The notes beneath the pieces were generated by a model. It ran no database searches and had not been told where the DNA came from. It saw nothing but the letters and a program-made list of their open reading frames with translations. Below are positions 1 to 64,000 of a stretch of DNA of 64,000 nucleotides, piece by piece. The stretch is from Streptomyces sp. NBC_00654 (GTDB lineage Bacteria > Actinomycetota > Actinomycetes > Streptomycetales > Streptomycetaceae): the NCBI RefSeq assembly GCF_026341775.1, contig NZ_JAPEOB010000001.1, positions 1,302,001 to 1,366,000 on the forward strand, given 5' to 3'. Both the position numbers and the translations under genes were made by a program. Position 1 is the first letter of the stretch. Each line of letters starts with the position of its first letter.

Positions 1-318
1 CAGGAGCGGGGCCCGGTTCTCCACGGTGAACCCGGCGGCCAGCAGCGCCGGTTCGACCGCCGGGGCCCAGACCGGCAGGTATTCGAGCCGAGGCATCCGC
101 TCCCGCTCGCGGAACGCGTCGATCAGAGCCGTCACCTCCGCCGCGCTCGGCTCCGCGTCCCGGTCGGGGATGGCGTAATTCGCGTACTTCAGTGTCCAGA
201 GCGGGTTGTGCCGCACGGTGAAGGGGCCCACCCGGTAGTGGCCGGGGGAGCGGAGTGCGAGCGCGCGGGCGTACTCCTGGACCTCGATGTCCATCGGTGT
301 ACGGGGGGCCATCGGCAT
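1..318 (-). CDS. GNAT-type N-acetyltransferase (N-terminal part, cut by window edge)
   Basis: The reading frame starts at an ATG (318-316) preceded by AAGGA with 8 nt spacing and runs off the left edge, so about 106 residues are visible. They begin MPMAPRTPMDIEVQEYARAL and include a stretch ending in PALLAAGFTVENRAPLL, which looks like the GFxxE region of GNAT acetyltransferases. Substrate cannot be told. The acetyl-CoA binding motif would lie beyond the edge, so the family call is inference. ATGs at 312 and 295 are alternative starts. Confidence 0.6.
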   Translation of the reverse strand, partial: MPMAPRTPMDIEVQEYARALALRSPGHYRVGPFTVRHNPLWTLKYANYAIPDRDAEPSAAEVTALIDAFRERERMPRLEYLPVWAPAVEPALLAAGFTVENRAPLL

Positions 319-359
319 ACGGGGAGTCCTTCGGCGGGTCCGGTGTCGGCGCCGGGAGA

Positions 360-1436
360 CTACGCCACCCGGGTCGCTCCCGCGAAAGGCATTTCGTCGA
401 GGGGCGCGATGCGGACCGGTGCGCCGGGGCGCGGTGCGTGGATCATCCGGCCGCCGCCGATGTAGAGCCCGACATGGCTGATCCCGGAGTAGAAGAACAC
501 CAGGTCGCCGGGGGCCAGTTCGGAGCGGGAGACCCGCTGTCCGGCGTTGATCTGTGTGTAGGTGGTGCGGGGCAGCGAGACACCGGCCGCGCGCCAGGCG
601 GCCTGGGTGAGCCCGGAGCAGTCGAACGAGGAGGGGCCGGTGGCGCCCCAGACGTACGGCTTGCCGATCGCCCCGTACGCGAAGCCGACGGCCTGGGCGG
701 CACGGGCGTTGGGGGCCACGGCCGAGCCGCGGGGGAAGGCGCGGTCCGCGTGGGAGGTGCCGCCGCCGTGCCGTGCGTCGGCCGCGCGCTCGTAGTCGGC
801 GCGCTGGGCGTCGGTCAGGGTGTCCAGGAGCCGCCGTGCGTCGGCCAGTTTGCCGGTGATCCGGGCCTTGTGTCTCTTCAGGTCCGCCTGGCGGGCGGTG
901 AGGGTGCCGATCTCCTCCTCGGCCCTCGCCCGGACCCGCGCCACCTCGGTCAGCTGGCGCCGGATCCCGTTGAGCACGGTCGCCCGGCGGTCACCGGCCC
1001 GGTCCAGGAACGCGGCGCGCTGGAGGTACTGGTCGGGGTCGGAGGAGAGCGCCAGCTGGACGGCCGGGTCGAGCCCGCCGGTGCGGTACTGCGCGGTGGC
1101 CAGGGAACCGAGGTCGTGGCGCGAGGTGTTGAGGCGTTCGGTCCGGCGGGCCGCCTCGTCGCGCAGGGCGTCGAGGGCCTTCGCCGTCGCGGTCGCCTTC
1201 TCCTTCGCCCCGTTGTACTTCTCGGTGGCGACCTCCGCGTCGTGGTACAGCCGGTCCACCTTGGTCTTGACCTGGGCCGGGGTGGGCCGGGGCTCGGCGT
1301 GGGCCGCCCCGGCACCGGTGGCGGTGGTGGCGGTCGCCGCCCCGGCGAGGGCCAGGGTGGCCGCGGTGCGGGCAGCAGGGCCGGTGAACAGGCGCTGCTT
1401 GGGTTTCCGGTGAGCTGATTTCCGGTGCGCGGCCAC
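360..1436 (-). CDS. Secreted NlpC/P60 peptidoglycan hydrolase
   Basis: About 358 residues. A GTG start is chosen at 1436 because GGAAGGA lies 10 nt upstream and the protein then begins MAAHRK, like its neighbour at 2249-3409. A Lys/Arg-rich start plus an Ala/Thr-rich hydrophobic stretch ending in AHA is a Sec signal peptide. A long coiled coil (about residues 55-215) follows, then a C-terminal NlpC/P60 domain. Visible catalytic residues are Cys273 (FDCSGLTQ), His321 (SHVGLYIG) and a third polar residue, His333 (IHAP). The family cuts D-Glu to diamino-acid bonds in wall stem peptides outside the cell. It is probably a paralogue of 2249-3409. The coiled coil probably gates or targets the enzyme (inference from family). 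Confidence 0.9.
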   Translation of the reverse strand: MAAHRKSAHRKPKQRLFTGPAARTAATLALAGAATATTATGAGAAHAEPRPTPAQVKTKVDRLYHDAEVATEKYNGAKEKATATAKALDALRDEAARRTERLNTSRHDLGSLATAQYRTGGLDPAVQLALSSDPDQYLQRAAFLDRAGDRRATVLNGIRRQLTEVARVRARAEEEIGTLTARQADLKRHKARITGKLADARRLLDTLTDAQRADYERAADARHGGGTSHADRAFPRGSAVAPNARAAQAVGFAYGAIGKPYVWGATGPSSFDCSGLTQAAWRAAGVSLPRTTYTQINAGQRVSRSELAPGDLVFFYSGISHVGLYIGGGRMIHAPRPGAPVRIAPLDEMPFAGATRVA

Positions 1437-1640
1437 GAGGGCTGCATCCTTCCTGTCGGCTGCCCGCCGGGGGCTGCCGACGGGCACGCGAGGCCCGGTG
1501 GGCCGGCCACCACGGGGGGAGCGGCCGACCGCCGGACCTCGCGGCGGGGTGAGCGGGTGCCGCCCGGTACGGGCGGCGCTGGAGAGCCGATCACCTGGGA
1601 GGGACGCTAATCGCGGGGCGCGGAAAAGAGTCGACATGAC
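1437..1640 (-). promoter_or_regulatory. Long structured 5' leader of the NlpC/P60 gene, no riboswitch recognised
   Basis: On the minus strand a TTAGCG-type -10 box near 1605-1612 would give a leader of about 165 nt. It contains a GCCGCCC/GGGCGGC hairpin and a second inverted repeat just before the GGAAGGA. The 3' end looks loosely like the end of a ydaO riboswitch, but the GGGGACCCA and GGGGTGAA blocks seen at the paralogue are missing. No further gene is seen from 1437 to 1829. Confidence 0.35.
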
Positions 1641-1815
1641 AGCTATTGCACGCATGTGGCGTTTCGCTGTGCCGGAATGACCGGAAATACTGCCTCAGAG
1701 TCAGGCAATTCGTGCAGGTCCGGGCGAAATCCGTAAGAACGAGCCAAGAACGCTACACCTGGCTGTGAGGTGGTGCTACGGCCAGGGCCGCGATCCGCGG
1801 TTCGGGGCAGGGCCC

Positions 1816-1821
1816 TAGGCT
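1816..1821 (+). promoter_or_regulatory. -10 box of a leaderless transcript
   Basis: TAGGCT lies 8 nt before the ATG at 1830 and there is no ribosome binding site. This is the usual layout of leaderless Streptomyces genes. The -35 box is weak. Confidence 0.5.
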
Positions 1822-1829
1822 GCGGGACC

Positions 1830-2183
1830 ATGGACGTACTCATCAATATCTTCGTCGCCCTGCACATCATCGGCATCGCCTCGTTGCTGGGAGGTTTCCT
1901 GACCCAGATGAAGGCGATGGGCGCGGGCACGGCGCGATTCGTTCCGGCCATGCTGCACGGTGCGCTGACCATGCTGGTCACCGGCGTCGCCCTGGTCGGG
2001 CTCAACCAGGCCGACGACCAGACCGTGAACAACATCAAGATCGGCGTGAAGCTGCTGATCCTGGTCGTCATCCTCGCGCTCGTCTACATCAAGCGGGACG
2101 AGGAGAAGGTCGACAAGGGCGCGTTCGCCGCGGTCGGCGGTCTGACGGTCGCCAACATCTTCATCGCCACCCTCTGGACCTGA
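1830..2183 (+). CDS. Small integral membrane protein
   Basis: 117 residues starting MDVLINIFVALHIIGIASLL. Four hydrophobic segments are visible (about 5-25, 37-57, 68-86 and 96-114), with a short KRDEEKVDK loop between the third and fourth. I do not recognise a named family and see no catalytic motif. An in-frame ATG further upstream (1770) is rejected because the -10 box sits between it and 1830. The gene stands alone, convergent to the next NlpC/P60 gene. Confidence 0.75.
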   Translation: MDVLINIFVALHIIGIASLLGGFLTQMKAMGAGTARFVPAMLHGALTMLVTGVALVGLNQADDQTVNNIKIGVKLLILVVILALVYIKRDEEKVDKGAFAAVGGLTVANIFIATLWT

Positions 2184-2205
2184 GCCGGCCGGTCCCGTCC
2201 CGGAG

Positions 2206-2240
2206 CGCCCCGGGACGGCCTTCACCGGCCGTCCGGGGCG
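2206..2240. terminator. Bidirectional hairpin terminator
   Basis: Arms CGCCCCGGGACGGCC and GGCCGTCCGGGGCG with a 6-nt loop and one unpaired base, lying between two converging genes. Confidence 0.7.
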
Positions 2241-2248
2241 TCGCGCGG

Positions 2249-3409
2249 TCAGGCGGGGCGCACGCTGCCGTAGATCGGCATGTAGTAGATCGACTCCTCG
2301 CGCACGTTCGCGCCCGGCTTCGGCGCGTGGATCATCATGCCGTCGCCCTTGTAGATGCCGACGTGACTGATGTCGTCGTAGAAGAAGACCAGGTCCCCGG
2401 GGCGCAGATCCGCCGTGGCCACCCGGGTGCCGACCTTCACCTGGTCCCAGGTCGTACGGGGGAGGTCGACCCCGGCCGCCTTCCACGCCGCCTGCGTCAG
2501 CCCGGAGCAGTCGTACGAGGCGGGGCCCGTCGCGCCCCAGACGTACGGCTTGCCGATCTGGCCGCGCGCGAACGCGAGGACCTTCTCCGCCTTGGCGGCG
2601 TAGCCGCTGTCCGGCCCCGATCCGGTGTCCGTCCCGCCACCGGTGCCGCTCCCGGAGTCCGGCTCCTTCGCGGCCTCCTCCTTGGCCTTCCGCTCGGCCT
2701 CCGCCTCGGCGGCGGCCTGCTGACGCGCCAGCTTCTCCGCCTTGATCCTGGCCTCGGCCTTCTTCTCGCGCTCCAGCTCCGCCAGCCGCGCCTTCTCCTG
2801 GGCGGTCAGCGTCGACAGCAGGGTGCGCGCCTCGGTCAGCTTGGTCTGCACGCTCTGCTTGCTGGTGCGCAGCGTGGCCTGCGACTCGGTGAGCGTCTCC
2901 AGGCTCTTCACCGCCTCGGTGCGCTTGACCGCCGCCGCGGACTGCTGCTCGCGGAAGTCGGCGACGGCCTTCTGCTGCTGGCTCGTCATCCGGTCCATCA
3001 GCTGGTCCTGGTCGAAGTACGCCTGCGGGTCGTCCGCCAGGAAGAACGTCGCGGTGGGCGCGATGCCGCCGGTGCGGTACTGCGCCGCCGCGTAGTTCCC
3101 GAGGGCGCGGCGGGCCTCGTTGACCTTGTCGGCGCGCTTGGCCACATCGTCGAGCAGGGCGTCGACCTCGGCGCGCTGGTTCGCGGAGGCCGCCTTCGCC
3201 TCGTTGTACTGCTGGGTCGCGGTGCCCGCCTGCCGGTAGAGGTCGTCGACCTTCTTCCGGACCTCCTCGATCCCGGGCCTGGGCTCCGCGGGCGCGGCCG
3301 TCGCGCTCTGCGTGGAGAGCAGCGTGACGGAGGCCAGCGCCGCCGTCGTCAGCCCGACGGCGGGAGTGGTGGTGCGCACCTTCGTACGCGGTTTGCGATG
3401 CGAGGCCAA
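2249..3409 (-). CDS. Secreted NlpC/P60 peptidoglycan hydrolase under c-di-AMP riboswitch control
   Basis: About 386 residues. The ATG at 3418 directly abuts the GGAAGGAG ribosome binding site. The in-frame TTG at 3409 has 9 nt spacing and gives MASHRKPRTKVRT, so TTG is preferred. Order: signal peptide (about 1-40), coiled coil with Ala/Glu/Lys-rich heptads (about 50-240), a Gly/Ser/Asp linker, then the NlpC/P60 domain with Cys301 (YDCSGLTQ) and His349 (SHVGIYKG). The enzyme should cleave wall stem peptides outside the cell. The riboswitch immediately upstream ties its expression to c-di-AMP, as known for wall hydrolases in actinomycetes. Confidence 0.92.
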   Translation of the reverse strand: MASHRKPRTKVRTTTPAVGLTTAALASVTLLSTQSATAAPAEPRPGIEEVRKKVDDLYRQAGTATQQYNEAKAASANQRAEVDALLDDVAKRADKVNEARRALGNYAAAQYRTGGIAPTATFFLADDPQAYFDQDQLMDRMTSQQQKAVADFREQQSAAAVKRTEAVKSLETLTESQATLRTSKQSVQTKLTEARTLLSTLTAQEKARLAELEREKKAEARIKAEKLARQQAAAEAEAERKAKEEAAKEPDSGSGTGGGTDTGSGPDSGYAAKAEKVLAFARGQIGKPYVWGATGPASYDCSGLTQAAWKAAGVDLPRTTWDQVKVGTRVATADLRPGDLVFFYDDISHVGIYKGDGMMIHAPKPGANVREESIYYMPIYGSVRPA

Positions 3410-3426
3410 GGCCGGCATCTCCTTCC

Positions 3427-3590
3427 GTGGACCGCCTGCCGGGTTGGCTGTCGGGTTCGGGCGGAACGGAAGGCTGCCCTACGGCCCCGTGGGGAAGGGC
3501 CGGTTCACCCCGGTACCGCTGGTGGGTCCCCGGTCCCGGGCTGCCGTCGGGCAGTACGGATTCGGCGGGGGCGTCCGCTCGGCGTGGTTC
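3427..3590 (-). promoter_or_regulatory. c-di-AMP riboswitch (ydaO-yuaA class)
   Basis: Read on the minus strand, the leader carries the conserved blocks of the class in order: CGCCGAATCC (3568-3559), GGGGACCCA (about 3531-3523), GGGGTGAA (about 3511-3504), GTAGGGCAG (about 3482-3474), CCGAACCCGACAGCCAACC and CAGGCG, ending in GGAAGGAG at 3426-3419. The blocks match the ydaO consensus as I remember it. Known members bind c-di-AMP and usually turn wall-hydrolase genes off at high ligand. Confidence 0.85.
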
Positions 3591-3622
3591 GCCGCAAGGG
3601 GGTACGGGGCGCCCGACCGAGC

Positions 3623-3628
3623 ACGCTA
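3623..3628 (-). promoter_or_regulatory. -10 box for the riboswitch transcript
   Basis: TAGCGT on the minus strand would start transcription near 3616, placing the whole riboswitch inside a leader of about 200 nt. The -35 element is not clear. Confidence 0.4.
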
Positions 3629-3819
3629 GCCACCCGTGGGGCCGCTGTGAAGGTTGATGTTCGATATGCCCGATACATTTTCGTGACCTCGGTGAATCGG
3701 GCCCGCGGGAACCGGGCGCCGCCGCCCTTCCCCTACGCGGTGTGGGTGCCCGGTCTCCGTACGTGCCCGTCCGGCCGCCCTCGTATCCGATGCGGCCACG
3801 GACTGTCGGTGCGGCGGCC

Positions 3820-3825
3820 TAGACT
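3820..3825 (+). promoter_or_regulatory. -10 box of leaderless pcrA transcript
   Basis: TAGACT ends 9 nt before the ATG at 3835, and there is no ribosome binding site. Confidence 0.5.
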
Positions 3826-3834
3826 CGTCAAGCG

Positions 3835-6273
3835 ATGAGCAGCCTCTTTGACGACAGCTTCCTGACCGGCCTCCAGCACTCGGAGGAAGGGCCCCCGCCG
3901 CCTCCCGAGGACCACGCACCCGAAGCGGTGCCGGAGGGTCTCTTCGAGGGCGTCTTCGACGCGCCCCCGCCGCCCCGCGACGGCTATTACCGGGACGGTG
4001 CCCCGCGGCCGGTCATCGACGCCGCCGCGCTGCTCGACGGGCTGAACACCGAGCAGCGCGCCGCCGTGGTGCACGCCGGTTCGCCGCTGCTCATCGTCGC
4101 CGGGGCCGGCTCGGGCAAGACCCGGGTGCTGACCCACCGGATCGCCCATCTGCTCGCGGAGCGCGGTGTGCACCCCGGCCAGATCCTCGCGATCACCTTC
4201 ACCAACAAGGCCGCGGGCGAGATGAAGGAGCGTGTCGAGCAGCTCGTCGGCCCGCGCGCCAACGCCATGTGGGTCATGACCTTCCACAGCGCGTGCGTAC
4301 GGATCCTGCGCCGCGAGTCGAAGAAGCTCGGCTTCACCTCGTCGTTCTCGATCTACGACGCCGCCGACTCCAAGCGGCTGATGGCCCTGGTCTGCCGCGA
4401 TCTGGACCTCGACCCCAAGCGCTACCCGCCGAAGTCGTTCACGGCCAAGGTCTCGAACCTGAAGAACGAGCTGATCGACGAGGAGACCTTCGCCGGCCAG
4501 GCCGCCGACGGCTTCGAGAAGACACTGGCCCAGGCATACGCGCTGTACCAGGCACGGCTGCGCGAGGCCAACGCCCTGGACTTCGACGACATCATCATGA
4601 CGACGGTCCACCTGCTCCAGGCGTTCCCCGATGTCGCCGAGCACTACCGCCGCCGCTTCCGCCACGTCCTGGTCGACGAGTACCAGGACACCAACCACGC
4701 GCAGTACACCCTCGTGCGCGAGCTGGTGGGCCCGTCCGGCGAGGCGGACGCACCCGCCGAGCTGTGTGTCGTCGGTGACGCGGACCAGTCGATCTACGCC
4801 TTCCGGGGCGCGACCATCCGCAACATCCTCCAGTTCGAGGAGGACTACCCCAACGCCACCACGATCCTGCTGGAGCAGAACTACCGCTCCACGCAGACGA
4901 TCCTCTCCGCCGCCAACGCGGTGATCGAGCGGAACGAGAGCCGCCGCCCCAAGAATCTCTGGACGAACGCCGGCAGTGGCGCCCGGATCACCGGCTATGT
5001 CGCCGACACCGAGCACGACGAGGCACAGTTCGTCGCCGACGAGATCGACCGGCTGACGGACGCGGGCGACGCGAAGGCCGGCGATGTCGCCGTCTTCTAC
5101 CGGACGAACGCCCAGTCACGTGTCTTCGAAGAGATCTTCATCCGCGTCGGGCTGCCCTACAAGGTCGTCGGCGGAGTGCGCTTCTACGAGCGCAAGGAGG
5201 TCCGGGACGTCCTGGCCTACCTCAGGGTCCTCGCCAACCCCGAGGACACCGTCCCCCTGCGCCGCATCCTGAACGTGCCCAAGCGGGGCATCGGCGACCG
5301 CGCCGAAGCGATGATCGACGCGCTGTCGCTGCGCGAGAAGATCTCCTTCCCGCAGGCGCTGCGCCGCGTCGACGAGGCGTACGGCATGGCGGCCCGCTCG
5401 GCCAACGCCGTGAAGCGCTTCAACACGCTCATGGAGGAGCTGCGCACGATCGTCGAGTCCGGTGCCGGACCGGCCGTCGTCCTGGAGGCGGTCCTGGAGC
5501 GGACCGGCTATCTCGCCGAGCTCCAGGCCTCCACGGACCCGCAGGACGAGACCCGTATCGAGAACCTCCAGGAGCTCGCCGCCGTCGCCCTCGAATTCGA
5601 GCAGGAGCGCGGCGACGAGGAGGGTGCGGGCACCCTCGCCGAGTTCCTGGAGAAGGTCGCGCTGGTCGCCGACTCGGACCAGATCCCGGACGAGGACGAG
5701 GACGGCTCCGGCGTCATCACCCTGATGACGCTGCACACGGCCAAGGGCCTCGAATTCCCCGTGGTGTTCCTGACCGGGATGGAGGACGGCGTCTTCCCGC
5801 ACATGCGGGCCCTCGGCCAGACCAAGGAGCTGGAGGAGGAGCGGCGGCTCGCCTACGTCGGCATCACCCGCGCCCGTGAGCGGCTCTATCTGACCCGGGC
5901 CGCGATGCGCAGCGCCTGGGGCCAGCCCTCGTACAACCCGCCGTCGCGCTTCCTGGAGGAGATCCCGGACCAGCACCTGGAGTGGAAGCGGAAGGGGCCG
6001 ATGGCGGCTCCGGCCGGTCCGACCTCGGGCATCACGTCCTCGCTGTCCTCGTCCCGCTCGCGCTCCGGCCCGTCCGGCTTCGCGACCCGTCGCAGCTCGG
6101 ACAAGCCGGTGGTCACGCTGGTGGTGGGGGACCGGGTCACGCACGACCAGTTCGGTCTGGGCACGGTGACGGCCGTAGAGGGCTTCGGGGACCAGGCGAA
6201 GGCCACGGTGGACTTCGGCGACGAGCGGCCCAAGAAGCTGCTCCTGCGGTACGCGCCGGTCGAGAAGCTGTAG
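3835..6273 (+). CDS. pcrA: ATP-dependent DNA helicase PcrA/UvrD1
   Basis: 812 residues, superfamily 1A 3'-5' helicase for repair and replication-fork maintenance in the cytoplasm. Visible motifs in order: Walker A AGAGSGKT with Lys95, TFTNKAAGEM, the DEYQDTN Walker B box, DADQSIYAFRGA, QNYRS, TLHTAKGLEFPVVFLTG, and VGITRARERLYLT. An acidic/proline-rich extension of about 60 residues precedes the helicase core, as usual in actinomycetes. The last about 50 residues (VVGDRVTHDQFGLGTV) form the Tudor-like C-terminal domain that binds RNA polymerase in PcrA proteins. ATG 3835 is chosen from the leaderless promoter. Confidence 0.96.
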   Translation: MSSLFDDSFLTGLQHSEEGPPPPPEDHAPEAVPEGLFEGVFDAPPPPRDGYYRDGAPRPVIDAAALLDGLNTEQRAAVVHAGSPLLIVAGAGSGKTRVLTHRIAHLLAERGVHPGQILAITFTNKAAGEMKERVEQLVGPRANAMWVMTFHSACVRILRRESKKLGFTSSFSIYDAADSKRLMALVCRDLDLDPKRYPPKSFTAKVSNLKNELIDEETFAGQAADGFEKTLAQAYALYQARLREANALDFDDIIMTTVHLLQAFPDVAEHYRRRFRHVLVDEYQDTNHAQYTLVRELVGPSGEADAPAELCVVGDADQSIYAFRGATIRNILQFEEDYPNATTILLEQNYRSTQTILSAANAVIERNESRRPKNLWTNAGSGARITGYVADTEHDEAQFVADEIDRLTDAGDAKAGDVAVFYRTNAQSRVFEEIFIRVGLPYKVVGGVRFYERKEVRDVLAYLRVLANPEDTVPLRRILNVPKRGIGDRAEAMIDALSLREKISFPQALRRVDEAYGMAARSANAVKRFNTLMEELRTIVESGAGPAVVLEAVLERTGYLAELQASTDPQDETRIENLQELAAVALEFEQERGDEEGAGTLAEFLEKVALVADSDQIPDEDEDGSGVITLMTLHTAKGLEFPVVFLTGMEDGVFPHMRALGQTKELEEERRLAYVGITRARERLYLTRAAMRSAWGQPSYNPPSRFLEEIPDQHLEWKRKGPMAAPAGPTSGITSSLSSSRSRSGPSGFATRRSSDKPVVTLVVGDRVTHDQFGLGTVTAVEGFGDQAKATVDFGDERPKKLLLRYAPVEKL

Positions 6274-6310
6274 GCCGAGGAGCTGCGGGCCGAGAGGCCG
6301 CAGACGGAGA

Positions 6311-6356
6311 ACGCCCGGGGAGCGGGGCGGCCTCGGCCGTCCCGCCCCCCGGGCGT
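6311..6356. terminator. Bidirectional terminator between pcrA and the M23 gene
   Basis: A 20-bp stem (ACGCCCGGGG... / ...CCCCGGGCGT) with two imperfect pairs and a 6-nt loop, lying between converging genes. Confidence 0.75.
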
Positions 6357-6415
6357 GTCGTGGATTTCCCGGCCGGAATCCCCTCGGCCCGAGGGGACGC
6401 CCGGCCCTGGGCCGC

Positions 6416-8158
6416 TCAGGTCGGGTTGAGTCCGTGGCTGCGGAGCCACGCCAGCGGGTCGATCGCCGAGCCGCCGCCGGGCCGGACCTCGAAGTGCAGG
6501 TGCGCGCCGGTCGAGTTGCCCGAATCCCCGGCGTACCCGATGACATCACCGGCCTTCACCGGGCCCGAGCGGATCCTGGTGCTGCTGAGGTGGCAGTACC
6601 AGGTCTCGGTGCCATCGGCCATGGTCACGATCACCATGTTGCCGTAGGCGCTGTTCAACTGGGTGCGCACGGTGCCGTCGGTCGCGGCCATCACCGGAGT
6701 GCCGTACCCGACGGGGAAGTCGATGCCCGTGTGGACGGACATCCAGTTGACGCCCGCCTGGCCGTAGTAGGCGCTGAGTCCGTGCTGCTTGACCGGCAGG
6801 ACGAACTTGGGGCGCAGCGCCTCACGGCGTGCCGCCTCCTCCGCGCGCTTCTTCTTCTCGGCGGCCTGCCGCTCCTTCAGGTCGATGCGCTCCTGGGTGC
6901 GGCTGGCGCGGTCCCGGAAGTCGTCGGCATCGGCGCTGAGCCGGGCGAGCTGGGTGTCCAGCTTGTTGTTCGCGGCGACGGGCTTGACGGTGCTGGGGTC
7001 GGCGACCGCCATCGAGATGGTGTCGTCCTGCCGCTTCTCGGTCTCGCCGAGTCCGCCGACGGAGGCGGCCGCGATGCCCGCGACGCTCATGACGCAGGCG
7101 GAGGGGACGGCGACGGTGAGGAGTGCGGACCGCTTGGCGGGGGAACGGCGCCGCGCGCGGCTGCGCGAAGCGGAGCGGGCCACCGGCCGGGGGGAGTCGA
7201 CGGCGCGCTCCATGGTGACGGTGCCGAGCTTGTCGATGCCGGGGCCGGGGCCGTCCGCCCTGTACTCGTCCGGCCCGTACTCGGCCGCCTCGTACTCCTC
7301 CGCCCGGTATCCGTCGGTGCCGGACCCGCTGGTCGCGGACTCCGGCGCCTCGGACTCCAGGACGGCGAACTCCGCCGTCGCCGGCGCCTCGGGCAGTGCC
7401 TCCGACGGCACTCCGGCCGTCCCGGTGGAGGCCGTCCGCTGTTCGTACAGGGAGTAGGACGTCTGTTCTGGCTCGTACGGCGCGCTCCCGGGCGTGGCGC
7501 CGGAGTTCCAGGCGGTGGCGTCGTAGGTGCCGGAGTCGTACGTTCCGGTGCCGTAGGCCGTCGTCGTCGCGTAGGAACCCGTGTCGTAGGTCCCGGTGTC
7601 GTACGCACCCGTCTCGTACGAAGCGGTCCCGTACGCGCCCGTGTCGTGCGCGCCCGTGTCGTGCGTACGGAGGTCGTAGGAACCCGTCTCGTACGACGCG
7701 GTGCTGAAGGTCGTGGTGGGGAACGCGCCCGTGTCGGTCGCCGCCCACTGGCCGGTCTGCTGCCCGCCGGTTTGCTGCCCGCCGGTCTGCTGCCAGGCGG
7801 TGCTGTCCCACTGGCCCGAGACATCGGGGGCGCCCGCCTGCGCCGGGATTCCCGGCCCGGAGGTCCAGGCGGCCGAAGCGTCGTACGGCTGCTGGGGCTG
7901 CGCCTGCGGGGTGTAGGCGTCGTACGGGGCGGTCTGCTGCGCGCCCGTGGCCCACTGGGTGGCGTCGTACTGGCCGCTGTGGTCCGGTGCCCCGGTGGCG
8001 TACGCGGTGTCGTAGCCGCTGTACCCGGTCGCGTAGCCCGTCTGGTAACTGCTGTCTTGACCGTCCGGAAGTACACCGAAGAGCGGATCGGTGTCGAAGC
8101 TGCCGGTTGACTCACCGTCGTGTCCGACGTGTCCGGCGTGGGGGTGCTGGTCGTTCAC
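6416..8158 (-). CDS. Membrane-anchored M23 peptidase with long Tyr/Gly/Thr-rich N-terminus
   Basis: About 580 residues from GTG 8158 (GAGAGAAG just upstream). Residues 1-340 are low complexity, with repeated Y-(D/E)-T-G units and a QQTGG triplet repeat. A basic patch (RSRARRR) precedes one membrane segment (about 343-365), so the low-complexity part should face the cytoplasm. A charged coiled coil follows, then a C-terminal M23 (LytM/lysostaphin) domain with HTGID and HLHFE zinc-site motifs, intact and so probably an active endopeptidase for wall cross-links. Its place beside pcrA matches the mycobacterial uvrD1-peptidase order (from memory). The N-terminal function is unknown. Confidence 0.88.
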   Translation of the reverse strand: MNDQHPHAGHVGHDGESTGSFDTDPLFGVLPDGQDSSYQTGYATGYSGYDTAYATGAPDHSGQYDATQWATGAQQTAPYDAYTPQAQPQQPYDASAAWTSGPGIPAQAGAPDVSGQWDSTAWQQTGGQQTGGQQTGQWAATDTGAFPTTTFSTASYETGSYDLRTHDTGAHDTGAYGTASYETGAYDTGTYDTGSYATTTAYGTGTYDSGTYDATAWNSGATPGSAPYEPEQTSYSLYEQRTASTGTAGVPSEALPEAPATAEFAVLESEAPESATSGSGTDGYRAEEYEAAEYGPDEYRADGPGPGIDKLGTVTMERAVDSPRPVARSASRSRARRRSPAKRSALLTVAVPSACVMSVAGIAAASVGGLGETEKRQDDTISMAVADPSTVKPVAANNKLDTQLARLSADADDFRDRASRTQERIDLKERQAAEKKKRAEEAARREALRPKFVLPVKQHGLSAYYGQAGVNWMSVHTGIDFPVGYGTPVMAATDGTVRTQLNSAYGNMVIVTMADGTETWYCHLSSTRIRSGPVKAGDVIGYAGDSGNSTGAHLHFEVRPGGGSAIDPLAWLRSHGLNPT

Positions 8159-8236
8159 CAACTTCTCTCTCGCCTCGGCAGCAGGGCCTGCTCCGGAGTC
8201 CGGTGGAGGGACCCCAGGGGGAAAGCAGTGGCCGCG

Positions 8237-8266
8237 ACTGTACCCGGCGGTACGTGACGACGACAA
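8237..8266 (-). promoter_or_regulatory. Probable promoter of the M23 peptidase gene
   Basis: On the minus strand TTGTCG (8266-8261) and TACAGT (8242-8237) are separated by 18 bp, close to the vegetative consensus, giving a leader of about 70 nt. Confidence 0.55.
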
Positions 8267-8531
8267 TCTTCGGCAGGTTTTGGGCCCCAGGAAACGGGCA
8301 ATCAGCCGCCTTTCGGTGGACCGCCTACGCAGCCTTGGCGCTTTGTTCGAGGAGTGTTCTATTCGGTGGGGGCGAGCGCGGGCGGCCGTGCCGCGAAAGG
8401 GCTCGGCGCGGCGGTACGTAGGGGGGTGCGGTGGTACGCGGGCGGCGCGGAGGTTACGCGGGCGGCGCGGCGCTGCGAGGGGGCGCGGAGATTGCGCGGG
8501 CGGCGCGGCGGGGGCAGTGGCTGACGATGGG

Positions 8532-8572
8532 CCGTACCACCGTGCCGCGCGGCTGGCGGCGCGGTGGTACGG
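8532..8572. terminator. Strong hairpin in the long gap before icmB
   Basis: CCGTACCACCGTGCCGC pairs with GCGGCGCGGTGGTACGG (17 bp, one G-U type pair) around a 7-nt loop. The gap 8267-8785 otherwise holds GC-rich GCGGGCGGCGCGG-type repeats and no credible gene. No gene on either strand ends next to the hairpin, so it may end a leader or small transcript rather than a coding transcript. Confidence 0.5.
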
Positions 8573-8785
8573 CGACCTCGTAGCGGCACCCTTCGCGTCC
8601 GTACGCGCGAGGTGGGGGTGTCCAGGGGTGCGGGGAACGGCGCGTGGCGAACATGTCCCCATGCGTGTCCCCCGTGTGATTTCCCCCTCCCCGTCCACCG
8701 CGAAACGGCGGCTTGCGGGATGCTGTGGATAACGTTCGTTCACATCCCCGGCCCTTCAGGCGCGGGAGACCATGTGGAGGCAGTG

Positions 8786-9199
8786 ATGGGTGTGACCGGT
8801 CCGATTCGTGTGGTGGTGGCCAAGCCGGGACTCGACGGCCACGACCGTGGAGCCAAGGTGATCGCGCGGGCGCTGCGGGATGCCGGTATGGAGGTCATCT
8901 ATACCGGGCTGCACCAGACCCCTGAGCAGATCGTGGACACGGCGATCCAGGAGGACGCCGACGCGATCGGTCTCTCGATCCTTTCCGGGGCGCACAACAC
9001 GCTCTTCGCGAAGGTGATCGAACTGTTGAAGGAGCGCGAAGCGGAGGACATCAAGGTGTTCGGCGGCGGCATCATTCCCGAGGCGGACATCGCGCCGCTG
9101 AAGGAGCAGGGTGTCGCGGAGATCTTCACTCCCGGCGCGACGACGGCCTCCATCGTCACCTGGGTGAACGCCAACGTCCGTCAGCCCGCACAAGCCTGA
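8786..9199 (+). CDS. icmB: B12-binding small subunit of isobutyryl-CoA mutase
   Basis: 137 residues, all one cobalamin-binding domain. DGHDRG (D17-H19-G22) is the DxHxxG motif whose His coordinates cobalt; SILSGAH and FGGGI complete the binding signature. The length and sequence fit IcmB, which pairs with a larger IcmA subunit to interconvert isobutyryl- and n-butyryl-CoA. No IcmA gene is in the window, so the partner must be elsewhere. ATG 8786 has GGAGG 5 nt upstream. A related mutase subunit (methylmalonyl-CoA type) is the alternative. Confidence 0.88.
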
Positions 9200-9232
9200 A
9201 CCGGCCCGGCGGACGCCCGCCGGACTGGCTGC

Positions 9233-10957
9233 TCAGGCCAGTTCGGCATCCATCGCCGCCCGCAGGCGCAGCGTGGAGACCAGCCGCTGGAAGGCCTCCG
9301 ACCAGTAGCCGCCCGCCCCCGGTGACGCGCCTTCCGGCTCGTCCTGGGTGGCTGTGAGGACCTCCAGGCGATCCGCCTCCACGGGGTCCAGACAGCGCTC
9401 GGCGAGCCCCATCACCCCGCTGAAGCTCCAGGGGTAACTCCCCGCGTCCCGGGCGATGTCGAGCGCGTCGACCACCGAACGGCCGAGGGGCCCGGCCCAC
9501 GGCACCGCGCAGACCCCGAGCAGCTGGAAGGCCTCGGACAGTCCGTGCGCGGCGATGAAATCCGCGACCCACCCCGCGCGTTCGGCGCCGGGCAGGGTGA
9601 CCAGGAGCTTCGACCGCTCGGCGAGCGAGGCCGTCCCGGGGCCGTTGGACGGGGGTGTCGAGGGGGCGCCGAGCAGCGCGCGGGCCCACTCCGCGTCCCT
9701 CTGCCGCACCGCTGCCCGGCACCAGGCCGCGTGCAGTTCCCCGGCCCAGTCGTCGGCGACGGGCAGGGCCACGATCTCGTGCGCCGTACGCCCCCCGAAC
9801 TGCTGGCGCCAGACAGTCAGCGGGGCCGCCTCCACCAGCTGGCCGAGCCACCAGGACCGTTCCCCGCGTCCGGCCGGCGGGAGTGGCGCCACACCGTCGC
9901 GCTGCATCCCGCTGTCGCACTCGTGCGGGGCCTCCACGGCGATGGAGGCCCCGCCGCCCGTACGGTCGGGATTCACGCATGAGGTGGCACGGGCCGCCAT
10001 CCGCCCGGCCAGCGCGGAATCGGGCAGCGCGGACAGGAGTTCGGCGGCGGTCGACCGGACATTGCGGCTGCGGTCGGACAGTGCCTGTTCCAGGAAGGGT
10101 TCGTCCGCGCCGGACAGACCGGTCCGCAGCGAGTCGAGGAACATCAGCCGGTCCTCGGCCCGCTCGGTGGACCAGGTGGTGGCCAGCAGGGCGAGCGCGG
10201 CGCCGGGGTCCTGCGCCCGTACGGCGTCCAGCAGCGCGACCCGCTCCGCGAACAGGCCCTCCTCCCACAGCAGGCGCACCGCCTGCGGATCCGTGGTGTC
10301 GGGGCGCGGAGAGCCGCCGGAGGAGCCGCGCAGGGCGAACTTCCACTCCGGGTTCAGCCCGGCCAGCCACAGGCCGAGAGGCCCGGCGAAGGTGAGGGCC
10401 TGCGGGCGCAGATCCGTACGGGCCCGCGCCGCGTCCAGCAACGGCGGCAGCAGCGCCGCCGGGGCGCGGAAACCGCGCAGATTGGCGGTGGCCAGCCACT
10501 GCGGGATGAGTTCGGTGAGGTCGGGCGTCGTGCCGCGCCGTCCGCCGCCGGACGGTGCGGCACGGTCGGCGAGCAGCTGGGCGAGCCTGCGGCGGGCCGC
10601 CGCGGGCAGCGGCGGGCGCGCGTCGGCGGCCGCGGGGGCGGGCCGGGCGCCCGGACGCGCGGGCAGCAGCCCGGCCCTGCGCCGCACGGTGTGCAGTGCG
10701 GCGGCGTCCAGCAGCGCGGCCGGAGCGGTCGCGGCGCTGTCCTCCCGAGCGGGGCCGCCCCCGGGGAGGACCGGGGGCCGGCGGTCGGTGCCCAGCAGTG
10801 CCGAGGTGACCAGGTCCTCCCACGCCGTGGGCGCGGCTGCGGCTGCGGACGCGGACGCGGTCGTGTCCGTCGGCGCGGACATGTCCGTGTCCGTGTTCGG
10901 GGCTGTACGCGTGCCGGTGTCCGTGTCCGTGTTCGTGTCGGTGTTCGTACGGGGCAT
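9233..10957 (-). CDS. DUF5691-type protein of the YehL-like cluster
   Basis: About 574 residues from ATG 10957 (GGAGGGGG 4 nt upstream). After a Thr/Asp/Ala low-complexity start (about 1-45, from a gtgtcc-type DNA repeat) comes AWEDLVTSALLGTDRRPP, the recognisable start of DUF5691 proteins. The rest is Ala/Leu-rich helical repeat sequence resembling HEAT-type scaffolds, with no catalytic motif that I can see. It is transcribed after the SWIM gene on the same strand and lies divergent to the MoxR-DUF5682-VWA operon. Family assignment is from memory; the role is unknown. Confidence 0.75.
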   Translation of the reverse strand: MPRTNTDTNTDTDTGTRTAPNTDTDMSAPTDTTASASAAAAAPTAWEDLVTSALLGTDRRPPVLPGGGPAREDSAATAPAALLDAAALHTVRRRAGLLPARPGARPAPAAADARPPLPAAARRRLAQLLADRAAPSGGGRRGTTPDLTELIPQWLATANLRGFRAPAALLPPLLDAARARTDLRPQALTFAGPLGLWLAGLNPEWKFALRGSSGGSPRPDTTDPQAVRLLWEEGLFAERVALLDAVRAQDPGAALALLATTWSTERAEDRLMFLDSLRTGLSGADEPFLEQALSDRSRNVRSTAAELLSALPDSALAGRMAARATSCVNPDRTGGGASIAVEAPHECDSGMQRDGVAPLPPAGRGERSWWLGQLVEAAPLTVWRQQFGGRTAHEIVALPVADDWAGELHAAWCRAAVRQRDAEWARALLGAPSTPPSNGPGTASLAERSKLLVTLPGAERAGWVADFIAAHGLSEAFQLLGVCAVPWAGPLGRSVVDALDIARDAGSYPWSFSGVMGLAERCLDPVEADRLEVLTATQDEPEGASPGAGGYWSEAFQRLVSTLRLRAAMDAELA

Positions 10958-11085
10958 CGGTCCCCCTCCAAGTTCGGTGGTCGCAGGAGTGCAAGAACGC
11001 GCGGGCGGCGAGAGGTTCACTGAGCCGGGGACAGGACGGGACGGGAGGGGACGGGACGGGACAGGGCAGGGGGCCTGGAGCGGGG

Positions 11086-12501
11086 TCAGATGAGCGGTAC
11101 GGGTTCCTCGCCGCCCCCACTCCGGCTCCCGCCGCCGGGGTCGTTGCCTGCGCCCGTGGTCCAGGCCGCCAGCGGGTCGAAGCCCCGGTGGCCGATCTCA
11201 CCGAACACGGTGACCGGGCCACCGCCGGAGAGCGCGACCAGCTTCCACAGGCCGGGCCGGGACAGCGCGGCCGGTGCCACGGGCACGGCGGACTCGGCCC
11301 GCGCGTCGGCCAGTTGCCAACCGTCCCCGGACGGCACGGGTATGACATCGCGCAGGGTGACGGGGCAGGCCTCCAGCCAGGGATCGTGCCGCAGGGCGTC
11401 CCCGTACGCGGCGAGCGCGGCGGCCGTACCGGCTCCCGGCGGAGGGGTCCCCGACGGTGTCGGTGCGCCGAACTGACGGCCCAGCTCCGCCCTCGGCTGC
11501 CCGGACCCCGGATACGGCGTGAGCTCCGCCTCCAGCGTGACGCCCACGGGCAGGGCCTGGCCGGGAGAGCGCCCCGGCGCCCCGAAGGAGAGCAGCAGCG
11601 CGGTGCGGCCCGACTCCCGCCCGTACAGCCAGATCCGGCGGGCGACGATCTTGCCGTCCGGGATGTCGTACTGCGCCAGGACCAGCCAGTGGTCACGGAC
11701 CGGGAGTCCTTCGGCGGCGGCGGGCAGCCCCACTCTCGTCCGCACGGTCGCGGCCAGGCGGTCCGGCAGCCGGTCCAGCCCCAGCCAGGCCGTGTCCAGC
11801 AGATGGAGCAGCGCGCACTCCTCCAGCAGCCGTACCGGCCAGCCGGGACCGGAAGCGGGTATCGCCCCCAACTCCCGCACCCGGGAGGCCAGTCCCGGGG
11901 CCTGGGCGTCGACCATGCGGGCCGCGGTCTCCTCCCAGAGTCCGTACCCCGCCCGGTCGGCCGACGCGAGTCCCCCTCGCAGCACATCGGCGAGGCGCTG
12001 CTCCAACTCCTCGGCACCGCCGGTGATCCGCTCGGCCCGGCGCTCCGCGCGCTTCCTGACGGCCTCCGGATCGGCCGGGCCCGGTGCCGCGTCCGACGCC
12101 GGAGGGCCCTTCTCCGCCGCGCGCACGCGACGTCCCCGGAGCCACTCACCGGCCCACTCGGCGGCTTCCCCCGGCCGGATCGCCGCATCGCCGCCCGCCC
12201 AGAGCAGCAACAGCCCCAGCGCGTGCTTGCACGGGAACTTGCGGCTCGGGCAACTGCATCTGTACGCCGGGCCGGTGGTGTCGATCACCGTCCGATACGG
12301 CTTGCCCCCGCTCCCCTTGCACAGCCCCCACACCGCACCCGAACCGTCGAAACCGCCGTCCGACCACGGCCCAGCCGAACCGAGCCTGCTCCCCGCCTTG
12401 CGCGAGGCGTCGTCAGGAGCCAGGGCCAGTACCTGCTCCACCGTCCAGCGCGCCACCGGGCCGTCGGCGCGCGAGGGTTCTCCCCCGTGAGATCGCAGCA
12501 T
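11086..12501 (-). CDS. SWIM zinc-finger protein of the YehL-like cluster
   Basis: About 471 residues. The SWIM motif CxCxnCxH is complete at C82, C84, C91 and H93 (YRCSCPSRKFPCKHALG), a zinc fold for binding DNA or protein. The remainder is helical and Arg/Ala-rich. ATG 12501 is chosen because TACTGT lies 7 nt upstream with no ribosome binding site (leaderless). E. coli YehQ, a SWIM protein in the yehLMPQ cluster, is the closest analogue I know. First gene of a two-gene unit with the DUF5691 gene. Confidence 0.85.
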   Translation of the reverse strand: MLRSHGGEPSRADGPVARWTVEQVLALAPDDASRKAGSRLGSAGPWSDGGFDGSGAVWGLCKGSGGKPYRTVIDTTGPAYRCSCPSRKFPCKHALGLLLLWAGGDAAIRPGEAAEWAGEWLRGRRVRAAEKGPPASDAAPGPADPEAVRKRAERRAERITGGAEELEQRLADVLRGGLASADRAGYGLWEETAARMVDAQAPGLASRVRELGAIPASGPGWPVRLLEECALLHLLDTAWLGLDRLPDRLAATVRTRVGLPAAAEGLPVRDHWLVLAQYDIPDGKIVARRIWLYGRESGRTALLLSFGAPGRSPGQALPVGVTLEAELTPYPGSGQPRAELGRQFGAPTPSGTPPPGAGTAAALAAYGDALRHDPWLEACPVTLRDVIPVPSGDGWQLADARAESAVPVAPAALSRPGLWKLVALSGGGPVTVFGEIGHRGFDPLAAWTTGAGNDPGGGSRSGGGEEPVPLI

Positions 12502-12642
12502 GGGAACGACAGTAGGGCGCCCCACTGACAATCGGCCGTGACCTGCGAACTTGGCGGGACTGGCTCAACTTGACTTTGCTTTTCCTTTGCGTTTCTCTGC
12601 GAGCTCCGGCATTCGGACATCCGATCCAGGGGGGATCCCAGA

Positions 12643-13098
12643 ATGAACCGCTCCATCAGCACCACCCGCATGTCCCGCACCGCCCGTACCGCGGCCGGAG
12701 CCGTCGCGGTCGCCGGTCTCGTGTTCGGTCTCGGCGCCTGCTCCTCCGAGACGGTCGACAAGGCCGTCGACAAGGCGGTCGACAAGACCGTGACCGAGAA
12801 GTACGAGGTCACCTACGAGGTCACCGGCACGGGCGTCGACGAGATCCAGTTCCACGGCGGCGAGGGCGAGGCCATGGAGCCGAAGCTCGAAACGGTCAAG
12901 GCGCCCACGCTGCCGTGGAAGAAGACCGTGACGCTGACCGGCATCATGCCGCCCGCCGTCATGCCGTTCGCGCTGGAGGCCGGTGGCGCCGACGTCACCT
13001 GCACCATCACGTACAAGGGCAAGGTCATCAAGGAGGCCAAGGGCGAGGGCATGCTCGCGGCCGGCGGCTGCGTCGCCGTGTCCCCGATCGTCGGCTGA
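12643..13098 (+). CDS. MmpS-like lipoprotein
   Basis: 151 residues. A twin-basic start, a hydrophobic stretch and the lipobox LGAC (Cys about 36) indicate a lipoprotein. A short VDKAVDKAVDK repeat leads into a beta-rich domain with YEVTYEVTGTG, TLPWKKTVTL, VTCTITYKGKVI and a late Cys, the pattern of MmpS transport-accessory proteins. No MmpL transporter is nearby. It sits in the divergent gap between the SWIM gene and moxR. A GGGGGA lies 8 nt before the ATG. Confidence 0.7.
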   Translation: MNRSISTTRMSRTARTAAGAVAVAGLVFGLGACSSETVDKAVDKAVDKTVTEKYEVTYEVTGTGVDEIQFHGGEGEAMEPKLETVKAPTLPWKKTVTLTGIMPPAVMPFALEAGGADVTCTITYKGKVIKEAKGEGMLAAGGCVAVSPIVG

Positions 13099-13208
13099 CC
13101 CTTCCTCAACTGCCGTCATATCGGCCCTGACCTGCGGTCGGGGCCGATTGTCAGTGGCATGGTGCACGGTGGGAACCACAACAGGTCGACCGATCTGGAG
13201 GGGGAGCC

Positions 13209-14321
13209 ATGACCGTGCCCGAAACCACCGGAACCACCGCGGCCGAGGTCCTGCGGCCGCATGCCGAGGACGCGTTCGCCGACGAGCTCAAGGCCCTGGC
13301 CGCTGCCGACGACCGGCCCCGGCCCGTCCGCTGGCGCCTCTCGCCGTGGGCCGTCGCCACCTATCTGCTGGGCGGGACACTCCCCGACGGGACGGTGATC
13401 ACGCCGAAGTACGTGGGCCCGCGCCGCCTCGTGGAAGTCGCCGTGACCACGCTCGCCACCGACCGTGCCCTCCTGCTCCTCGGTGTCCCCGGCACCGCCA
13501 AGACCTGGGTGTCCGAGCACCTCGCCGCGGCCGTCAGCGGCGATTCGACCCTGCTCGTCCAGGGCACCGCCGGGACACCCGAGGAAGCCGTCCGCTACGG
13601 CTGGAACTACGCGCAGCTGCTCGCCCACGGCCCCAGCCGGGAGGCGCTGGTGCCCAGCCCGCTCATGCGGGCCATGTCCACGGGCATGACCGCCCGGGTC
13701 GAGGAACTGACCCGTATCCCCGCCGATGTGCAGGACGCGCTCATCACGATCCTGTCCGAGAAGACACTCCCCGTCCCCGAACTGGGCCAGGAGGTACAGG
13801 CGGTCCGGGGCTTCAACCTGATCGCCACGGCCAACGACCGGGACCGCGGGGTCAACGAGCTCTCCAGCGCGCTGCGCCGCCGGTTCAACACCGTCGTCCT
13901 GCCCCTGCCCGCGACACCCGACGCCGAGGTGGACATCGTGTCCCGCCGCGTCGACCAGATCGGCCGCTCGCTCGACCTTCCGGCGGCTCCCGAGGGCATG
14001 GCCGAGATCCGGCGTGTGGTGACGGTCTTCCGCGAACTGCGCGACGGCGTCACCACCGATGGGCGCACCAAGCTCAAGTCCCCCTCCGGGACGCTCTCCA
14101 CGGCCGAGGCCATCTCCGTCGTGACGAACGGTCTCGCCCTCGCCGCCCACTTCGGCGACGGCATCCTGCGCCCCGGCGACGTCGCCTCCGGAATCCTCGG
14201 CGCGGTCGTCCGGGACCCGGCGGCCGACCGCGTGGTCTGGCAGGAGTATCTGGAGACCGTGGTCCGTGAGCGGGACGGCTGGAAGGACTTCTACCGCGCC
14301 TGCCGCGAGGTCTCCGTATGA
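13209..14321 (+). CDS. MoxR-family AAA+ ATPase (YehL type)
   Basis: 370 residues. Walker A GVPGTAKT (92-99), Walker B/sensor region with DVQDALITILSEK, and a sensor-1-like IATAND segment are visible. MoxR ATPases act as chaperone-like remodelers with VWA partners. ATG 13209 has GGAGGGGG just upstream. The stop overlaps the next start by 4 nt (ATGA), so MoxR, DUF5682 and VWA should be made together. Partner content points to the YehL subfamily (inference). Confidence 0.9.
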   Translation: MTVPETTGTTAAEVLRPHAEDAFADELKALAAADDRPRPVRWRLSPWAVATYLLGGTLPDGTVITPKYVGPRRLVEVAVTTLATDRALLLLGVPGTAKTWVSEHLAAAVSGDSTLLVQGTAGTPEEAVRYGWNYAQLLAHGPSREALVPSPLMRAMSTGMTARVEELTRIPADVQDALITILSEKTLPVPELGQEVQAVRGFNLIATANDRDRGVNELSSALRRRFNTVVLPLPATPDAEVDIVSRRVDQIGRSLDLPAAPEGMAEIRRVVTVFRELRDGVTTDGRTKLKSPSGTLSTAEAISVVTNGLALAAHFGDGILRPGDVASGILGAVVRDPAADRVVWQEYLETVVRERDGWKDFYRACREVSV

Positions 14322-16771
14322 CCGCGCGCACCGCGCGCACCGCGGTCACCGGGCCGCTGCTGCTGGGGGTGCGCCATCACGGCCCCGGATCGGCCCGCGC
14401 GGTTCTCGCCGCGCTGGACGCCGCCCGGCCGGGTGCCGTGCTCATCGAAGGGCCGCCGGAGGGCGACGCGCTGCTGCCGCTCGCCGCCGATCCGCGGATG
14501 CGTCCGCCCGTCGCGCTGCTCGCCCACGCCGTGGACGACCCGGGGCTGGCGGCCTTCTGGCCGATGGCGGAGTTCTCGCCCGAGTGGGTGGCGATCCGCT
14601 GGGCACTGGCCCACGACGTCCCGGTGCGCTTCATCGACCTGCCCGCGGCGCACTCGCTGGCACTGAAGGAGACCGCGGCGGGTCCCCCCGGCCCAGGCCC
14701 CGGCGCCGGCACCCCCGACGAACCAGACAGCCTCGGGGACACCGAGGGCGATGAGGACGGCGACGGCCGCGACGGCGGCGACGGTGCGGGGGACCTCCGG
14801 GGGCCGCTCTCGCCCGCCGTCGACCCGATCGGCGTCCTCGCCCGGACCGCCGGATACGACGACCCGGAGCGCTGGTGGGAGGACGTCGTCGAGCACCGCG
14901 CGTCGGACGGCGTGCCCGCCGATCCACGGGCCCCGTTCGCCGTGCTCGCCGAGGCCATGACCGCACTGCGCGAGGTGTACGGGGACGGCGGCCACCCCCG
15001 CGACGCCGTACGCGAAGCCTGCATGCGGATCCAGCTGCGCGCCGCCCGCAAGGAGTTCGGGGACGACATCGCGGTCGTCTGCGGCGCCTGGCACGTGCCC
15101 GCGCTCGCCGCCCGGACCACCGTCACCGCCGACCGGGCGCTGCTCAAGGGACTCCCGAAGGTCAGGGCCGAACTGACCTGGGTGCCCTGGACCCACCGCC
15201 GCCTCGCCCGGCACAGCGGATACGGGGCCGGAATCGACTCACCCGGCTGGTACGGCCATCTCTTCGGCGCGGCCGACCGGCCGGTCGAGCGCTGGATGAC
15301 CAAGGTCGCCGGGCTGCTGCGCGGCGAGGACCGGTTCGTCTCGACCGCCCATGTCATCGAGGCGGTCAGGCTCGCCGAGACCCTCGCGGCCATGCGGGGC
15401 AGGCCGCTCGCCGGGCTCGGCGAGGCCACCGACGCCGTCCGGGCCGTGATGTGCGAGGGCTCCGACGTGCCGCTGGCTCTCGTGCAGGACCGGCTCATCG
15501 TCGGCGAGACCCTCGGCGAGGTCCCCGACAGCGCCCCCGCCGTCCCGCTGCAACGCGACCTGACACGACAGCAGCGCACCCTCCGGCTCAAACCGGAAGC
15601 GCTGGAACGGGAGGTGGACCTCGACCTCCGCAAGGACACGGACGCCGCCCGCAGCCGGCTGCTGCACCGGCTCCGGCTGCTCGCCGTCGGATGGGGCGAG
15701 ACGACCACCGGCCGGGGGAGCACCGGCACGTTCCGGGAGAGCTGGCGGCTGCGCTGGGAACCCGAGCTGCATGTCCGGGTCGCGGAGGCCGGAGTGTGGG
15801 GCACCACCGTGCTCTCCGCGGCCACGGCGAAGGCCGAGTCCGAAGCCGTGTCGGCCACCGCGCTGTCGGAGGTGACCGCCCTCGCCGAGCGCTGTCTGCT
15901 GGCCGAGCTGCCCGAGGCGCTGCCCGTCGTGATGAGGGCCCTCGCCGACCGGGCCGCACTCGACGCGGACGTCGGCCACCTGGCCGACGCGCTGCCCGCA
16001 CTCGCCCGTTCCCTGCGGTACGGGGACGTCCGGTCCACGGACACGGCCGCGCTCGGCGAGGTCGCCGCCGGGCTCGCCGAGCGGATCTGCGTCGGCCTGC
16101 CGCCCGCCTGCACGGGGCTCGACGCGGACGGCGCCGAAGCGCTGCGCCGGCAGATGGACGGGGTGCACACCGCGATCGGACTGCTCGCCGGTGCCGTGCC
16201 CGCCGGGGAACTGCGGGAGCGCTGGGCCGCCGTGCTGCGCAAGCTGGCCGGCCGGGACACCGTCGCCGGTGTCATCCGCGGCCGCGCCACCCGCCTGCTG
16301 CTCGACGAGGGACGGCTGGCCGAGGACGAGGCGGCGCTCCTCATGGGCCTCGCGCTCTCGCCCGGCACCCCGCCGCCCGACGCGGCGGCCTGGATCGAGG
16401 GCTTCGTCGGCGGCGCGGCGGGCGGCGGCATGCTGCTCGTCCATGACGAGCGGCTGCTCGGCCTGGTCGACGCCTGGCTCACGGGTGTCCCCGCGGACAC
16501 CTTCACCGATGTGCTGCCGCTGCTGCGCCGCACGTTCTCCGCCTATGAGCCGGGCGTACGGCGCACCTTGGGCGAGCTGGTCCGCCGGGGGCCTGCCCCC
16601 GGAGGGCACCAGCACGGCGGCATGGACCCCGCCGCGCCGGGCTTCGGCCCCGGCCTCGACGGGGACAGGGCGGACGCGGTGGTTCCGGTGCTGCGACTGC
16701 TGCTCGGCCTCGCCCCCGAGCCCGCCGTACAGGACGGGACGAACGCCGGAAAGCTGGAGGCGAGCGCATGA
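14318..16771 (+). CDS. DUF5682 family protein, TraB/TIKI-like N-terminal region
   Basis: 817 residues, start coupled to moxR. The N-terminal 260 residues show GVRHHGPGSAR (R19-H20), VLIEGP (Glu about 46), RFIDLP and VVCGAWHVPAL (H259). The same His/Glu/His spacing occurs in the TraB/TIKI/ChaN/EreA enzyme group, so a hydrolase-like fold is possible (my inference). The C-terminal 550 residues are helical. An Asp/Gly-rich acidic loop lies near residues 128-155. E. coli YehM is the probable analogue. No experimental role is known to me. Confidence 0.8.
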   Translation: MTARTARTAVTGPLLLGVRHHGPGSARAVLAALDAARPGAVLIEGPPEGDALLPLAADPRMRPPVALLAHAVDDPGLAAFWPMAEFSPEWVAIRWALAHDVPVRFIDLPAAHSLALKETAAGPPGPGPGAGTPDEPDSLGDTEGDEDGDGRDGGDGAGDLRGPLSPAVDPIGVLARTAGYDDPERWWEDVVEHRASDGVPADPRAPFAVLAEAMTALREVYGDGGHPRDAVREACMRIQLRAARKEFGDDIAVVCGAWHVPALAARTTVTADRALLKGLPKVRAELTWVPWTHRRLARHSGYGAGIDSPGWYGHLFGAADRPVERWMTKVAGLLRGEDRFVSTAHVIEAVRLAETLAAMRGRPLAGLGEATDAVRAVMCEGSDVPLALVQDRLIVGETLGEVPDSAPAVPLQRDLTRQQRTLRLKPEALEREVDLDLRKDTDAARSRLLHRLRLLAVGWGETTTGRGSTGTFRESWRLRWEPELHVRVAEAGVWGTTVLSAATAKAESEAVSATALSEVTALAERCLLAELPEALPVVMRALADRAALDADVGHLADALPALARSLRYGDVRSTDTAALGEVAAGLAERICVGLPPACTGLDADGAEALRRQMDGVHTAIGLLAGAVPAGELRERWAAVLRKLAGRDTVAGVIRGRATRLLLDEGRLAEDEAALLMGLALSPGTPPPDAAAWIEGFVGGAAGGGMLLVHDERLLGLVDAWLTGVPADTFTDVLPLLRRTFSAYEPGVRRTLGELVRRGPAPGGHQHGGMDPAAPGFGPGLDGDRADAVVPVLRLLLGLAPEPAVQDGTNAGKLEASA

Positions 16772-18051
16772 CGGTGGACACGACAGGGGCGGACACCGTG
16801 CGGGAAACGGAAGCGGACACCGTGCGGGAATCGGAAGGGGAGAGCGGGATGACGGCGCGGACGGCGGAGATCCCGGCCGACGGCGAGCGGCTGCGTCGCT
16901 GGCGGATGGTGCTCGGCGCGGACAGCGCCGAGAGCACCGGGTGCACGCTCACCGGCAGGGACGCCGCGATGGACAGCGCGCTGGGTGCGCTCTACGGCGG
17001 CGGGGAGAAGAAGCCCGGCGGCCGCAGCGGGAGTGAGCGCTCGGCGGGAATGGGCGCCTCCGCCCCGTCCGTCGCCCGCTGGCTCGGTGACATCCGTACG
17101 TACTTCCCCAGCTCCGTCGTCCAGGTCATGCAGCGGGACGCGATCGACCGCCTCGGCCTGTCGGCACTGCTGCTGGAGCCGGAGATGCTGGAGGCCGTCG
17201 AGGCCGACGTCCACCTCGTCGGCACCCTGCTCTCGCTCAACAAGGCCATGCCGGAGACGACGAAGGAGACCGCGCGGGCCGTCGTGCGGAAAGTCGTCGA
17301 GGACCTGGAGAAGCGCCTCGCGGGACGCACCCGGGCCACCCTCACCGGAGCGCTGGACCGTTCGGCGAGGATCAGCCGGCCGCGTCACCGGGACATCGAC
17401 TGGGACCGCACCATCCGGGCCAATCTCAAGAACTACCTCGCCGTTCCGGGCGCGGACGGGGCCGGCACCGTCGTACCCGAACGTCTCATCGGCTACGGAC
17501 GCGCCGCCCGGTCCGTGAAGAAGGACGTCATCCTGTGCATCGACCAGTCGGGTTCGATGGCCGCGTCCGTCGTCCACGCCTCCGTGTTCGGCGCCGTCCT
17601 CGCCTCCATGCGCACCCTGGCGACCCGGCTCGTCGTCTTCGACACGGCGGTGGTCGACCTCACCGACCAGCTCGACGACCCGGTCGACGTCCTCTTCGGC
17701 ACCCAGCTCGGCGGCGGTACGGACATCAACCGGGCGCTCGCCTACTGCCAGTCCCGGATCACCCGCCCCGCCGACACGGTCGTCGTCCTCATCAGCGACC
17801 TCTACGAAGGCGGGATACGGGACGAGATGCTCAAGCGGGTCGCCGCGATGAAGGCGTCGGGCGTGCAGTTCGTGTCGCTGCTCGCACTCTCCGACGAGGG
17901 CGCGCCCGCGTACGACAGGGAGCACGCGGCGGCGCTCGGTGCGCTCGGGGCGCCCGCGTTCGCCTGCACGCCGGACCTGTTCCCGGACATCATGGCGGCG
18001 GCGATCGAGAAGAGGCCGCTGCCCATACCGGACGGGGAAAACCCTCGGTGA
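16768..18051 (+). CDS. VWA-domain protein (YehP type), MoxR partner
   Basis: 427 residues. The C-terminal half is a von Willebrand A domain with an intact metal site DxSxS (D259, S261, S263 in CIDQSGSM), then TDIN and ISDLYE segments. The N-terminal half is helical. ATG 16768 overlaps the DUF5682 stop by 4 nt. A later ATG at 16849 would remove a repetitive TVRE-rich leader and is an alternative. VWA proteins beside MoxR ATPases usually bind substrate or metal-dependent partners. Confidence 0.88.
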   Translation: MTVDTTGADTVRETEADTVRESEGESGMTARTAEIPADGERLRRWRMVLGADSAESTGCTLTGRDAAMDSALGALYGGGEKKPGGRSGSERSAGMGASAPSVARWLGDIRTYFPSSVVQVMQRDAIDRLGLSALLLEPEMLEAVEADVHLVGTLLSLNKAMPETTKETARAVVRKVVEDLEKRLAGRTRATLTGALDRSARISRPRHRDIDWDRTIRANLKNYLAVPGADGAGTVVPERLIGYGRAARSVKKDVILCIDQSGSMAASVVHASVFGAVLASMRTLATRLVVFDTAVVDLTDQLDDPVDVLFGTQLGGGTDINRALAYCQSRITRPADTVVVLISDLYEGGIRDEMLKRVAAMKASGVQFVSLLALSDEGAPAYDREHAAALGALGAPAFACTPDLFPDIMAAAIEKRPLPIPDGENPR

Positions 18052-18161
18052 CCCTGCCGACGTGCGGTTTCGTCCTGGGCGACGTGGCCATCGGCGCGAC
18101 CTGTGACCGTAATCACCGCTCAGGTGTGATCTGCGATTTAGGGTCCTGTGGAGCGCGGGGA

Positions 18162-18167
18162 TAACCT
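18162..18167 (+). promoter_or_regulatory. Possible -10 box upstream of sucCD
   Basis: TAACCT in the 243-bp gap before sucC; no good -35 box. A leader of about 120 nt would follow. Confidence 0.3.
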
Positions 18168-18294
18168 GCCGGATGGACATGCCGCGTACTCGGACACCGT
18201 GTGCGCATTCCTGGTGACAGCGCAGTCACGATGCCCTTCGCGGCACGCCCACGCAGAAAACCAACCGCGAGACCACTAAAAGGGACGGACGCGC

Positions 18295-19476
18295 GTGGAC
18301 CTGTTCGAGTACCAGGCGAGGGACCTCTTCGCCAAGCACGGTGTACCGGTGCTGGCCGGTGAAGTCATTGACACGCCTGAGGCAGCCCGCGAGGCGACCG
18401 AGCGGCTGGGCGGCAAGTCTGTCGTCAAGGCGCAGGTGAAGGTCGGTGGCCGAGGCAAGGCCGGCGGCGTCAAGCTGGCCGCCACCCCCGACGAGGCGGT
18501 CGCGCGTGCGACCGACATTCTCGGCATGGACATCAAGGGCCACACGGTCCACAAGGTGATGATCGCCGAGACCGCGCCGGAGATCCTTGAGGAGTACTAC
18601 GTTTCGTACCTCCTCGACCGCACCAACCGCACCTTCCTGGCCATGGCCTCGGTGCAGGGCGGCATGGACATCGAGGAGGTCGCGGAGAAGACCCCCGAGG
18701 CCCTCGCGAAGGTCCCGGTCGACTCCAACTCCGGCGTCACCATCGAGAAGGCCCGCGAGATCGTGGCCCAGGCGAAGTTCCCGGCCGAGGTGGCCGAGAA
18801 GGTCGCCGAGGTCCTGGTCACGCTGTGGGACACCTTCGTCGCCGAGGACGCGCTCCTCGTCGAGGTGAACCCGCTGGCCAAGGTCGCCTCCGGCGACATC
18901 ATCGCGCTGGACGGCAAGGTCTCGCTCGACGAGAACGCCGACTTCCGCCAGCCCGGCCACGAGGCCCTGGAGGACAAGGCCGCGGCCAACCCGCTGGAGG
19001 CTGCCGCCAAGGCCAAGAACCTCAACTACGTCAAGCTCGACGGCGAGGTCGGCATCATCGGAAACGGTGCCGGTCTGGTCATGTCGACCCTGGACGTCGT
19101 CGCGTACGCCGGTGAGAACCACGGCAACGTGAAGCCCGCCAACTTCCTCGACATCGGTGGCGGCGCCTCCGCAGAGGTCATGGCGAACGGCCTGGAGATC
19201 ATCCTCGGCGACTCGGACGTCAAGTCCGTCTTCGTCAACGTCTTCGGCGGCATCACCGCCTGCGACGAGGTCGCCAACGGCATCGTCCAGGCTCTGGCGC
19301 TGCTCGAGTCCAAGGGCGAGAAGGTCGAGAAGCCGCTGGTCGTGCGTCTCGACGGCAACAACGCGGAGCTGGGTCGCAAGATCCTTTCCGACGCCAACCA
19401 CCCGCTCGTGCAGCGTGTGGACACCATGGACGGCGCGGCCGACAAGGCCGCCGAGCTCGCCGCGGCTGCGAAGTAA
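18295..19476 (+). CDS. sucC: Succinyl-CoA synthetase beta subunit
   Basis: 393 residues, ATP-grasp domain then a ligase C-terminal domain. It binds nucleotide and, with SucD, converts succinyl-CoA to succinate with substrate-level phosphorylation in the TCA cycle. Visible: [36 protein letters not shown] and [16 protein letters not shown] 18295 is preceded by AAAGGGACGG. sucD follows after 21 nt. Confidence 0.97.
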
Positions 19477-19497
19477 GGGACGAGGGACTCCAACACC

Positions 19498-20382
19498 ATG
19501 GCTATCTTCCTCACCAAGGACAGCAAGGTCATCGTCCAGGGGATGACCGGCGCCACGGGCATGAAGCACACCAAGCTCATGCTGGCTGACGGCACCAACA
19601 TCGTCGGCGGCGTGAACCCGCGCAAGGCCGGCACGACCGTCGACTTCGACGGCACCGAGGTCCCGGTCTTCGGTTCCGTCAAGGAAGCGATGGAGAAGAC
19701 GGGCGCGGACGTCTCCGTCCTCTTCGTGCCGCCGGCCTTCGCCAAGGCCGCCGTCGTCGAGGCGATCGACGCCGAGATCCCCCTCGCGGTCGTCATCACC
19801 GAGGGCATCGCCGTCCACGACTCCGCCGCCTTCTGGGCGCACGCGGGCGCCAAGGGCAACAAGACCCGGATCATCGGCCCGAACTGCCCGGGTCTCATCA
19901 CCCCCGGCCAGTCCAACGCCGGCATCATCCCGGGCGACATCACCAAGCCCGGCCGCATCGGTCTCGTGTCCAAGTCCGGCACGCTGACCTACCAGATGAT
20001 GTACGAGCTCCGTGACATCGGCTTCTCCTCCGCCGTCGGCATCGGTGGCGACCCGGTCATCGGTACGACGCACATCGACGCCCTCGCGGCGTTCGAGGCC
20101 GACCCCGAGACCGACCTCATCGTGATGATCGGCGAGATCGGTGGCGACGCCGAGGAGCGTGCCGCCGACTTCATCGCGAAGAACGTCACGAAGCCGGTCG
20201 TCGGTTACGTCGCGGGCTTCACCGCCCCCGAGGGCAAGACCATGGGCCACGCGGGCGCCATCGTCTCCGGCTCCTCCGGCACCGCCCAGGCGAAGAAGGA
20301 GGCCCTTGAGGCCGCCGGCGTGAAGGTCGGCAAGACGCCGACCGAGACCGCCAAGCTGGCGCGCGAGATCCTCGGCGCCTGA
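19498..20382 (+). CDS. sucD: Succinyl-CoA synthetase alpha subunit
   Basis: 294 residues. The CoA-binding N-terminal domain ([14 protein letters not shown]) is followed by the ligase domain with GHAGAIVSG, whose His is phosphorylated during catalysis. Forms the alpha2beta2 or alpha-beta enzyme with SucC. Co-transcribed with sucC; a strong terminator follows. Confidence 0.97.
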
Positions 20383-20434
20383 TCGCGCGCCGCGGCGGCC
20401 CGGCCGCCCCGGCACCGCGTCACACCGCACGGAT

Positions 20435-20477
20435 GGCGCGGGCCCGTACCCCCGGACAAGGGGTACGGGCCCGCGCC
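20435..20477. terminator. sucCD terminator
   Basis: A perfect 18-bp stem (GGCGCGGGCCCGTACCCC with its complement) and 7-nt loop, between the converging sucD and HTH genes. Confidence 0.85.
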
Positions 20478-20494
20478 GTTTCCGTTCCGTCCGG

Positions 20495-20547
20495 TCGGGG
20501 AATGCGCGCCGATCGGGGAATGCGCGCCGATCGGGAATGCGTACCGG
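20495..20547. repeat. 18-bp tandem duplication
   Basis: TCGGGGAATGCGCGCCGA at 20495-20512 is repeated exactly at 20513-20530, with a decayed third copy, just downstream of the HTH gene stop. Confidence 0.85.
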
Positions 20548-20562
20548 CCGGGAAGCCGCCGG

Positions 20563-21981
20563 TCAGGGAATCCGCGGCACCAGCCGTTCCGGGCCGTTGG
20601 CGAACTGCTCGCGCAGTGTTTTCTGGAGTTCCAGGTCCTGGGAGGTGAGCTTCTGCGGGCCACCGCGCGGCGGAACGCCGCCGACCCGCTCCGGGGGCGA
20701 CAGCGGTTGCTCGTACCGTGTGGGGGCCGTGTGCAGGGTGAAGCCCGTCGCGCCGATGAGCAGCGCGGCGAAGGCGATGGCCGCCCGGGTCCAGAGCTGG
20801 GCCTTGCGTTCGCTTCCGGTGCGCACGGTACGCGCGGGTGGCAGGGCGGGCAGTTTCCCGGCGAGGGCGAGCGCCCCCAGTTTCTCGTGCAGCAGCGCGG
20901 ACTGTTCCGTCGGTGACGCGGAGCCCGCCAGCTCGGGCAGCCGTTCGGCGACGGCGGCCCGCGCGTTCATCAGCCGGCCCGCCGCCGCCGGGGTGCTGGC
21001 CTCGGTCTCGGCCGCGGTCTCCGGCAGATCCAGGCCCACGCCGTCGTAGAGCAGCAGCGTGCGGCGGTACGAGGGGGGCAGGTCGAGCAGCGCGTCGCGC
21101 AGGGCCCGCCGGTCCGGCTCGGCGGGCGGTGCGTCGGGATGACGGTGGGCGCGGCGCAGCCGGTGCCAGGGCGACATCGCGTACTCGTACGCGGCGGCCC
21201 GCACCCAGCCCGCCGGGTCACGGTCCACGGCGACCTCGGGCCAGCGGTGCCAGGCCAGCTGGAACGCGCGCTCGACGGACTCGACGGAGAGATTGCGGCG
21301 GCCCGTCAGCAGATACGTCTGGCGGACGAGGCCCTGGGCGCAGCCGCTGTACAGGGCGTCGAACGCCTCGGTCGGCGAGAGCCCGGTCACGTCGGGCGCG
21401 GGAGGCGAGGGGGACTCGGGGGGTGTACCCGGTGCGGCGGGGACGGGGGGTGTAGCCGGTGCGGAGGAGACGGCGGGAGCCGGAGACTCCGGGCGGATGG
21501 CCGGGGCGGCGGCCGTAGGCCGGGGAGCGTTCGGCTCCGACGGCTCAGGGGTCTCCGAGGGCCCCGAAGCCTCCGCCGGCCTCGAAACCTCCGTAGCCTT
21601 CACGGGCTCCGAAGCCCCTGAAGCCCCTGAAGCCTCCGAAGCCCCTGAAGCCTTCGGGGCCGTCGAGGTTGCCGGCGGCCGCGTCTCGCCCTCGGCGGCT
21701 GGATTCACCCCGGTGTTCGAGGTGGTCAACGCGGGACGGGGTGCCCGAGCGGTCCGTGCGGCGTCCTCGGCGGAGGAGCCGATGAGCTTGGCGTACACGG
21801 TGCGCTTGCGTCCGCGCGGGCTCGTGCGCCCCGTCTCCCAGGAACGGACGGTGGCACGCGTGACGCCGACCGCCGCCGCGACCTGCTCCTCGGTCAGCGA
21901 TTTCGCCTCACGCAGCCTGCGGCGCTCCTTGGGGGAGGGCAGGGGGTCGGCAGCGGCCGTGTCGGTCGTGCTCCGAGTCAT
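20563..21981 (-). CDS. HTH protein with sigma-like middle domain and C-terminal membrane segment
   Basis: 472 residues. An XRE-type helix-turn-helix (about 18-60: [20 protein letters not shown]) is followed by a repetitive Ala/Ser/Pro/Glu linker (about 85-190). Next is a region resembling ECF sigma domains 2 and 4 ([34 protein letters not shown]). One membrane segment lies near 398-416. The sigma-like part probably does not act as a free sigma factor because the protein is tethered. A gene at this place, beside sucD, is usual in Streptomyces. Target genes are unknown. ATG 21981 faces the PerM-like gene across a 116-bp gap. Confidence 0.75.
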
Positions 21982-22097
21982 GGGTGACCCCCGGCGGTGC
22001 TGCGCTGGGTGAAAAAGTACATAAACGTATATTGAGCGACACAGCGGCCGTTCGCCCGTTACACGGAATAAGCGCGTGTCGTTGGCAGCATGGCAGC
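21982..22097. promoter_or_regulatory. Divergent promoter region, HTH and PerM-like genes
   Basis: An A/T-rich block around 22017-22036 (GTACATAAACGTATATTGAG) stands out in GC-rich DNA and contains near-palindromic GTACATAAACGTATAT. It probably holds the promoter, and perhaps the autoregulatory site, of the HTH gene. Confidence 0.4.
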
Positions 22098-23930
22098 GTG
22101 ACCCAAGTGACCGAGCGCAGCCCGATGTTGTCGGCCGAGCGGGGCAGGTCCGCCGCGCTGGCCTCCGCTTTTCTGCGCGGGGTGATCGCGGCGGGGCTCG
22201 GGCTCGGCTCGCTCGCCGTGCTTGTCATGGTGCTGTGGATCAGCTCTCCGTACCCGGACAGCGGACCCGGCGGAGCCCTGCACGTCGCGGCGGGGCTCTG
22301 GCTGCTCGCGCATGGCGCCGAACTCGTCAGAACCGACACCCTCAGCGGGATCCCGGCCCCCGTGGCGACCGTTCCGCTGCTGCTCTCCCTGCTGCCGGTC
22401 TGGCTGGCGCACCGGGCCGCCCGGGGCGCGGCGGACCCCGACGAGGGGCGCCCCCGGCCGTCCCCGGCCGGTGCCTTCGGCGCGGTCACGACCGGATATC
22501 TGCTGGTCGCGGCCGGTGCCGTGGCCTATGCGCGTGACGGTTCGCTGAGCGCGGACCCGGACACGCTGGCGTTCCCGCTGGCCGTCGTGGTGGCCGGTGC
22601 CGCGGCGGCCGGGGTGTGGACGGCGGGCGGGCGGCCGCTGGGCCCGGTGCCGTCCTGGGCGCCGCTGTGGATTCAGGAGGCGGTCGCGCGCACCCTGTTC
22701 CGGACCCGGGCCGAGGCGGTGTGCCGGTCCGCCGCGGCCGGGGTGATGGTGCTGCTCGGCGGTGGTGCGCTGGTGGTCGCGGCGGGGCTGGTGTGGCACA
22801 TGGAGGCGGCCCGGGAGACGTTCCTCGCGCTCTCGGGCGACTGGGCGGGGCGGTTCGCCGTGCTCCTGCTGGCCCTGGCGCTCGTGCCGAACGCCGCGCT
22901 GTGGGGTGCCTCGTACGGGCTGGGGCCGGGGTTCGCGCTCGGTACGGGGGCCACGGTCACCCCGATGGCCTTCGCCGGGAGCCCGGCCCTGCCCGAGTTC
23001 CCGCTGCTGGCGGCGCTGCCGGACCAGGGGCCGGGTTCGCCCGTCAACTGGGCGGCCGCGGCCGTGCCCCTCGCGGCCGGGCTGGCCGTCGCCTGGTTCA
23101 CCGTACGCAGGGCGGTTCCCGAACCGGCGGTACGGGACGGGGCCTGGAGCGTGGGGGAGACGGTGCTGGTGACGGGGCTCGCCGCGGGGGGATGCGGGGC
23201 CGGTACGGCGGTGCTCACGGCGATGGCCGGGGGCCCGCTCGGCACCGGGGCGCTGGCGGAGTTCGGGCCCGTGTGGTGGCTGACGGGCCCGGCAGCCCTG
23301 GCGTGGACGGCCGCCATCGCCGTACCGCTGGTGCTGCTGCTCCGGATGTGGCGGCTGCGGGAGACCGGGTGGGCACGGCGGCGTCGGAGCGGGCCGGAGG
23401 CGGCGGGGGAGGAGGCCGGCGCGGCGGCGCCCGGCGCGCGACAGCCGGCGCCGGCCCCCGGGGGCGAAGGCGGCCGAAGCGGCGTGCGGGACGGCGCACA
23501 CGGCGGCGTACTTGGCGGCGTGCATGACGCGCACGGCGAGAGCGACGATGCCGCGCCGGAGATCACCGGGCGGCGGCGCCGGTGGCGGCGGAAGCGCGGG
23601 GCCGGGGACGGTGCGGAGGGGACGGGAGGAGCCGGCGGCGCGGCCCTGCCCGGTCCCGTGTCCATGTCCGGCCCGGCGGACCCCGCACCCGGGGCGGTCG
23701 CGGGGTTCGAACCGTACGACTTCCTGCCGACCGATCCCTGGCACGACGGGAAGGAGGCCACGGAGGCCCGGTGGGCTTCCCTCCGGCAGGACTCCGAAGG
23801 GCTCGAGGCCGACTTCCGGCCGGAGCTTCCCGCAGGTCCGCCGGAGCTCCTGGCGGACCCACCGGAGCCCCCGGTGGAATCGCGGGAGCCCTCGGCGGCC
23901 CCGGAGTCCGGCCGGGCGGCTACTTCTTGA
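22098..23930 (+). CDS. PerM/DUF6350-like polytopic membrane protein
   Basis: About 610 residues from GTG 22098 ([11 protein letters not shown]). The first about 430 residues hold roughly ten hydrophobic segments; the last about 170 are a charged, Gly/Ala/Glu/Pro-rich cytoplasmic tail. Its place between sucD and purN is that of mycobacterial perM (Rv0955), a division-related membrane protein, which suggests orthology (inference from order and topology). No clear ribosome binding site precedes the GTG; ATG 22128 is an alternative. Its end overlaps the next gene's end by 11 bp (converging). Confidence 0.75.
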
Positions 23931-24804
23931 CGCCGAAGAAGGGCTCCAGCGGCTTCGGCAGGAGATCGTTGCAGGCCAGCGCGCCGGACTTGGTGAGGGC
24001 GTCGTTCACGCACGTGTAGTAGTCGCGGTAGACCAGCTGGACCGTGAAGGACGTCGCGACGATCGAGAGTGCGAGCAGGGCGGTCACCAGGCCGCTGACC
24101 GCCGCCGTGGTCTGCGGCCGGTTGCCGCCGCTCCGGCCGGCCGTCGCGGGCGGCGCGGCCCCGTCGCCCGCCCCCGCCCCTGCCGGGCCGGCCGTCGCAG
24201 GGGTGCCCGCGCCGCTGGCCGCTGCCGTGCCGTCCGTCGCGGACGCGCCCTTGGGCTTGGCGCGCAGGGAGCTGATGGCCCAGTAGACGGAGAGCGCGCC
24301 CAGGAGCAGGGCGATCTCCGGGAAGTCGAAGAGGGCGAAGAAGAACGCCCACATGCCGCCGAGCACCGCGTAGCGGGCGCGCCGCTGGGCGGGGTCGGTC
24401 GGGTCCCAGCGCAGTCCGCCCGGGTTGCCCTCGGGGCCGCCCTTGCCACCGCCCGGCCCGCCGCCGGGGCGGCTGCCGAAGCCGCCGGTGCCCCGGCCGG
24501 GCTGCTGGTCGCTCCACTGACTGCCCCAGGCCGGGCGGTCGCCGGACGGGCCGTTGCCGGAGCCGTCATCCTCCCCGTCACCCTCCCCGTTGCCGTTCGT
24601 GGGCGAGGACGGGTGGCGTGGCTGCCAGGGCTGGTCGGGCCGGTCCGCGGGCGGCGGCGCGAACGGATTGTCATCGGTGGGCCCGGCGGAACCCGGAGCG
24701 CCGGAGGAACCCGGCGTACCCGAGGGACCGGACGGCCCGGAGGAACCCGGCGTACCGGAGGAACGAGAGAGGCGGAAGGCGGTGCGGCGGCGTCGGTCCG
24801 GCAT
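23920..24804 (-). CDS. Membrane protein with Pro/Gly/Ser-rich N-terminus
   Basis: 294 residues. Residues 1-135 are low complexity ([10 protein letters not shown] repeats). Then come a [13 protein letters not shown] segment, two close hydrophobic segments (about 146-180), an Ala/Gly linker and a last membrane segment (about 236-258), ending in a short tail with two Cys. Similar proline-rich membrane proteins sit next to perM in mycobacteria. No enzymatic motif is seen. Confidence 0.7.
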
Positions 24805-24940
24805 GTGGTGAACGTCTTCCCCATCTCGTCATGTCCGCCCCGAGGACGGTTCGTCCGCCCGGTGGGCGGTTCGCTGTCCCCTGACGCTACCTCCCGGTCA
24901 CGCCCCCGTCCCGTGGGGGCCGCTGGGTGTGCCGGTATCG

Positions 24941-24968
24941 TTGCTGACGGTCGGCTCGTTCGTAGAGT
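24941..24968 (+). promoter_or_regulatory. Probable purNH promoter
   Basis: TTGCTG (24941-24946) and TAGAGT (24963-24968) with 16-bp spacing, giving a leader of about 90 nt before purN. The leader holds TCGTACGACCGTACAA, a near-palindrome. The rest of the 24805-25063 gap shows nothing else. Confidence 0.5.
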
Positions 24969-25063
24969 TCCCCGTATCGAGGGGCGAGATTCTTTCGTAC
25001 GACCGTACAAAGAGCACCGCACGCACATCGCACCTGCCTTACCACGCGAGAAAGGGCCCAGCT

Positions 25064-25720
25064 GTGGCCTCCCCGCCCCCCTCCGCCGCTCCGGCCCGCC
25101 TGGTCGTGCTGGTCTCCGGCTCCGGTACGAATCTCCAGGCCCTGCTCGACGCCATCGGCGACGACCCCGAGGGCTACGGCGCCCAGGTCGTCGCGGTCGG
25201 CGCGGACCGTGACGACATCGTCGGCCTGGAGCGTGCCGAGCGTGCCGGGCTGCCCACTTTCGTGTGCAAGGTCAAGGACCATGCCACCCGCGAGGAGTGG
25301 GACGCGGCGCTCACGGCCGCCACGGCCGCGCACCGCCCGGACCTCGTCGTCTCCGCGGGATTCATGAAGATCGTGGGCAGGACGTTCCTCGCCGCGTTCG
25401 GCGGCCGGTTCATCAACACACACCCCGCCCTGCTCCCCAGCTTTCCCGGTGCCCATGGGGTGCGCGACGCGCTCGCGTACGGCGTGAAGGTCACCGGCTG
25501 CACCGTCCACTTCGTCGACGACGGCGTCGACACCGGTCCGATCATCGCGCAGGGCGTGGTCGAGGTGACCGAAGAGGACACGCCGGAGGGCGAAGCCGCT
25601 CTCCATGAACGCATCAAGGAAGTCGAGCGCAAGCTGCTCGTCGAGGCCGTGGGGCGACTCGCCCGTGACGGCCATCGCATTGAGGGACGAAAGGTTCATC
25701 TCGGTCATGTCGGTGAATAA
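25064..25720 (+). CDS. purN: Phosphoribosylglycinamide formyltransferase
   Basis: 218 residues. Transfers the formyl group of 10-formyl-THF to GAR in purine synthesis. Visible: [16 protein letters not shown] (substrate phosphate site), the catalytic Asn/His in [16 protein letters not shown] and Asp in [12 protein letters not shown] 25064 is chosen for GAAAGG 8 nt upstream; the frame further upstream is non-conserved. Its end overlaps purH by 14 nt, so translation is coupled. Confidence 0.96.
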
Positions 25721-27260
25721 GCCCATCCGCCGCGCCCTGGTCAGTGTCTACGACAAGACGGGGCTCGAAGACCTCGCCCGCGGTCTGCACGAGGCGGGCG
25801 TCGAGCTCGTCTCCACCGGCTCCACCGCCGGGCGGATCGCCGCCGCCGGAGTGCCGGTCACCAAGGTCGAGGAGCTCACCGGTTTCCCCGAGTGCCTCGA
25901 CGGCCGCGTGAAGACACTGCACCCCCGCGTGCACGCCGGCATCCTGGCCGACCTGCGCCTGGACACCCACCGTGAGCAGCTCGCCGAGCTCGGCGTGGAG
26001 CCGTTCGACCTCGTGGTCGTCAACCTGTACCCGTTCAAGGAGACCGTCGCCTCCGGCGCCTCCGACGACGAGTGCGTGGAGCAGATCGACATCGGCGGCC
26101 CCTCGATGGTCCGCGCCGCCGCCAAGAACCACCCGTCCGTCGCCGTCGTGACGAGCCCCGAGCGGTACGCCGACGTCCTCGCCGCCGTCGCCGCGGGCGG
26201 CTTCGACCTGAGCGCCCGCAAGCGCCTGGCCGCCGAGGCCTTCCAGCACACCGCCGCGTACGACGTGGCCGTGGCCTCCTGGTTCGCGGCCGACTACGCC
26301 GCCGCCGACGACTCGGGCTTCCCCGACTTCTTCGGTACGACGTACGAGCGCGGCAACGTCCTGCGCTACGGCGAGAACCCGCACCAGCCCGCCGCCCTCT
26401 ACACCTCGGGCGCCGGCGGCCTGGCCGAGGCGGAGCAGCTGCACGGCAAGGAGATGTCGTACAACAACTACACGGACACCGACGCCGCGCGCCGGGCCGC
26501 GTACGACCACGCCGAGCCCTGTGTCGCGATCATCAAGCACGCCAACCCGTGCGGGATCGCGATCGCCGACGATGTCGCCGAGGCGCACCGCAACGCGCAC
26601 GCCTGTGACCCGCTGTCCGCCTTCGGCGGGGTCATCGCCGTCAACCGCCCGGTGACCGTCGCCATGGCCGAGCAGGTCGCGGAGATCTTCACCGAGGTCA
26701 TCGTCGCCCCGGCGTACGAGGACGGTGCCGTCGAGGTGCTGGCCCGCAAGAAGAACATCCGCGTACTGCGCTGCCCCGACGGCCCGGCCGCCCCGGTGGA
26801 GGTCAAGCCCATCGACGGCGGAGCGCTGCTCCAGGTCACCGACCGGCTCCAGGCCGAGGGCGACGACCCGGCCAACTGGACCCTCGCCACCGGTGAGGCA
26901 CTCTCCGCGGACGAGCTGAAGGAGCTCGCCTTCGCGTGGAAGGCCTGTCGCGCGGTCAAGTCCAACGCGATCCTGCTCGCCAAGGACGGCGCCTCGGTCG
27001 GCGTCGGCATGGGCCAGGTCAACCGCGTCGACTCCGCCAAGCTCGCCGTCGAGCGGGCGGGCGAGGAGCGGGCGCGCGGGGCGTACGCCGCCTCCGACGC
27101 GTTCTTCCCGTTCCCGGACGGCCTGGAGATCCTCACCGCGGCCGGCATCAGGGCCGTGGCCCAGCCCGGTGGATCGGTCCGCGACGAGCTGGTCATCGAG
27201 GCCGCGAAGAAGGCGGGCGTGACCATGTACTTCACCGGAACGCGCCACTTCTTCCACTGA
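25707..27260 (+). CDS. purH: Bifunctional AICAR transformylase/IMP cyclohydrolase
   Basis: 517 residues. The N-terminal MGS-like cyclohydrolase domain ([18 protein letters not shown]) is followed by the AICAR formyltransferase domain with the KHANPCG active-site motif. It catalyses the last two steps to IMP using 10-formyl-THF. ATG 25707 overlaps purN. A terminator follows 10 nt after the stop. Confidence 0.97.
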
Positions 27261-27270
27261 GCCGCGACCG

Positions 27271-27307
27271 AGCCCCCGGCCGCACCCCTCTCCCGGGGTG
27301 CGGCGGG
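27271..27307 (+). terminator. purNH terminator
   Basis: CCCCCGGCCGCACCCC pairs with GGGGTGCGGCGGGGG, leaving one bulged G and a short loop. Confidence 0.75.
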
Positions 27308-27374
27308 GGCCGCACCGTGTCCGGGATATCCGGGAATTCAGGTCTTGGTCGTGCCTCTGTTCTAATAAACCGCC

Positions 27375-28883
27375 GTGGAAATCCGTTGCGGGGGCGTCGT
27401 GCTTGATCTGAACAAGAGGAAGACGGGCCGGTCCGCCGTACCGGCACCGGGCGGTCCGCCGGACGAGGTCCCGGCCTCCACCGCGGACCGGGTCCCCCTG
27501 CGCCCGTATCTGATCGCCGCCGCGGTGCTGTGCGCGCTGTACTTCCTGTACTCGCACCTCCAGTACAGCCGCTTCGGCTCGCCCTCCTGGGACCTGGGGA
27601 TCTTCGAGCAGGAGGTACGGGCGTACGCCGGACTGAACGCTCCCGTCGTCGACATCAAGGGCCCCGGCTATCTGATACTCGGCGACCACTTCAGCCCCGT
27701 CGTGGCGCTGCTCGCCCCGCTCTACTGGATCTGGCCGTCCGCCGAAGCCCTGCTGTTCGCGCAGGCCGCACTCTTCGCGGCCTCCGCCGTCATCGTCGGC
27801 CGCACCGCGCAGCAGATCCTGGGCGGCCGTGCGGGCATGTGCGTCACCGTCGCGTACGGGCTGTCCTGGGGACTCCAGGAGGCGGTGAAGTCCGACTTCC
27901 ACGAAATCGCCTTCGCCGTACCGCTGCTCGCGCTCGTCTGCCGGGCCCTGCTCACCCGGCGGTGGACGGCCGCCGTCCTGTGGTCCCTGCCCCTGGTCCT
28001 GGTCAAGGAGGACCTGGGCGCCACGGTCGCCGTCGTCGGCCTTCTGCTCTTCCTGTACGGCCGCCGCCTCCAGGGCGCCCTGCTGGCGGCCTTCGGCGTG
28101 CTGGCCTTCGCCGTCACCGTCCTCGTCCTGATACCGGCGGCCAGCAGCGAGGGAACGTACGACTACTGGACGAAGATCGACAAGAACGGGGAGCAGGACG
28201 TCTCCCTGTTCGACTCCGTCCTCGGCGTCCTCAACTCCTCGGTCAAGATCGAGATGCTGGTCTTCCTGGTCGGCATCACCGCCTTCATGGCACTGCGCTC
28301 GCCCCTGATCCTGCTCGTCGTGCCCACGCTCGGCTGGCGTCTGCTGTCCCAGGACTCCCACCACTGGGGCATGGTCTGGCACTACAGCGCCATCCTCATG
28401 CCCGTGGTGTTCCTGGCCATGTGCGACGGAATCCGTCGCAGCCGCGACTCCGCGCGGCCGTGGCTCGCCTCGTACGCGAAGGTCGCCGTACCCGTCGCCA
28501 CCGCGATCGCCGTGGCCCTCACCCAGCATCTGCCGCTGCGCGACGTGCTGCGCCCTGAGACCTACCGCACCGACGCGCGCGTCCACGCGGCCCGGGAGGC
28601 GCTGGAGGCCATCCCCGCCGGGGCACGGGTCGAGACGGACATCACGCTGATGGCGCACCTCACGGGCGACCGCACCGTCTACTGGATCGGCGGGGCCCCG
28701 GGCACGGCCCCCGACATCGTCGCGGTCAACCTGGACTTCGGCTGGTCGCGGCCGATCACCGACCCGGTGGCGTACGCCGAGCAGCTCCACCCCGAGGCGC
28801 AGTACCGGCTCAAGCACCGGGCCGGGAGCTTCGTGGTCATGGAGCGCACGACACCGGCCCCGTCGGACATCCCCGGCCGCTGA
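27375..28883 (+). CDS. DUF2079 polytopic membrane protein
   Basis: 502 residues. After a basic start there are about ten hydrophobic segments between residues 40 and 395, then a soluble C-terminal part of about 100 residues (VETDITLMAHLTGDRTVYWIG). The pattern LQYSRFGSPSWDLGIFEQEV and GDHFSPVVALLAPLYW is that of DUF2079 proteins, which resemble glycosyltransferase-type membrane enzymes; the donor is unknown. GTG 27375 coincides with the start expected from TAATAA at 27363-27368 (leaderless). GTG 27399 with GGGGG upstream is the alternative start. Confidence 0.8.
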   Translation: MEIRCGGVVLDLNKRKTGRSAVPAPGGPPDEVPASTADRVPLRPYLIAAAVLCALYFLYSHLQYSRFGSPSWDLGIFEQEVRAYAGLNAPVVDIKGPGYLILGDHFSPVVALLAPLYWIWPSAEALLFAQAALFAASAVIVGRTAQQILGGRAGMCVTVAYGLSWGLQEAVKSDFHEIAFAVPLLALVCRALLTRRWTAAVLWSLPLVLVKEDLGATVAVVGLLLFLYGRRLQGALLAAFGVLAFAVTVLVLIPAASSEGTYDYWTKIDKNGEQDVSLFDSVLGVLNSSVKIEMLVFLVGITAFMALRSPLILLVVPTLGWRLLSQDSHHWGMVWHYSAILMPVVFLAMCDGIRRSRDSARPWLASYAKVAVPVATAIAVALTQHLPLRDVLRPETYRTDARVHAAREALEAIPAGARVETDITLMAHLTGDRTVYWIGGAPGTAPDIVAVNLDFGWSRPITDPVAYAEQLHPEAQYRLKHRAGSFVVMERTTPAPSDIPGR

Positions 28884-29002
28884 GCCCGGCCGGCCACCGG
28901 CACTCCTGCCGCTTCCGTGCACGGCCGCTCCCGTGCACGGCTGTTCACGCGGACGGCCGCTCCTGCCGGGGGGCCGTTTCCGAGAGCGTCCGGGAAACGC
29001 GC

Positions 29003-29036
29003 GGAGGCCGCGACCCGTCGAACGGGTGCGGCCTCC
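29003..29036. terminator. Bidirectional terminator
   Basis: GGAGGCCGCGACCCG pairs with CGGGTGCGGCCTCC (one bulge, 5-nt loop) between the converging DUF2079 and RDD genes. Confidence 0.75.
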
Positions 29037-29059
29037 GAGGCGAGCGGGTCGGGGCGGGG

Positions 29060-29656
29060 TCAGCCGGCCTTGACGACCACCGACGAGCAGACCTTGTCCG
29101 CGAACGTCTGCTTCTTCGAGTCCCACAGCGGCCACAGCCAGCCGATGTAGCAGGCGGCGCTGTCCAGGAAGTGGGCCAGGCGGCGCACGAAGGCCATGCC
29201 GAAGCCGAGCGGACGGCCGTCGGCCTCGCGCAGCAGGCGGATGCCCACGGCCTTCTTGCCGATCGTCTGGCCGGTGGAGCCCTCCAGGTACAGCAGCCAG
29301 ATGGCGACGCCGATCAGACCGAGGAAGCCGATGATGGCCAGGACGCCGCCCGCGCCGTCGCCCATGGCGCCGCCCACGGCCACCACGGCGTACGGGACCG
29401 CGAGGATCAGCCCGTCGATGATGAGCCCGCCCAGGCGCAGGCCCCAGTGGGCCAGCTCGGGCATGCCGCCGCCGTAGCCGGCCTGCTGCGGGTAGCCGCC
29501 GCCGTAGGGCTGGCCGGGCTGCTGCTGGGGGTAGCCGTAACCCTGCGGCGGGACACCCTGGGGAGCCTGCTGCGGGTAGCCGTAGCCGGGCTGCTGGCCC
29601 TGGGGCGGCTGGCCGGGCTGCTGCCCGTACGGGTTGTTCGGGTCGCCGAAGCTCAT
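29060..29656 (-). CDS. RDD family membrane protein
   Basis: 198 residues from ATG 29656 (AAGGA 7 nt upstream). A Gln/Pro/Gly/Tyr-rich start (about 1-70, PQQ and PGYGYP repeats) precedes an RDD domain with three membrane segments. Visible are LRLGGLIIDGLI, GQTIGKKAVGIRLLREADG and a C-terminal DSAACYIGWLWPLW segment. The family may transport small molecules or ions; the function here is unknown. It is transcribed away from folD. Confidence 0.85.
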   Translation of the reverse strand: MSFGDPNNPYGQQPGQPPQGQQPGYGYPQQAPQGVPPQGYGYPQQQPGQPYGGGYPQQAGYGGGMPELAHWGLRLGGLIIDGLILAVPYAVVAVGGAMGDGAGGVLAIIGFLGLIGVAIWLLYLEGSTGQTIGKKAVGIRLLREADGRPLGFGMAFVRRLAHFLDSAACYIGWLWPLWDSKKQTFADKVCSSVVVKAG

Positions 29657-29880
29657 GGGGTGTTCCTTCAACAGACGTGCGGGGACGGATGCGGCCACAC
29701 GGAGGAAGGAACAGGTCAGCGGTCCGCCCCCCGTACTACCGCGGCACTGCGAATATCATCGTTATAAGCCGTACGTAAGTTTGTCCAGTCCGGCCCTCCA
29801 GGTGTTGTGCAAGTGCAACCTTGTGTCCATGGGGGACCCGCAATTGGTATGCGGGCGGGGTCATCCGCGAGGATGGGAAC
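29657..29880. promoter_or_regulatory. Divergent promoter region, RDD gene and folD
   Basis: An A/T-rich stretch (about 29749-29785) contains TATAAC on the minus strand with TGGACA 15 bp upstream, a candidate promoter for the RDD gene. GACCCGCAATTGGTATGCGGG (29835-29855) forms a hairpin before folD. I see no ZTP riboswitch. Confidence 0.35.
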
Positions 29881-30765
29881 ATGACTGCCCAGATTCTCGA
29901 TGGCAAGGCCACCGCTGCCGCGATCAAATCCGATCTGACCGTCCGTGTGGCGGCCCTCAAGGCGCAGGGCATCGTCCCCGGCCTGGGAACCCTGCTCGTC
30001 GGGGACGACCCGGGCAGCCGCTGGTACGTGAACGGCAAGCACCGTGACTGCGCGCAGGTCGGCATCGGCTCCATCCAGCGCGAACTCCCCGACACCGCCA
30101 CGCAGGAGGAGATCGAGGAGGTCGTACGGGAGCTCAACGCCAACCCCGAATGCACGGGCTACATCGTTCAGCTCCCGCTGCCCAAGGGCATCGACACCAA
30201 CCGGGTCCTGGAACTGATGGACCCGGCCAAGGACGCCGACGGCCTGCACCCGATGAGCCTCGGCCGGCTGGTCCTCAACGAGACCGGCCCGCTGCCCTGC
30301 ACCCCGCAGGGTGTCGTCCAGCTGCTCCGTGCCCACGGTGTGGAGATCAACGGCGCGCATGTCGTGGTCGTCGGCCGCGGTGTCACCATCGGCCGCTCGA
30401 TCCCGCTGCTGCTGACCCGTAAGACCGAGAACGCCACCGTCACCCAGTGCCACACCGGTACGCGTGATCTCTCCGCCCACCTCCGGCAGGCCGACATCAT
30501 CGTGGCCGCCGCCGGGGTGCCCCACCTGATCAAGCCCGAGGACGTGAAGCCGGGCGCCGCCGTGCTCGACGTCGGCGTCAGCCGCGACGAGAACGGCAAG
30601 ATCGTCGGCGATGTGCACCCCGGAGTCGCCGAAGTGGCCGCCTGGGTCGCCCCGAACCCCGGCGGTGTCGGCCCGATGACCCGCGCCCAGCTGCTGGTCA
30701 ACGTGGTCGAGGCAGCCGAGCGGACGGCCGCCGAGGCCACCGACGCCGCCGCGACCGCGGGCTGA
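29881..30765 (+). CDS. folD: Methylene-THF dehydrogenase/methenyl-THF cyclohydrolase
   Basis: 294 residues. Interconverts 5,10-methylene-THF and 10-formyl-THF with NADP; the latter is used by PurN and PurH upstream. The Tyr...Lys pair appears in [10 protein letters not shown], followed by [15 protein letters not shown] and [12 protein letters not shown] for cofactor binding. ATG 29881 has GAGGATGGG upstream. The DUF3017 gene follows after 20 nt. Confidence 0.96.
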
Positions 30766-30785
30766 CCCGAACCGGAAGGAACCCC

Positions 30786-31394
30786 ATGGGTGCTGGTACG
30801 AGTCCGGCCGGGGCCGATCCGGCTCCCGCTCCCGACCCCGCCTCCGACCCCGCCTCCGTGTCCGTCCCCGGGGACAGGGGCCCGGGGGAGCGGGGCGAGC
30901 AGCCGCACGAGCCGCACGAGCCAGGAGAGCAGGGCGAGTCGGGAGAGCAGGGCGGTGCGACGGCCGAGGAGCCCGGTGCGGGGAGCACCGCCCCCCGCCG
31001 GTCGCGGCGCTTCCCGTCGCTGACCCGTGACACCGCGCGTCCCGAGGGCGGCGGTCGGGCGGCATCGGGCGACGCGCCCGCACCGGCCCGGCAGTGGCCG
31101 CTGCTCACCGTGCTCTGCACGGCCGGGGCCGGGCTGCTGATCGTCGCCGCCGACCCGTTCGCCGCGGCGTTCCGGATCGGCACGATACTGATCGGCGCCG
31201 CGCTTCTCACCGGGGCCGTGCTGCGCTGGGCGGTCCCCTCGGTCGGCATGCTCGCCGTACGGTCCCGGTTCACCGACCTGGTCACGTACGGGCTGATGGG
31301 CACCTTGATCGTGCTGCTCGCGCTGATGGCCCAGCCCAAGCCGTGGCTGGACATTCCGGTGCTGGAGGACGCGGTCCACTTCACGATCCGCTGA
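30786..31394 (+). CDS. DUF3017 membrane protein
   Basis: 202 residues. A long hydrophilic Pro/Gly/Glu-rich start (about 1-105, with a repeated GEQGES-type unit) precedes three hydrophobic segments (about 108-130, 135-155 and 170-190). DUF3017 proteins regularly follow folD in actinomycetes; no function is known. GGAAGGA lies 5 nt before the ATG. Confidence 0.85.
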   Translation: MGAGTSPAGADPAPAPDPASDPASVSVPGDRGPGERGEQPHEPHEPGEQGESGEQGGATAEEPGAGSTAPRRSRRFPSLTRDTARPEGGGRAASGDAPAPARQWPLLTVLCTAGAGLLIVAADPFAAAFRIGTILIGAALLTGAVLRWAVPSVGMLAVRSRFTDLVTYGLMGTLIVLLALMAQPKPWLDIPVLEDAVHFTIR

Positions 31395-31425
31395 GGTGCG
31401 GTGCCGGTCCGGCCCGCGTGGTGAC

Positions 31426-31465
31426 GGGGTGTCCGTCCCTTCCCCCGTGAAGGGACGGACACCCC
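31426..31465 (+). terminator. folD-DUF3017 terminator
   Basis: A perfect 16-bp stem (GGGGTGTCCGTCCCTT and its complement) with an 8-nt loop. Confidence 0.85.
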
Positions 31466-31797
31466 CCGGGCGGGACCCCTGCGGAAGTCGAGCAACTCCG
31501 GTATGCGGTGGCTTGAGCGGCCTTGCCCCGTCCTGCCTCCAGCGTCATGGACGGCGGACGCGGGTTCAAGGGATCACTGGGGCCTGTGGCACGGAAGTGA
31601 CCATTCCGGCACGGTGTGATCGTTGCGCAACGGTGGCGGACCGGCCCGGCGCACGGGTACGGCACGGGTACGGCACGGGTGCGGGGCGAGTGTGCGGCAC
31701 GGGTGAGGGGCGGGTCGCCCCCGTGCCCGCGTGCGCTGTGTGACCGGTTGTGTGCCGTGCCACAGGGGGGCGGGCGGCCGGGGCGGCCGGGGTCGGA
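31466..31797. other. Gene-free stretch with short tandem repeats
   Basis: No credible gene. At about 31656-31715 the unit GCACGGGTACG recurs three to four times with small changes. Reading frames here lack ribosome sites and have atypical composition. Confidence 0.6.
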
Positions 31798-32898
<1,101 letters not shown>

Positions 32899-32930
32899 GT
32901 CCCGGTCCCGGTCCCGCCGGAACCGCCGTA

Positions 32931-32975
32931 CGCCGAAGCGCCCCCGCAGCATTCCGCTGCCGGGGCGCTTCGGCG
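32931..32975 (+). terminator. mdh terminator
   Basis: CGCCGAAGCGCCCCCGCAG pairs with CTGCCGGGGCGCTTCGGCG (19 bp, one mismatch, 7-nt loop). Confidence 0.85.
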
Positions 32976-33143
32976 TTCCGCGGGTCCCGCACCCGATGGA
33001 CGCATGACCGGGCAGACGTCACCCGTGGTGACGCCACGGCTCCCAAAAGTCTCCACCGGGCTGCGGAGTGCGGGTATGGTGTCCCCTTTCCACCACCAAC
33101 GCACGCTGCCGGAGCGTGAGTTGTGGTCAGCTAGGGGGAACCG

Positions 33144-35045
33144 GTGACCGGGAGTACCGTGCCGCAACCGTCGCGGAGCCAGGACGACCTGCTGGGGAAA
33201 CCGCCCGTGCACCCGGCCACGAGCGAGGCCTGCAGACTGCTCTGCGCCGGGGTCTATCTGCACGACGGCTACCGCGACGCCGTGATCGACCAGCTGTATG
33301 TGCAGGAGGAGCGGATCGCCGCCCCGTCGACGGGTTTCGACGCCGCCCGGGTGCTGGCGCACGCCCTGCGGGCACGCCGCTCCGAACTCCGGTGGGCCGC
33401 GGGCATCCTGGCCACCTGGCTGCTGGGCGTCGTGCTCACCCGCGGTGCCGTCGCGGTCCTCGTGATGCCGTGCGTCCTGCTCGCCCTCGCGCCCTTGATC
33501 AGGGGGTCGGCGCGCAACCCACCGGTCTACCGCCGGATCCCGGCGTTCCTGATGCGCTGGTACGGGCGGGTCCTCCTGTTCCTCGCGGTGCTCTGGACCG
33601 TCGGCAGCGCCTTCGCCGGTCTCTTCGACGACGACGACGATTCCGGGAGCTACGACTCCTCGTACGGCTCCTCGTACGACTCCTCCGACGGGCTGTCCGA
33701 CGGCTTGTCCGACGCGATCCCGGACGGGGCCGGTCTCGGTCTCGCCGTGCTGAACGAAGGCTTCTCCTCCGGCGGGTCCGGCTCGGGCGCGGCCTGGGGA
33801 GCGATTGCCTTCTTCGCCCTGATCGCCACCCTGGTGGGGCTCCGGCGCGGCCAGTTCGCCCGGGTCATGGCCGGTGAGCTGGCCAGGAAGAACTTCCCCG
33901 ACCAGACCGCCGACCCGGCCGAACGGACCGTGGGCGGCCGCTTCCGGCGGCTCCAGCAGCGGATCAGGCTGGAGCAGCACGCCCCGCTGATCATGTACAG
34001 CGCCGGCGATCCGTTCTGCGGTGCCGGGGTCCCGTACCACCCGTGGAACCTGGCCGTCGAGCTCCGGCCGAGCGAGGACGGCCCGACCGAACCGATCGAC
34101 AACGCGCGGATCCTCCGCCGGATCGTGCCACTGCTCCAGGAGCTGCGGGTGCCGTCTCCGCACGGCTCCCCGGAGGCTGCCGCCGCCGTACGGGACCGGC
34201 TGCGCGAGCTGCAGATCGACGAGTGCGTGTTCCTGCCGGTGCTGGGCATGCGGCGGCGCGAGGACGCCCCGTACGGTCCCGAGGGCTTCGAGACCCACCG
34301 GCTGGGCGCCGTCGAGGAGGGCGGGGAGAGCCGCAGGCACTTCCTGCGCATCCGTGTCGGCGGATGGAGCGAGGAGGTCGTCGTCACCGTCTTCGTCCGG
34401 GTCCACACCCAGGGCGGGATGCTGATGCTGGAGCTCGCGCCGCATGTCCTGATGCCGGTGCACCCGTTGTTCCAGGAGGCCGACCGGATCGCCCACCGGC
34501 ACCGCAACAACAACTGGTTCGGGAAGACCGCCTGGGCGGTGGCCCGCACTCCGGGCTCGCTGGTGCGCTCGGTCGTCACCCTGGGCCGCGGCGCGGTCAG
34601 CGGCTGGACGGTCCTCACCGCCGGGAACAGCGGTGCGCTGACGGACGGGCCTGCGATGTCCATCCGGCAGCTGGGCTCGGACGACGAGGCCTCGCTCTTC
34701 CAGGACATGGACATCAACCGGTATCTGAAGAGCATCCAGGACCGGGTGACCGGTGGTGTGCGGCTCGCCCTGCGCGAAGCGGGCTGGCAGACCGACGAGT
34801 TCGAGCAGAAGATCGTGAACATCGGCGCGGGCGGGGTCTTCATCGAGTCCGCGAAGGACAGCGCGATCGGCATCGGGGACCACAACAACGTCTCGTACGG
34901 AAACGCCGGCCACCGGTCCACCGCGGACCCGAAGCGGGCCCCGGGGGCGAAACAGGGCCCCGGCGCGCAGAAGCCCCCGCCGAAGCCGTCCGGACCCGGC
35001 ACCTCGCCGCGGCCGGACCAGCACCCGAACACCGGAGGTAAGTGA
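33144..35045 (+). CDS. Membrane protein with C-terminal RHIM-like IGIGDHNNV motif
   Basis: 633 residues, family not recognised. A soluble start (1-80) precedes two close membrane segments (about 84-119), another at 141-160, an acidic Ser/Asp/Tyr loop (161-195) and a last segment at 216-234. A cytoplasmic region of about 320 residues follows. Near the C-terminus, residues 575-583 read IGIGDHNNV, matching the hydrophobic-x-hydrophobic-G-x-x-N-x-hydrophobic core of RHIM-type amyloid motifs; a Pro/Lys-rich tail follows. GTG 33144 has AGGGGGA upstream. First gene of a tight three-gene operon; the next protein carries the same motif at its N-terminus. Confidence 0.8.
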   Translation: MTGSTVPQPSRSQDDLLGKPPVHPATSEACRLLCAGVYLHDGYRDAVIDQLYVQEERIAAPSTGFDAARVLAHALRARRSELRWAAGILATWLLGVVLTRGAVAVLVMPCVLLALAPLIRGSARNPPVYRRIPAFLMRWYGRVLLFLAVLWTVGSAFAGLFDDDDDSGSYDSSYGSSYDSSDGLSDGLSDAIPDGAGLGLAVLNEGFSSGGSGSGAAWGAIAFFALIATLVGLRRGQFARVMAGELARKNFPDQTADPAERTVGGRFRRLQQRIRLEQHAPLIMYSAGDPFCGAGVPYHPWNLAVELRPSEDGPTEPIDNARILRRIVPLLQELRVPSPHGSPEAAAAVRDRLRELQIDECVFLPVLGMRRREDAPYGPEGFETHRLGAVEEGGESRRHFLRIRVGGWSEEVVVTVFVRVHTQGGMLMLELAPHVLMPVHPLFQEADRIAHRHRNNNWFGKTAWAVARTPGSLVRSVVTLGRGAVSGWTVLTAGNSGALTDGPAMSIRQLGSDDEASLFQDMDINRYLKSIQDRVTGGVRLALREAGWQTDEFEQKIVNIGAGGVFIESAKDSAIGIGDHNNVSYGNAGHRSTADPKRAPGAKQGPGAQKPPPKPSGPGTSPRPDQHPNTGGK

Positions 35046-35047
35046 CC

Positions 35048-35428
35048 ATGGAGACGCCCGACGGACAGCAGCCGGTACAGCGGACCGTCCACGTGGGATC
35101 GGTGACCGGCAGCGCCTTCGCCATCGGTGACCACAACACCGTCACACAGCACCAGCACGCCGCTCCCGCCGACGGGACCCAGGCCGAACTGCTCCGCGCC
35201 GTGCGGGAGCTCCGCGCCGACCTCGAACGGTTCGTCGCCTCGGACGCCACGGAGATCCTCGACGCCGAACTGGTCTCGGTGACGGAGGAGATCGAGGGCG
35301 CCGGCGCGGCGACTCCCGGAAGGCTGGCCCGGCTCCGGGACGCACTGACGGCGACCGGTGCCCTCACCGGGACGCTGGCCTCCGGCATCGCCGTGGGGCA
35401 GGCGCTCGCCGCGCTGCTGGGGAGCTGA
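35048..35428 (+). CDS. Small helical protein with N-terminal RHIM-like FAIGDHNTV motif (DUF5955-like)
   Basis: 126 residues. Residues 14-37 carry VHVGSVTGS and then FAIGDHNTV (24-32), nearly the same motif as in the protein upstream. The rest (about 42-126) is a compact helical domain with LRAVRELRADLERF, a short turn and an Ala/Gly/Leu-rich final helix. It resembles DUF5955 proteins from memory. ATG 35048 has GGAGGT 8 nt upstream, better placed than GTG 35042; the gene starts 2 nt after the previous stop. An adaptor or signal-receiving role is inference. Confidence 0.78.
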   Translation: METPDGQQPVQRTVHVGSVTGSAFAIGDHNTVTQHQHAAPADGTQAELLRAVRELRADLERFVASDATEILDAELVSVTEEIEGAGAATPGRLARLRDALTATGALTGTLASGIAVGQALAALLGS

Positions 35429-35431
35429 GCG

Positions 35432-36421
35432 GTGAACGGGGGCGGCGGAGCACGCTGGAACGACGAGACACAGAGCTGGGAGACCGAGGAGCGGCGCGGC
35501 CACACCCCGCCGCCCCCGCCGCTGCCCTCGGTACCGCCGGTGGTTCCGGTGGCCCCCGTGACGCAGGAGCCACCGGGGCCGCAGGGGCCTTGGGGTCCGG
35601 CCGGTCCTCCGGGCCCGGCAGGGCCGCCCGCGCCGCCGGGGACGTACAACAACATCACCGGGACCTTCGAGACCACCGGGACCGGCGGGGCGGGCGGCGG
35701 CAGGTCCTTCCGGGAGCGGGTCACCCCACTGACCGCCGGGGTCGCGGTGGGCGTGCTCGCGGTGGGTGCGGCGGCGCTGTGGTTCACGCTCGGCGGCGAC
35801 AACGACGGCGGTCACGAAGGTGCGCGGGGGGCGAGCGCCACCTCCACCGAGCTGGAGAACTCGGCCGACGGGACGACCGGCGGTGAGGACGCCGGGGGGA
35901 CCGACGGGGCCCTTCCCGATGCCTCCGCGTCGGAAACCGCCCAGGAATCCGCGTCGCCGTCCGGTGCGCCGCCTCCCGAATACGCCGATACGGACGACCG
36001 TGAAGGCTTCCGGATCGCTGTCCCCCGGGAGTGGGACGTCCGCACCGAGGACAAGGGCGCGGTGTTCTACAGGTCGGCCGACGGCGTGGAACTGATGCAG
36101 ATCTTCCGGATCGCCGAGTCCATCACCGCCGTGGACGCCGTCGGACGCGCGTCCGAGGAACTCAGCTCCAACCCGGGCTTCGAGGAGATCAGCCGCGGCG
36201 CCGTGGAGAACCCCGGAGGCGGGGAGGCGGCCGAGCTGGTCTACGCGTACGACAGCGAGGAGACCGGCGGCCGGCGCCAGGTCGTCGAGCGCGTCTTCAC
36301 GGCCTCGGACGGTCGGCTGTACGCGGTGCTGGTCGGCGCCGCCGACAGCGAGTGGCCGCGGCAGCAGGAGATCCTGGACGTGGCCGTGACGCACTTCGAC
36401 CCGTACGGCAGTCCGTTCTGA
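35432..36421 (+). CDS. Single-pass membrane protein with collagen-like segment and outer sensor-like domain
   Basis: 329 residues. The cytoplasmic part has a WNDETQSWETEE start, then Pro-rich and collagen-like G-P-x repeats (about 50-68) followed by YNNITGTFET. One membrane segment lies at about 96-116 (AGVAVGVLAVGAAALWF). An acidic Ser/Thr-rich stalk and a C-terminal domain of about 140 residues (REGFRIAVPREWDVR...) should lie outside the cell. The domain resembles PsbP/LpqN-type outer domains seen on some Streptomyces kinases and lipoproteins. GTG 35432 has GGGGAG 7 nt upstream, 3 nt after the previous stop. Confidence 0.75.
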   Translation: MNGGGGARWNDETQSWETEERRGHTPPPPPLPSVPPVVPVAPVTQEPPGPQGPWGPAGPPGPAGPPAPPGTYNNITGTFETTGTGGAGGGRSFRERVTPLTAGVAVGVLAVGAAALWFTLGGDNDGGHEGARGASATSTELENSADGTTGGEDAGGTDGALPDASASETAQESASPSGAPPPEYADTDDREGFRIAVPREWDVRTEDKGAVFYRSADGVELMQIFRIAESITAVDAVGRASEELSSNPGFEEISRGAVENPGGGEAAELVYAYDSEETGGRRQVVERVFTASDGRLYAVLVGAADSEWPRQQEILDVAVTHFDPYGSPF

Positions 36422-36493
36422 CCGCCGGTTCCGCTCCCCCCTGTGGCGCCGTCCTCGAAGCCATCAGCGTCCGACGCCGTTCAGGGTCCGACC

Positions 36494-36561
36494 CCGTTCA
36501 GGGGCTGAGGCTGTTCAGCGCCTGAGGCTGTTCAGTGCTTGAGGCCGTTCAGTGCTTGAGG
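36494..36561. repeat. Four 17-bp tandem units spanning the ahpD-like stop codon
   Basis: Units CCGTTCAGGGGCTGAGG, CTGTTCAGCGCCTGAGG, CTGTTCAGTGCTTGAGG and CCGTTCAGTGCTTGAGG lie back to back. The last contains the stop codon and final codons of the gene at 36549-37061, so the others are copies of that gene's 3' end. Confidence 0.9.
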
Positions 36562-37061
36562 TCGCCGGGGGTGTAGTGACCGGGGACCTGGCGGGTGGAC
36601 ACGCCGAAGCGGTTCCAGGCGTTGATCACCGTGATGGTGGAGATCAACTGCGCGAGTTCCGCCTCCTCGAAGTGCTCGGCGGCCTTCGCGTACACCTCGT
36701 CCGGGACGGAGCCGTCGGTCAGCACCGTGATGGCCTCGGTCAGCTCGATCGCCGCCACCTCCTTCTCCGTGTAGAAGTGCCGCGACTCGTCCCAGGCGCT
36801 GAGCTGGACGATCCGCTCGACGGACTCGCCCGCCGCGAGCGCGTCCTTGGAGTGCATGTCCAGGCAGAAGGCGCAGCGGTTGAGCTGCGAGGCCCGCACC
36901 TTCACCAGTTCGACCAGGAGCGGGTCCAGACCCTTCCTGGAGGCGGCGTCCAGCCGGACCATCGCCTTGTAGACATCGGGGGCGAGCCGGGACCAGGCCA
37001 GGCGGGCCGGGTGCTCGGGGGCGTACGCGGAGGTGGTGCGGTCGTGCGTGTGTGTCGTCAT
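36549..37061 (-). CDS. AhpD/carboxymuconolactone decarboxylase-like peroxidase-type protein
   Basis: 170 residues. The CxxCxxxH motif (CAFCLDMH) of AhpD-type alkylhydroperoxidases is intact, followed by the helical AhpD core. Such proteins reduce peroxides using the Cys pair; the substrate here is unknown. ATG 37061 is chosen from a leaderless arrangement with TAGCGT 7 nt upstream. It is divergent from a MocR-type regulator with only 47 bp between start codons, so that regulator probably controls it. Confidence 0.88.
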   Translation of the reverse strand: MTTHTHDRTTSAYAPEHPARLAWSRLAPDVYKAMVRLDAASRKGLDPLLVELVKVRASQLNRCAFCLDMHSKDALAAGESVERIVQLSAWDESRHFYTEKEVAAIELTEAITVLTDGSVPDEVYAKAAEHFEEAELAQLISTITVINAWNRFGVSTRQVPGHYTPGDLKH

Positions 37062-37108
37062 GTCTACGACGCTATGGCCTGGGTGGCGCAACGGTATGGT
37101 CCATTCCC
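37062..37108. promoter_or_regulatory. Overlapping divergent leaderless promoters
   Basis: 47 bp carry TAGCGT (minus strand, for the AhpD-like gene) and TATGGT at 37095-37100 (plus strand, 8 nt before ATG 37109). No ribosome sites are present on either side. The two promoters are so close that one regulator bound here could affect both. Confidence 0.55.
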
Positions 37109-38509
37109 ATGACAGATTCCTGGGCCACTTTCGGTGCCGATCTGCATATCGAACCGCACGGCGGGGGACTGCGCAGCGGACTGATAGAGGCCCTGCGGGA
37201 GGCCGTGCGCACCGGGCGGCTGACTCCCGGGACCCGGCTGCCGTCCTCCCGCACGCTCGCCGCCGACCTGGGCGTCGCCCGGAACACCGTGGCCGACGCC
37301 TACGCCGAACTGGTCGCCGAGGGCTGGCTCACCGCCCGGCAGGGTTCGGGGACCCGGGTCGCGCCGAGGTCCGTGCCGCGCCGGGCGGACCCGGCCGTGC
37401 CACCGTCCCCCGCGGTGCGGTCCGGGCCCGTCCACAACCTGAAGCCCGGCTCGCCCGACCTTGCCGCCTTCCCGCGCGCGGAGTGGCTCAAGGCGGCCCG
37501 CCGGGCGCTGACCGCCGCCCCCAACGAGGCGTTCGGGTACGGCGATCCGCGCGGACGCGTCGAACTGCGCACCGTACTGGCCGAGTATCTGGCGCGGGCC
37601 CGCGGGGTGTACGCGGCACCGGAGCGGATTCTGGTCTGTGCCGGCTTCGTCCACGGGCTGATGCTGCTGGGCAAGGTGCTCGGGGCGCGGCGGGTGCGGG
37701 AGGTCGCCGTCGAGTCGTACGGGCTCGACCCGCACTGGAACCTGCTGAGGGAGGCCGGACTGCGTACCCCGTGCCTGCCGTTGGACGGCCTCGGGTCCCG
37801 TACGGGGGAGCTGGCCGGGATGCGCGGCGTCAGGGCGGTCCTGATGACGCCCGCGCACCAGTTCCCGACGGGCGTCCCGCTGCACCCCGACCGGCGGGCC
37901 GCCGCGGTCGACTGGGCCCGGTCCACGGCGGGGCTGATCCTGGAGGACGACTACGACGGGGAGTTCCGGTACGACAGACAGCCGGTGGGGGCGCTTCAGG
38001 GGCTCGATCCGGAGCGCGTCGTCTACCTGGGAACCGCCAGCAAGTCCCTCGCGCCCGGTCTGCGCCTCGCCTGGATGGTGCTGCCGCAGGAGCTGGTGAC
38101 GGAGGTGGCGCGGGCCAAGGGGGAGTTCGACTGGACACCGGGCGCGCCGGATCAGCTGACGCTCGCGGAGTTCATCGCCTCGGGGGCGTACGACCGCCAT
38201 GTGCGCTCGATGCGGCTGCGGTACCGGCGCCGCCGCGACCAGCTCGTCGCCGCGCTCGCCGAACGCGCGCCGGACATCAGGGTCGGCGGAATCGCGGCCG
38301 GGCTGCACGCGGTCCTCGAACTCCCCGAAGGCAGCGAGCGCGCGGTGATCCAGGCGGCCGCCTGGCAGGGGCTGGCCCTGGAGGGCCTCGCGCGCTTCCG
38401 GCACCGCGACGCGCCGCCCGGCCGTGACGCGCTGGTGATCGGCTACGGCTCCCCGCCCGACAGCGCCTGGGCGGGGGCGCTGGACGCACTGTGCCGGGTG
38501 CTGCCGTAG
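37109..38509 (+). CDS. MocR/PdxR-type GntR regulator with aminotransferase domain
   Basis: 466 residues. A GntR winged helix (about 18-85: RTGRLTPGTRLPSSRTLAADLGVARNTV) is fused to a class I aminotransferase fold. It retains YGDPRG, EDDYDGEFRY and TASKSLAPGLRLAW, whose Lys would bind PLP. MocR regulators use PLP or an amine as effector. Target is probably the divergent AhpD-like gene and itself. ATG 37109 is chosen from the leaderless promoter. Confidence 0.9.
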   Translation: MTDSWATFGADLHIEPHGGGLRSGLIEALREAVRTGRLTPGTRLPSSRTLAADLGVARNTVADAYAELVAEGWLTARQGSGTRVAPRSVPRRADPAVPPSPAVRSGPVHNLKPGSPDLAAFPRAEWLKAARRALTAAPNEAFGYGDPRGRVELRTVLAEYLARARGVYAAPERILVCAGFVHGLMLLGKVLGARRVREVAVESYGLDPHWNLLREAGLRTPCLPLDGLGSRTGELAGMRGVRAVLMTPAHQFPTGVPLHPDRRAAAVDWARSTAGLILEDDYDGEFRYDRQPVGALQGLDPERVVYLGTASKSLAPGLRLAWMVLPQELVTEVARAKGEFDWTPGAPDQLTLAEFIASGAYDRHVRSMRLRYRRRRDQLVAALAERAPDIRVGGIAAGLHAVLELPEGSERAVIQAAAWQGLALEGLARFRHRDAPPGRDALVIGYGSPPDSAWAGALDALCRVLP

Positions 38510-38571
38510 GGGCCGCGAGGGCGCGGGGCGCAGGGGCCACCGGCTGCCGGGCCGCCGGGGCGAGGGTCTGC

Positions 38572-38961
38572 CTACGCCTTCCCCGCTGACGTCCCCGGCG
38601 CCCCTGCCGTGTCCGGAGCCCCCGCCCCGTCCACCGGTGCCTCGCCGAACCGGGCCAGGGCCAGCGCCCCCGCGACGGCCACCGCGAACCCGGTGACCGC
38701 CAGCCACCCGAGGCCGTCCCGGGTCTCGTCGCCGAGCCAGATGACCCCGACCAGGGCCGGGCCGATGGTCTCGCCGAGCACCATCCCGGCCGTCGCGGTG
38801 GTCACCGGACCACGCTGCAGTGCGGACGTGAGCAGCAGCGCGGGGTCGACCCCCGCTTCGGAGCCCGGCCGGGCCGCGGCGCGGGCCGCGACGGCCTGGA
38901 GGACGGAGGCCGTGCCGAAGCAGACCGCGGAACCGAGCGCGCAGATCATCCCAAAGAACAC
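38572..38961 (-). pseudogene. Internally deleted DMT/EamA-type permease
   Basis: 129 residues remain open. The start (FGMICALGSAVCFGTASVLQ) matches the first helix of actinomycete DMT permeases of about 280-300 residues. The end (LTSALQRGPVTTATAGMV, then LGETIGPALVGVIWLGD and the last helix) matches their C-terminus. The middle six or so helices are missing, joined in frame at PALL/LLTS, where CTGCTG repeats could have recombined. A TAGAGT -10 box 6 nt before GTG 38961 is intact, so it may still be expressed. Function probably lost (inference). Confidence 0.65.
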
Positions 38962-39095
38962 ATAGGGACTCTACTGGCGCGTGGTTGACGCACCGGGTTC
39001 CGATCGAGTGGCCCGGCCATCTAATCTGACGAGCGGTCTGAGGGTGGACCGAACAGGACAGGAAACGACAGCACAGGGCAACGGGGGAGCGGAAA

Positions 39096-39389
39096 ATGTC
39101 CAAGCGGAGGCTGAGATCGAGCACTGTGGTGCTCGGCGGTATGGGAGTGCTCGCGGCGACGATCACCTCCTGCGGTTCGGATCCGGACCGGCGGTGCGTC
39201 GACCCGCTGACCCAGGACAAGCTGCCGAGTTACGAGTGCGCGGGCGGCAGCGGCGGCAGCAGCAGCGGTGGCAGCGGCTCGTACTACTACGGCGGCACCA
39301 GCAGCAACGGCAAGGTGACCGGCGGCAGTTTCAACAAGGCCGCGGTCGACCGAGGCGGGTTCGGCTGCTCCGGAACGGGCGGCGGCTGA
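39096..39389 (+). CDS. Small Gly/Ser-rich lipoprotein
   Basis: 97 residues. A basic start, hydrophobic core and lipobox ITSC (Cys about 26) mark a lipoprotein. The mature part is short, Gly/Ser/Tyr-rich (GGSSSGGSGSYYYGG) with three Cys after the lipid-bearing Cys. GGGGGAG lies 6 nt before the ATG. It ends 5 nt before a glutathionylspermidine-synthase-like gene; the same lipoprotein/enzyme pairing is known as ygiB-ygiC in E. coli. Confidence 0.75.
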   Translation: MSKRRLRSSTVVLGGMGVLAATITSCGSDPDRRCVDPLTQDKLPSYECAGGSGGSSSGGSGSYYYGGTSSNGKVTGGSFNKAAVDRGGFGCSGTGGG

Positions 39390-39394
39390 CGCGC

Positions 39395-40582
39395 ATGCGA
39401 CGCCGCACGATCGAACCGCGCCCCGGCTGGCAGGAGACCGTCGAGGAACAGGGCCTGGTCTACCCGCTCACCCGTTACCCGGACGGCTCGCTGCGCCCCT
39501 ACTGGGACGAGAGCGCCTACTACGTCTTCACGCTGCCCGAGGTCGAGGCGCTCGAAGAGGTCGTCGAGGAACTGCACACGATGTGCCTGGCCGCGGCCGC
39601 GCACATCGTCGAGCGGGACCGGTTCGCCGATCTCGGCATCACCGACCGCCGGCTGGCCGCACTGATCGCCGACTCCTGGCGGCGCCGCGCCGAACTGCCC
39701 TCCCTGTACGGCAGGTTCGACCTCCGGTACGACGGCACCGGCCCGGCGAAGATGCTGGAGTACAACGCCGACACCCCGACCTCGCTGGTGGAGGCCGCGA
39801 GCCCGCAGTGGTTCTGGATGGAGGACCGGTTCCCCGGCGCGGACCAGTGGAACTCCCTCCACGAGCGCCTCGTCGAGGCCTGGAAGCGGCAGGCGCCCCT
39901 GCTGCCGCCGGGGCCGCTGCACTTCGCGCACTCGGACGGCGACGAGCTCGGCGAGGACCTGATGACGGTCGCGTATCTGCGCGAGACCGCCCAGCAGGCC
40001 GGGATCGACACCGAGGCGCTGTCCGTCGAACACATCGGCTGGGACCGGCTGAGCGGGCGCTTCGTCGACGAGCGGCTCCGCTTCATCCGGAGCTGCTTCA
40101 AGCTCTACCCCTGGGAGTGGCTGGCGACGGACCGCTTCGGACCGCATGTGCTGGACACGCTCGACAACGGCGGCGGCACCGGCACCACCTGCTGGATCGA
40201 ACCCGCCTGGAAGATGCTCCTCTCCAACAAGGCGCTGCTGGCCGTCCTGTGGGAGCTGTACCCGGGACATCCGAACCTGCTGCCGTCCTACCTCGACGGC
40301 CCCCGCGGCCTCGCCGGACCCGGCGGCGCCGGATACGCCGCCAAGCCCCTGCTCGGCCGCGAGGGCGCCGGGGTCACCCTCCACGGGCCGGGAAGCGCGG
40401 CGGCGGTACGGGACGAGCCCTGCTGCTACCAGGAGCTCGCCCCGCTGCCCGACTTCGACGGCAACCGGGTGGTGCTGGGCGCGTGGGTCGTCGAGGACGA
40501 GGCCGCCGGACTCGGCATCCGGGAATCGGCGGGTCCTGTCACGGACGAGTACGCCCGCTTCCTGCCCCACGTCATCCTCTAG
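39395..40582 (+). CDS. Glutathionylspermidine synthase-like ATP-grasp protein (YgiC type)
   Basis: 395 residues, whole length one pre-ATP-grasp/ATP-grasp unit. Visible: PYWDESAYYVF, LEYNADTPTSLVEAASPQWFW, ACFK-like SCFKLYPWEWL, IEPAWKMLLSNKALLA and YAAKPLLGREGAGV for ATP and Mg binding. There is no N-terminal amidase domain, so it resembles YgiC/YjfC rather than full Gsp synthetase. The peptide-like product is unknown. ATG 39395 follows the lipoprotein stop directly, with only a weak ribosome site. Confidence 0.85.
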   Translation: MRRRTIEPRPGWQETVEEQGLVYPLTRYPDGSLRPYWDESAYYVFTLPEVEALEEVVEELHTMCLAAAAHIVERDRFADLGITDRRLAALIADSWRRRAELPSLYGRFDLRYDGTGPAKMLEYNADTPTSLVEAASPQWFWMEDRFPGADQWNSLHERLVEAWKRQAPLLPPGPLHFAHSDGDELGEDLMTVAYLRETAQQAGIDTEALSVEHIGWDRLSGRFVDERLRFIRSCFKLYPWEWLATDRFGPHVLDTLDNGGGTGTTCWIEPAWKMLLSNKALLAVLWELYPGHPNLLPSYLDGPRGLAGPGGAGYAAKPLLGREGAGVTLHGPGSAAAVRDEPCCYQELAPLPDFDGNRVVLGAWVVEDEAAGLGIRESAGPVTDEYARFLPHVIL

Positions 40583-40706
40583 CCGGGACCCGGGACCCGG
40601 GACCCGGGACCCGGGCCCCGGCCCCCGAACCGAGGGCCGGGACCCGTGCGCCCTGTACGCCCCGGTCCGTACGCTCAGGCGCCCGCCCGTACGCTCAGGC
40701 GCCCGC
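40583..40706. repeat. Heptanucleotide run and 20-bp tandem duplication
   Basis: The 3' gap starts with GGGACCC repeated about four times (40585-40614). Further on, CCGTACGCTCAGGCGCCCGC at 40667-40686 is repeated exactly at 40687-40706, just before the end of rocD. Confidence 0.9.
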
Positions 40707-40720
40707 GCCGTCCACCCGCG

Positions 40721-41926
40721 TCAGGCGCCGAGCTCCGCCCGCAGCTGGTCCAGGCCCCAGTCGAGGTCCTCCTTGGAGATCACCAGCGGCGGCGCGATCC
40801 GGATCGTCGAGCCATGGGTGTCCTTGACCAGCACCCGGCGTCGCATCAGCCGCTCGGAGATCTCCCGGCCCGTGCCCAGGGCCGGGGCGATGTCGACGCC
40901 CGCCCACAGGCCGCGCCCCCGGACGGCCTCCACCGAGCCGCCGCCCGTCAGCAGCCCCAGCTCCCGGTGCAGGTGATCACCCAGCTCCGCCGCCCGCTGC
41001 TGGTACTCGCCCGTCCGCAGCATCGCGATCACCTCCAGTGCGACCGCGCACGCCAGCGGATTGCCGCCGAACGTCGAACCGTGCTCCCCGGGCCGGTACA
41101 CGCCCAGTACCGCGGCCGACGAGACCACGGCGGAAACCGGTACGATCCCGCCGCCCAGCGCCTTGCCGAGCAGATACATGTCGGGCACGACGCCCTCGTG
41201 CTCACAGGCGAAGGTCTTTCCCGTCCGGCCCAGGCCCGACTGGATCTCGTCCGCGATGAACAGCACGTTCCGCTCGCGGGTCAGCTCCCGGACCCCGGGC
41301 AGATAGCCGGGCGGCGGCACCAGCACCCCGGCCTCGCCCTGGATGGGCTCCATCAGCACCGCCACGGTGTTCTCCGTCATCGCCGCGCGGAGCGCGGTCA
41401 GGTCCCCGTACGGCACGATCTCGAACCCCGGGGTGTACGGGCCGAAGTCGGCCCGTGCCTCGTGGTCCGTGGAGAAGCTGATGATCGTGGTCGTCCTGCC
41501 GTGGAAGTTGTCCGAGGCGACGATGATCTTCGCCATGCCGTCCGGGACGCCCTTGACCCGGTAGCCCCACTTGCGGGCCGTCTTCACCGCGGTCTCCACC
41601 GCCTCGGCGCCGGTGTTCATGGGCAGGACCATCTCCATGCCGCACAGCTCGGCGAGCTCCGTACAGAACTCGGCGAAGCGGTCGTGGTGGAAGGCCCGGG
41701 AGGTGAGGGTCACCCGCTCCAGCTGAGCCTTGGCCGCCTCGATCAGGCGGCGGTTGCCGTGACCGAAGTTCAGCGCCGAGTAGGCGGCGAGCATGTCCAG
41801 ATAGCGCCGCCCCTCGACATCGGTCACCCAGGCGCCTTCCGCCGAGGCGACGACGACAGGCAACGGGTGGTAGTTGTGCGCGCTGTGCGCCTCGGCGGAG
41901 GCGATGGCAGTTTCCGTGGTCGACAC
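40721..41926 (-). CDS. rocD: Ornithine aminotransferase
   Basis: 401 residues, class III PLP aminotransferase converting ornithine and 2-oxoglutarate to glutamate semialdehyde and glutamate. Visible: MNTGAEAVETAVKTAR, EPIQGEAGV, FIADEIQSGLGRTGK and the PLP Lys in YLLGKALGGG, then TFGGNPLA. GTG 41926 has GGAG 5 nt upstream. It is divergent from trpS. Confidence 0.95.
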   Translation of the reverse strand: MSTTETAIASAEAHSAHNYHPLPVVVASAEGAWVTDVEGRRYLDMLAAYSALNFGHGNRRLIEAAKAQLERVTLTSRAFHHDRFAEFCTELAELCGMEMVLPMNTGAEAVETAVKTARKWGYRVKGVPDGMAKIIVASDNFHGRTTTIISFSTDHEARADFGPYTPGFEIVPYGDLTALRAAMTENTVAVLMEPIQGEAGVLVPPPGYLPGVRELTRERNVLFIADEIQSGLGRTGKTFACEHEGVVPDMYLLGKALGGGIVPVSAVVSSAAVLGVYRPGEHGSTFGGNPLACAVALEVIAMLRTGEYQQRAAELGDHLHRELGLLTGGGSVEAVRGRGLWAGVDIAPALGTGREISERLMRRRVLVKDTHGSTIRIAPPLVISKEDLDWGLDQLRAELGA

Positions 41927-43202
<1,276 letters not shown>

Positions 43203-43307
43203 GTCCAACGGCCCTGGCGAGAACGCCGCCGCAGGCTGCACACTTGCGGCGGCGGGACCGAGAACCGGCCATCGGCGGACCGACCGACGAGGATTGAGGA
43301 GAACGAC

Positions 43308-43895
43308 GTGGGGACCGTAACGCTCGGCGTTTCGATCGCGGTCCCGGAGCCCTACGGCAGCCTGCTCCAGGAGCGGCGCGCGAGCTTCGGGGACCCTGCC
43401 GCCTACGGCATTCCCACCCACGTCACCCTGCTCCCGCCGACGGCGGCGGAGGCGGCCGACCTGCCGGCGGTCGAGGCGCATCTCGCCCGGATCGCCACGG
43501 CCGGCCGGCCCTTCCCGATGCGGCTGTCCGGCACCGGGACCTTCCGGCCGCTCTCGCCGGTCGTCTTCGTCCAGGTCGTCGAGGGCGCCTCGGCCTGCTC
43601 CTGGCTGCAGAAGCGGGTCCGGGACGCGTCCGGGCCGCTGGTGCGCGATCTCCAGTTCCCGTACCACCCGCACGTCACCGTGGCGCACGACATCTCCGAG
43701 GAGGCGATGGACCGGGCGTACGAGGAGCTCTCCTCCTACGAGGCCGCCTGGACCTGCGGTTCCTTCGCGCTCTACGAACAGGGCGCGGACGCCGTCTGGC
43801 GCAAGATCAATGAATTCCCCTTCGGAGGCGGCGTCGCGCCCGCCGTTCCCGCACAGGGCGGCTCCTCCGTGGACGAGCCGTCGCTGCACCCCTGA
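43308..43895 (+). CDS. 2'-5' RNA ligase-like 2H phosphoesterase
   Basis: 195 residues with two HxT motifs: HVT at H38 (YGIPTHVTLLPP) and HVT at H122 (YHPHVTVAHD), spaced as in the 2H family. These enzymes act on 2',3'-cyclic phosphates of RNA or small molecules; the substrate here is unknown. GTG 43308 has GGAG 6 nt upstream. It lies downstream of trpS with a 105-bp gap. Confidence 0.88.
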   Translation: MGTVTLGVSIAVPEPYGSLLQERRASFGDPAAYGIPTHVTLLPPTAAEAADLPAVEAHLARIATAGRPFPMRLSGTGTFRPLSPVVFVQVVEGASACSWLQKRVRDASGPLVRDLQFPYHPHVTVAHDISEEAMDRAYEELSSYEAAWTCGSFALYEQGADAVWRKINEFPFGGGVAPAVPAQGGSSVDEPSLHP

Positions 43896-43908
43896 GCGGC
43901 GGGCCGCC

Positions 43909-43938
43909 GGGCAGCCCTCAGACGGGCAGCCCTCAGAC
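43909..43938. repeat. 15-bp duplication at a stop codon
   Basis: CGGGCAGCCCTCAGA occurs twice back to back; the second copy contains the stop codon of the DprE2-like gene. Confidence 0.85.
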
Positions 43939-44784
43939 GGACAGCCGCCGGAACAGTGGGCGCGGCACATGACGCAGTGCCGACATCACCACCCGTAGCG
44001 CCCCGGGCACCCACACCGTCCCGGTGCCCTGCCTCAGCCCTGTCACGATGGCGTCCGCGACCGCCTCCGGGGTGGTCATGAGCCGCCGGCGCACGAGTTC
44101 CGCGGGGTCCACGACACCTGTCACCGCCGCTGCCCCGTCCGTGCCGTCCGGCTCGGCCCCGTCGCCGCGTACGGAGCCCGGGTGTACGGAACCGGGGTGT
44201 ACGGAACCGGGGCGGACGGGACCGGGGCGGACGATCATCACCCGCACCCCCGTGCCGTGCAGCGCGTCTCCCAGCCCCTGCGCGAACGCGTCCAGGCCGG
44301 CCTTGCTCGACCCGTAGATGAAGTCGGCGCGGCGTACGCGCTCGCCGGACACGGAGGAGAGCACGACCAGCGACCCATGACCCTGCGCCTGGAGCGCGCC
44401 CGCGCACACCAGCCCGGCGGAGACCGCCCCCGTGTAGTTGGTCCGGGCGACCCGGACCGCCCGCAGCGGCTCCTCCTCGTCGCGCGTCTGGTCGCCCGGG
44501 ATGCCGAACGCCATCATCACCAGATCGATGTCGCCCTCCGCGAAGACCTTGCCGAGCACCGTCTCGTGGGACTCCGGGTCGAGGGCGTCGAAGGCGACGG
44601 TACGGACCTCGGCGCCGCGCGCGCGGAGCCCGGCGGCGGCGGTCTCCAGGGCGGGGGAGGGGCGGCCGGCCAGCCACACCGTGCGGGTGCGGAGCGCGAT
44701 CAGCCGGCGCGCGGTGGCCAGCGCGATCTGTGAGGTGCCGCCGAGGACGAGCAGGGACTGCGGGGCACCGAAGGCGTCCTTCAC
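43933..44784 (-). CDS. DprE2-like short-chain reductase
   Basis: 283 residues from GTG 44784, chosen because AGGAG lies 7 nt upstream and the protein then begins MKDAFGAPQSLLVLGGTSQI. GTG 44826, overlapping the dprE1-like stop, is the alternative. Rossmann motif LGGTSQIALATA, VVLSSVSGE and the catalytic YGSSK are present. Known DprE2 reduces the 2-keto sugar made by DprE1 to decaprenyl-phosphoryl-arabinose. After the VRPGPVR substrate loop there is a five-unit pentapeptide insertion. Paired with the DprE1-like gene upstream. Confidence 0.82.
   Translation of the reverse strand: MKDAFGAPQSLLVLGGTSQIALATARRLIALRTRTVWLAGRPSPALETAAAGLRARGAEVRTVAFDALDPESHETVLGKVFAEGDIDLVMMAFGIPGDQTRDEEEPLRAVRVARTNYTGAVSAGLVCAGALQAQGHGSLVVLSSVSGERVRRADFIYGSSKAGLDAFAQGLGDALHGTGVRVMIVRPGPVRPGSVHPGSVHPGSVRGDGAEPDGTDGAAAVTGVVDPAELVRRRLMTTPEAVADAIVTGLRQGTGTVWVPGALRVVMSALRHVPRPLFRRLSV
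44167..44241. repeat. 15-bp units inside the DprE2-like gene
   Basis: Five consecutive 15-bp units; those at 44182 and 44197 (GTGTACGGAACCGGG) are identical. They encode P-G-(S/P)-V-(H/R) pentapeptides on the minus strand and keep the frame. Confidence 0.85.
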
Positions 44785-44822
44785 GAAATCACTCCTGGTG
44801 GGAACGGGATACGGACGGGAGC

Positions 44823-46172
44823 TCACAGCGAGAGCCGGCGGGAGAGGTCGGACCGGAACGCTCCGCCGGGGTCCAGCTCCGCCCGCAGCGCCCGGAACTC
44901 GGGCAGCCGCGGATACATCGCGGCCAGTACCCCGGGCCGCATCCGGGCGTCCTTCGCCAGGCAGACCCGGCCGCCGGCCGCCGCCACCTCCTCGTCGAGC
45001 CCGTCCAGGAACCGCCCCAGACCGGGCAGGCCGACGGGCAGATCGAGTGCGAGCGACCAGCCGGGAGCCGGGAACGACAGCCAGCCCGGGTCGGCCCGGC
45101 CGAACCGTTTGAGCACGGCGAGGAACGAGGGACAGCGGCGCGTGGAGAGGCGCCGCACGACGCGGTGCAGCGTCTCCTCCTGCCCGTAGGGGACGACGAA
45201 CTGGTACCGCACGAAGCCGCCGCGGCCGTGCAGCCGGTTCCAGTGCGGTACGCCGTCCAGGGCGTGGAAGAACGTGGGGATCCGCTGGAGCTCACCGGTG
45301 CGGGACCTGGGGGCGGCGCGAAAGCGGAGTTCGTTGTACAGGGCGGCGGAGGTCCGGCCGAGCAGCCCCGCCGGGACGAGGGCGGGGGCGGCCGGCAGTT
45401 GCCCCGGGCGGAACGCGAGCGGGGTGCGCCGCGCGCGTGCCGGGAGCGTGTGCAGGGGCGCGTGCTCCCCACGGGTGATGATGCCGCGCCCCGTCGCGCC
45501 GCCCCGTGCCAGCAGATCGAGCCAGGCGGACGCGTAGCGATGGCGGTCCCCACCGGCCGTGAACCGGGCCAGCAGGTCGTCCAGATCGGTCGCCCGCTCC
45601 GTGTCGACCGACATCAGCGAGGAGGTGACCGGCTGGAACCGCAGGGTGGCGGCGAGCACGACACCGGTCAGCCCCAGCCCGCCGGCGGTCGCGTCGAAGA
45701 GCGCGGTGCCGGGCAGCACCGTACGCACCTCGCCGTCCGCGGTGAGCAGTTCCAGCGAGCCGACATGCCGGGAGAAGGAACCGGAGAGGCGATGGTCGCG
45801 GCCCTGGACGTCGGAGCCGATCGCACCGCCGACCGTGATGTGGCGGGTCGAGGGCGTGACCGGCACGAACCGGCCCAGCGGCAGCAGCACCTCCATCAGC
45901 CGGTGCAGGCTCACCCCCGCGTCGCACACCACGGTGCCCGTACGGGTGTCGATGGTGTGGACGCGGTTCAGCGCGGTCATGTCGAGGACGGAGCCGCCCG
46001 CGTTCTGGGCCGCGTCGCCGTGCGCGCGGCCGAGCCCGCGGGCGAGGACGCCGCGGGGACCACGCCCGCGCACGACGGCCGCCGCCTCCTCGTAACTGCG
46101 GGGGCGGAACCGCAGCGCGGTCGTCGGGGCGGTGCGGCCCCAGCCGGTCAAGGACACCGTGTCGACGGACAT
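44823..46172 (-). CDS. DprE1-like FAD-dependent sugar oxidase
   Basis: 449 residues. The FAD-binding 4 domain is visible (GRAHGDAAQNAGG, TPSTRHITVGGAIGSDVQG, GGLGLTGVV). The substrate domain carries YQFVVPYGQ, FLAVLKRFG, GWSLALDLPV, LAKDARM and YPRLPEFRALRAELDP, the DprE1 pattern. It should oxidise decaprenylphosphoryl-ribose, with the next gene completing epimerisation. In Mycobacterium DprE1 the segment GWNICVDFP (from memory) holds Cys387; here the aligned residue is Ala. ATG 46172 has TACGGT 7 nt upstream (leaderless). Confidence 0.85.
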   Translation of the reverse strand: MSVDTVSLTGWGRTAPTTALRFRPRSYEEAAAVVRGRGPRGVLARGLGRAHGDAAQNAGGSVLDMTALNRVHTIDTRTGTVVCDAGVSLHRLMEVLLPLGRFVPVTPSTRHITVGGAIGSDVQGRDHRLSGSFSRHVGSLELLTADGEVRTVLPGTALFDATAGGLGLTGVVLAATLRFQPVTSSLMSVDTERATDLDDLLARFTAGGDRHRYASAWLDLLARGGATGRGIITRGEHAPLHTLPARARRTPLAFRPGQLPAAPALVPAGLLGRTSAALYNELRFRAAPRSRTGELQRIPTFFHALDGVPHWNRLHGRGGFVRYQFVVPYGQEETLHRVVRRLSTRRCPSFLAVLKRFGRADPGWLSFPAPGWSLALDLPVGLPGLGRFLDGLDEEVAAAGGRVCLAKDARMRPGVLAAMYPRLPEFRALRAELDPGGAFRSDLSRRLSL

Positions 46173-46303
46173 GATGGTGACCGTATCGCCAGACAAAACC
46201 CCTTTGCGGCATTTGTTACGGTGCTCACTGGAATGGGTGATTGATTGGGTGTCAGAGAACCACCCGCACCGGTTCTTCCGGGCCTGGAGGGTACGCGTAC
46301 GTC

Positions 46304-47311
46304 ATGGACTGGCTGAAGAAACTCCCCGTCGTCGGGCCGCTCGTCTCCCGGCTGATGGGGACGCACGCCTGGCGCTCCTACGAGAGGCTGGACCGGGTCC
46401 ACTGGGCCCGGCTGGCCGCCGCCATCACCTTCATCAGCTTCCTGGCGCTCTTCCCGCTGATCGCGGTCGGTGCGGCGATCGGCGCCGCGCTGCTCTCCGA
46501 CAAGCAGCTGGACAAGATCGAGGACAAGATCGCCGATCAGGTGCCGGGCATCTCCGACCAGCTCGGCATCGACAATCTGGTGGCCCACGCGGGCACGGTC
46601 GGTGTGGTGGCCGGTGCGCTGCTGCTGTTCACCGGTATCGGCTGGGTCGGCTCACTGCGGGAGTGTCTGCGCGCGGTCTGGGAGATGGACGGCGTCGAGG
46701 AGGGCAACCCGGTCGTCCGCAAGCTCAAGGACGCCGGGCTGCTGCTGGGCCTGGGCGGCGCGGCGCTCGCGACGCTGGCGGTCTCCGCGGCCGGTTCGAC
46801 GGCCGTCGGCCGGACCGCCGATCTGCTGGGCGTCACCGATCACGGTGCGGGTGGTGTGCTGTTGCAGGTGGCCGCACTGGTGGTGGCCGTTCTCGCCGAC
46901 TTCCTGCTGCTGCTCTATCTGCTGACGCTGCTGCCCGGGGTGGAGCCGCCGAGGCGCCGGCTGCTGGTCGCCGGGCTGCTCGGCGCGGTCGGCTTCGAAC
47001 TGCTCAAACTGCTGCTCGGCAGCTATATGAAGGGCGTCGCGTCCAAGAGCATGTACGGGGCCTTCGGCGTGCCCGTCGCCCTGCTCCTGTGGATCAACTT
47101 CACCGCGAAGCTGCTGCTGTTCTGCGCCGCCTGGACGGCGACGCGGAGCAAGGTCGGTATCGAGGGAGAAGCAGAAGGAGAGGCAGAAGGAGAAGCAGCA
47201 GCAGAAGGAACGGGAAAGGAGCGGGGGCGGGCGGAGGGCGGCCGGACGGAGGGGGCGGTCAGCGACGGGGAAGGCGGCGGACCAGGTCGGGCAGCGGCCA
47301 GCGCCGGTTGA
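46304..47311 (+). CDS. YihY/BrkB family membrane protein
   Basis: 335 residues. Six hydrophobic segments with the family patterns AAAITFISFLALFPLIAVG, GIGWVGSLRECLRAVWEMD, GVEPPRRRLLVAGLLGAVGFELLK and YGAFGVPVALLLWINFTAKL are visible. The function is not settled for the family. The C-terminal tail is a GEAEGEAEGEA repeat from a purine-rich DNA repeat (about 47164-47208). The 3' end overlaps the converging carboxypeptidase gene by 53 bp. GGAGG lies 13 nt upstream of the ATG, rather far. Confidence 0.88.
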   Translation: MDWLKKLPVVGPLVSRLMGTHAWRSYERLDRVHWARLAAAITFISFLALFPLIAVGAAIGAALLSDKQLDKIEDKIADQVPGISDQLGIDNLVAHAGTVGVVAGALLLFTGIGWVGSLRECLRAVWEMDGVEEGNPVVRKLKDAGLLLGLGGAALATLAVSAAGSTAVGRTADLLGVTDHGAGGVLLQVAALVVAVLADFLLLLYLLTLLPGVEPPRRRLLVAGLLGAVGFELLKLLLGSYMKGVASKSMYGAFGVPVALLLWINFTAKLLLFCAAWTATRSKVGIEGEAEGEAEGEAAAEGTGKERGRAEGGRTEGAVSDGEGGGPGRAAASAG

Positions 47312-48518
47312 CCAGGAACACCCCGGCCGCCAGCACGACCAGCACTCCGCCGGTGATCGCCAGCGCGATCCCGACCCCGCTGGAGCCCTTGGAGGCGACC
47401 GCGGTCTTCTTCTTCGCGGACGCCTCCCCGTCCTGCCCGGACTTGTTCGCCCCGGCGGCCGGCTCGGCGCCCTTGCCTGTCCCGGTCTCCGCGGACTTCG
47501 GCGGCACCAGCTCGCCGACCGGCGTCACCTTGCCGCTCGCGCTGAAGCCCCAGTCGAGCAGGCTCGCGGCCTCCTTGTACACGGCGTGGCTCTCGTCGGA
47601 GGACGGGTTCATGACGGTGACCAGCAGCACCCGGCCGTCGCGCTCGGCGACACCGGTGAAGGTGTTGCCCGCGTGGGTGGTGTAGCCGTTCTTGACCCCC
47701 GCGATGCCCTTGTACGGCTCCACCCCGATGTCCCCGGTGATCAGCCGGTTGGTGTTCTGGATCTCGAAGCTCTCGCGCTTCTTGCCCTTCTTCTCCTCGC
47801 CGGGGAAGTCGGCCGAGGCCGTCGCGGAGTACTCGCGGAAGTCCTTCTTCTGCAGCCCGCTGCGGGCGAACAGGGTGAGGTCGTACGCGCTGGAGACCTG
47901 GTTCGGCGCGTCGTACCCGTCCGGCGAGACCACCGTCGTGTCGAGGGCCTGCAACTCCTCGGCGTGGCTCTGCATCGCCTGGACCGTCTTGGGGACGCCG
48001 CCGAACATCGAGGCCAGCACGTGCACCGCGTCGTTGCCGGAGCGCAGGAACACCCCGAGCCACAGGTCGTGGACCGTATAGGTGTGGTCCTCCTTGACGC
48101 CCACCAGGCTGCTGCCCGCGCCGACACCGGCGAGTTCGGCGTCCGTCACCTTGTGGGTGAGGCTCTTCGGCTGGAGCGCCGGCAGGACCGTGTCCGCGAA
48201 GAGCATCTTCAGGGTGGAGGCGGGAGGCAGCCGCCAGTGGGAGTTGTGCGCCGCCAGCACCTGGCCGTTCTCCGCGTCCGCGACGATCCACGACCGGCCC
48301 GTGAGGTCCTTGGGCAGGACCGGGGCGCCGGGCCCCAGATTGACCTGGGTTCCGACCTTGGCGAGCTGCTCACCGCCGACGTTCGACATGGGGTGCGTCG
48401 GCTTCGGCTGCTTGTCGTCGGTCTTGTCCTTGTCGGCCGCAGAAGCGGGACTGAGGACAAAACCGGACAGCAACGCGGCGGAGAGGACCGTCAACACGGT
48501 CTTTTTCAGAGCATGCAC
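47259..48518 (-). CDS. D-alanyl-D-alanine carboxypeptidase (S11, membrane-anchored)
   Basis: 419 residues from GTG 48518 (TACGTT 7 nt upstream, leaderless). A signal peptide ends in ASAADK. The penicillin-binding fold has SxxK in PASTLKML, SGN in RSGNDAV and KNG (KNGYTTHAG) in place of the more usual KTG. A Lys/Ala-rich linker and one C-terminal membrane segment (about 385-405) anchor it outside the membrane. The enzyme trims the last D-Ala from wall stem peptides. Converges with yihY. Confidence 0.92.
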   Translation of the reverse strand: MHALKKTVLTVLSAALLSGFVLSPASAADKDKTDDKQPKPTHPMSNVGGEQLAKVGTQVNLGPGAPVLPKDLTGRSWIVADAENGQVLAAHNSHWRLPPASTLKMLFADTVLPALQPKSLTHKVTDAELAGVGAGSSLVGVKEDHTYTVHDLWLGVFLRSGNDAVHVLASMFGGVPKTVQAMQSHAEELQALDTTVVSPDGYDAPNQVSSAYDLTLFARSGLQKKDFREYSATASADFPGEEKKGKKRESFEIQNTNRLITGDIGVEPYKGIAGVKNGYTTHAGNTFTGVAERDGRVLLVTVMNPSSDESHAVYKEAASLLDWGFSASGKVTPVGELVPPKSAETGTGKGAEPAAGANKSGQDGEASAKKKTAVASKGSSGVGIALAITGGVLVVLAAGVFLVNRRWPLPDLVRRLPRR

Positions 48519-48663
48519 GGTCGGAAACGTACAGGGCGAAGATGTGCTTGGGGACCCGGACCGCCGGACCCGCCGCAGGTAACGCCAGGACAGCCCACCC
48601 CGCACCCCGCCGTACCCCCCACCCCGGGCGATCCGGCCGGAGGCGGGCGGTGATACTGAATCC

Positions 48664-48909
48664 ATGAAGCTCAGCCGCCCCGTCTCCTGGTTCCTGCTCG
48701 CGTTCGGGGTGTGGAGCTGGTTCATCTGGATCACTTTCGTCAAGAACCTGTGGAAGGACGGCAGCGGGCTCGCGTTCGACGACGCGGGCGACCCGACCAC
48801 CTATTTCTGGGTGCACCTGCTGCTCGCCATCACGTCCTTTCTTCTGGGGACGGCGGTCGGGGTGATCGGGTTCCGTGGTGTCAGGGCTTTGCGCCGTGAG
48901 CGCACCTGA
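48664..48909 (+). CDS. Small two-helix membrane protein (SCO4848 family)
   Basis: 81 residues, starting MKLSRPVSWFLLAFGVWSWF, with two membrane segments (about 8-27 and 48-70) and a FDDAGDPTTYFWVH loop. It is conserved in Streptomyces at this place; no role is known. GATACT lies 6 nt before the ATG (leaderless). Confidence 0.85.
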   Translation: MKLSRPVSWFLLAFGVWSWFIWITFVKNLWKDGSGLAFDDAGDPTTYFWVHLLLAITSFLLGTAVGVIGFRGVRALRRERT

Positions 48910-48981
48910 CCCTCGCGGTACGAACCGGCAGGGGGAGCGGTCCGGCGGCCGGTCCGAGGACAGGCAAACGGGGGTGCGCAC

Positions 48982-50289
48982 ATGGCAGTGGTCTTCATCC
49001 TGGTGGCGGTCGGGGTACTGGCGCTGCTCGCCGCCGTGCACCGCTACGTATGGCGGCGTCTCGTCGGTGACACGACGGCGCCGGGCAGCGCGATGCGCCG
49101 GGCGGGCACGGCCGCCGCGTTCGTCCTGCCCCTGCTGAGCGTCGGCGCGCTCGTCTCCGGCCGCGCCGGATTCCCCTTCTGGCTCCAGCAGGTACTCGCC
49201 TGGCCGGGCTATCTGTGGCTGGCCGCGCTCCTGTACCTGACGCTGGCCCTGCTCGTCGGCGAGGCCGTACGCCCCCTCCTGCGCCGGGTGCTCGCCCGCC
49301 GGGACGGCCCGGCGGAGGCGGGTGCCCACCCGCGTACCGAGACGATGGCCCTGTCCGGAGCCCCCGCCGCCCCCTCCGCGCCCTCCGCCGGCTCCTCGAC
49401 CACGCCGGATGCCCCGGACGCGGACACGGCGGCGCCCGAAGCACCCCCGACCGCGGCGGCCGGGCCCTCGCGGCGGCTGTTCGTCGCCAGGGCCGTCGGC
49501 GGCGCCGCCGCCGTCGCCGGGCTCGGCACCGTCGGGTACGGCACCCACGGGGTGCTGCGCGGCCCCCGTACGAAGCGGATCACCGTACCCCTCGCCCGGC
49601 TGCCCCGCTCGGCACACGGGTTCCGGATCGCCGTCGTCAGCGATGTCCACCTCGGCCCCATCCTCGGCCGCGCCCACACCCGGCGCATCGTCGACGCGGT
49701 GAACGCGACCCGGCCCGATCTGATCGCCGTCGTCGGGGACCTCGTCGACGGGTCCGTCGCGGACCTGGGCACGGCCGCGGAGCCGCTGGCCGGGCTCGAA
49801 GCACGGCACGGCAGCTTCTTCGTCACCGGGAACCACGAGTACTTCTCCGGCGCGGCCCAATGGGTCGACCACGTAAGGGAGCTGGGACTGCACCCGCTGG
49901 AGAACGCCCGTGTGGAGATCGACGGCTTCGACCTCGCCGGGGTCAACGATGTCGCCGGGGAGAGCGAGGGCCAGGGCCCCGACTTCGTACGGGCCCTCGG
50001 CGACCGGGACCGCTCCCGCGCCGCCGTCCTCCTGGCCCACCAGCCCGTCGTGATCCACGACGCCGTCGAGCACGGCGTCGACCTCCAGCTCTCCGGCCAC
50101 ACCCACGGCGGACAGCTCTGGCCCGGCAGTCTCATCGCCGGACTGGCCAACCCCACCGTCGCCGGACTCGAACGCTACGGGGACACCCAGCTCTACGTCT
50201 CGCGCGGCGCGGGAGCCTGGGGGCCGCCCGTGCGGGTGGGGGCGCCGTCGGACATCACGGTGGTGGAGCTGGCCTCCCGGCAGGCCTGA
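48982..50289 (+). CDS. Membrane metallophosphoesterase with internal twin-arginine motif
   Basis: 435 residues. Three membrane segments (about 3-20, 38-56, 70-95) are followed by a low-complexity linker. Then SRRLFVARAVGG (S163-R164-R165) leads into a further hydrophobic stretch, typical of a Tat signal. The metallophosphoesterase domain has intact metal motifs: SDVHLG, GDLVDG, GNHEYF, LAHQP and GHTHGG. The domain should lie outside the membrane. B. subtilis YkuE, a related enzyme, is a known Tat substrate. Substrate unknown. ATG 48982 follows GGGGG. Confidence 0.9.
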   Translation: MAVVFILVAVGVLALLAAVHRYVWRRLVGDTTAPGSAMRRAGTAAAFVLPLLSVGALVSGRAGFPFWLQQVLAWPGYLWLAALLYLTLALLVGEAVRPLLRRVLARRDGPAEAGAHPRTETMALSGAPAAPSAPSAGSSTTPDAPDADTAAPEAPPTAAAGPSRRLFVARAVGGAAAVAGLGTVGYGTHGVLRGPRTKRITVPLARLPRSAHGFRIAVVSDVHLGPILGRAHTRRIVDAVNATRPDLIAVVGDLVDGSVADLGTAAEPLAGLEARHGSFFVTGNHEYFSGAAQWVDHVRELGLHPLENARVEIDGFDLAGVNDVAGESEGQGPDFVRALGDRDRSRAAVLLAHQPVVIHDAVEHGVDLQLSGHTHGGQLWPGSLIAGLANPTVAGLERYGDTQLYVSRGAGAWGPPVRVGAPSDITVVELASRQA

Positions 50290-50557
50290 GAACCGTCCCG
50301 CGGACCGCTTTCCGCGGCGATCGTGATGCTCCCGGAATCCGGACCGAAGCGTCACCGTCTGCTACGAAAAAAGACCAAGTGGATGGCGTAAACACCCTTA
50401 TCGGACGTGTCATGTTTCAGGCGGCGAACAAATCGCTGTGAGTCCCCTATTTACTCTTCCAGTTGTGAAAATCGTGTGATTGGGTAAGCGCGAGCATGCG
50501 GCAATGTGCGTGTCTGAGCACATAGTCGAGGTGGGGCTGGTAAGGGAGAGCACGGCA
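50290..50557. other. Gene-free promoter region with A/T-rich block
   Basis: About 50365-50480 is unusually A/T-rich for this genome (GAAAAAAGACC, TATTTACTCTTCC, TTGTGAAAATCGTGTGATT). It probably holds the promoter of the binding-protein gene. No gene is seen. Confidence 0.5.
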
Positions 50558-52111
50558 ATGCGGTCGATCCGGATACGGATTCTCGCGATTCTCGCGGTAC
50601 TGATCATCGCGGGCGTCGGCGCCTGGCAACTACTTCCCTCGGACGGGAAGAAGACTGATCCGGTCACAGTGGGCACGACCGATGCCGTGACCTCGCTGGA
50701 CCCCGCCGGTGCGTACGACGCCGGTTCCTGGGCGATCTACAGCAATCTCTACCAGTCGCTCATGACGTTCAGGGCCGGGGCGATCGTGCCCGAACCGGAC
50801 GCCGCCGAGAGCTGCGGATTCGTCGGGCAGAAGCTCCAGACGTACCAGTGCAAGCTGCGCAACGACCTCACCTTCTCCAACGGCCGGAAGATCACCGCCG
50901 CCGATGTCGAGTACTCCTTCGAGCGGATGCTCAGGATCAAGACCGACGTCGGCCCCTCGGCGCTGTTCCCGAGCCTGAAGAACGTCGTGACCGAAGGCCG
51001 CACCATCACCTTCAACCTGTCCTCGCGCGACGCGACCTTCCCGCAGAAGCTCGCCACCGGCGCGGGTTCGATCGTGGACTCCACCCAGTACCCCGAGAGC
51101 AAGCTCCGTGGCGGGAACAAGGTCGACGGTTCCGGACCGTACGTCCTCAAGTCCTACGAGCCGGGCGTCCGCGCCGAGCTGGTACCCAACCTCAAGTACC
51201 GGGGCGCGCTCAAGAAGACCGGCGAAGCGGTCGAGATCCGCTACTACAAGGGCTCCGAGGACCTTCTGACGGGCTGGAAGAGCGGTGACCTCGATGTCAC
51301 GCACCGTCAGCTGCCGCCCGCCCGGCTCGCCGAGCTGAACCCGGGCGACCCGGACCTGCGCGTCACTGAGGCGGAGAGCGCCGAGATCCGCAACCTCGTC
51401 TTCAACGTCCGCGAGGGCTCACCATTCGCGAACAAGAAGGTCCGCCAGGCCGTCGCGGCGGTCATCGACCGCGGTCCGCTGGTGGGCGAGGTCTACCGGA
51501 GCACCGTCGAGCCCCTCTACTCGCTGATCCCGCAGGGCTACATCGGCCACAGCACCCCGTTCTTCGACAAGTACCCCTCGCCCGACCCCGACCGTGCCAA
51601 GAAGCTGATGCAGGAGGCCGGCGTCGAGACTCCGCTGCGCATCAACTTCGCCTACAAGGCCGACGAGGCGTACACGGCGGAGACCGCCGAGCTGCGGCGC
51701 CAGCTGGAGAAGGACGGACTGTTCAAGGTCTCGGTGAAGGCCGTGAAGTGGACGGACTTCCAGAAGGGTTACGCGGAGGGCGCGTACGACGCGTACACCG
51801 TCGGCTGGCTCCCCGACTACCCGGACCCCGACACCTTCAGCCAGCCGCTCGTCGGCCGCGACAACAGCCTCCACAACGGCTACGCGAGCAAGCAGATGGA
51901 CGAGCTGATCACGGCCACGCTCCAGTACAGCGACAGGGGCAGGACCTCGGCCGACTTCAAGAAGCTCCAGCAGCTGGTCGGCGAGGACGTTCCGCTGGTC
52001 CCGCTGTGGCAGAAGAAGGACTACGTCGTCGCCAAGACGGACATCTCCGGATCCCAGTACCTCTCCAACGGCACCGGCATCTGGCGCCTGTGGGAGCTCG
52101 GCCGGATCTGA
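50558..52111 (+). CDS. Peptide/nickel-type extracytoplasmic solute-binding protein (family 5), orphan
   Basis: 517 residues. N-terminal hydrophobic anchor ILAILAVLIIAGVGAWQLL without a lipobox Cys, then SBP_bac_5 features: SLDPAGAYDAGSW, LTFSNGRKITAADVEYSFERML, GSGPYVLKSYEPG, NKKVRQAVAAVIDR and a GWLPDYPDPDTFSQP ligand-side segment. Normally such proteins feed an ABC importer, but no permease or ATPase gene is adjacent. ATG 50558 has GGGAG 9 nt upstream. Confidence 0.9.
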   Translation: MRSIRIRILAILAVLIIAGVGAWQLLPSDGKKTDPVTVGTTDAVTSLDPAGAYDAGSWAIYSNLYQSLMTFRAGAIVPEPDAAESCGFVGQKLQTYQCKLRNDLTFSNGRKITAADVEYSFERMLRIKTDVGPSALFPSLKNVVTEGRTITFNLSSRDATFPQKLATGAGSIVDSTQYPESKLRGGNKVDGSGPYVLKSYEPGVRAELVPNLKYRGALKKTGEAVEIRYYKGSEDLLTGWKSGDLDVTHRQLPPARLAELNPGDPDLRVTEAESAEIRNLVFNVREGSPFANKKVRQAVAAVIDRGPLVGEVYRSTVEPLYSLIPQGYIGHSTPFFDKYPSPDPDRAKKLMQEAGVETPLRINFAYKADEAYTAETAELRRQLEKDGLFKVSVKAVKWTDFQKGYAEGAYDAYTVGWLPDYPDPDTFSQPLVGRDNSLHNGYASKQMDELITATLQYSDRGRTSADFKKLQQLVGEDVPLVPLWQKKDYVVAKTDISGSQYLSNGTGIWRLWELGRI

Positions 52112-52133
52112 CGCCGCCGGACCCCCTCACCCC

Positions 52134-52173
52134 GAAGTCCCGCCACGCCCACCCGGGCGTACGGCGGGACTTC
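52134..52173. terminator. Bidirectional terminator
   Basis: GAAGTCCCGCC pairs with GGCGGGACTTC and the inner ACGCCC with GGGCGT, between the converging binding-protein and TetR genes. Confidence 0.8.
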
Positions 52174-52194
52174 TCGGTTCCCGCGCGACAGCCC

Positions 52195-52956
52195 TCAGGC
52201 CCTCTTGCGGGCGGTGGCCGTCTCGGCCATCCCCGGCAGGAAGTCGGTGAACAGCTCGTGCACCTCGTGGACGAGCGGCCGCAGCACGCGGAACCGGGCG
52301 AGCGCCACGCCCCGGGTGGTGAGCCGGGCGCCGCGCACCGCGAGCCGGCGGCTGCGCTCGCGCTCCGGAGAACGGTCGAACACCCAGTACAGGACGAGTC
52401 CCATCTGGGAGAGCCACATCAGCTCGGGCAGGATGTCCACGAGCTCCGCGGGGATCTTGGCCTTGGAGCCCGCCAGCACTTCGCGGTGGATGGCGATGGA
52501 CGCCTCGCGGGCGGGCTCCGACTCGACGGAGAAGGGGCTCAGCGGGCTCTCCGGGTCGGCGGCGTTCTTGAAGAACTGGGCCGCGAACTCGTGGTACGGC
52601 GCGGCGATGTCCAGCCAGCACGTCAGGACCCCGGCCAGCCGGGTCTCCAGATCCGTCTCCTTGTCCAGGACCTCCCGGACCGCTGCGGCGTGTTCGGCGC
52701 CGATCCGGTCGTAGAAGCCCTGGACGAGGTGTTCCTTGCTCGCGAAGTAGTAGTAGGCGTTGCCGACGGAGACACCGGCCTCCTGGGCGATGGCTCGCAT
52801 GGTCGTCTTGTCGAAACCGCGCTCCTGGAAGAGCCGGAGCGCGGTTTCGAGGATGAGCGTGCGGGTCTGCTCGCTCTTGGGGGCCTTGGCCGGCTTGACA
52901 TCCTTCACGCCCGGATCGCCCTTCACACCTAGCTCGTCCTGCTTGTCGCTCGCCAC
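52195..52956 (-). CDS. TetR-family repressor
   Basis: 253 residues. A charged start (1-30) precedes the TetR HTH (TLILETALRLFQERGFDKTT, then MRAIAQEAGVSVGNAYYYF), and a larger-than-average helical ligand domain follows. GTG 52956 has TAGCCT 7 nt upstream (leaderless). It lies 10 nt beyond the DCC gene on the same strand. The two TTGAAC-GTTCAA palindromes before the operon at 53841 are its likely operators (inference). Confidence 0.9.
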   Translation of the reverse strand: MASDKQDELGVKGDPGVKDVKPAKAPKSEQTRTLILETALRLFQERGFDKTTMRAIAQEAGVSVGNAYYYFASKEHLVQGFYDRIGAEHAAAVREVLDKETDLETRLAGVLTCWLDIAAPYHEFAAQFFKNAADPESPLSPFSVESEPAREASIAIHREVLAGSKAKIPAELVDILPELMWLSQMGLVLYWVFDRSPERERSRRLAVRGARLTTRGVALARFRVLRPLVHEVHELFTDFLPGMAETATARKRA

Positions 52957-52966
52957 GGTCCCCAGG

Positions 52967-53401
52967 CTATCCGCCCGTTTCGGCACCCATGACCGGGACT
53001 TCGCAGGCCCCGCCGCCCCCGCCGCACGAGGGTGCGGTCACCGAGCGGTACTTCGCCGCGGCCAGTACGGTCGCACGGGCGAACGGGCGGCCCGCCGGGG
53101 TGGTCAGCCAGTGGGCCTTGGGCCGGTGCTCGGACAGTGCCCAGAGGCAGACGATCCAGGCGGCGGTCCCCCGGTAGATCTGCCCCCGGTCGCCGATCAC
53201 CGTGATCTCGTCGAGCGTCTTCGCGTGGTCGAGGCCGGGGAAGCGCCGGCGCGCCTCCTCGGAGGCGGCCGGCACGAGGTCCAGCGGGATGAGCTGATGC
53301 TGCTTCATCAGCCAGTGCCGTACGTGGACGCAGAGCGAGCACTGCGCGTCGTAGAGCACGGTGAGCCGTGTGACCGGGGTACGAGGTCCGGAGTCGGCCA
53401 T
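52967..53401 (-). CDS. DCC-family thiol-disulfide oxidoreductase-like protein (DUF393)
   Basis: 144 residues. The family signature appears as LYDAQCSLCVHVRHWL (CxxC), with GLDHAKTLDEITVIGDRGQIYRGTAAW and a terminal Gly-rich tail with two more Cys. DUF393 proteins have a thioredoxin-like fold; partners are unknown. It starts 5 nt after the membrane-protein gene stop and is co-transcribed. Confidence 0.85.
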   Translation of the reverse strand: MADSGPRTPVTRLTVLYDAQCSLCVHVRHWLMKQHQLIPLDLVPAASEEARRRFPGLDHAKTLDEITVIGDRGQIYRGTAAWIVCLWALSEHRPKAHWLTTPAGRPFARATVLAAAKYRSVTAPSCGGGGGACEVPVMGAETGG

Positions 53402-53406
53402 CCGGC

Positions 53407-53841
53407 TCACCGTCCGGCGGCGGGGGCGATCCACGGGCCCTGCGGGGTGGGACCGGCCCAGCCCTGCGGCGGCACCGGCGGGGTCTGCTCGCGCTCCATC
53501 ATGCCGCGCCGCCGGATCTTGTTCAGTACGTAGACGTTTGCGAGGTGCATGCCGCCGAGCACGAGCAGCACCACGCCGACCTTGGTCGACAGGGCGTCGA
53601 AGAGTTCGCGGGCGTTGGCCACGCTGTCGGCGTTCTTCAGATAGAGGGTCACGAAGCCGAGGTTGACCAGGTAGAAGCCGACCACCAGCAGATGGTTCAC
53701 GGCGTCGGCGAGCTTCTCGTTCCCGTGCAGCACGTCCGCGAGGAACACCTTGCCGTTGCGGCTGAGGGTGCGGGCAACCCAGATGGTGAGAGCGACGCTG
53801 ATCAGCAGATAGATGACGTACGCGACAACAGTGAGGTCCAT
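53407..53841 (-). CDS. Membrane protein of the TetR-linked operon
   Basis: 144 residues. Three hydrophobic segments (about 5-23, 48-70 and 85-108) are separated by LSRNGKVFLADVLHGNEKLADAV and LYLKNADSVANARELFD, then a Pro-rich tail. I do not know the family by name. AAGGGAG lies 9 nt before ATG 53841. First gene of the operon; the double operator lies just upstream. Confidence 0.8.
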   Translation of the reverse strand: MDLTVVAYVIYLLISVALTIWVARTLSRNGKVFLADVLHGNEKLADAVNHLLVVGFYLVNLGFVTLYLKNADSVANARELFDALSTKVGVVLLVLGGMHLANVYVLNKIRRRGMMEREQTPPVPPQGWAGPTPQGPWIAPAAGR

Positions 53842-53855
53842 GCCCCGAGGCTCCC

Positions 53856-53869
53856 TTGAACGTGTTCAA
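53856..53869. promoter_or_regulatory. Operator site 1
   Basis: TTGAACGTGTTCAA, an inverted repeat TTGAAC-2-GTTCAA, lies just downstream of the predicted start of transcription, in the leader. Confidence 0.75.
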
Positions 53870-53884
53870 AAGCTCTTGTCATGG

Positions 53885-53913
53885 ACTGTAGACCTGTTCT
53901 TGAACATGTTCAA
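53885..53913 (-). promoter_or_regulatory. Promoter of the membrane/DCC operon
   Basis: On the minus strand TTGAAC (53913-53908) and TACAGT (53890-53885) with exactly 17 bp between them, a good vegetative promoter. The -35 box is part of operator 2. Confidence 0.7.
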
Positions 53914-53914
53914 G
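53899..53914. promoter_or_regulatory. Operator site 2
   Basis: CTTGAACATGTTCAAG is a perfect 16-bp palindrome covering the -35 box. Its centre is 44 bp from that of site 1, about four helical turns. The layout fits repression by the nearby TetR protein. Confidence 0.8.
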
Positions 53915-54164
53915 ACGGGCTCGGGTGATCCGGGGCACGGGAGTGAGGGAGCGTCAGGAGGAGTACCGGTCCACCGGCTTGGCCGACGCACGAGGGCGCC
54001 ACCGGGGGCCGCGCGGGCATCGAGGTGCCTTGCGGGGGCGGTGCGTCAGGGCGTGGTGCCGGACGGGGAGGGCGCCGGGCGCAAGGGCCGCCGGGCGGGC
54101 TCCGCCGTCAACGGGAGCGAGGGTCGGCCGAGGGTGACAGGGGGCCGAGGGGGAGAGTCGGCCG

Positions 54165-54424
54165 GGAACGAGGCTCAGCCGAGGGCGGGAGCCGGCCGGG
54201 GGGTGAGAGCCGGCGGGGAACGAGGCTCAGCCGAGGGTGGGAGCGGGCAACCGGGAGGCGGGAGACGGCCGAGGGTGGGAGCGGGCAACCGGGAGGCGGG
54301 AGACGGCCGAGGGTGGGAGCGGGCAACCGGGAGGCGGGAGACGGCCGAGGGTGGGAGCGGGCAACCGGGAGGCGGGAGACGGCCGAGGGTGGGAGCGGGC
54401 AACCGGGAGGCGGGAGACGGCCGG
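54165..54424. repeat. 38-bp minisatellite with degenerate flanking units
   Basis: A 38-bp unit containing GCGGGCAACCGGGAGGCGGG starts at 54243, 54281, 54319, 54357 and 54395 and is essentially identical each time. Upstream, GGAACGAGGCTCAGCCGAGGG occurs at 54165 and 54217. The period is not a multiple of three, so frames through it are not coding. The whole gap 53915-54465 has no credible gene. Confidence 0.9.
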
Positions 54425-54465
54425 GAGTGAGCCGGACGCCGGAGCGGCCGGCCACCCGCGCGGTC

Positions 54466-55059
54466 TCAGGCGCTCATCGAGCGGGCCGTGTTGAGCTGGG
54501 CCATGACCATCGGGAAGGTCTCGGGGCCCATCGCCGGGATCATCGTCGAGTGGTGCCGGCCCCCGCTGGTGACCGTGACCTGGATGAAGCCGGTGGTCTT
54601 CTTCTCCTTCATCAGGAGGAAGAGCAGACCGATCAGACACAGCAGGGCGAAGACGATCGCCAGCACGATCGCGACCGGCGGGATCTTCTCCTCCGTGCGC
54701 GACATGTCGGTCGCCGTCCACACGGCGCCCTTGAGGGGCATCGTCCCGGACGGCGTCACGATCGAGTCGTTCATGACGGTGATGTCGCCGAAGGACAGCA
54801 TCGGAACCCCGCCGCCCGGCATGCCCGGCTGCGCGGGGAGGTTGTAGCCGGGCGCCGGCTGGCCGGGCCCCGGATACCCGTACCCCGGGCCCGGCTGGGT
54901 CGCCGAGTCCGGCAGCGGCTGCGGATAGCCGTACGCGGGTGCGGCGCCCGGCGCCGGGTAGCCGTAACCCTGCCCGTCCGCCACGGTGGGCGGGTGGCCC
55001 GGCTGCTGGGGCGGGCCCCACTTGTATGAGTCGTCCGCGTACGGATTGGGCTCGGTCAC
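54466..55059 (-). CDS. Single-pass membrane protein with Pro/Tyr/Gly-rich N-terminus
   Basis: 197 residues from GTG 55059 (GGGGATCCC upstream). Residues 1-85 are PGYGYP-type low complexity. A middle part (VPMLSFGDITVMNDSIVTPSG) precedes one membrane segment (about 127-148, AIVLAIVFALLCLIGLLFLL). The short C-terminal part ends with TTGFIQVTVTSGGRHHST, then PMVMAQLNTAR. Similar Streptomyces proteins exist without known function. Confidence 0.78.
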   Translation of the reverse strand: MTEPNPYADDSYKWGPPQQPGHPPTVADGQGYGYPAPGAAPAYGYPQPLPDSATQPGPGYGYPGPGQPAPGYNLPAQPGMPGGGVPMLSFGDITVMNDSIVTPSGTMPLKGAVWTATDMSRTEEKIPPVAIVLAIVFALLCLIGLLFLLMKEKKTTGFIQVTVTSGGRHHSTMIPAMGPETFPMVMAQLNTARSMSA

Positions 55060-55125
55060 GGGATCCCCGTTCTGTTCGGTCTTCAGCTCCGCATGACCGT
55101 ACCGCCCGCGCCCGCGGGGCGCAGC

Positions 55126-55172
55126 AAGAGGCCCCGCTTCCCACAGCGACGCTGCGGCAGGCGGGGCCTCTT
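55126..55172 (-). terminator. sdh operon terminator
   Basis: AAGAGGCCCCGC pairs perfectly with GCGGGGCCTCTT; a smaller GCAGCG/CGCTGC-type hairpin sits in the loop. It lies just downstream of sdhB. Confidence 0.85.
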
Positions 55173-55198
55173 GAAGTGCGCCCGGCGGACCGGGAGGG

Positions 55199-55975
55199 TC
55201 AGAAGCGGCGCGTGATCAGCGCGCGCTTCACTTCCTGGATGGCCTTGGTGACCTCGATGCCACGCGGGCAGGCGTCCGTGCAGTTGAACGTCGTGCGGCA
55301 ACGCCACACACCGTCACGGTCGTTGAGGATCTCCAGCCGCTGCTCGCCGCCCTCGTCGCGCGAGTCGAAGATGAAGCGGTGCGCGTTGACGATCGCGGCC
55401 GGGCCGAAGTACTGCCCGTCGTTCCAGAACACGGGGCAGGACGACGTGCACGCGGCGCACAGGATGCACTTGGTGGTGTCGTCGAAGCGCTCGCGGTCCT
55501 CGGCGGACTGCAGACGCTCGCGGGTCGGCTCGTTCCCCTTGGTGATGAGGAAGGGCATGACATCGCGGAACGCCTGGAAGAACGGCTCCATGTCGACCAC
55601 GAGGTCCTTGAGGACCGTGAGGCCCTTGATGGCCTCGACCGTGATCGGCTTCTCCGGGCTGATGTCCTTGATCAGCGTCTTGCAGGCGAGCCTGTTCTTG
55701 CCGTTGATCCGCATCGCGTCGGAGCCGCAGATGCCGTGCGCGCAGGAGCGCCGGAAGGTCAGCGTGCCGTCGACATCCCACTTGATCTTGTGAAGGGCGT
55801 CGAGCACACGCTCCTTCGGGTCGATCTCGATCTGGAAGTCCTGCCACTGCGCCTCGTCCGACACCTCGGGGTTGAAGCGGCGGATCCGGAACGTGGCCGT
55901 GATGTACGGGGAGTCGGCGAAGCCCGCCTCGGGCTTGTCGGCCGGGCCGGTCTTTTCCAGTGTCGGGGTAGCCAT
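55199..55975 (-). CDS. sdhB: Succinate dehydrogenase iron-sulfur subunit
   Basis: 258 residues. Carries the 2Fe-2S region (RRSCAHGICGSDAM) and two further cluster motifs (CILCAACTSSCP and CRTTFNCTDACPRGI) that pass electrons from the flavin to quinone. Its ATG shares one nucleotide with the sdhA stop (TGATG). Last gene of the operon. Confidence 0.96.
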   Translation of the reverse strand: MATPTLEKTGPADKPEAGFADSPYITATFRIRRFNPEVSDEAQWQDFQIEIDPKERVLDALHKIKWDVDGTLTFRRSCAHGICGSDAMRINGKNRLACKTLIKDISPEKPITVEAIKGLTVLKDLVVDMEPFFQAFRDVMPFLITKGNEPTRERLQSAEDRERFDDTTKCILCAACTSSCPVFWNDGQYFGPAAIVNAHRFIFDSRDEGGEQRLEILNDRDGVWRCRTTFNCTDACPRGIEVTKAIQEVKRALITRRF

Positions 55976-57729
55976 CAGTACTTACGCTCCATCGGCTGGT
56001 AGCGGGTCGTCACGACGGGCTTGTAGTCGAGCCGGATCGACTCGGTGCCGTCGTCCGCGACCTCGCGGTACGCCATGGTGTGGCGCATGAAGTTGACGTC
56101 GTCGCGGTTCGGGTAGTCCTCGCGGTAGTGGCCGCCGCGGGACTCCTTGCGGGCCAGCGCGGAGGTCGCCATGACCTCGGCCAGGTCGAGCAGGTTGCCC
56201 AGCTCGATGGCCTCCAGCAGGTCGGTGTTGAACCGCTTGCCCTTGTCCTGGATGGACACGTTCAGATAGCGCTCGCGCAGCTCGGCGATCTTGTCGACCG
56301 CCGTCTTGATCGTCTGCTCGGTGCGGAACACCATCACGTTGGCGTCCATGCACTCCTGCAGCTCCAGACGGAGCACGGACACCCGCTCGGTGCCGTTGGA
56401 GCCGCGCAGCCGCTCGACCTGGTCGACGACCTGCTGGGCCGGGTTCTCGGGAAGCTCGACGAAGTCGTTCTTCGCGGAGTACTCGGCGGCGGCGATGCCC
56501 GACCGGCGCCCGAAGACGTTGATGTCGAGCAGCGAGTTGGTGCCCAGGCGGTTGGCGCCGTGCACGGAGACGCAGGCGACCTCGCCGGCGGCGTACAGGC
56601 CCGGGACGACGGTGGTGTTGTCGGCCAGCACCTCGCCCTCGACGTTGGTCGGGATGCCGCCCATGGCGTAGTGCGCGGTCGGCTGGATCGGGATCGGGTC
56701 CGTGTAGGGCTCGATGCCCAGGTACGTACGCGCGAACTCGGTGATGTCCGGGAGCTTCGCGTCCAGCTGCTCCGGCGGCAGGTGGGTGAGGTCCAGGTAG
56801 ACGTGGTCGCCCGCCGGACCGCAGCCGCGGCCTTCGCGGATCTCCGTGTAGATGGAGCGGGACACGACGTCACGGGACGCGAGGTCCTTCATGACGGGCG
56901 CGTACTTCTCCATGAAGCGCTCGCCGTCCTTGTTGCGGAGGATGCCGCCCTCACCGCGGGCGCCCTCCGTCAGCAGGATGCCCATGCGCCAGATGCCCGT
57001 CGGGTGGAACTGGAAGAACTCCATGTCCTCCAGCGGCAGACCGCGGCGGTACGCGGCGGCCTGGCCGTCACCGGTCAGGGTGTGGGCGTTCGACGTCACC
57101 TTGAAGAACTTGCCGGTGCCGCCGGAGGCGAAGATGACGGACTTCGCCTGGAAGACGTGGATCTCGCCGGTGGCCAGCTCGTAGGCGACGACGCCCGCGG
57201 ACTTCTTGACCCCGTCCACGTCCTGGAGCAGGAGGTCCAGGACGTAGAACTCGTTGAAGAACTCCACACCCTCCTTGACGCAGTTCTGGTACAGCGTCTG
57301 GAGGATCATGTGGCCGGTGCGGTCCGAGGCGTAGCAGGACCGGCGGACCGGGGCCTCGCCGTGGTTACGGCTGTGACCGCCGAAGCGGCGCTGGTCGATC
57401 CGGCCCTCGGGCGTGCGGTTGAACGGCAGGCCCATCTTCTCCAGGTCGAGGACCGAGTCGATGGCCTCCTTCGCCAGGATCTCGGCGGCGTCCTGGTCGA
57501 CCAGGTAGTCGCCGCCCTTGATCGTGTCGAAGGTGTGCCACTCCCAGTTGTCCTCCTCCACGTTGGCGAGCGCGGCGGCCATGCCGCCCTGCGCCGCGCC
57601 CGTGTGGGAGCGGGTCGGGTAGAGCTTCGTCAGCACGGCGGTACGGCTGCGCTTGGTCGACTCGATGGCCGCGCGCATGCCGGCGCCGCCGGCGCCGACG
57701 ATGACGGTGTCGTACTTGTGGATCTGCAT
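55975..57729 (-). CDS. sdhA: Succinate dehydrogenase flavoprotein subunit
   Basis: 584 residues. FAD-binding [12 protein letters not shown], the covalent-FAD His region [34 protein letters not shown] and the active-site [10 protein letters not shown] are present. Oxidises succinate to fumarate on the inner membrane face. Preceded by sdhD with a 30-nt gap and GAGGAAAACC-type ribosome site. Confidence 0.97.
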
Positions 57730-57759
57730 GGTTTTCCTCTGGTCCCTCTGTCCCGGCGC

Positions 57760-58236
57760 CTAGCGGATGTTCGGGTCGAAGGTGAAGATCACCAGCGTGC
57801 CCAGCAGGACGGTGAACACCGTGGCGGTGTACAGCAGCATCTTCAGCCAGAAGCGGGTGTTGTCCCGTTCGGCGTAGTCGTTGATGACCGTACGGAGGCC
57901 GTTGGCGCCGTGGAGCATGGCGAGCCACAGCATCGTGAGGTCCCAGACCTGCCAGAACGGCGAGGCCCAGCGGCCCGCCACGAAGGCGAATCCGATCTTG
58001 GAGACACCGCCGTCGAGCACCAGCTGGATCAGCAGGTGGCCGATGACCAGGACGACCAGGACGATGCCCGACAGGCGCATGAAGAGCCAGGCGTACATCT
58101 CGAAATTGGTGCGCGAGCCCTTGGGCGTCTTGCCCGTCCGCTTGCGCGGGGGCTCGATCACGGGGGCCGGGTGGTCGACGTCGTAGAGGCTCACGCCTTC
58201 GACGTCCCCGATCGCGGAAGAGGTCTCGGTGGACAT
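57760..58236 (-). CDS. sdhD: Succinate dehydrogenase membrane anchor subunit
   Basis: 158 residues. A hydrophilic start (1-45) is followed by three membrane helices (about 50-75, 90-112, 128-150). His in VVLVIGHLLIQ and in WLAMLHGANGLR are the likely haem or quinone-site residues. ATG 58236 lies 5 nt after the sdhC stop. Confidence 0.93.
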   Translation of the reverse strand: MSTETSSAIGDVEGVSLYDVDHPAPVIEPPRKRTGKTPKGSRTNFEMYAWLFMRLSGIVLVVLVIGHLLIQLVLDGGVSKIGFAFVAGRWASPFWQVWDLTMLWLAMLHGANGLRTVINDYAERDNTRFWLKMLLYTATVFTVLLGTLVIFTFDPNIR

Positions 58237-58241
58237 GGGCC

Positions 58242-58622
58242 TCAGCTCCCGAAGATGTCGCGTACGGCGTGGCCGAGGACGGGGTACAGGGCCCCGACCA
58301 TCAGCACGATCCAGATGCCCAGCACGGTCCAGAGCATCTGCTTCTGGAAGCGCGGGCCCTTGGCCCAGAAGTCCACGGCGACGATACGGAGACCGTTCAG
58401 CGCATGAAAGAGAATGGCGGCCACGAGGCCGTATTCGAGCAGCGCGACAGGCCATGTCTTGTACGTGGCCACGACCTCGTCGTAGGCCTCGGGGGAGACG
58501 CGGACGAGAGCGGTGTCCAGGACGTGTACGAACAGGAAGAAGAAAATGAGGACACCGGTGACTCGATGAGCCACCCAGGACCACATGCCTTCCCGGCCGC
58601 GGTACAGCGTTCCAGCCGGCAC
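58242..58622 (-). CDS. sdhC: Succinate dehydrogenase cytochrome b subunit
   Basis: 126 residues from GTG 58622, chosen for GGAGG 8 nt upstream and the conserved VPAGTLYRGREGMWSWVAHR start. Three helices are visible; FFFLFVHVLDTAL and FHALNGLRIVAVD hold the haem-site His residues. First gene of sdhCDAB; TACGAT (58714-58709, minus strand) may be its -10 box. Confidence 0.94.
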   Translation of the reverse strand: MPAGTLYRGREGMWSWVAHRVTGVLIFFFLFVHVLDTALVRVSPEAYDEVVATYKTWPVALLEYGLVAAILFHALNGLRIVAVDFWAKGPRFQKQMLWTVLGIWIVLMVGALYPVLGHAVRDIFGS

Positions 58623-58921
58623 GGAAGAACCCTCCGGGAGCGGGGATTGGGGTCGGCCGGCTTGACTGTCGGTCTGACCCGGCCGGGTACGGTCCACCGG
58701 CCCCGGCCATCGTAGCGACGCTTTGTCGGTTCGTTCGCGCCGGGGCCTCTGGTGTGATCAAAGTGGCAATCAAACAGGCACGGACGGGCTAGAGCGGGCG
58801 AAAGGTCCCGTAACCCCTGTCGGGCCGCCGGGGCACCCGCTCGAACGGGGCGGCGGGCCCGGTACGGGCCCGGAAGCGGCCGGCGGGAGAGCCCCTGGAA
58901 GGGGCCCCTGCGGCCCGGCCC

Positions 58922-59551
58922 TCAGGGCGGATCCTGGAGCGGGCCGCCGTCCAGGCCCGCGGCCGTCACCAGTTCGACGATGCGGACCCGGGCGAGTCGT
59001 CGCATCTCCTCCGCCGTGACGGCCCGCTCCTCGTCCCGGTCGTGGGCCAGCCGGGTCCGGAGGCCTGCCAGTACCTGGTCCACCTGCTGCGTTGGCCGGG
59101 TCGCGTCCAGGCAGATCACGAACACATGGCCGAAGCGGCTCTCGTACTCGGCGTGCGCGGCCCGGAGCGCGAGGTGGGCGGCGTATGGCGCGTCATGGCG
59201 CAGGCGGGGGGCGCTCTCCCCGGCGAGCGCCTCGGCGATATCCGTGGGGGACAGGTCGTAGCCCGCCTCGTCGGACGCGGCGAGCAGCGCGCCGAGATCC
59301 GGGAACGGGCGGTGGGCGGCCATCCGCTGGGCCCAGCGGCGGCTGGCGCAGCACTCCAGCAGGGCCGCTTCGACGGCGTCGCGCGGCGCGGTGTTGAGCC
59401 GGACGAGACCGGCCGGGCGGCCACCCGGCGGAGCCGGCAGGGGTGCGGGTGCCCCGGCGCGGCCGCGGCACTGGACGGGTATGGCCGTCAGCCCGGCCGG
59501 CTGCGGTGATCGCTTCGGCAGGCCGGCGTGGGGCTCGCTGGACCTGGACAG
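58922..59551 (-). CDS. OHCU decarboxylase (uric acid breakdown), possible CTG start
   Basis: The domain runs from LVRLNTAPRDAVEAALLECC through WAQRMAAHRPFPDLGALL to YESRFGHVFVICLDATRP and REERAV-type helices, the actinomycete form of 2-oxo-4-hydroxy-4-carboxy-5-ureidoimidazoline decarboxylase, which makes S-allantoin. The first ATG (59323) would cut off the conserved first helix, yet no ATG, GTG or TTG exists upstream before the in-frame stop. CTG 59551 has GAGGAG 6 nt before it and would add 76 residues (209 in all). The start is therefore uncertain. Other urate genes are not nearby. Confidence 0.75.
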   Translation of the reverse strand: MSRSSEPHAGLPKRSPQPAGLTAIPVQCRGRAGAPAPLPAPPGGRPAGLVRLNTAPRDAVEAALLECCASRRWAQRMAAHRPFPDLGALLAASDEAGYDLSPTDIAEALAGESAPRLRHDAPYAAHLALRAAHAEYESRFGHVFVICLDATRPTQQVDQVLAGLRTRLAHDRDEERAVTAEEMRRLARVRIVELVTAAGLDGGPLQDPP

Positions 59552-59643
59552 CGTGGACTCCTCGAATCAATGACTTCTGTGCCCCTGGAAGAGGGAGCTG
59601 AGAGCGACGAGGTTGCACGGGGTGGGAGTGAAAGGAGCGACGA

Positions 59644-59793
59644 ATGTGTCGTAACGCTAGCGAGATCGGGCTACGGCCGTCCGGAGGACGCCGGAAAAAT
59701 CACTCGGACGGGAGAGTTTCGGAACGTGTGATGGACGACGGGCCGCTGCCCGTCCAGCCCTCGTTCGATGCACTATGGGCGATGAGTACATAG
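59644..59793 (+). CDS. Possible 49-residue small protein
   Basis: An ATG at 59644 has a very good AAAGGAG 6 nt upstream and an open frame of 49 codons, MCRNASEIGLRPSGGRRKNH at the start and PVQPSFDALWAMST at the end. Third-position GC is only about 60%, below neighbouring genes, so it may be a leader peptide or chance. It lies 133 nt before the hexosaminidase gene. Confidence 0.35.
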   Translation: MCRNASEIGLRPSGGRRKNHSDGRVSERVMDDGPLPVQPSFDALWAMST

Positions 59794-59815
59794 TTGAGGG
59801 AAGTGCCCGCATTCG

Positions 59816-59913
59816 GCTCGCCTCGTACCGGCTCGCCTCGTACCGGACCGCCCCCAACGGGCCTGCCCGCCCCGCCCCCGCTCGCCCCGATCCCGATCCC
59901 GATCCCGATCCGG
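59816..59913. repeat. 15-bp duplication and GATCCC run upstream of the GH20 gene
   Basis: GCTCGCCTCGTACCG at 59816-59830 is repeated at 59831-59845. CCGATC/CCGATCC units recur four times at about 59888-59912, directly before the GGAGG ribosome site. Confidence 0.85.
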
Positions 59914-59926
59914 AGGATTCTGACCG

Positions 59927-61543
59927 ATGTCGCCCTCACGCGGTGCCCTCGTGGCCGGTGCGGCCGTCACGGCCGCCGCCGCCGTCGCTCTCACCGTCGC
60001 CGTCTGGCCGGACGGCGACGGCTCGGGCTCCGGGTCCACCGGCGGCGCGGCGTCGTCACGCGCCCCCTCCTCGCCCTCGGCCGCGCCGACGCCCACCCGC
60101 AGCTACCCGCTGTCCACCGCACCCCGCACCATCCCCGCCGTACGCGAGCACACCCCCGCCCGGGGGCCCGGCTGGCAGCCCGGACGCGACAGCACGGTCG
60201 TCGTCGCCGACGGCAGCGAACGGCTGGCCGACGAGGCGCGGCTGCTCGCCGGGGAGCTGAAGATCCGCTACCGGGGCGCCGCGGCGGCCCGCGCCGGGGA
60301 CGTCGAGCTGGCGCTCGACACGGCGGGCGGGGGCGCCCCCGAGTCGTACACCCTCACCACCCGCGACCGGCGGGTCAGGATCAGCGGGCCCGACGAGGCC
60401 GGGGTCTTCTACGGGACCCGCACCCTGAAACAGTCGCTGCGCGCCGCCGGCACCATGCCGGAGGGCGTCGTGAAGGACACCCCGGACCGGCCGCAGCGCG
60501 GACTCAACCTCGACATCGCGCGCAAGCACTACACCGCGTCGTGGATCGAGGGACGGGTACGCGAGATGGCCGATCTCAAGCTCAACCAGCTCGGCCTGCA
60601 CTTCTCCGACGACCAGGCCTTCCGGATCGAGTCCGAGTCCCACCCCGAGGTCGTCTCGCCCGAGCACCTGACCCGGGCCGAGGTCCGCCGTATCGTCGGC
60701 CTCGCCACGAGCCTGCACATCGAGGTCGTCCCGGAGATCGACTCCCCGGGCCACCTGGGTGCCGTACTGCGCGCCCACCCGGACCTCCAGTTGCGCAACG
60801 TTCAGGGCGTGGCGTCGACCGGGTCCCTCGACATCTCCGAGCCGGGTTCGGCGGAACTCGTCGACGAACTGCTCGACGAGTACACCGAGCTGTTCCCCGG
60901 TGCCTACTGGCACCTGGGCGCGGACGAGTACCGCGCGCTGACGGTGAGCGACCCCGCGGCCTCGTACCCCCAGCTGCTCCGGGCCGCCCGGGAGAAGTAC
61001 GGCGACGGGGCCACGATCGAGGACCTGGCCACCGGGTGGCTCAACGACCGCGCGGCGGTGGTCCAGGCCAAGGGCCGCACGGCCAAGGCGTGGAACGACG
61101 GCTTCTTCCGCGGCGGCACCGTTCAGGCCCGGAAGGACATCGAGGTCGAGTACTGGACGGGCAAGGAGATCGGCGCCCGGCCGCCGCAGGAGTATCTGAG
61201 CGAGGGGCGCCGGGTGGTGAACCTCAACGACGAATTCCTCTATTACGTACTCGGTCAGCCCAACGACTTCGTCTATCCGACCGGCAAACGGATCTACGAG
61301 CAGTGGACCCCGCTCGTCCTGCGGGGCACCCAGCCGGTTCCCTCGCGCTACTCGAAGCAGATCCTGGGCGGCCGGTTCGCGGTCTGGGGCGACCTCCCGC
61401 AGGCGCAGACCGCGCAGCAGGTGGCCCAGGGGATCCGGATGCCGCTGAAGGCGACGGCCCAGAAGCTCTGGGTCCCGGGGAAGCCCGCGCTGACCTGGGC
61501 ACAGTTCCAGCAGCTGGCCGCACGGATCGACGCGACGGGCTGA
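59927..61543 (+). CDS. Secreted beta-N-acetylhexosaminidase (GH20)
   Basis: 538 residues. A signal peptide or anchor (about 8-28) is followed by a Ser/Pro/Thr linker, the GH20b N-terminal domain and the catalytic barrel: RGLNLDIARKHY, LGLHFSDDQAFRIES, VVPEIDSPGHL and HLGADEY with the catalytic Asp333-Glu334 pair. It releases terminal GlcNAc or GalNAc outside the cell, probably in chitin or wall turnover. ATG 59927 has GGAGG 10 nt upstream. No DasR site was recognised. Confidence 0.93.
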   Translation: MSPSRGALVAGAAVTAAAAVALTVAVWPDGDGSGSGSTGGAASSRAPSSPSAAPTPTRSYPLSTAPRTIPAVREHTPARGPGWQPGRDSTVVVADGSERLADEARLLAGELKIRYRGAAAARAGDVELALDTAGGGAPESYTLTTRDRRVRISGPDEAGVFYGTRTLKQSLRAAGTMPEGVVKDTPDRPQRGLNLDIARKHYTASWIEGRVREMADLKLNQLGLHFSDDQAFRIESESHPEVVSPEHLTRAEVRRIVGLATSLHIEVVPEIDSPGHLGAVLRAHPDLQLRNVQGVASTGSLDISEPGSAELVDELLDEYTELFPGAYWHLGADEYRALTVSDPAASYPQLLRAAREKYGDGATIEDLATGWLNDRAAVVQAKGRTAKAWNDGFFRGGTVQARKDIEVEYWTGKEIGARPPQEYLSEGRRVVNLNDEFLYYVLGQPNDFVYPTGKRIYEQWTPLVLRGTQPVPSRYSKQILGGRFAVWGDLPQAQTAQQVAQGIRMPLKATAQKLWVPGKPALTWAQFQQLAARIDATG

Positions 61544-61747
61544 GCGGCCGGGGCACCTTCGCCCAGGAGCGATGCGGCGCGCGGCTGCTCACCCTGCGAA
61601 CGGGCCGCACTCGGCCCGAATCCGATGTCGGCGTTGGTGGCGAGGGGTGGCGCACGCCTGGCCCGAGGTCCCCCGTACTGTGTCGCCGCAACTGACGATT
61701 TTCAGCCACCCGGGCGCAGTACGCGGTACGACCGAGGGAGACGTCGA

Positions 61748-62311
61748 ATGAGTCTGCTGGAACTGATCGCCGTTGCCGACGAGCGGGCGCTGGCCGCCGG
61801 GGCGCTCGCCTGCCTGGACCGCTGTCTGCCGCCGCTCGGCGGGGCCGCGGAACCGGAACCGCTGCGCCCGCTCTGGGCGAGCTGCGAGGACGGGCGAGAA
61901 TGGGCCACCCGGCTCACGGCCGCCCGCACGGCGCAGGCCGGCGAGGACCCCGCGGACGGCCCGGCCGCACCGCTGCGCGGGCTGCTCGCCGCCGCCCCCT
62001 CGGACTTCGCCGCGGCTCCGCTGCGGGAATGGGCCGACGCCTGCTCGCTCGCCGCCCTGGAGGTCCACCTGCGCTACGACGCGTACGGGGACCAGGAGGC
62101 GCTGCGGCGCTGCCGGACCGGCGAGGAGAACGGCATCGGCCCGCTCGTCGCCGGGGAGCTGCGCCGTCAGACGCGGATCCTGGAGATCCTCGCGGAGAGT
62201 GCCGGTACACGGGGCGGCGGCGCCGGCCTGCGACGGGCGCTCGACCTGTCGACGGAGGGCCGGCGGGTGCTGCGCGCGGTGATGTCACGGCGGGCCCGGG
62301 GGCAGAGCTGA
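61748..62311 (+). CDS. Conserved Streptomyces protein of unknown function
   Basis: 187 residues, all helical and rich in Ala, Arg and Leu (MSLLELIAVADERALAAGAL; EWADACSLAALEVHLRYDAY). No signal, membrane segment or catalytic motif is seen. ATG 61748 has GAGGGAG 7 nt upstream. The same-strand neighbours are a hexosaminidase before and a sigma factor after, with no close linkage to either. Confidence 0.7.
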   Translation: MSLLELIAVADERALAAGALACLDRCLPPLGGAAEPEPLRPLWASCEDGREWATRLTAARTAQAGEDPADGPAAPLRGLLAAAPSDFAAAPLREWADACSLAALEVHLRYDAYGDQEALRRCRTGEENGIGPLVAGELRRQTRILEILAESAGTRGGGAGLRRALDLSTEGRRVLRAVMSRRARGQS

Positions 62312-62360
62312 AGGCCCGTCACCCGGGCGGGCACTTGGGCCGTCACCGGGGCGGCGGTAC

Positions 62361-62424
62361 GGGAGTCGCCGGAGCGGAAGCCGGGCCCGTCACCGGCCGG
62401 CGGAGCGGGAGTCGCCGGAGCGGA
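62361..62424. repeat. 18-bp direct repeats
   Basis: GGGAGTCGCCGGAGCGGA occurs at 62361-62378 and again at 62407-62424. Confidence 0.85.
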
Positions 62425-62440
62425 TGTCCGGCCGAGGGAC

Positions 62441-62511
62441 GACGACCGGGGCCGCCACCCCCCACAGGAGAGGCCCCGGTCGTCTTCCACGGGGTCGCAG
62501 CACGACCCCGT
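62441..62511 (+). terminator. Tandem terminator hairpins
   Basis: GACGACCGGGGCC pairs with GGCCCCGGTCGTC (62441-62484), then ACGGGGTCG with CGACCCCGT (62489-62511). They separate the unknown gene at 61748 from the sigma factor. Confidence 0.75.
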
Positions 62512-62687
62512 ACTCCTCTCAGCGCCGCGGCCGCGTTTTCTGTCACACCGCGCTGTGTCAGTGAACTGTTGCGGGTTGTACAAGCCATGGACGCGACACC
62601 CGCCGAGCACGTAGCGTGCTGAGTCGCGCAGAGTGGCGCAGCAGTGGTGACCAGCTGCGATTCAGGACATCAGGGCGGGTTGAGGGA

Positions 62688-63455
62688 GTGCTGGGGGACG
62701 ACGCGGAGCTGACCGCCGCGGTGCTCGCGGCACAGGACGGGGACGAGGACGCCTTCCGTGCTGTGTACCGCGCGGTGCAGCCGCGGCTGTTGGGCTACAT
62801 ACGGACACTGGTGGGGGAGCCGGACGCGGAGGACGTGGCGTCCGAGTCGTGGCTGCAGATAGCCAGGGACCTCGGCCGGTTCAGCGGTGACGCCGACCGG
62901 TTCCGCGGATGGGCGGCCCGGATCGCGCGCAACCGCTCCCTGGACCATCTGCGGATGCGCAGCAGGCGCCCCGCCATCGGCGGCGACGAGTCCGAACTGA
63001 CCGGCAGGCCGGGCGACTCGGACACCGCGGGCGATGCCATCGAGGCGCTGGACACCGACCGCACCATGTCGCTCATCGCCCAGCTGCCGCAGGACCAGGC
63101 CGAGGCCGTCGTGCTGCGGGTGGTGGTCGGCCTGGACGCGAAGAGCGCGGCGCAGACCCTGGGCAAGCGGCCCGGCGCCGTACGTACCGCCGCGCACCGT
63201 GGCCTGAAACGGCTGGCGGAGCTGCTCGGCGCGGACCCGTCGGAGGAGGCGGGGGACCGGACACCGGACCCGGGCGGGACCTTCGACCGGGCGGCGGAGC
63301 CGGGGCCGGACGACGGTGCAGGTCAAGGTGGATCCGGGGGAGCGGAACTGGGCGCTCTGCCCGCGCAGCGCCCCGGACGTCATGGTTCGGCGGCACCCGC
63401 CGGTGTCATTCCCGGTGTGACGCATTCACGCCCGTGGACGCAGAAGGACATGTGA
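62688..63455 (+). CDS. ECF-type RNA polymerase sigma factor
   Basis: About 255 residues from GTG 62688. Region 2 (DAFRAVYRAVQPRLLGYIRT, DAEDVASESWLQIARD, FRGWAARIARNRSLDHLR) and region 4 (LPQDQAEAVVLRVVVGLDAK, then LGKRPGAVRTAAHRGLKRL) are clear. A Gly/Asp/Pro-rich tail of about 75 residues follows. The start is uncertain: GAGGGA directly touches GTG 62688, and GTG 62616 would add 24 residues. Its stop overlaps the next start by one nucleotide, so the membrane protein that follows is probably its partner. Confidence 0.88.
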   Translation: MLGDDAELTAAVLAAQDGDEDAFRAVYRAVQPRLLGYIRTLVGEPDAEDVASESWLQIARDLGRFSGDADRFRGWAARIARNRSLDHLRMRSRRPAIGGDESELTGRPGDSDTAGDAIEALDTDRTMSLIAQLPQDQAEAVVLRVVVGLDAKSAAQTLGKRPGAVRTAAHRGLKRLAELLGADPSEEAGDRTPDPGGTFDRAAEPGPDDGAGQGGSGGAELGALPAQRPGRHGSAAPAGVIPGVTHSRPWTQKDM

Positions 63456-64000
63456 TGGCCGACGAGCACTACGAGTGGCTTGACAAGGACGCGGCGGAGA
63501 AATTGCTCCGCGGCGAACCGGTCGTACCCGTCGGTGATCACGCCCGCACCGACGCCCTGCGGCTCACCCGGGCGCTGGGCGAGGCCCGGTCCGCCGCCCG
63601 CCCGCGCGGCGGTGAACTGCCGGGTGAGGACAGGGTGATCGCCGCTTTCCGGCAGGCGGGCCACGGGGCCGGGGCGAACGCCCGCGCCGCGAAGAGATCC
63701 GCCGCCGCGGCGCACGGACAATCCGGACTGCTGGACTCCGTACGGATCGGCGGCGCGGGCCCGGCAGTGCCCCGTCGCTCGCGCTGGAGCCGCCCCGTGC
63801 GCTTCGGCCTGGTCGTCTCGCTCGCGGGCTGTGCGCTCGGCGGGGTGGCGGTCGCGGCCGGAACCGGCATCATCACCGGGCCGTTCGGCGGCCGGCACAC
63901 CCCGGCCCCGGCGGCCTCCGTCTCGGCCGCCGCGTCGCCCGGGGAACTGGGATCCGGGCTGCCGGACGACGACGGACCGTCCGTCGGCCCGTCCGCTCCG
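63455..64000 (+). CDS. Membrane protein coupled to the sigma factor, probable anti-sigma role (cut by window edge)
   Basis: 182 codons are visible and open to the edge. It begins MADEHYEWLDKDAAEKLLRG, with a hydrophilic cytoplasmic part (about 1-112), one membrane segment (about 118-138, FGLVVSLAGCALGGVAVAAG) and a Pro/Ala/Ser-rich outer part. This topology, plus the overlap with the sigma gene, suggests regulation of the sigma factor (inference). No zinc anti-sigma HxxxCxxC motif is seen. GAAGGA lies 6 nt before the ATG. Confidence 0.75.
   Translation, partial: MADEHYEWLDKDAAEKLLRGEPVVPVGDHARTDALRLTRALGEARSAARPRGGELPGEDRVIAAFRQAGHGAGANARAAKRSAAAAHGQSGLLDSVRIGGAGPAVPRRSRWSRPVRFGLVVSLAGCALGGVAVAAGTGIITGPFGGRHTPAPAASVSAAASPGELGSGLPDDDGPSVGPSAP

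What the first reader, a model, noticed from the sequence alone, without database searches (positions are those of the whole stretch)
33144..36421. Three-gene operon whose neighbouring proteins share an RHIM-like amyloid motif
The C-terminus of the first protein (IGIGDHNNV, residues 575-583) and the N-terminus of the second (FAIGDHNTV, residues 24-32) carry nearly the same short motif in otherwise unrelated proteins. It fits the hydrophobic-x-hydrophobic-G-x-x-N-x-hydrophobic core of RHIM and bacterial amyloid signalling sequences, which link receptors to effectors by forming shared fibrils. The first protein has several membrane segments, the second is a small helical protein, and the third is a single-pass protein with an outer sensor-like domain. 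A membrane signalling or self-killing unit assembled by templated aggregation is possible. This is inference: only the motif and the operon are seen.
Basis: partly seen in the sequence, partly recalled or inferred. Interest (0 to 1): 0.8.

Follow-up and report, generated by a model that had tools for sequence, protein, structure and literature searches.

The report
Matched self-pairing motifs in membrane operon
In this Streptomyces operon a membrane protein's tail and the next protein's head carry the same short motif, and across related bacteria the two copies change together while staying matched, which suggests that the proteins find each other by like-with-like stacking, as in amyloid immune signalling.

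Summary
Gene 1 (four membrane segments) ends, and gene 2 (disordered head, four-helix bundle) begins, with nearly the same 20-residue segment. Across 81 operons, nearly all Streptomyces, own pairs score 75.4 against 47.1 for mixed pairs; within-clade permutation never reached this in 2000 tries. In 18 operons of two other families the motifs differ between loci, yet own pairs still match (76.1 against 40.1). In 7 of 7 genomes with two extractable operons, own pairing wins. In 4 of those 18 loci the second gene is a PNP_UDP protein, an effector domain known from fungal amyloid-linked pairs, and the match persists. Best reading: a membrane sensor recruits a swappable effector by homotypic, probably amyloid-like, templating. 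RHIM/BASS3 membership is not shown: the core glutamine is missing, a published BASS3 peptide is not significantly similar, and about half the operons lack the GxxN core. There is no NLR, and the orientation mirrors BASS operons. Fibres and cell killing are untested. New variant of a known kind.

The parts
33144..35045 (+). Gene 1: polytopic membrane protein (633 aa), proposed sensor/scaffold; large cytosolic domain and C-terminal pairing motif
   Evidence: no Pfam, NCBIfam or PADLOC hit; no PDB relative by profile at E up to 1
33393..33515 (+). Gene 1 residues 84-124: two membrane segments
   Evidence: hydropathy, maximum 2.54
33558..33632 (+). Gene 1 residues 139-163: third membrane segment
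   Evidence: hydropathy 2.22
33777..33851 (+). Gene 1 residues 212-236: fourth membrane segment; residues 163-217 before it have 0 K/R and 11 D/E (outside), so the C-terminal part is predicted cytosolic
34836..34895 (+). Pairing motif of gene 1, residues 565-584 (VFIESAKDSAIGIGDHNNVS)
35048..35428 (+). Gene 2: small protein (126 aa), proposed effector or adaptor
35087..35149 (+). Pairing motif of gene 2, residues 14-34 (VHVGSVTGSAFAIGDHNTVTQ), in a predicted disordered head
35165..35419 (+). Gene 2 four-helix bundle (residues 40-124); the last helix lies in a hydrophobic stretch (hydropathy 1.57, residues 105-126)
35432..36421 (+). Gene 3: single-pass protein, N-terminal W-N-x-E-T-Q-x-W-E box, Pro-rich linker, weak PsbP-like C-terminal domain predicted outside; accessory
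   Evidence: Pfam PsbP E 3.4e-5, 24.4 bits against a cut-off of 23.5
35456..35482 (+). Conserved W-box of gene 3 (WNDETQSWE)
31909..32898 (+). Malate dehydrogenase gene (named by recall of the family), synteny anchor found upstream of the operon in 71 of 80 loci

Best explanation
Gene 1 is a membrane-embedded sensor whose cytosolic tail ends in a short beta-prone motif. Gene 2 is its dedicated effector or adaptor, carrying a copy of the same motif in a disordered head. On a signal sensed by gene 1 (perhaps with the outer PsbP-like domain of gene 3), gene 1 clusters, its tails stack into a beta structure, and this structure recruits and templates the heads of gene 2 by like-with-like, in-register pairing, concentrating and switching on the effector domain. 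Shown: the motif pair, its co-variation, its insulation between operons of one genome, and its survival when the effector is swapped for a PNP_UDP protein. Inferred: that pairing is direct, that it is amyloid-like rather than a finite beta-solenoid, that gene 1 senses and gene 2 acts, and that the output is membrane damage, growth arrest or cell death (nucleotide destruction in the PNP_UDP versions).
For: (1) Own tail against own head mean score 75.4, other loci 47.1, n=81. In 40 non-overlapping nearest pairs below 90% identity the swap test is positive 31, negative 4, zero 5 (sign test 3.5e-6); leaving out the one pair that uses a duplicate locus (L041) gives 30, 4, 5. Within-clade permutations reach the observed value 0 of 2000 at each of four clade cut-offs. 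(2) Tail and head distances stay correlated after removing both protein bodies (partial r 0.62, 0 of 999 permutations), whereas the tail hardly follows gene 1's own body (0.14). This favours partner-to-partner matching over a reader domain in gene 1. (3) Distant loci: 18 (17 of one family, 1 of another), own 76.1, others 40.1; 17 of 18 beat all 500 shuffles, the last (L199) has 3 of 500 as good. (4) Two operons in one cell: 7 of 7 extracted genomes prefer own partners (9 genomes chosen, 2 not extractable). (5) Second gene swapped to PNP_UDP_1, E 2.8e-15 to 1.4e-24, in L195, L200, L201, L202 (8 of the 18 second genes were put to Pfam). (6) In the one locus without gene 2 (L203) the tail is degenerate, and 13 loci (12 distinct genes) with a tail-less gene 1 paralogue have no convincing matching next gene. 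(7) A second motif copy inside gene 2 in 15 of 72 loci examined, three of them by a narrow margin over shuffles (n), recalling the repeated motifs reported for other amyloid pairs (passages of PMC9815663). (8) NLR-like loci with the same kind of pairing: L204 (0 of 5000 shuffles) and, weaker, L123 (131 of 5000). (9) Codon identity at identical residues is 0.70 within and 0.66 between loci, so there is no general sign of recent gene conversion.
Confidence: 0.6

Rival explanations
1. The motif is a docking peptide: both copies are read by the same groove, either in gene 1's cytosolic domain (the tail as a built-in pseudo-ligand displaced by gene 2) or in a third protein. Matching reflects the shared reader.
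For: A common reader would also keep the two copies alike. Gene 1 has a large conserved cytosolic domain.
Against: Tail changes hardly follow gene 1's body once the head is accounted for (0.14 against 0.62). The operon's third gene is not needed: no plausible W-box gene was seen in L191-L202, which keep the pairing. Every operon would need its own reader.
Confidence: 0.2
2. The two segments form a finite, soluble beta-solenoid or beta-arch heterocomplex that tethers gene 2 to the membrane, with no self-propagating fibre.
For: The segment looks like one or two strands with a G-x-x-N type turn (by eye). One related locus (L128) carries its tail motif on a beta-helix protein (Pfam Beta_helix 9.4e-28).
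Against: Finite heterodimers usually need complementary, not identical, surfaces (general knowledge). Repeated copies in gene 2 (15 of 72 loci) suit stacking.
Confidence: 0.25
3. Concerted evolution: the copies are kept alike by gene conversion or recent duplication and have no pairing function.
For: Some pairs are almost identical in protein, for example L083 and L200; in L040 16 of 18 shared residues use the same codon.
Against: Elsewhere identical residues often use different codons (L092: 10 of 21 differ; overall 0.70 identical within against 0.66 between loci). Only the motif, at opposite ends of otherwise unlike proteins, is shared.
Confidence: 0.05
4. The unit is a true RHIM/BASS3 family member that has swapped its NLR for a membrane protein.
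For: The window core fits hydrophobic-x-hydrophobic-G-x-x-N-x-hydrophobic. NLR-like loci L123 and L204 use similar motifs, and the L123 NTPase head and the L204 partner head resemble the published BASS3 peptide (6 and 26 of 5000 shuffles as good).
Against: The window motifs themselves do not (1640 and 1238 of 5000). Q is missing, and non-RHIM motifs occupy the same slot in relatives.
Confidence: 0.3

Closest known systems
BASS amyloid signalling pairs (NLR plus Bell effector) of actinobacteria, cyanobacteria and archaea, above all BASS3 (RHIM-like)
   Same: Adjacent genes sharing a short variable motif; small alpha-helical effector with a hydrophobic helix; motif in a terminal tail; many motif classes (passages of PMC7889193, PMC8086366 and PMC9815663).
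   Different: No NLR: the partner is a polytopic membrane protein. Orientation is mirrored: motif at the receptor C-terminus and effector N-terminus, instead of NLR N-terminus and Bell C-terminus. The motif core is not fixed across the family.
Fungal PNP_UDP amyloid signalling motif pairs (PUASM) and HET-S/NWD2-type pairs
   Same: A PNP_UDP enzyme as effector linked to its receptor by a shared motif; single and repeated motif copies (passages of PMC9815663; the HET-S/NWD2 parallel is recalled).
   Different: Bacterial, membrane receptor, no NACHT; motif at the effector N-terminus.
RHIM pairs of RIPK1/RIPK3 (recalled)
   Same: Heterotypic pairing through near-identical hydrophobic-Q-hydrophobic-G-x-x-N-type cores.
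   Different: Q is absent here; no kinase; no significant match to the tested BASS3 peptide.
DUF5955 (PF19380)
   Same: The small second genes of L192 and L194 match it above the cut-off; L196 scores below it (22.1 against 27.1).
   Different: The window gene 2 does not hit it; relation suggested by position and size only. No paper in the held library holds the name.

Membership tests
BASS (NLR-associated bacterial amyloid signalling) | Short motif shared by the products of adjacent genes | tested here: met
BASS (NLR-associated bacterial amyloid signalling) | One partner is an NLR (STAND NTPase with repeats) | tested here: not met
   gene 1 has no Pfam, NCBIfam or PADLOC hit and is a polytopic membrane protein
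BASS (NLR-associated bacterial amyloid signalling) | Motif at NLR N-terminus and effector C-terminus | tested here: not met
   C-terminus of gene 1 and N-terminus of gene 2
BASS (NLR-associated bacterial amyloid signalling) | Bell effector domain (helical bundle with hydrophobic helix) | tested here: inconclusive
   four helices, last one hydrophobic; no Bell profile was at hand; fold matches generic
RHIM/BASS3 motif | Hydrophobic-Q-hydrophobic-G-x-x-N-x-hydrophobic core (recalled consensus) | tested here: not met
   all positions but Q fit in the window; Q is A or G; about half of the operons lack the GxxN/T core (41 of 81 tails, 42 of 81 heads have it; sequences)
RHIM/BASS3 motif | Sequence similarity to a verified BASS3 peptide beyond chance | tested here: not met
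   1640 and 1238 of 5000 shuffles as good; motif profiles 47-56 of 2000, a weak hint at most; one peptide tested
RHIM/BASS3 motif | Forms cross-beta fibres, cross-seeds | not testable with these tools
   needs peptides
Functional amyloid signalling in general | Motif in a region disordered in the monomer | tested here: met
   for gene 2 only: residues 4-36 pLDDT below 50; gene 1 could not be folded
DUF5955 | Pfam PF19380 above cut-off | tested here: not met
   no hit for window gene 2; met by relatives L192 and L194

The most novel reading that the evidence does not exclude
A previously undescribed class of membrane-receptor amyloid-type signalling operons in actinobacteria in which the recognition rule is self-similarity itself: almost any beta-prone 20-residue segment can serve, provided receptor tail and effector head carry the same one. 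Each operon thus has its own barcode, several barcodes run insulated in one cell, and effectors (helical bundle, DUF5955, PNP_UDP enzyme) are swapped behind the barcode.
Probability: 0.45. Interest if true: 0.87.

Novelty: new variant of a known kind. Interest (0 to 1): 0.73.

Why it matters
Amyloid signalling is known mainly from NLR pairs and from mammalian RHIM kinases. A membrane-bound receptor family with scores of naturally matched, divergent motif pairs gives a natural sequence code for templating specificity. It makes a long-standing question testable: how much identity two amyloid motifs need in order to seed each other, and how cells keep several such switches apart. Streptomyces is a safe, genetically tractable host in which to ask it.

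Tried and rejected
Profile libraries gave nothing for gene 1 and nothing above cut-off for gene 2 (Pfam, NCBIfam, PADLOC; three weak Pfam rows for gene 2, E 0.017 to 0.21, were dropped), nor did a gene 1 profile against PDB sequences. Structural comparison of gene 2 gave generic four-helix bundles (copper storage proteins, a pectin methylesterase inhibitor, bacteriocin immunity proteins); not used. Literature: searches for SCO4827-SCO4829, DUF5955 and bacterial amyloid motifs with RHIM, Streptomyces, Bell, PNP_UDP or TRADD-N showed no paper describing this operon family in the listings or in the passages read. In the one passage found sco4829 is a putative oxidoreductase, so I did not locate the operon in S. 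coelicolor. The key BASS paper (Dyrka 2020) was not asked for and was seen only as cited. Other hits of the GDHN-type pattern in the genome: L008 has the core inside an ORF that looks oxygenase-like by eye and was dropped; L007, L009 and L010 were not read. Gene conversion was set aside on codon use; gene 3 as reader was set aside because loci without a plausible gene 3 keep the pairing. An attempt to link the window motif to BASS3 directly failed.
Full report
WHAT IS THERE. The window comes from a 9.6 Mb genome (contig C1, 1302001-1366000) whose close relatives are Streptomyces. Three genes follow malate dehydrogenase (named by recall) with gaps of 2 and 3 bases between them: gene 1 (33144-35045, 633 aa), gene 2 (35048-35428, 126 aa) and gene 3 (35432-36421, 329 aa). 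Gene 1 has four membrane segments. The stretch between the third and fourth has no K/R and 11 D/E, so the 400-residue C-terminal part is predicted cytosolic. Gene 2 is a disordered head (residues 4-36, pLDDT below 50) and four helices between 40 and 124. Gene 3 has a W-box, a Pro-rich linker, one membrane segment and a weak PsbP-like domain. No library names genes 1 and 2 above its cut-offs.

THE MOTIF. The only credible similarity between genes 1 and 2 is at residues 565-599 of gene 1 and 14-46 of gene 2. Own-pair score 58 was reached by 0 of 5000 shuffles. Among six genome hits of a degenerate DNA pattern for the core, only these two read GDHN. Of the 120 listed homologues each, 115 (gene 2) and 96 (gene 1) carry the GxxN-type core (the lists are the best 120 of 129 and of 953 found).

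CO-VARIATION AT THE MAIN LOCUS. All 80 have gene 2 by profile at the end of gene 1. mdh is found upstream in 71 of 80; a gene 3 C-terminal domain is found in 71 of 80, in L046 and L053 only upstream of gene 1; some loci are short contigs. Reading the pairs shows matched switches: GRADNSSFAFGDHARAET in both proteins of L083, GNISGSNNNVAAG and GDISGSNNNVAAG in L063, NSAVNFGANGTANN and NSAVNFGAHGTANN in L074, SAFSIGGSN in L078. With the window there are 81 loci: own mean 75.4, others 47.1; the own partner is best or tied in 18 of 81, median rank 4, because relatives share motifs. In 40 non-overlapping nearest pairs below 90% identity, exchanging partners lowers the score in 31, raises it in 4 and leaves it equal in 5. 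L041 and L042 look like one locus assembled twice; without the pair that uses L041 the counts are 30, 4 and 5. Between the closest relatives the signal fades, as expected when motifs are nearly alike: 29 positive and 10 negative of 47 pairs at 80-90% identity, 5 and 0 of 21 above 90%. Permuting partners only inside clades never reached the observed mean (0 of 2000 at each of four cut-offs). The partial correlation of tail and head distances, given both protein bodies, is 0.62 (0 of 999 permutations), while tail with gene 1 body, given head and gene 2 body, is 0.14. Codons at identical residues agree about as often within as between loci (0.70 against 0.66), so selection on the protein rather than recent copying seems to keep them alike; L040, with 16 of 18 codons identical, is an exception that I cannot judge.

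INSULATION. Many genomes carry a second operon of the family with another motif class (MSGGAVAAGERASAK-like, MSGGSIATGSHG-like, MSGGTAQTGDRAQ-like). A gene 2 profile finds 132 of 293 genomes of the order. Of 71 loci given, 53 yielded both motifs. I chose nine genomes with two copies for an exchange test; two could not be extracted, and in 7 of 7 others own pairing wins by 71 to 99 score units. Further genomes with two gene 2 hits, such as G274, G284, G170 and G030, were not put to this test. In 15 of 72 loci examined gene 2 carries a second motif copy above the best of 200 shuffles, in L146, L185 and L188 by 1 to 4 units only (n).

BEYOND THE GENUS. Gene 1 relatives occur in 45 of 394 genomes sampled across the class, 23 of them outside the genus, and, with a profile of distant members and a stricter cut-off, in 15 of 396 across the phylum, two of them outside the class. 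I fetched one stretch each from 18 of those 23 genomes (17 of one family, 1 of another) and two from one Streptomyces genome. Nineteen of the 20 hold a gene 1 relative. One of these, L203 (Streptomyces), has no gene 2, and its tail motif is degenerate. In the other 18 the next gene starts with a match to that locus's own tail, although motifs differ between loci: VIAGNIGGEGNSGSVQ and VVAGNIGGSGNNGQIN in L191; TGGTFNGPVAAG and TGGVFNGPMAAG in L197; FTNTTFGDQAQVQNHGS in both of L200. Own mean 76.1, others 40.1; 17 of 18 beat all 500 shuffles, L199 has 3 of 500 as good; in 8 of 18 another locus's head scores higher than the own one. In L195, L200, L201 and L202 the second gene is a PNP_UDP_1 protein (E 2.8e-15 to 1.4e-24); in L192 and L194 it is DUF5955 above cut-off; L191 and L196 give nothing above cut-off; the other ten second genes were not put to Pfam. 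One search adds matched pairs in L208-L213, L216, L217 and L224 (Streptomyces) and in L215 (another class). In the same call thirteen loci (12 distinct genes) of a tail-less gene 1 paralogue show no convincing matching next gene, and L214 and L221 (another class) gave no partner either. A W-box gene 3 is present in L185-L190 and L203; no plausible one was seen in L191-L202, so it does not seem to be part of the pairing.

LINK TO NLR SYSTEMS. The gene 2 profile led to L123 and L128, and L123's small gene led to L204; these have a different first gene. L204 (Streptomyces) encodes an NTPase with weak NACHT/STAND hits below cut-off and head ISGQVVVGYRNIVVH next to a partner with VTGQVVVGQGNVVIRT (0 of 5000 shuffles). 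L123 encodes a possible STAND protein (nSTAND1 E 0.011, below cut-off) whose head matches the BASS3 peptide VDLRDAKGVQVGDGNVQINRF (6 of 5000) and its partner less well (131 of 5000). L128 pairs a beta-helix protein (9.4e-28) with a gene 2-like protein (0 of 5000). The peptide is from Table 2 of PMC8086366 (passages read), where it gave amyloid signals. The window motifs themselves do not match it significantly (1640 and 1238 of 5000; profiles 47-56 of 2000).

MECHANISM. Two proteins that keep the same segment, while that segment drifts to unrelated sequences, are best explained by like-with-like contact. In-register stacking, as in amyloid signalling, needs identity of the two partners; docking needs complementarity. 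I therefore propose that clustered gene 1 tails nucleate a beta stack that recruits gene 2 heads and activates gene 2. Direct contact, fibre formation, sensing by gene 1 and toxicity of gene 2 are inferred. A conserved place near mdh argues for a physiological or developmental role at least as much as for phage defence.

COMPARISON. Published BASS operons pair an NLR (motif at its N-terminus) with a Bell protein (motif at its C-terminus) (PMC7889193, passages). Fungal pairs include PNP_UDP effectors and repeated motifs (PMC9815663, passages). The present operon works like these but fails two defining features of BASS (NLR, orientation) and the strict RHIM core. I found no description of it in the searches named in Tried and rejected. 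I rate it a new variant of a known kind; the generalisation to a self-similarity barcode would be more.

Noticed in passing
G000:C1:4404035-4405618 (in L011, 3509-6202): A second copy of the operon in the same genome: gene 1 paralogue (42% identical over 216-583) with tail SNSAVAVGEKSSAKQ and a gene 3-like single-pass protein; the second gene between them looks broken (short frames only).
   Followed up: partly
G000:C2:1425791-1426888 (in L012, gene 2587-4278): A tail-less gene 1 paralogue ending ...KADVYDA; of the same kind as the 13 Streptomyces loci (12 genes) that have no matching partner gene.
   Followed up: partly
L123, L204, L128: Other first genes paired with gene 2-like proteins through the same kind of motif: possible STAND/NACHT-like NTPases and a beta-helix protein.
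   Followed up: partly
L046, L047, L053, L059, L062, L063, L073, L086: A gene 3-like (PsbP-like domain) match also lies upstream of gene 1, in loci such as L046, L047 and L063 between mdh and gene 1.
   Followed up: no
L041 and L042: Two contigs of one assembly (S. apocyni) give the same positions and identities throughout; probably an assembly duplicate, so they should count as one observation in the 80 loci.
   Followed up: partly
L133, L134, L139, L140: Gene 2-like helical domains with no gene 1 relative found beside them and no obvious motif in the matched part.
   Followed up: no
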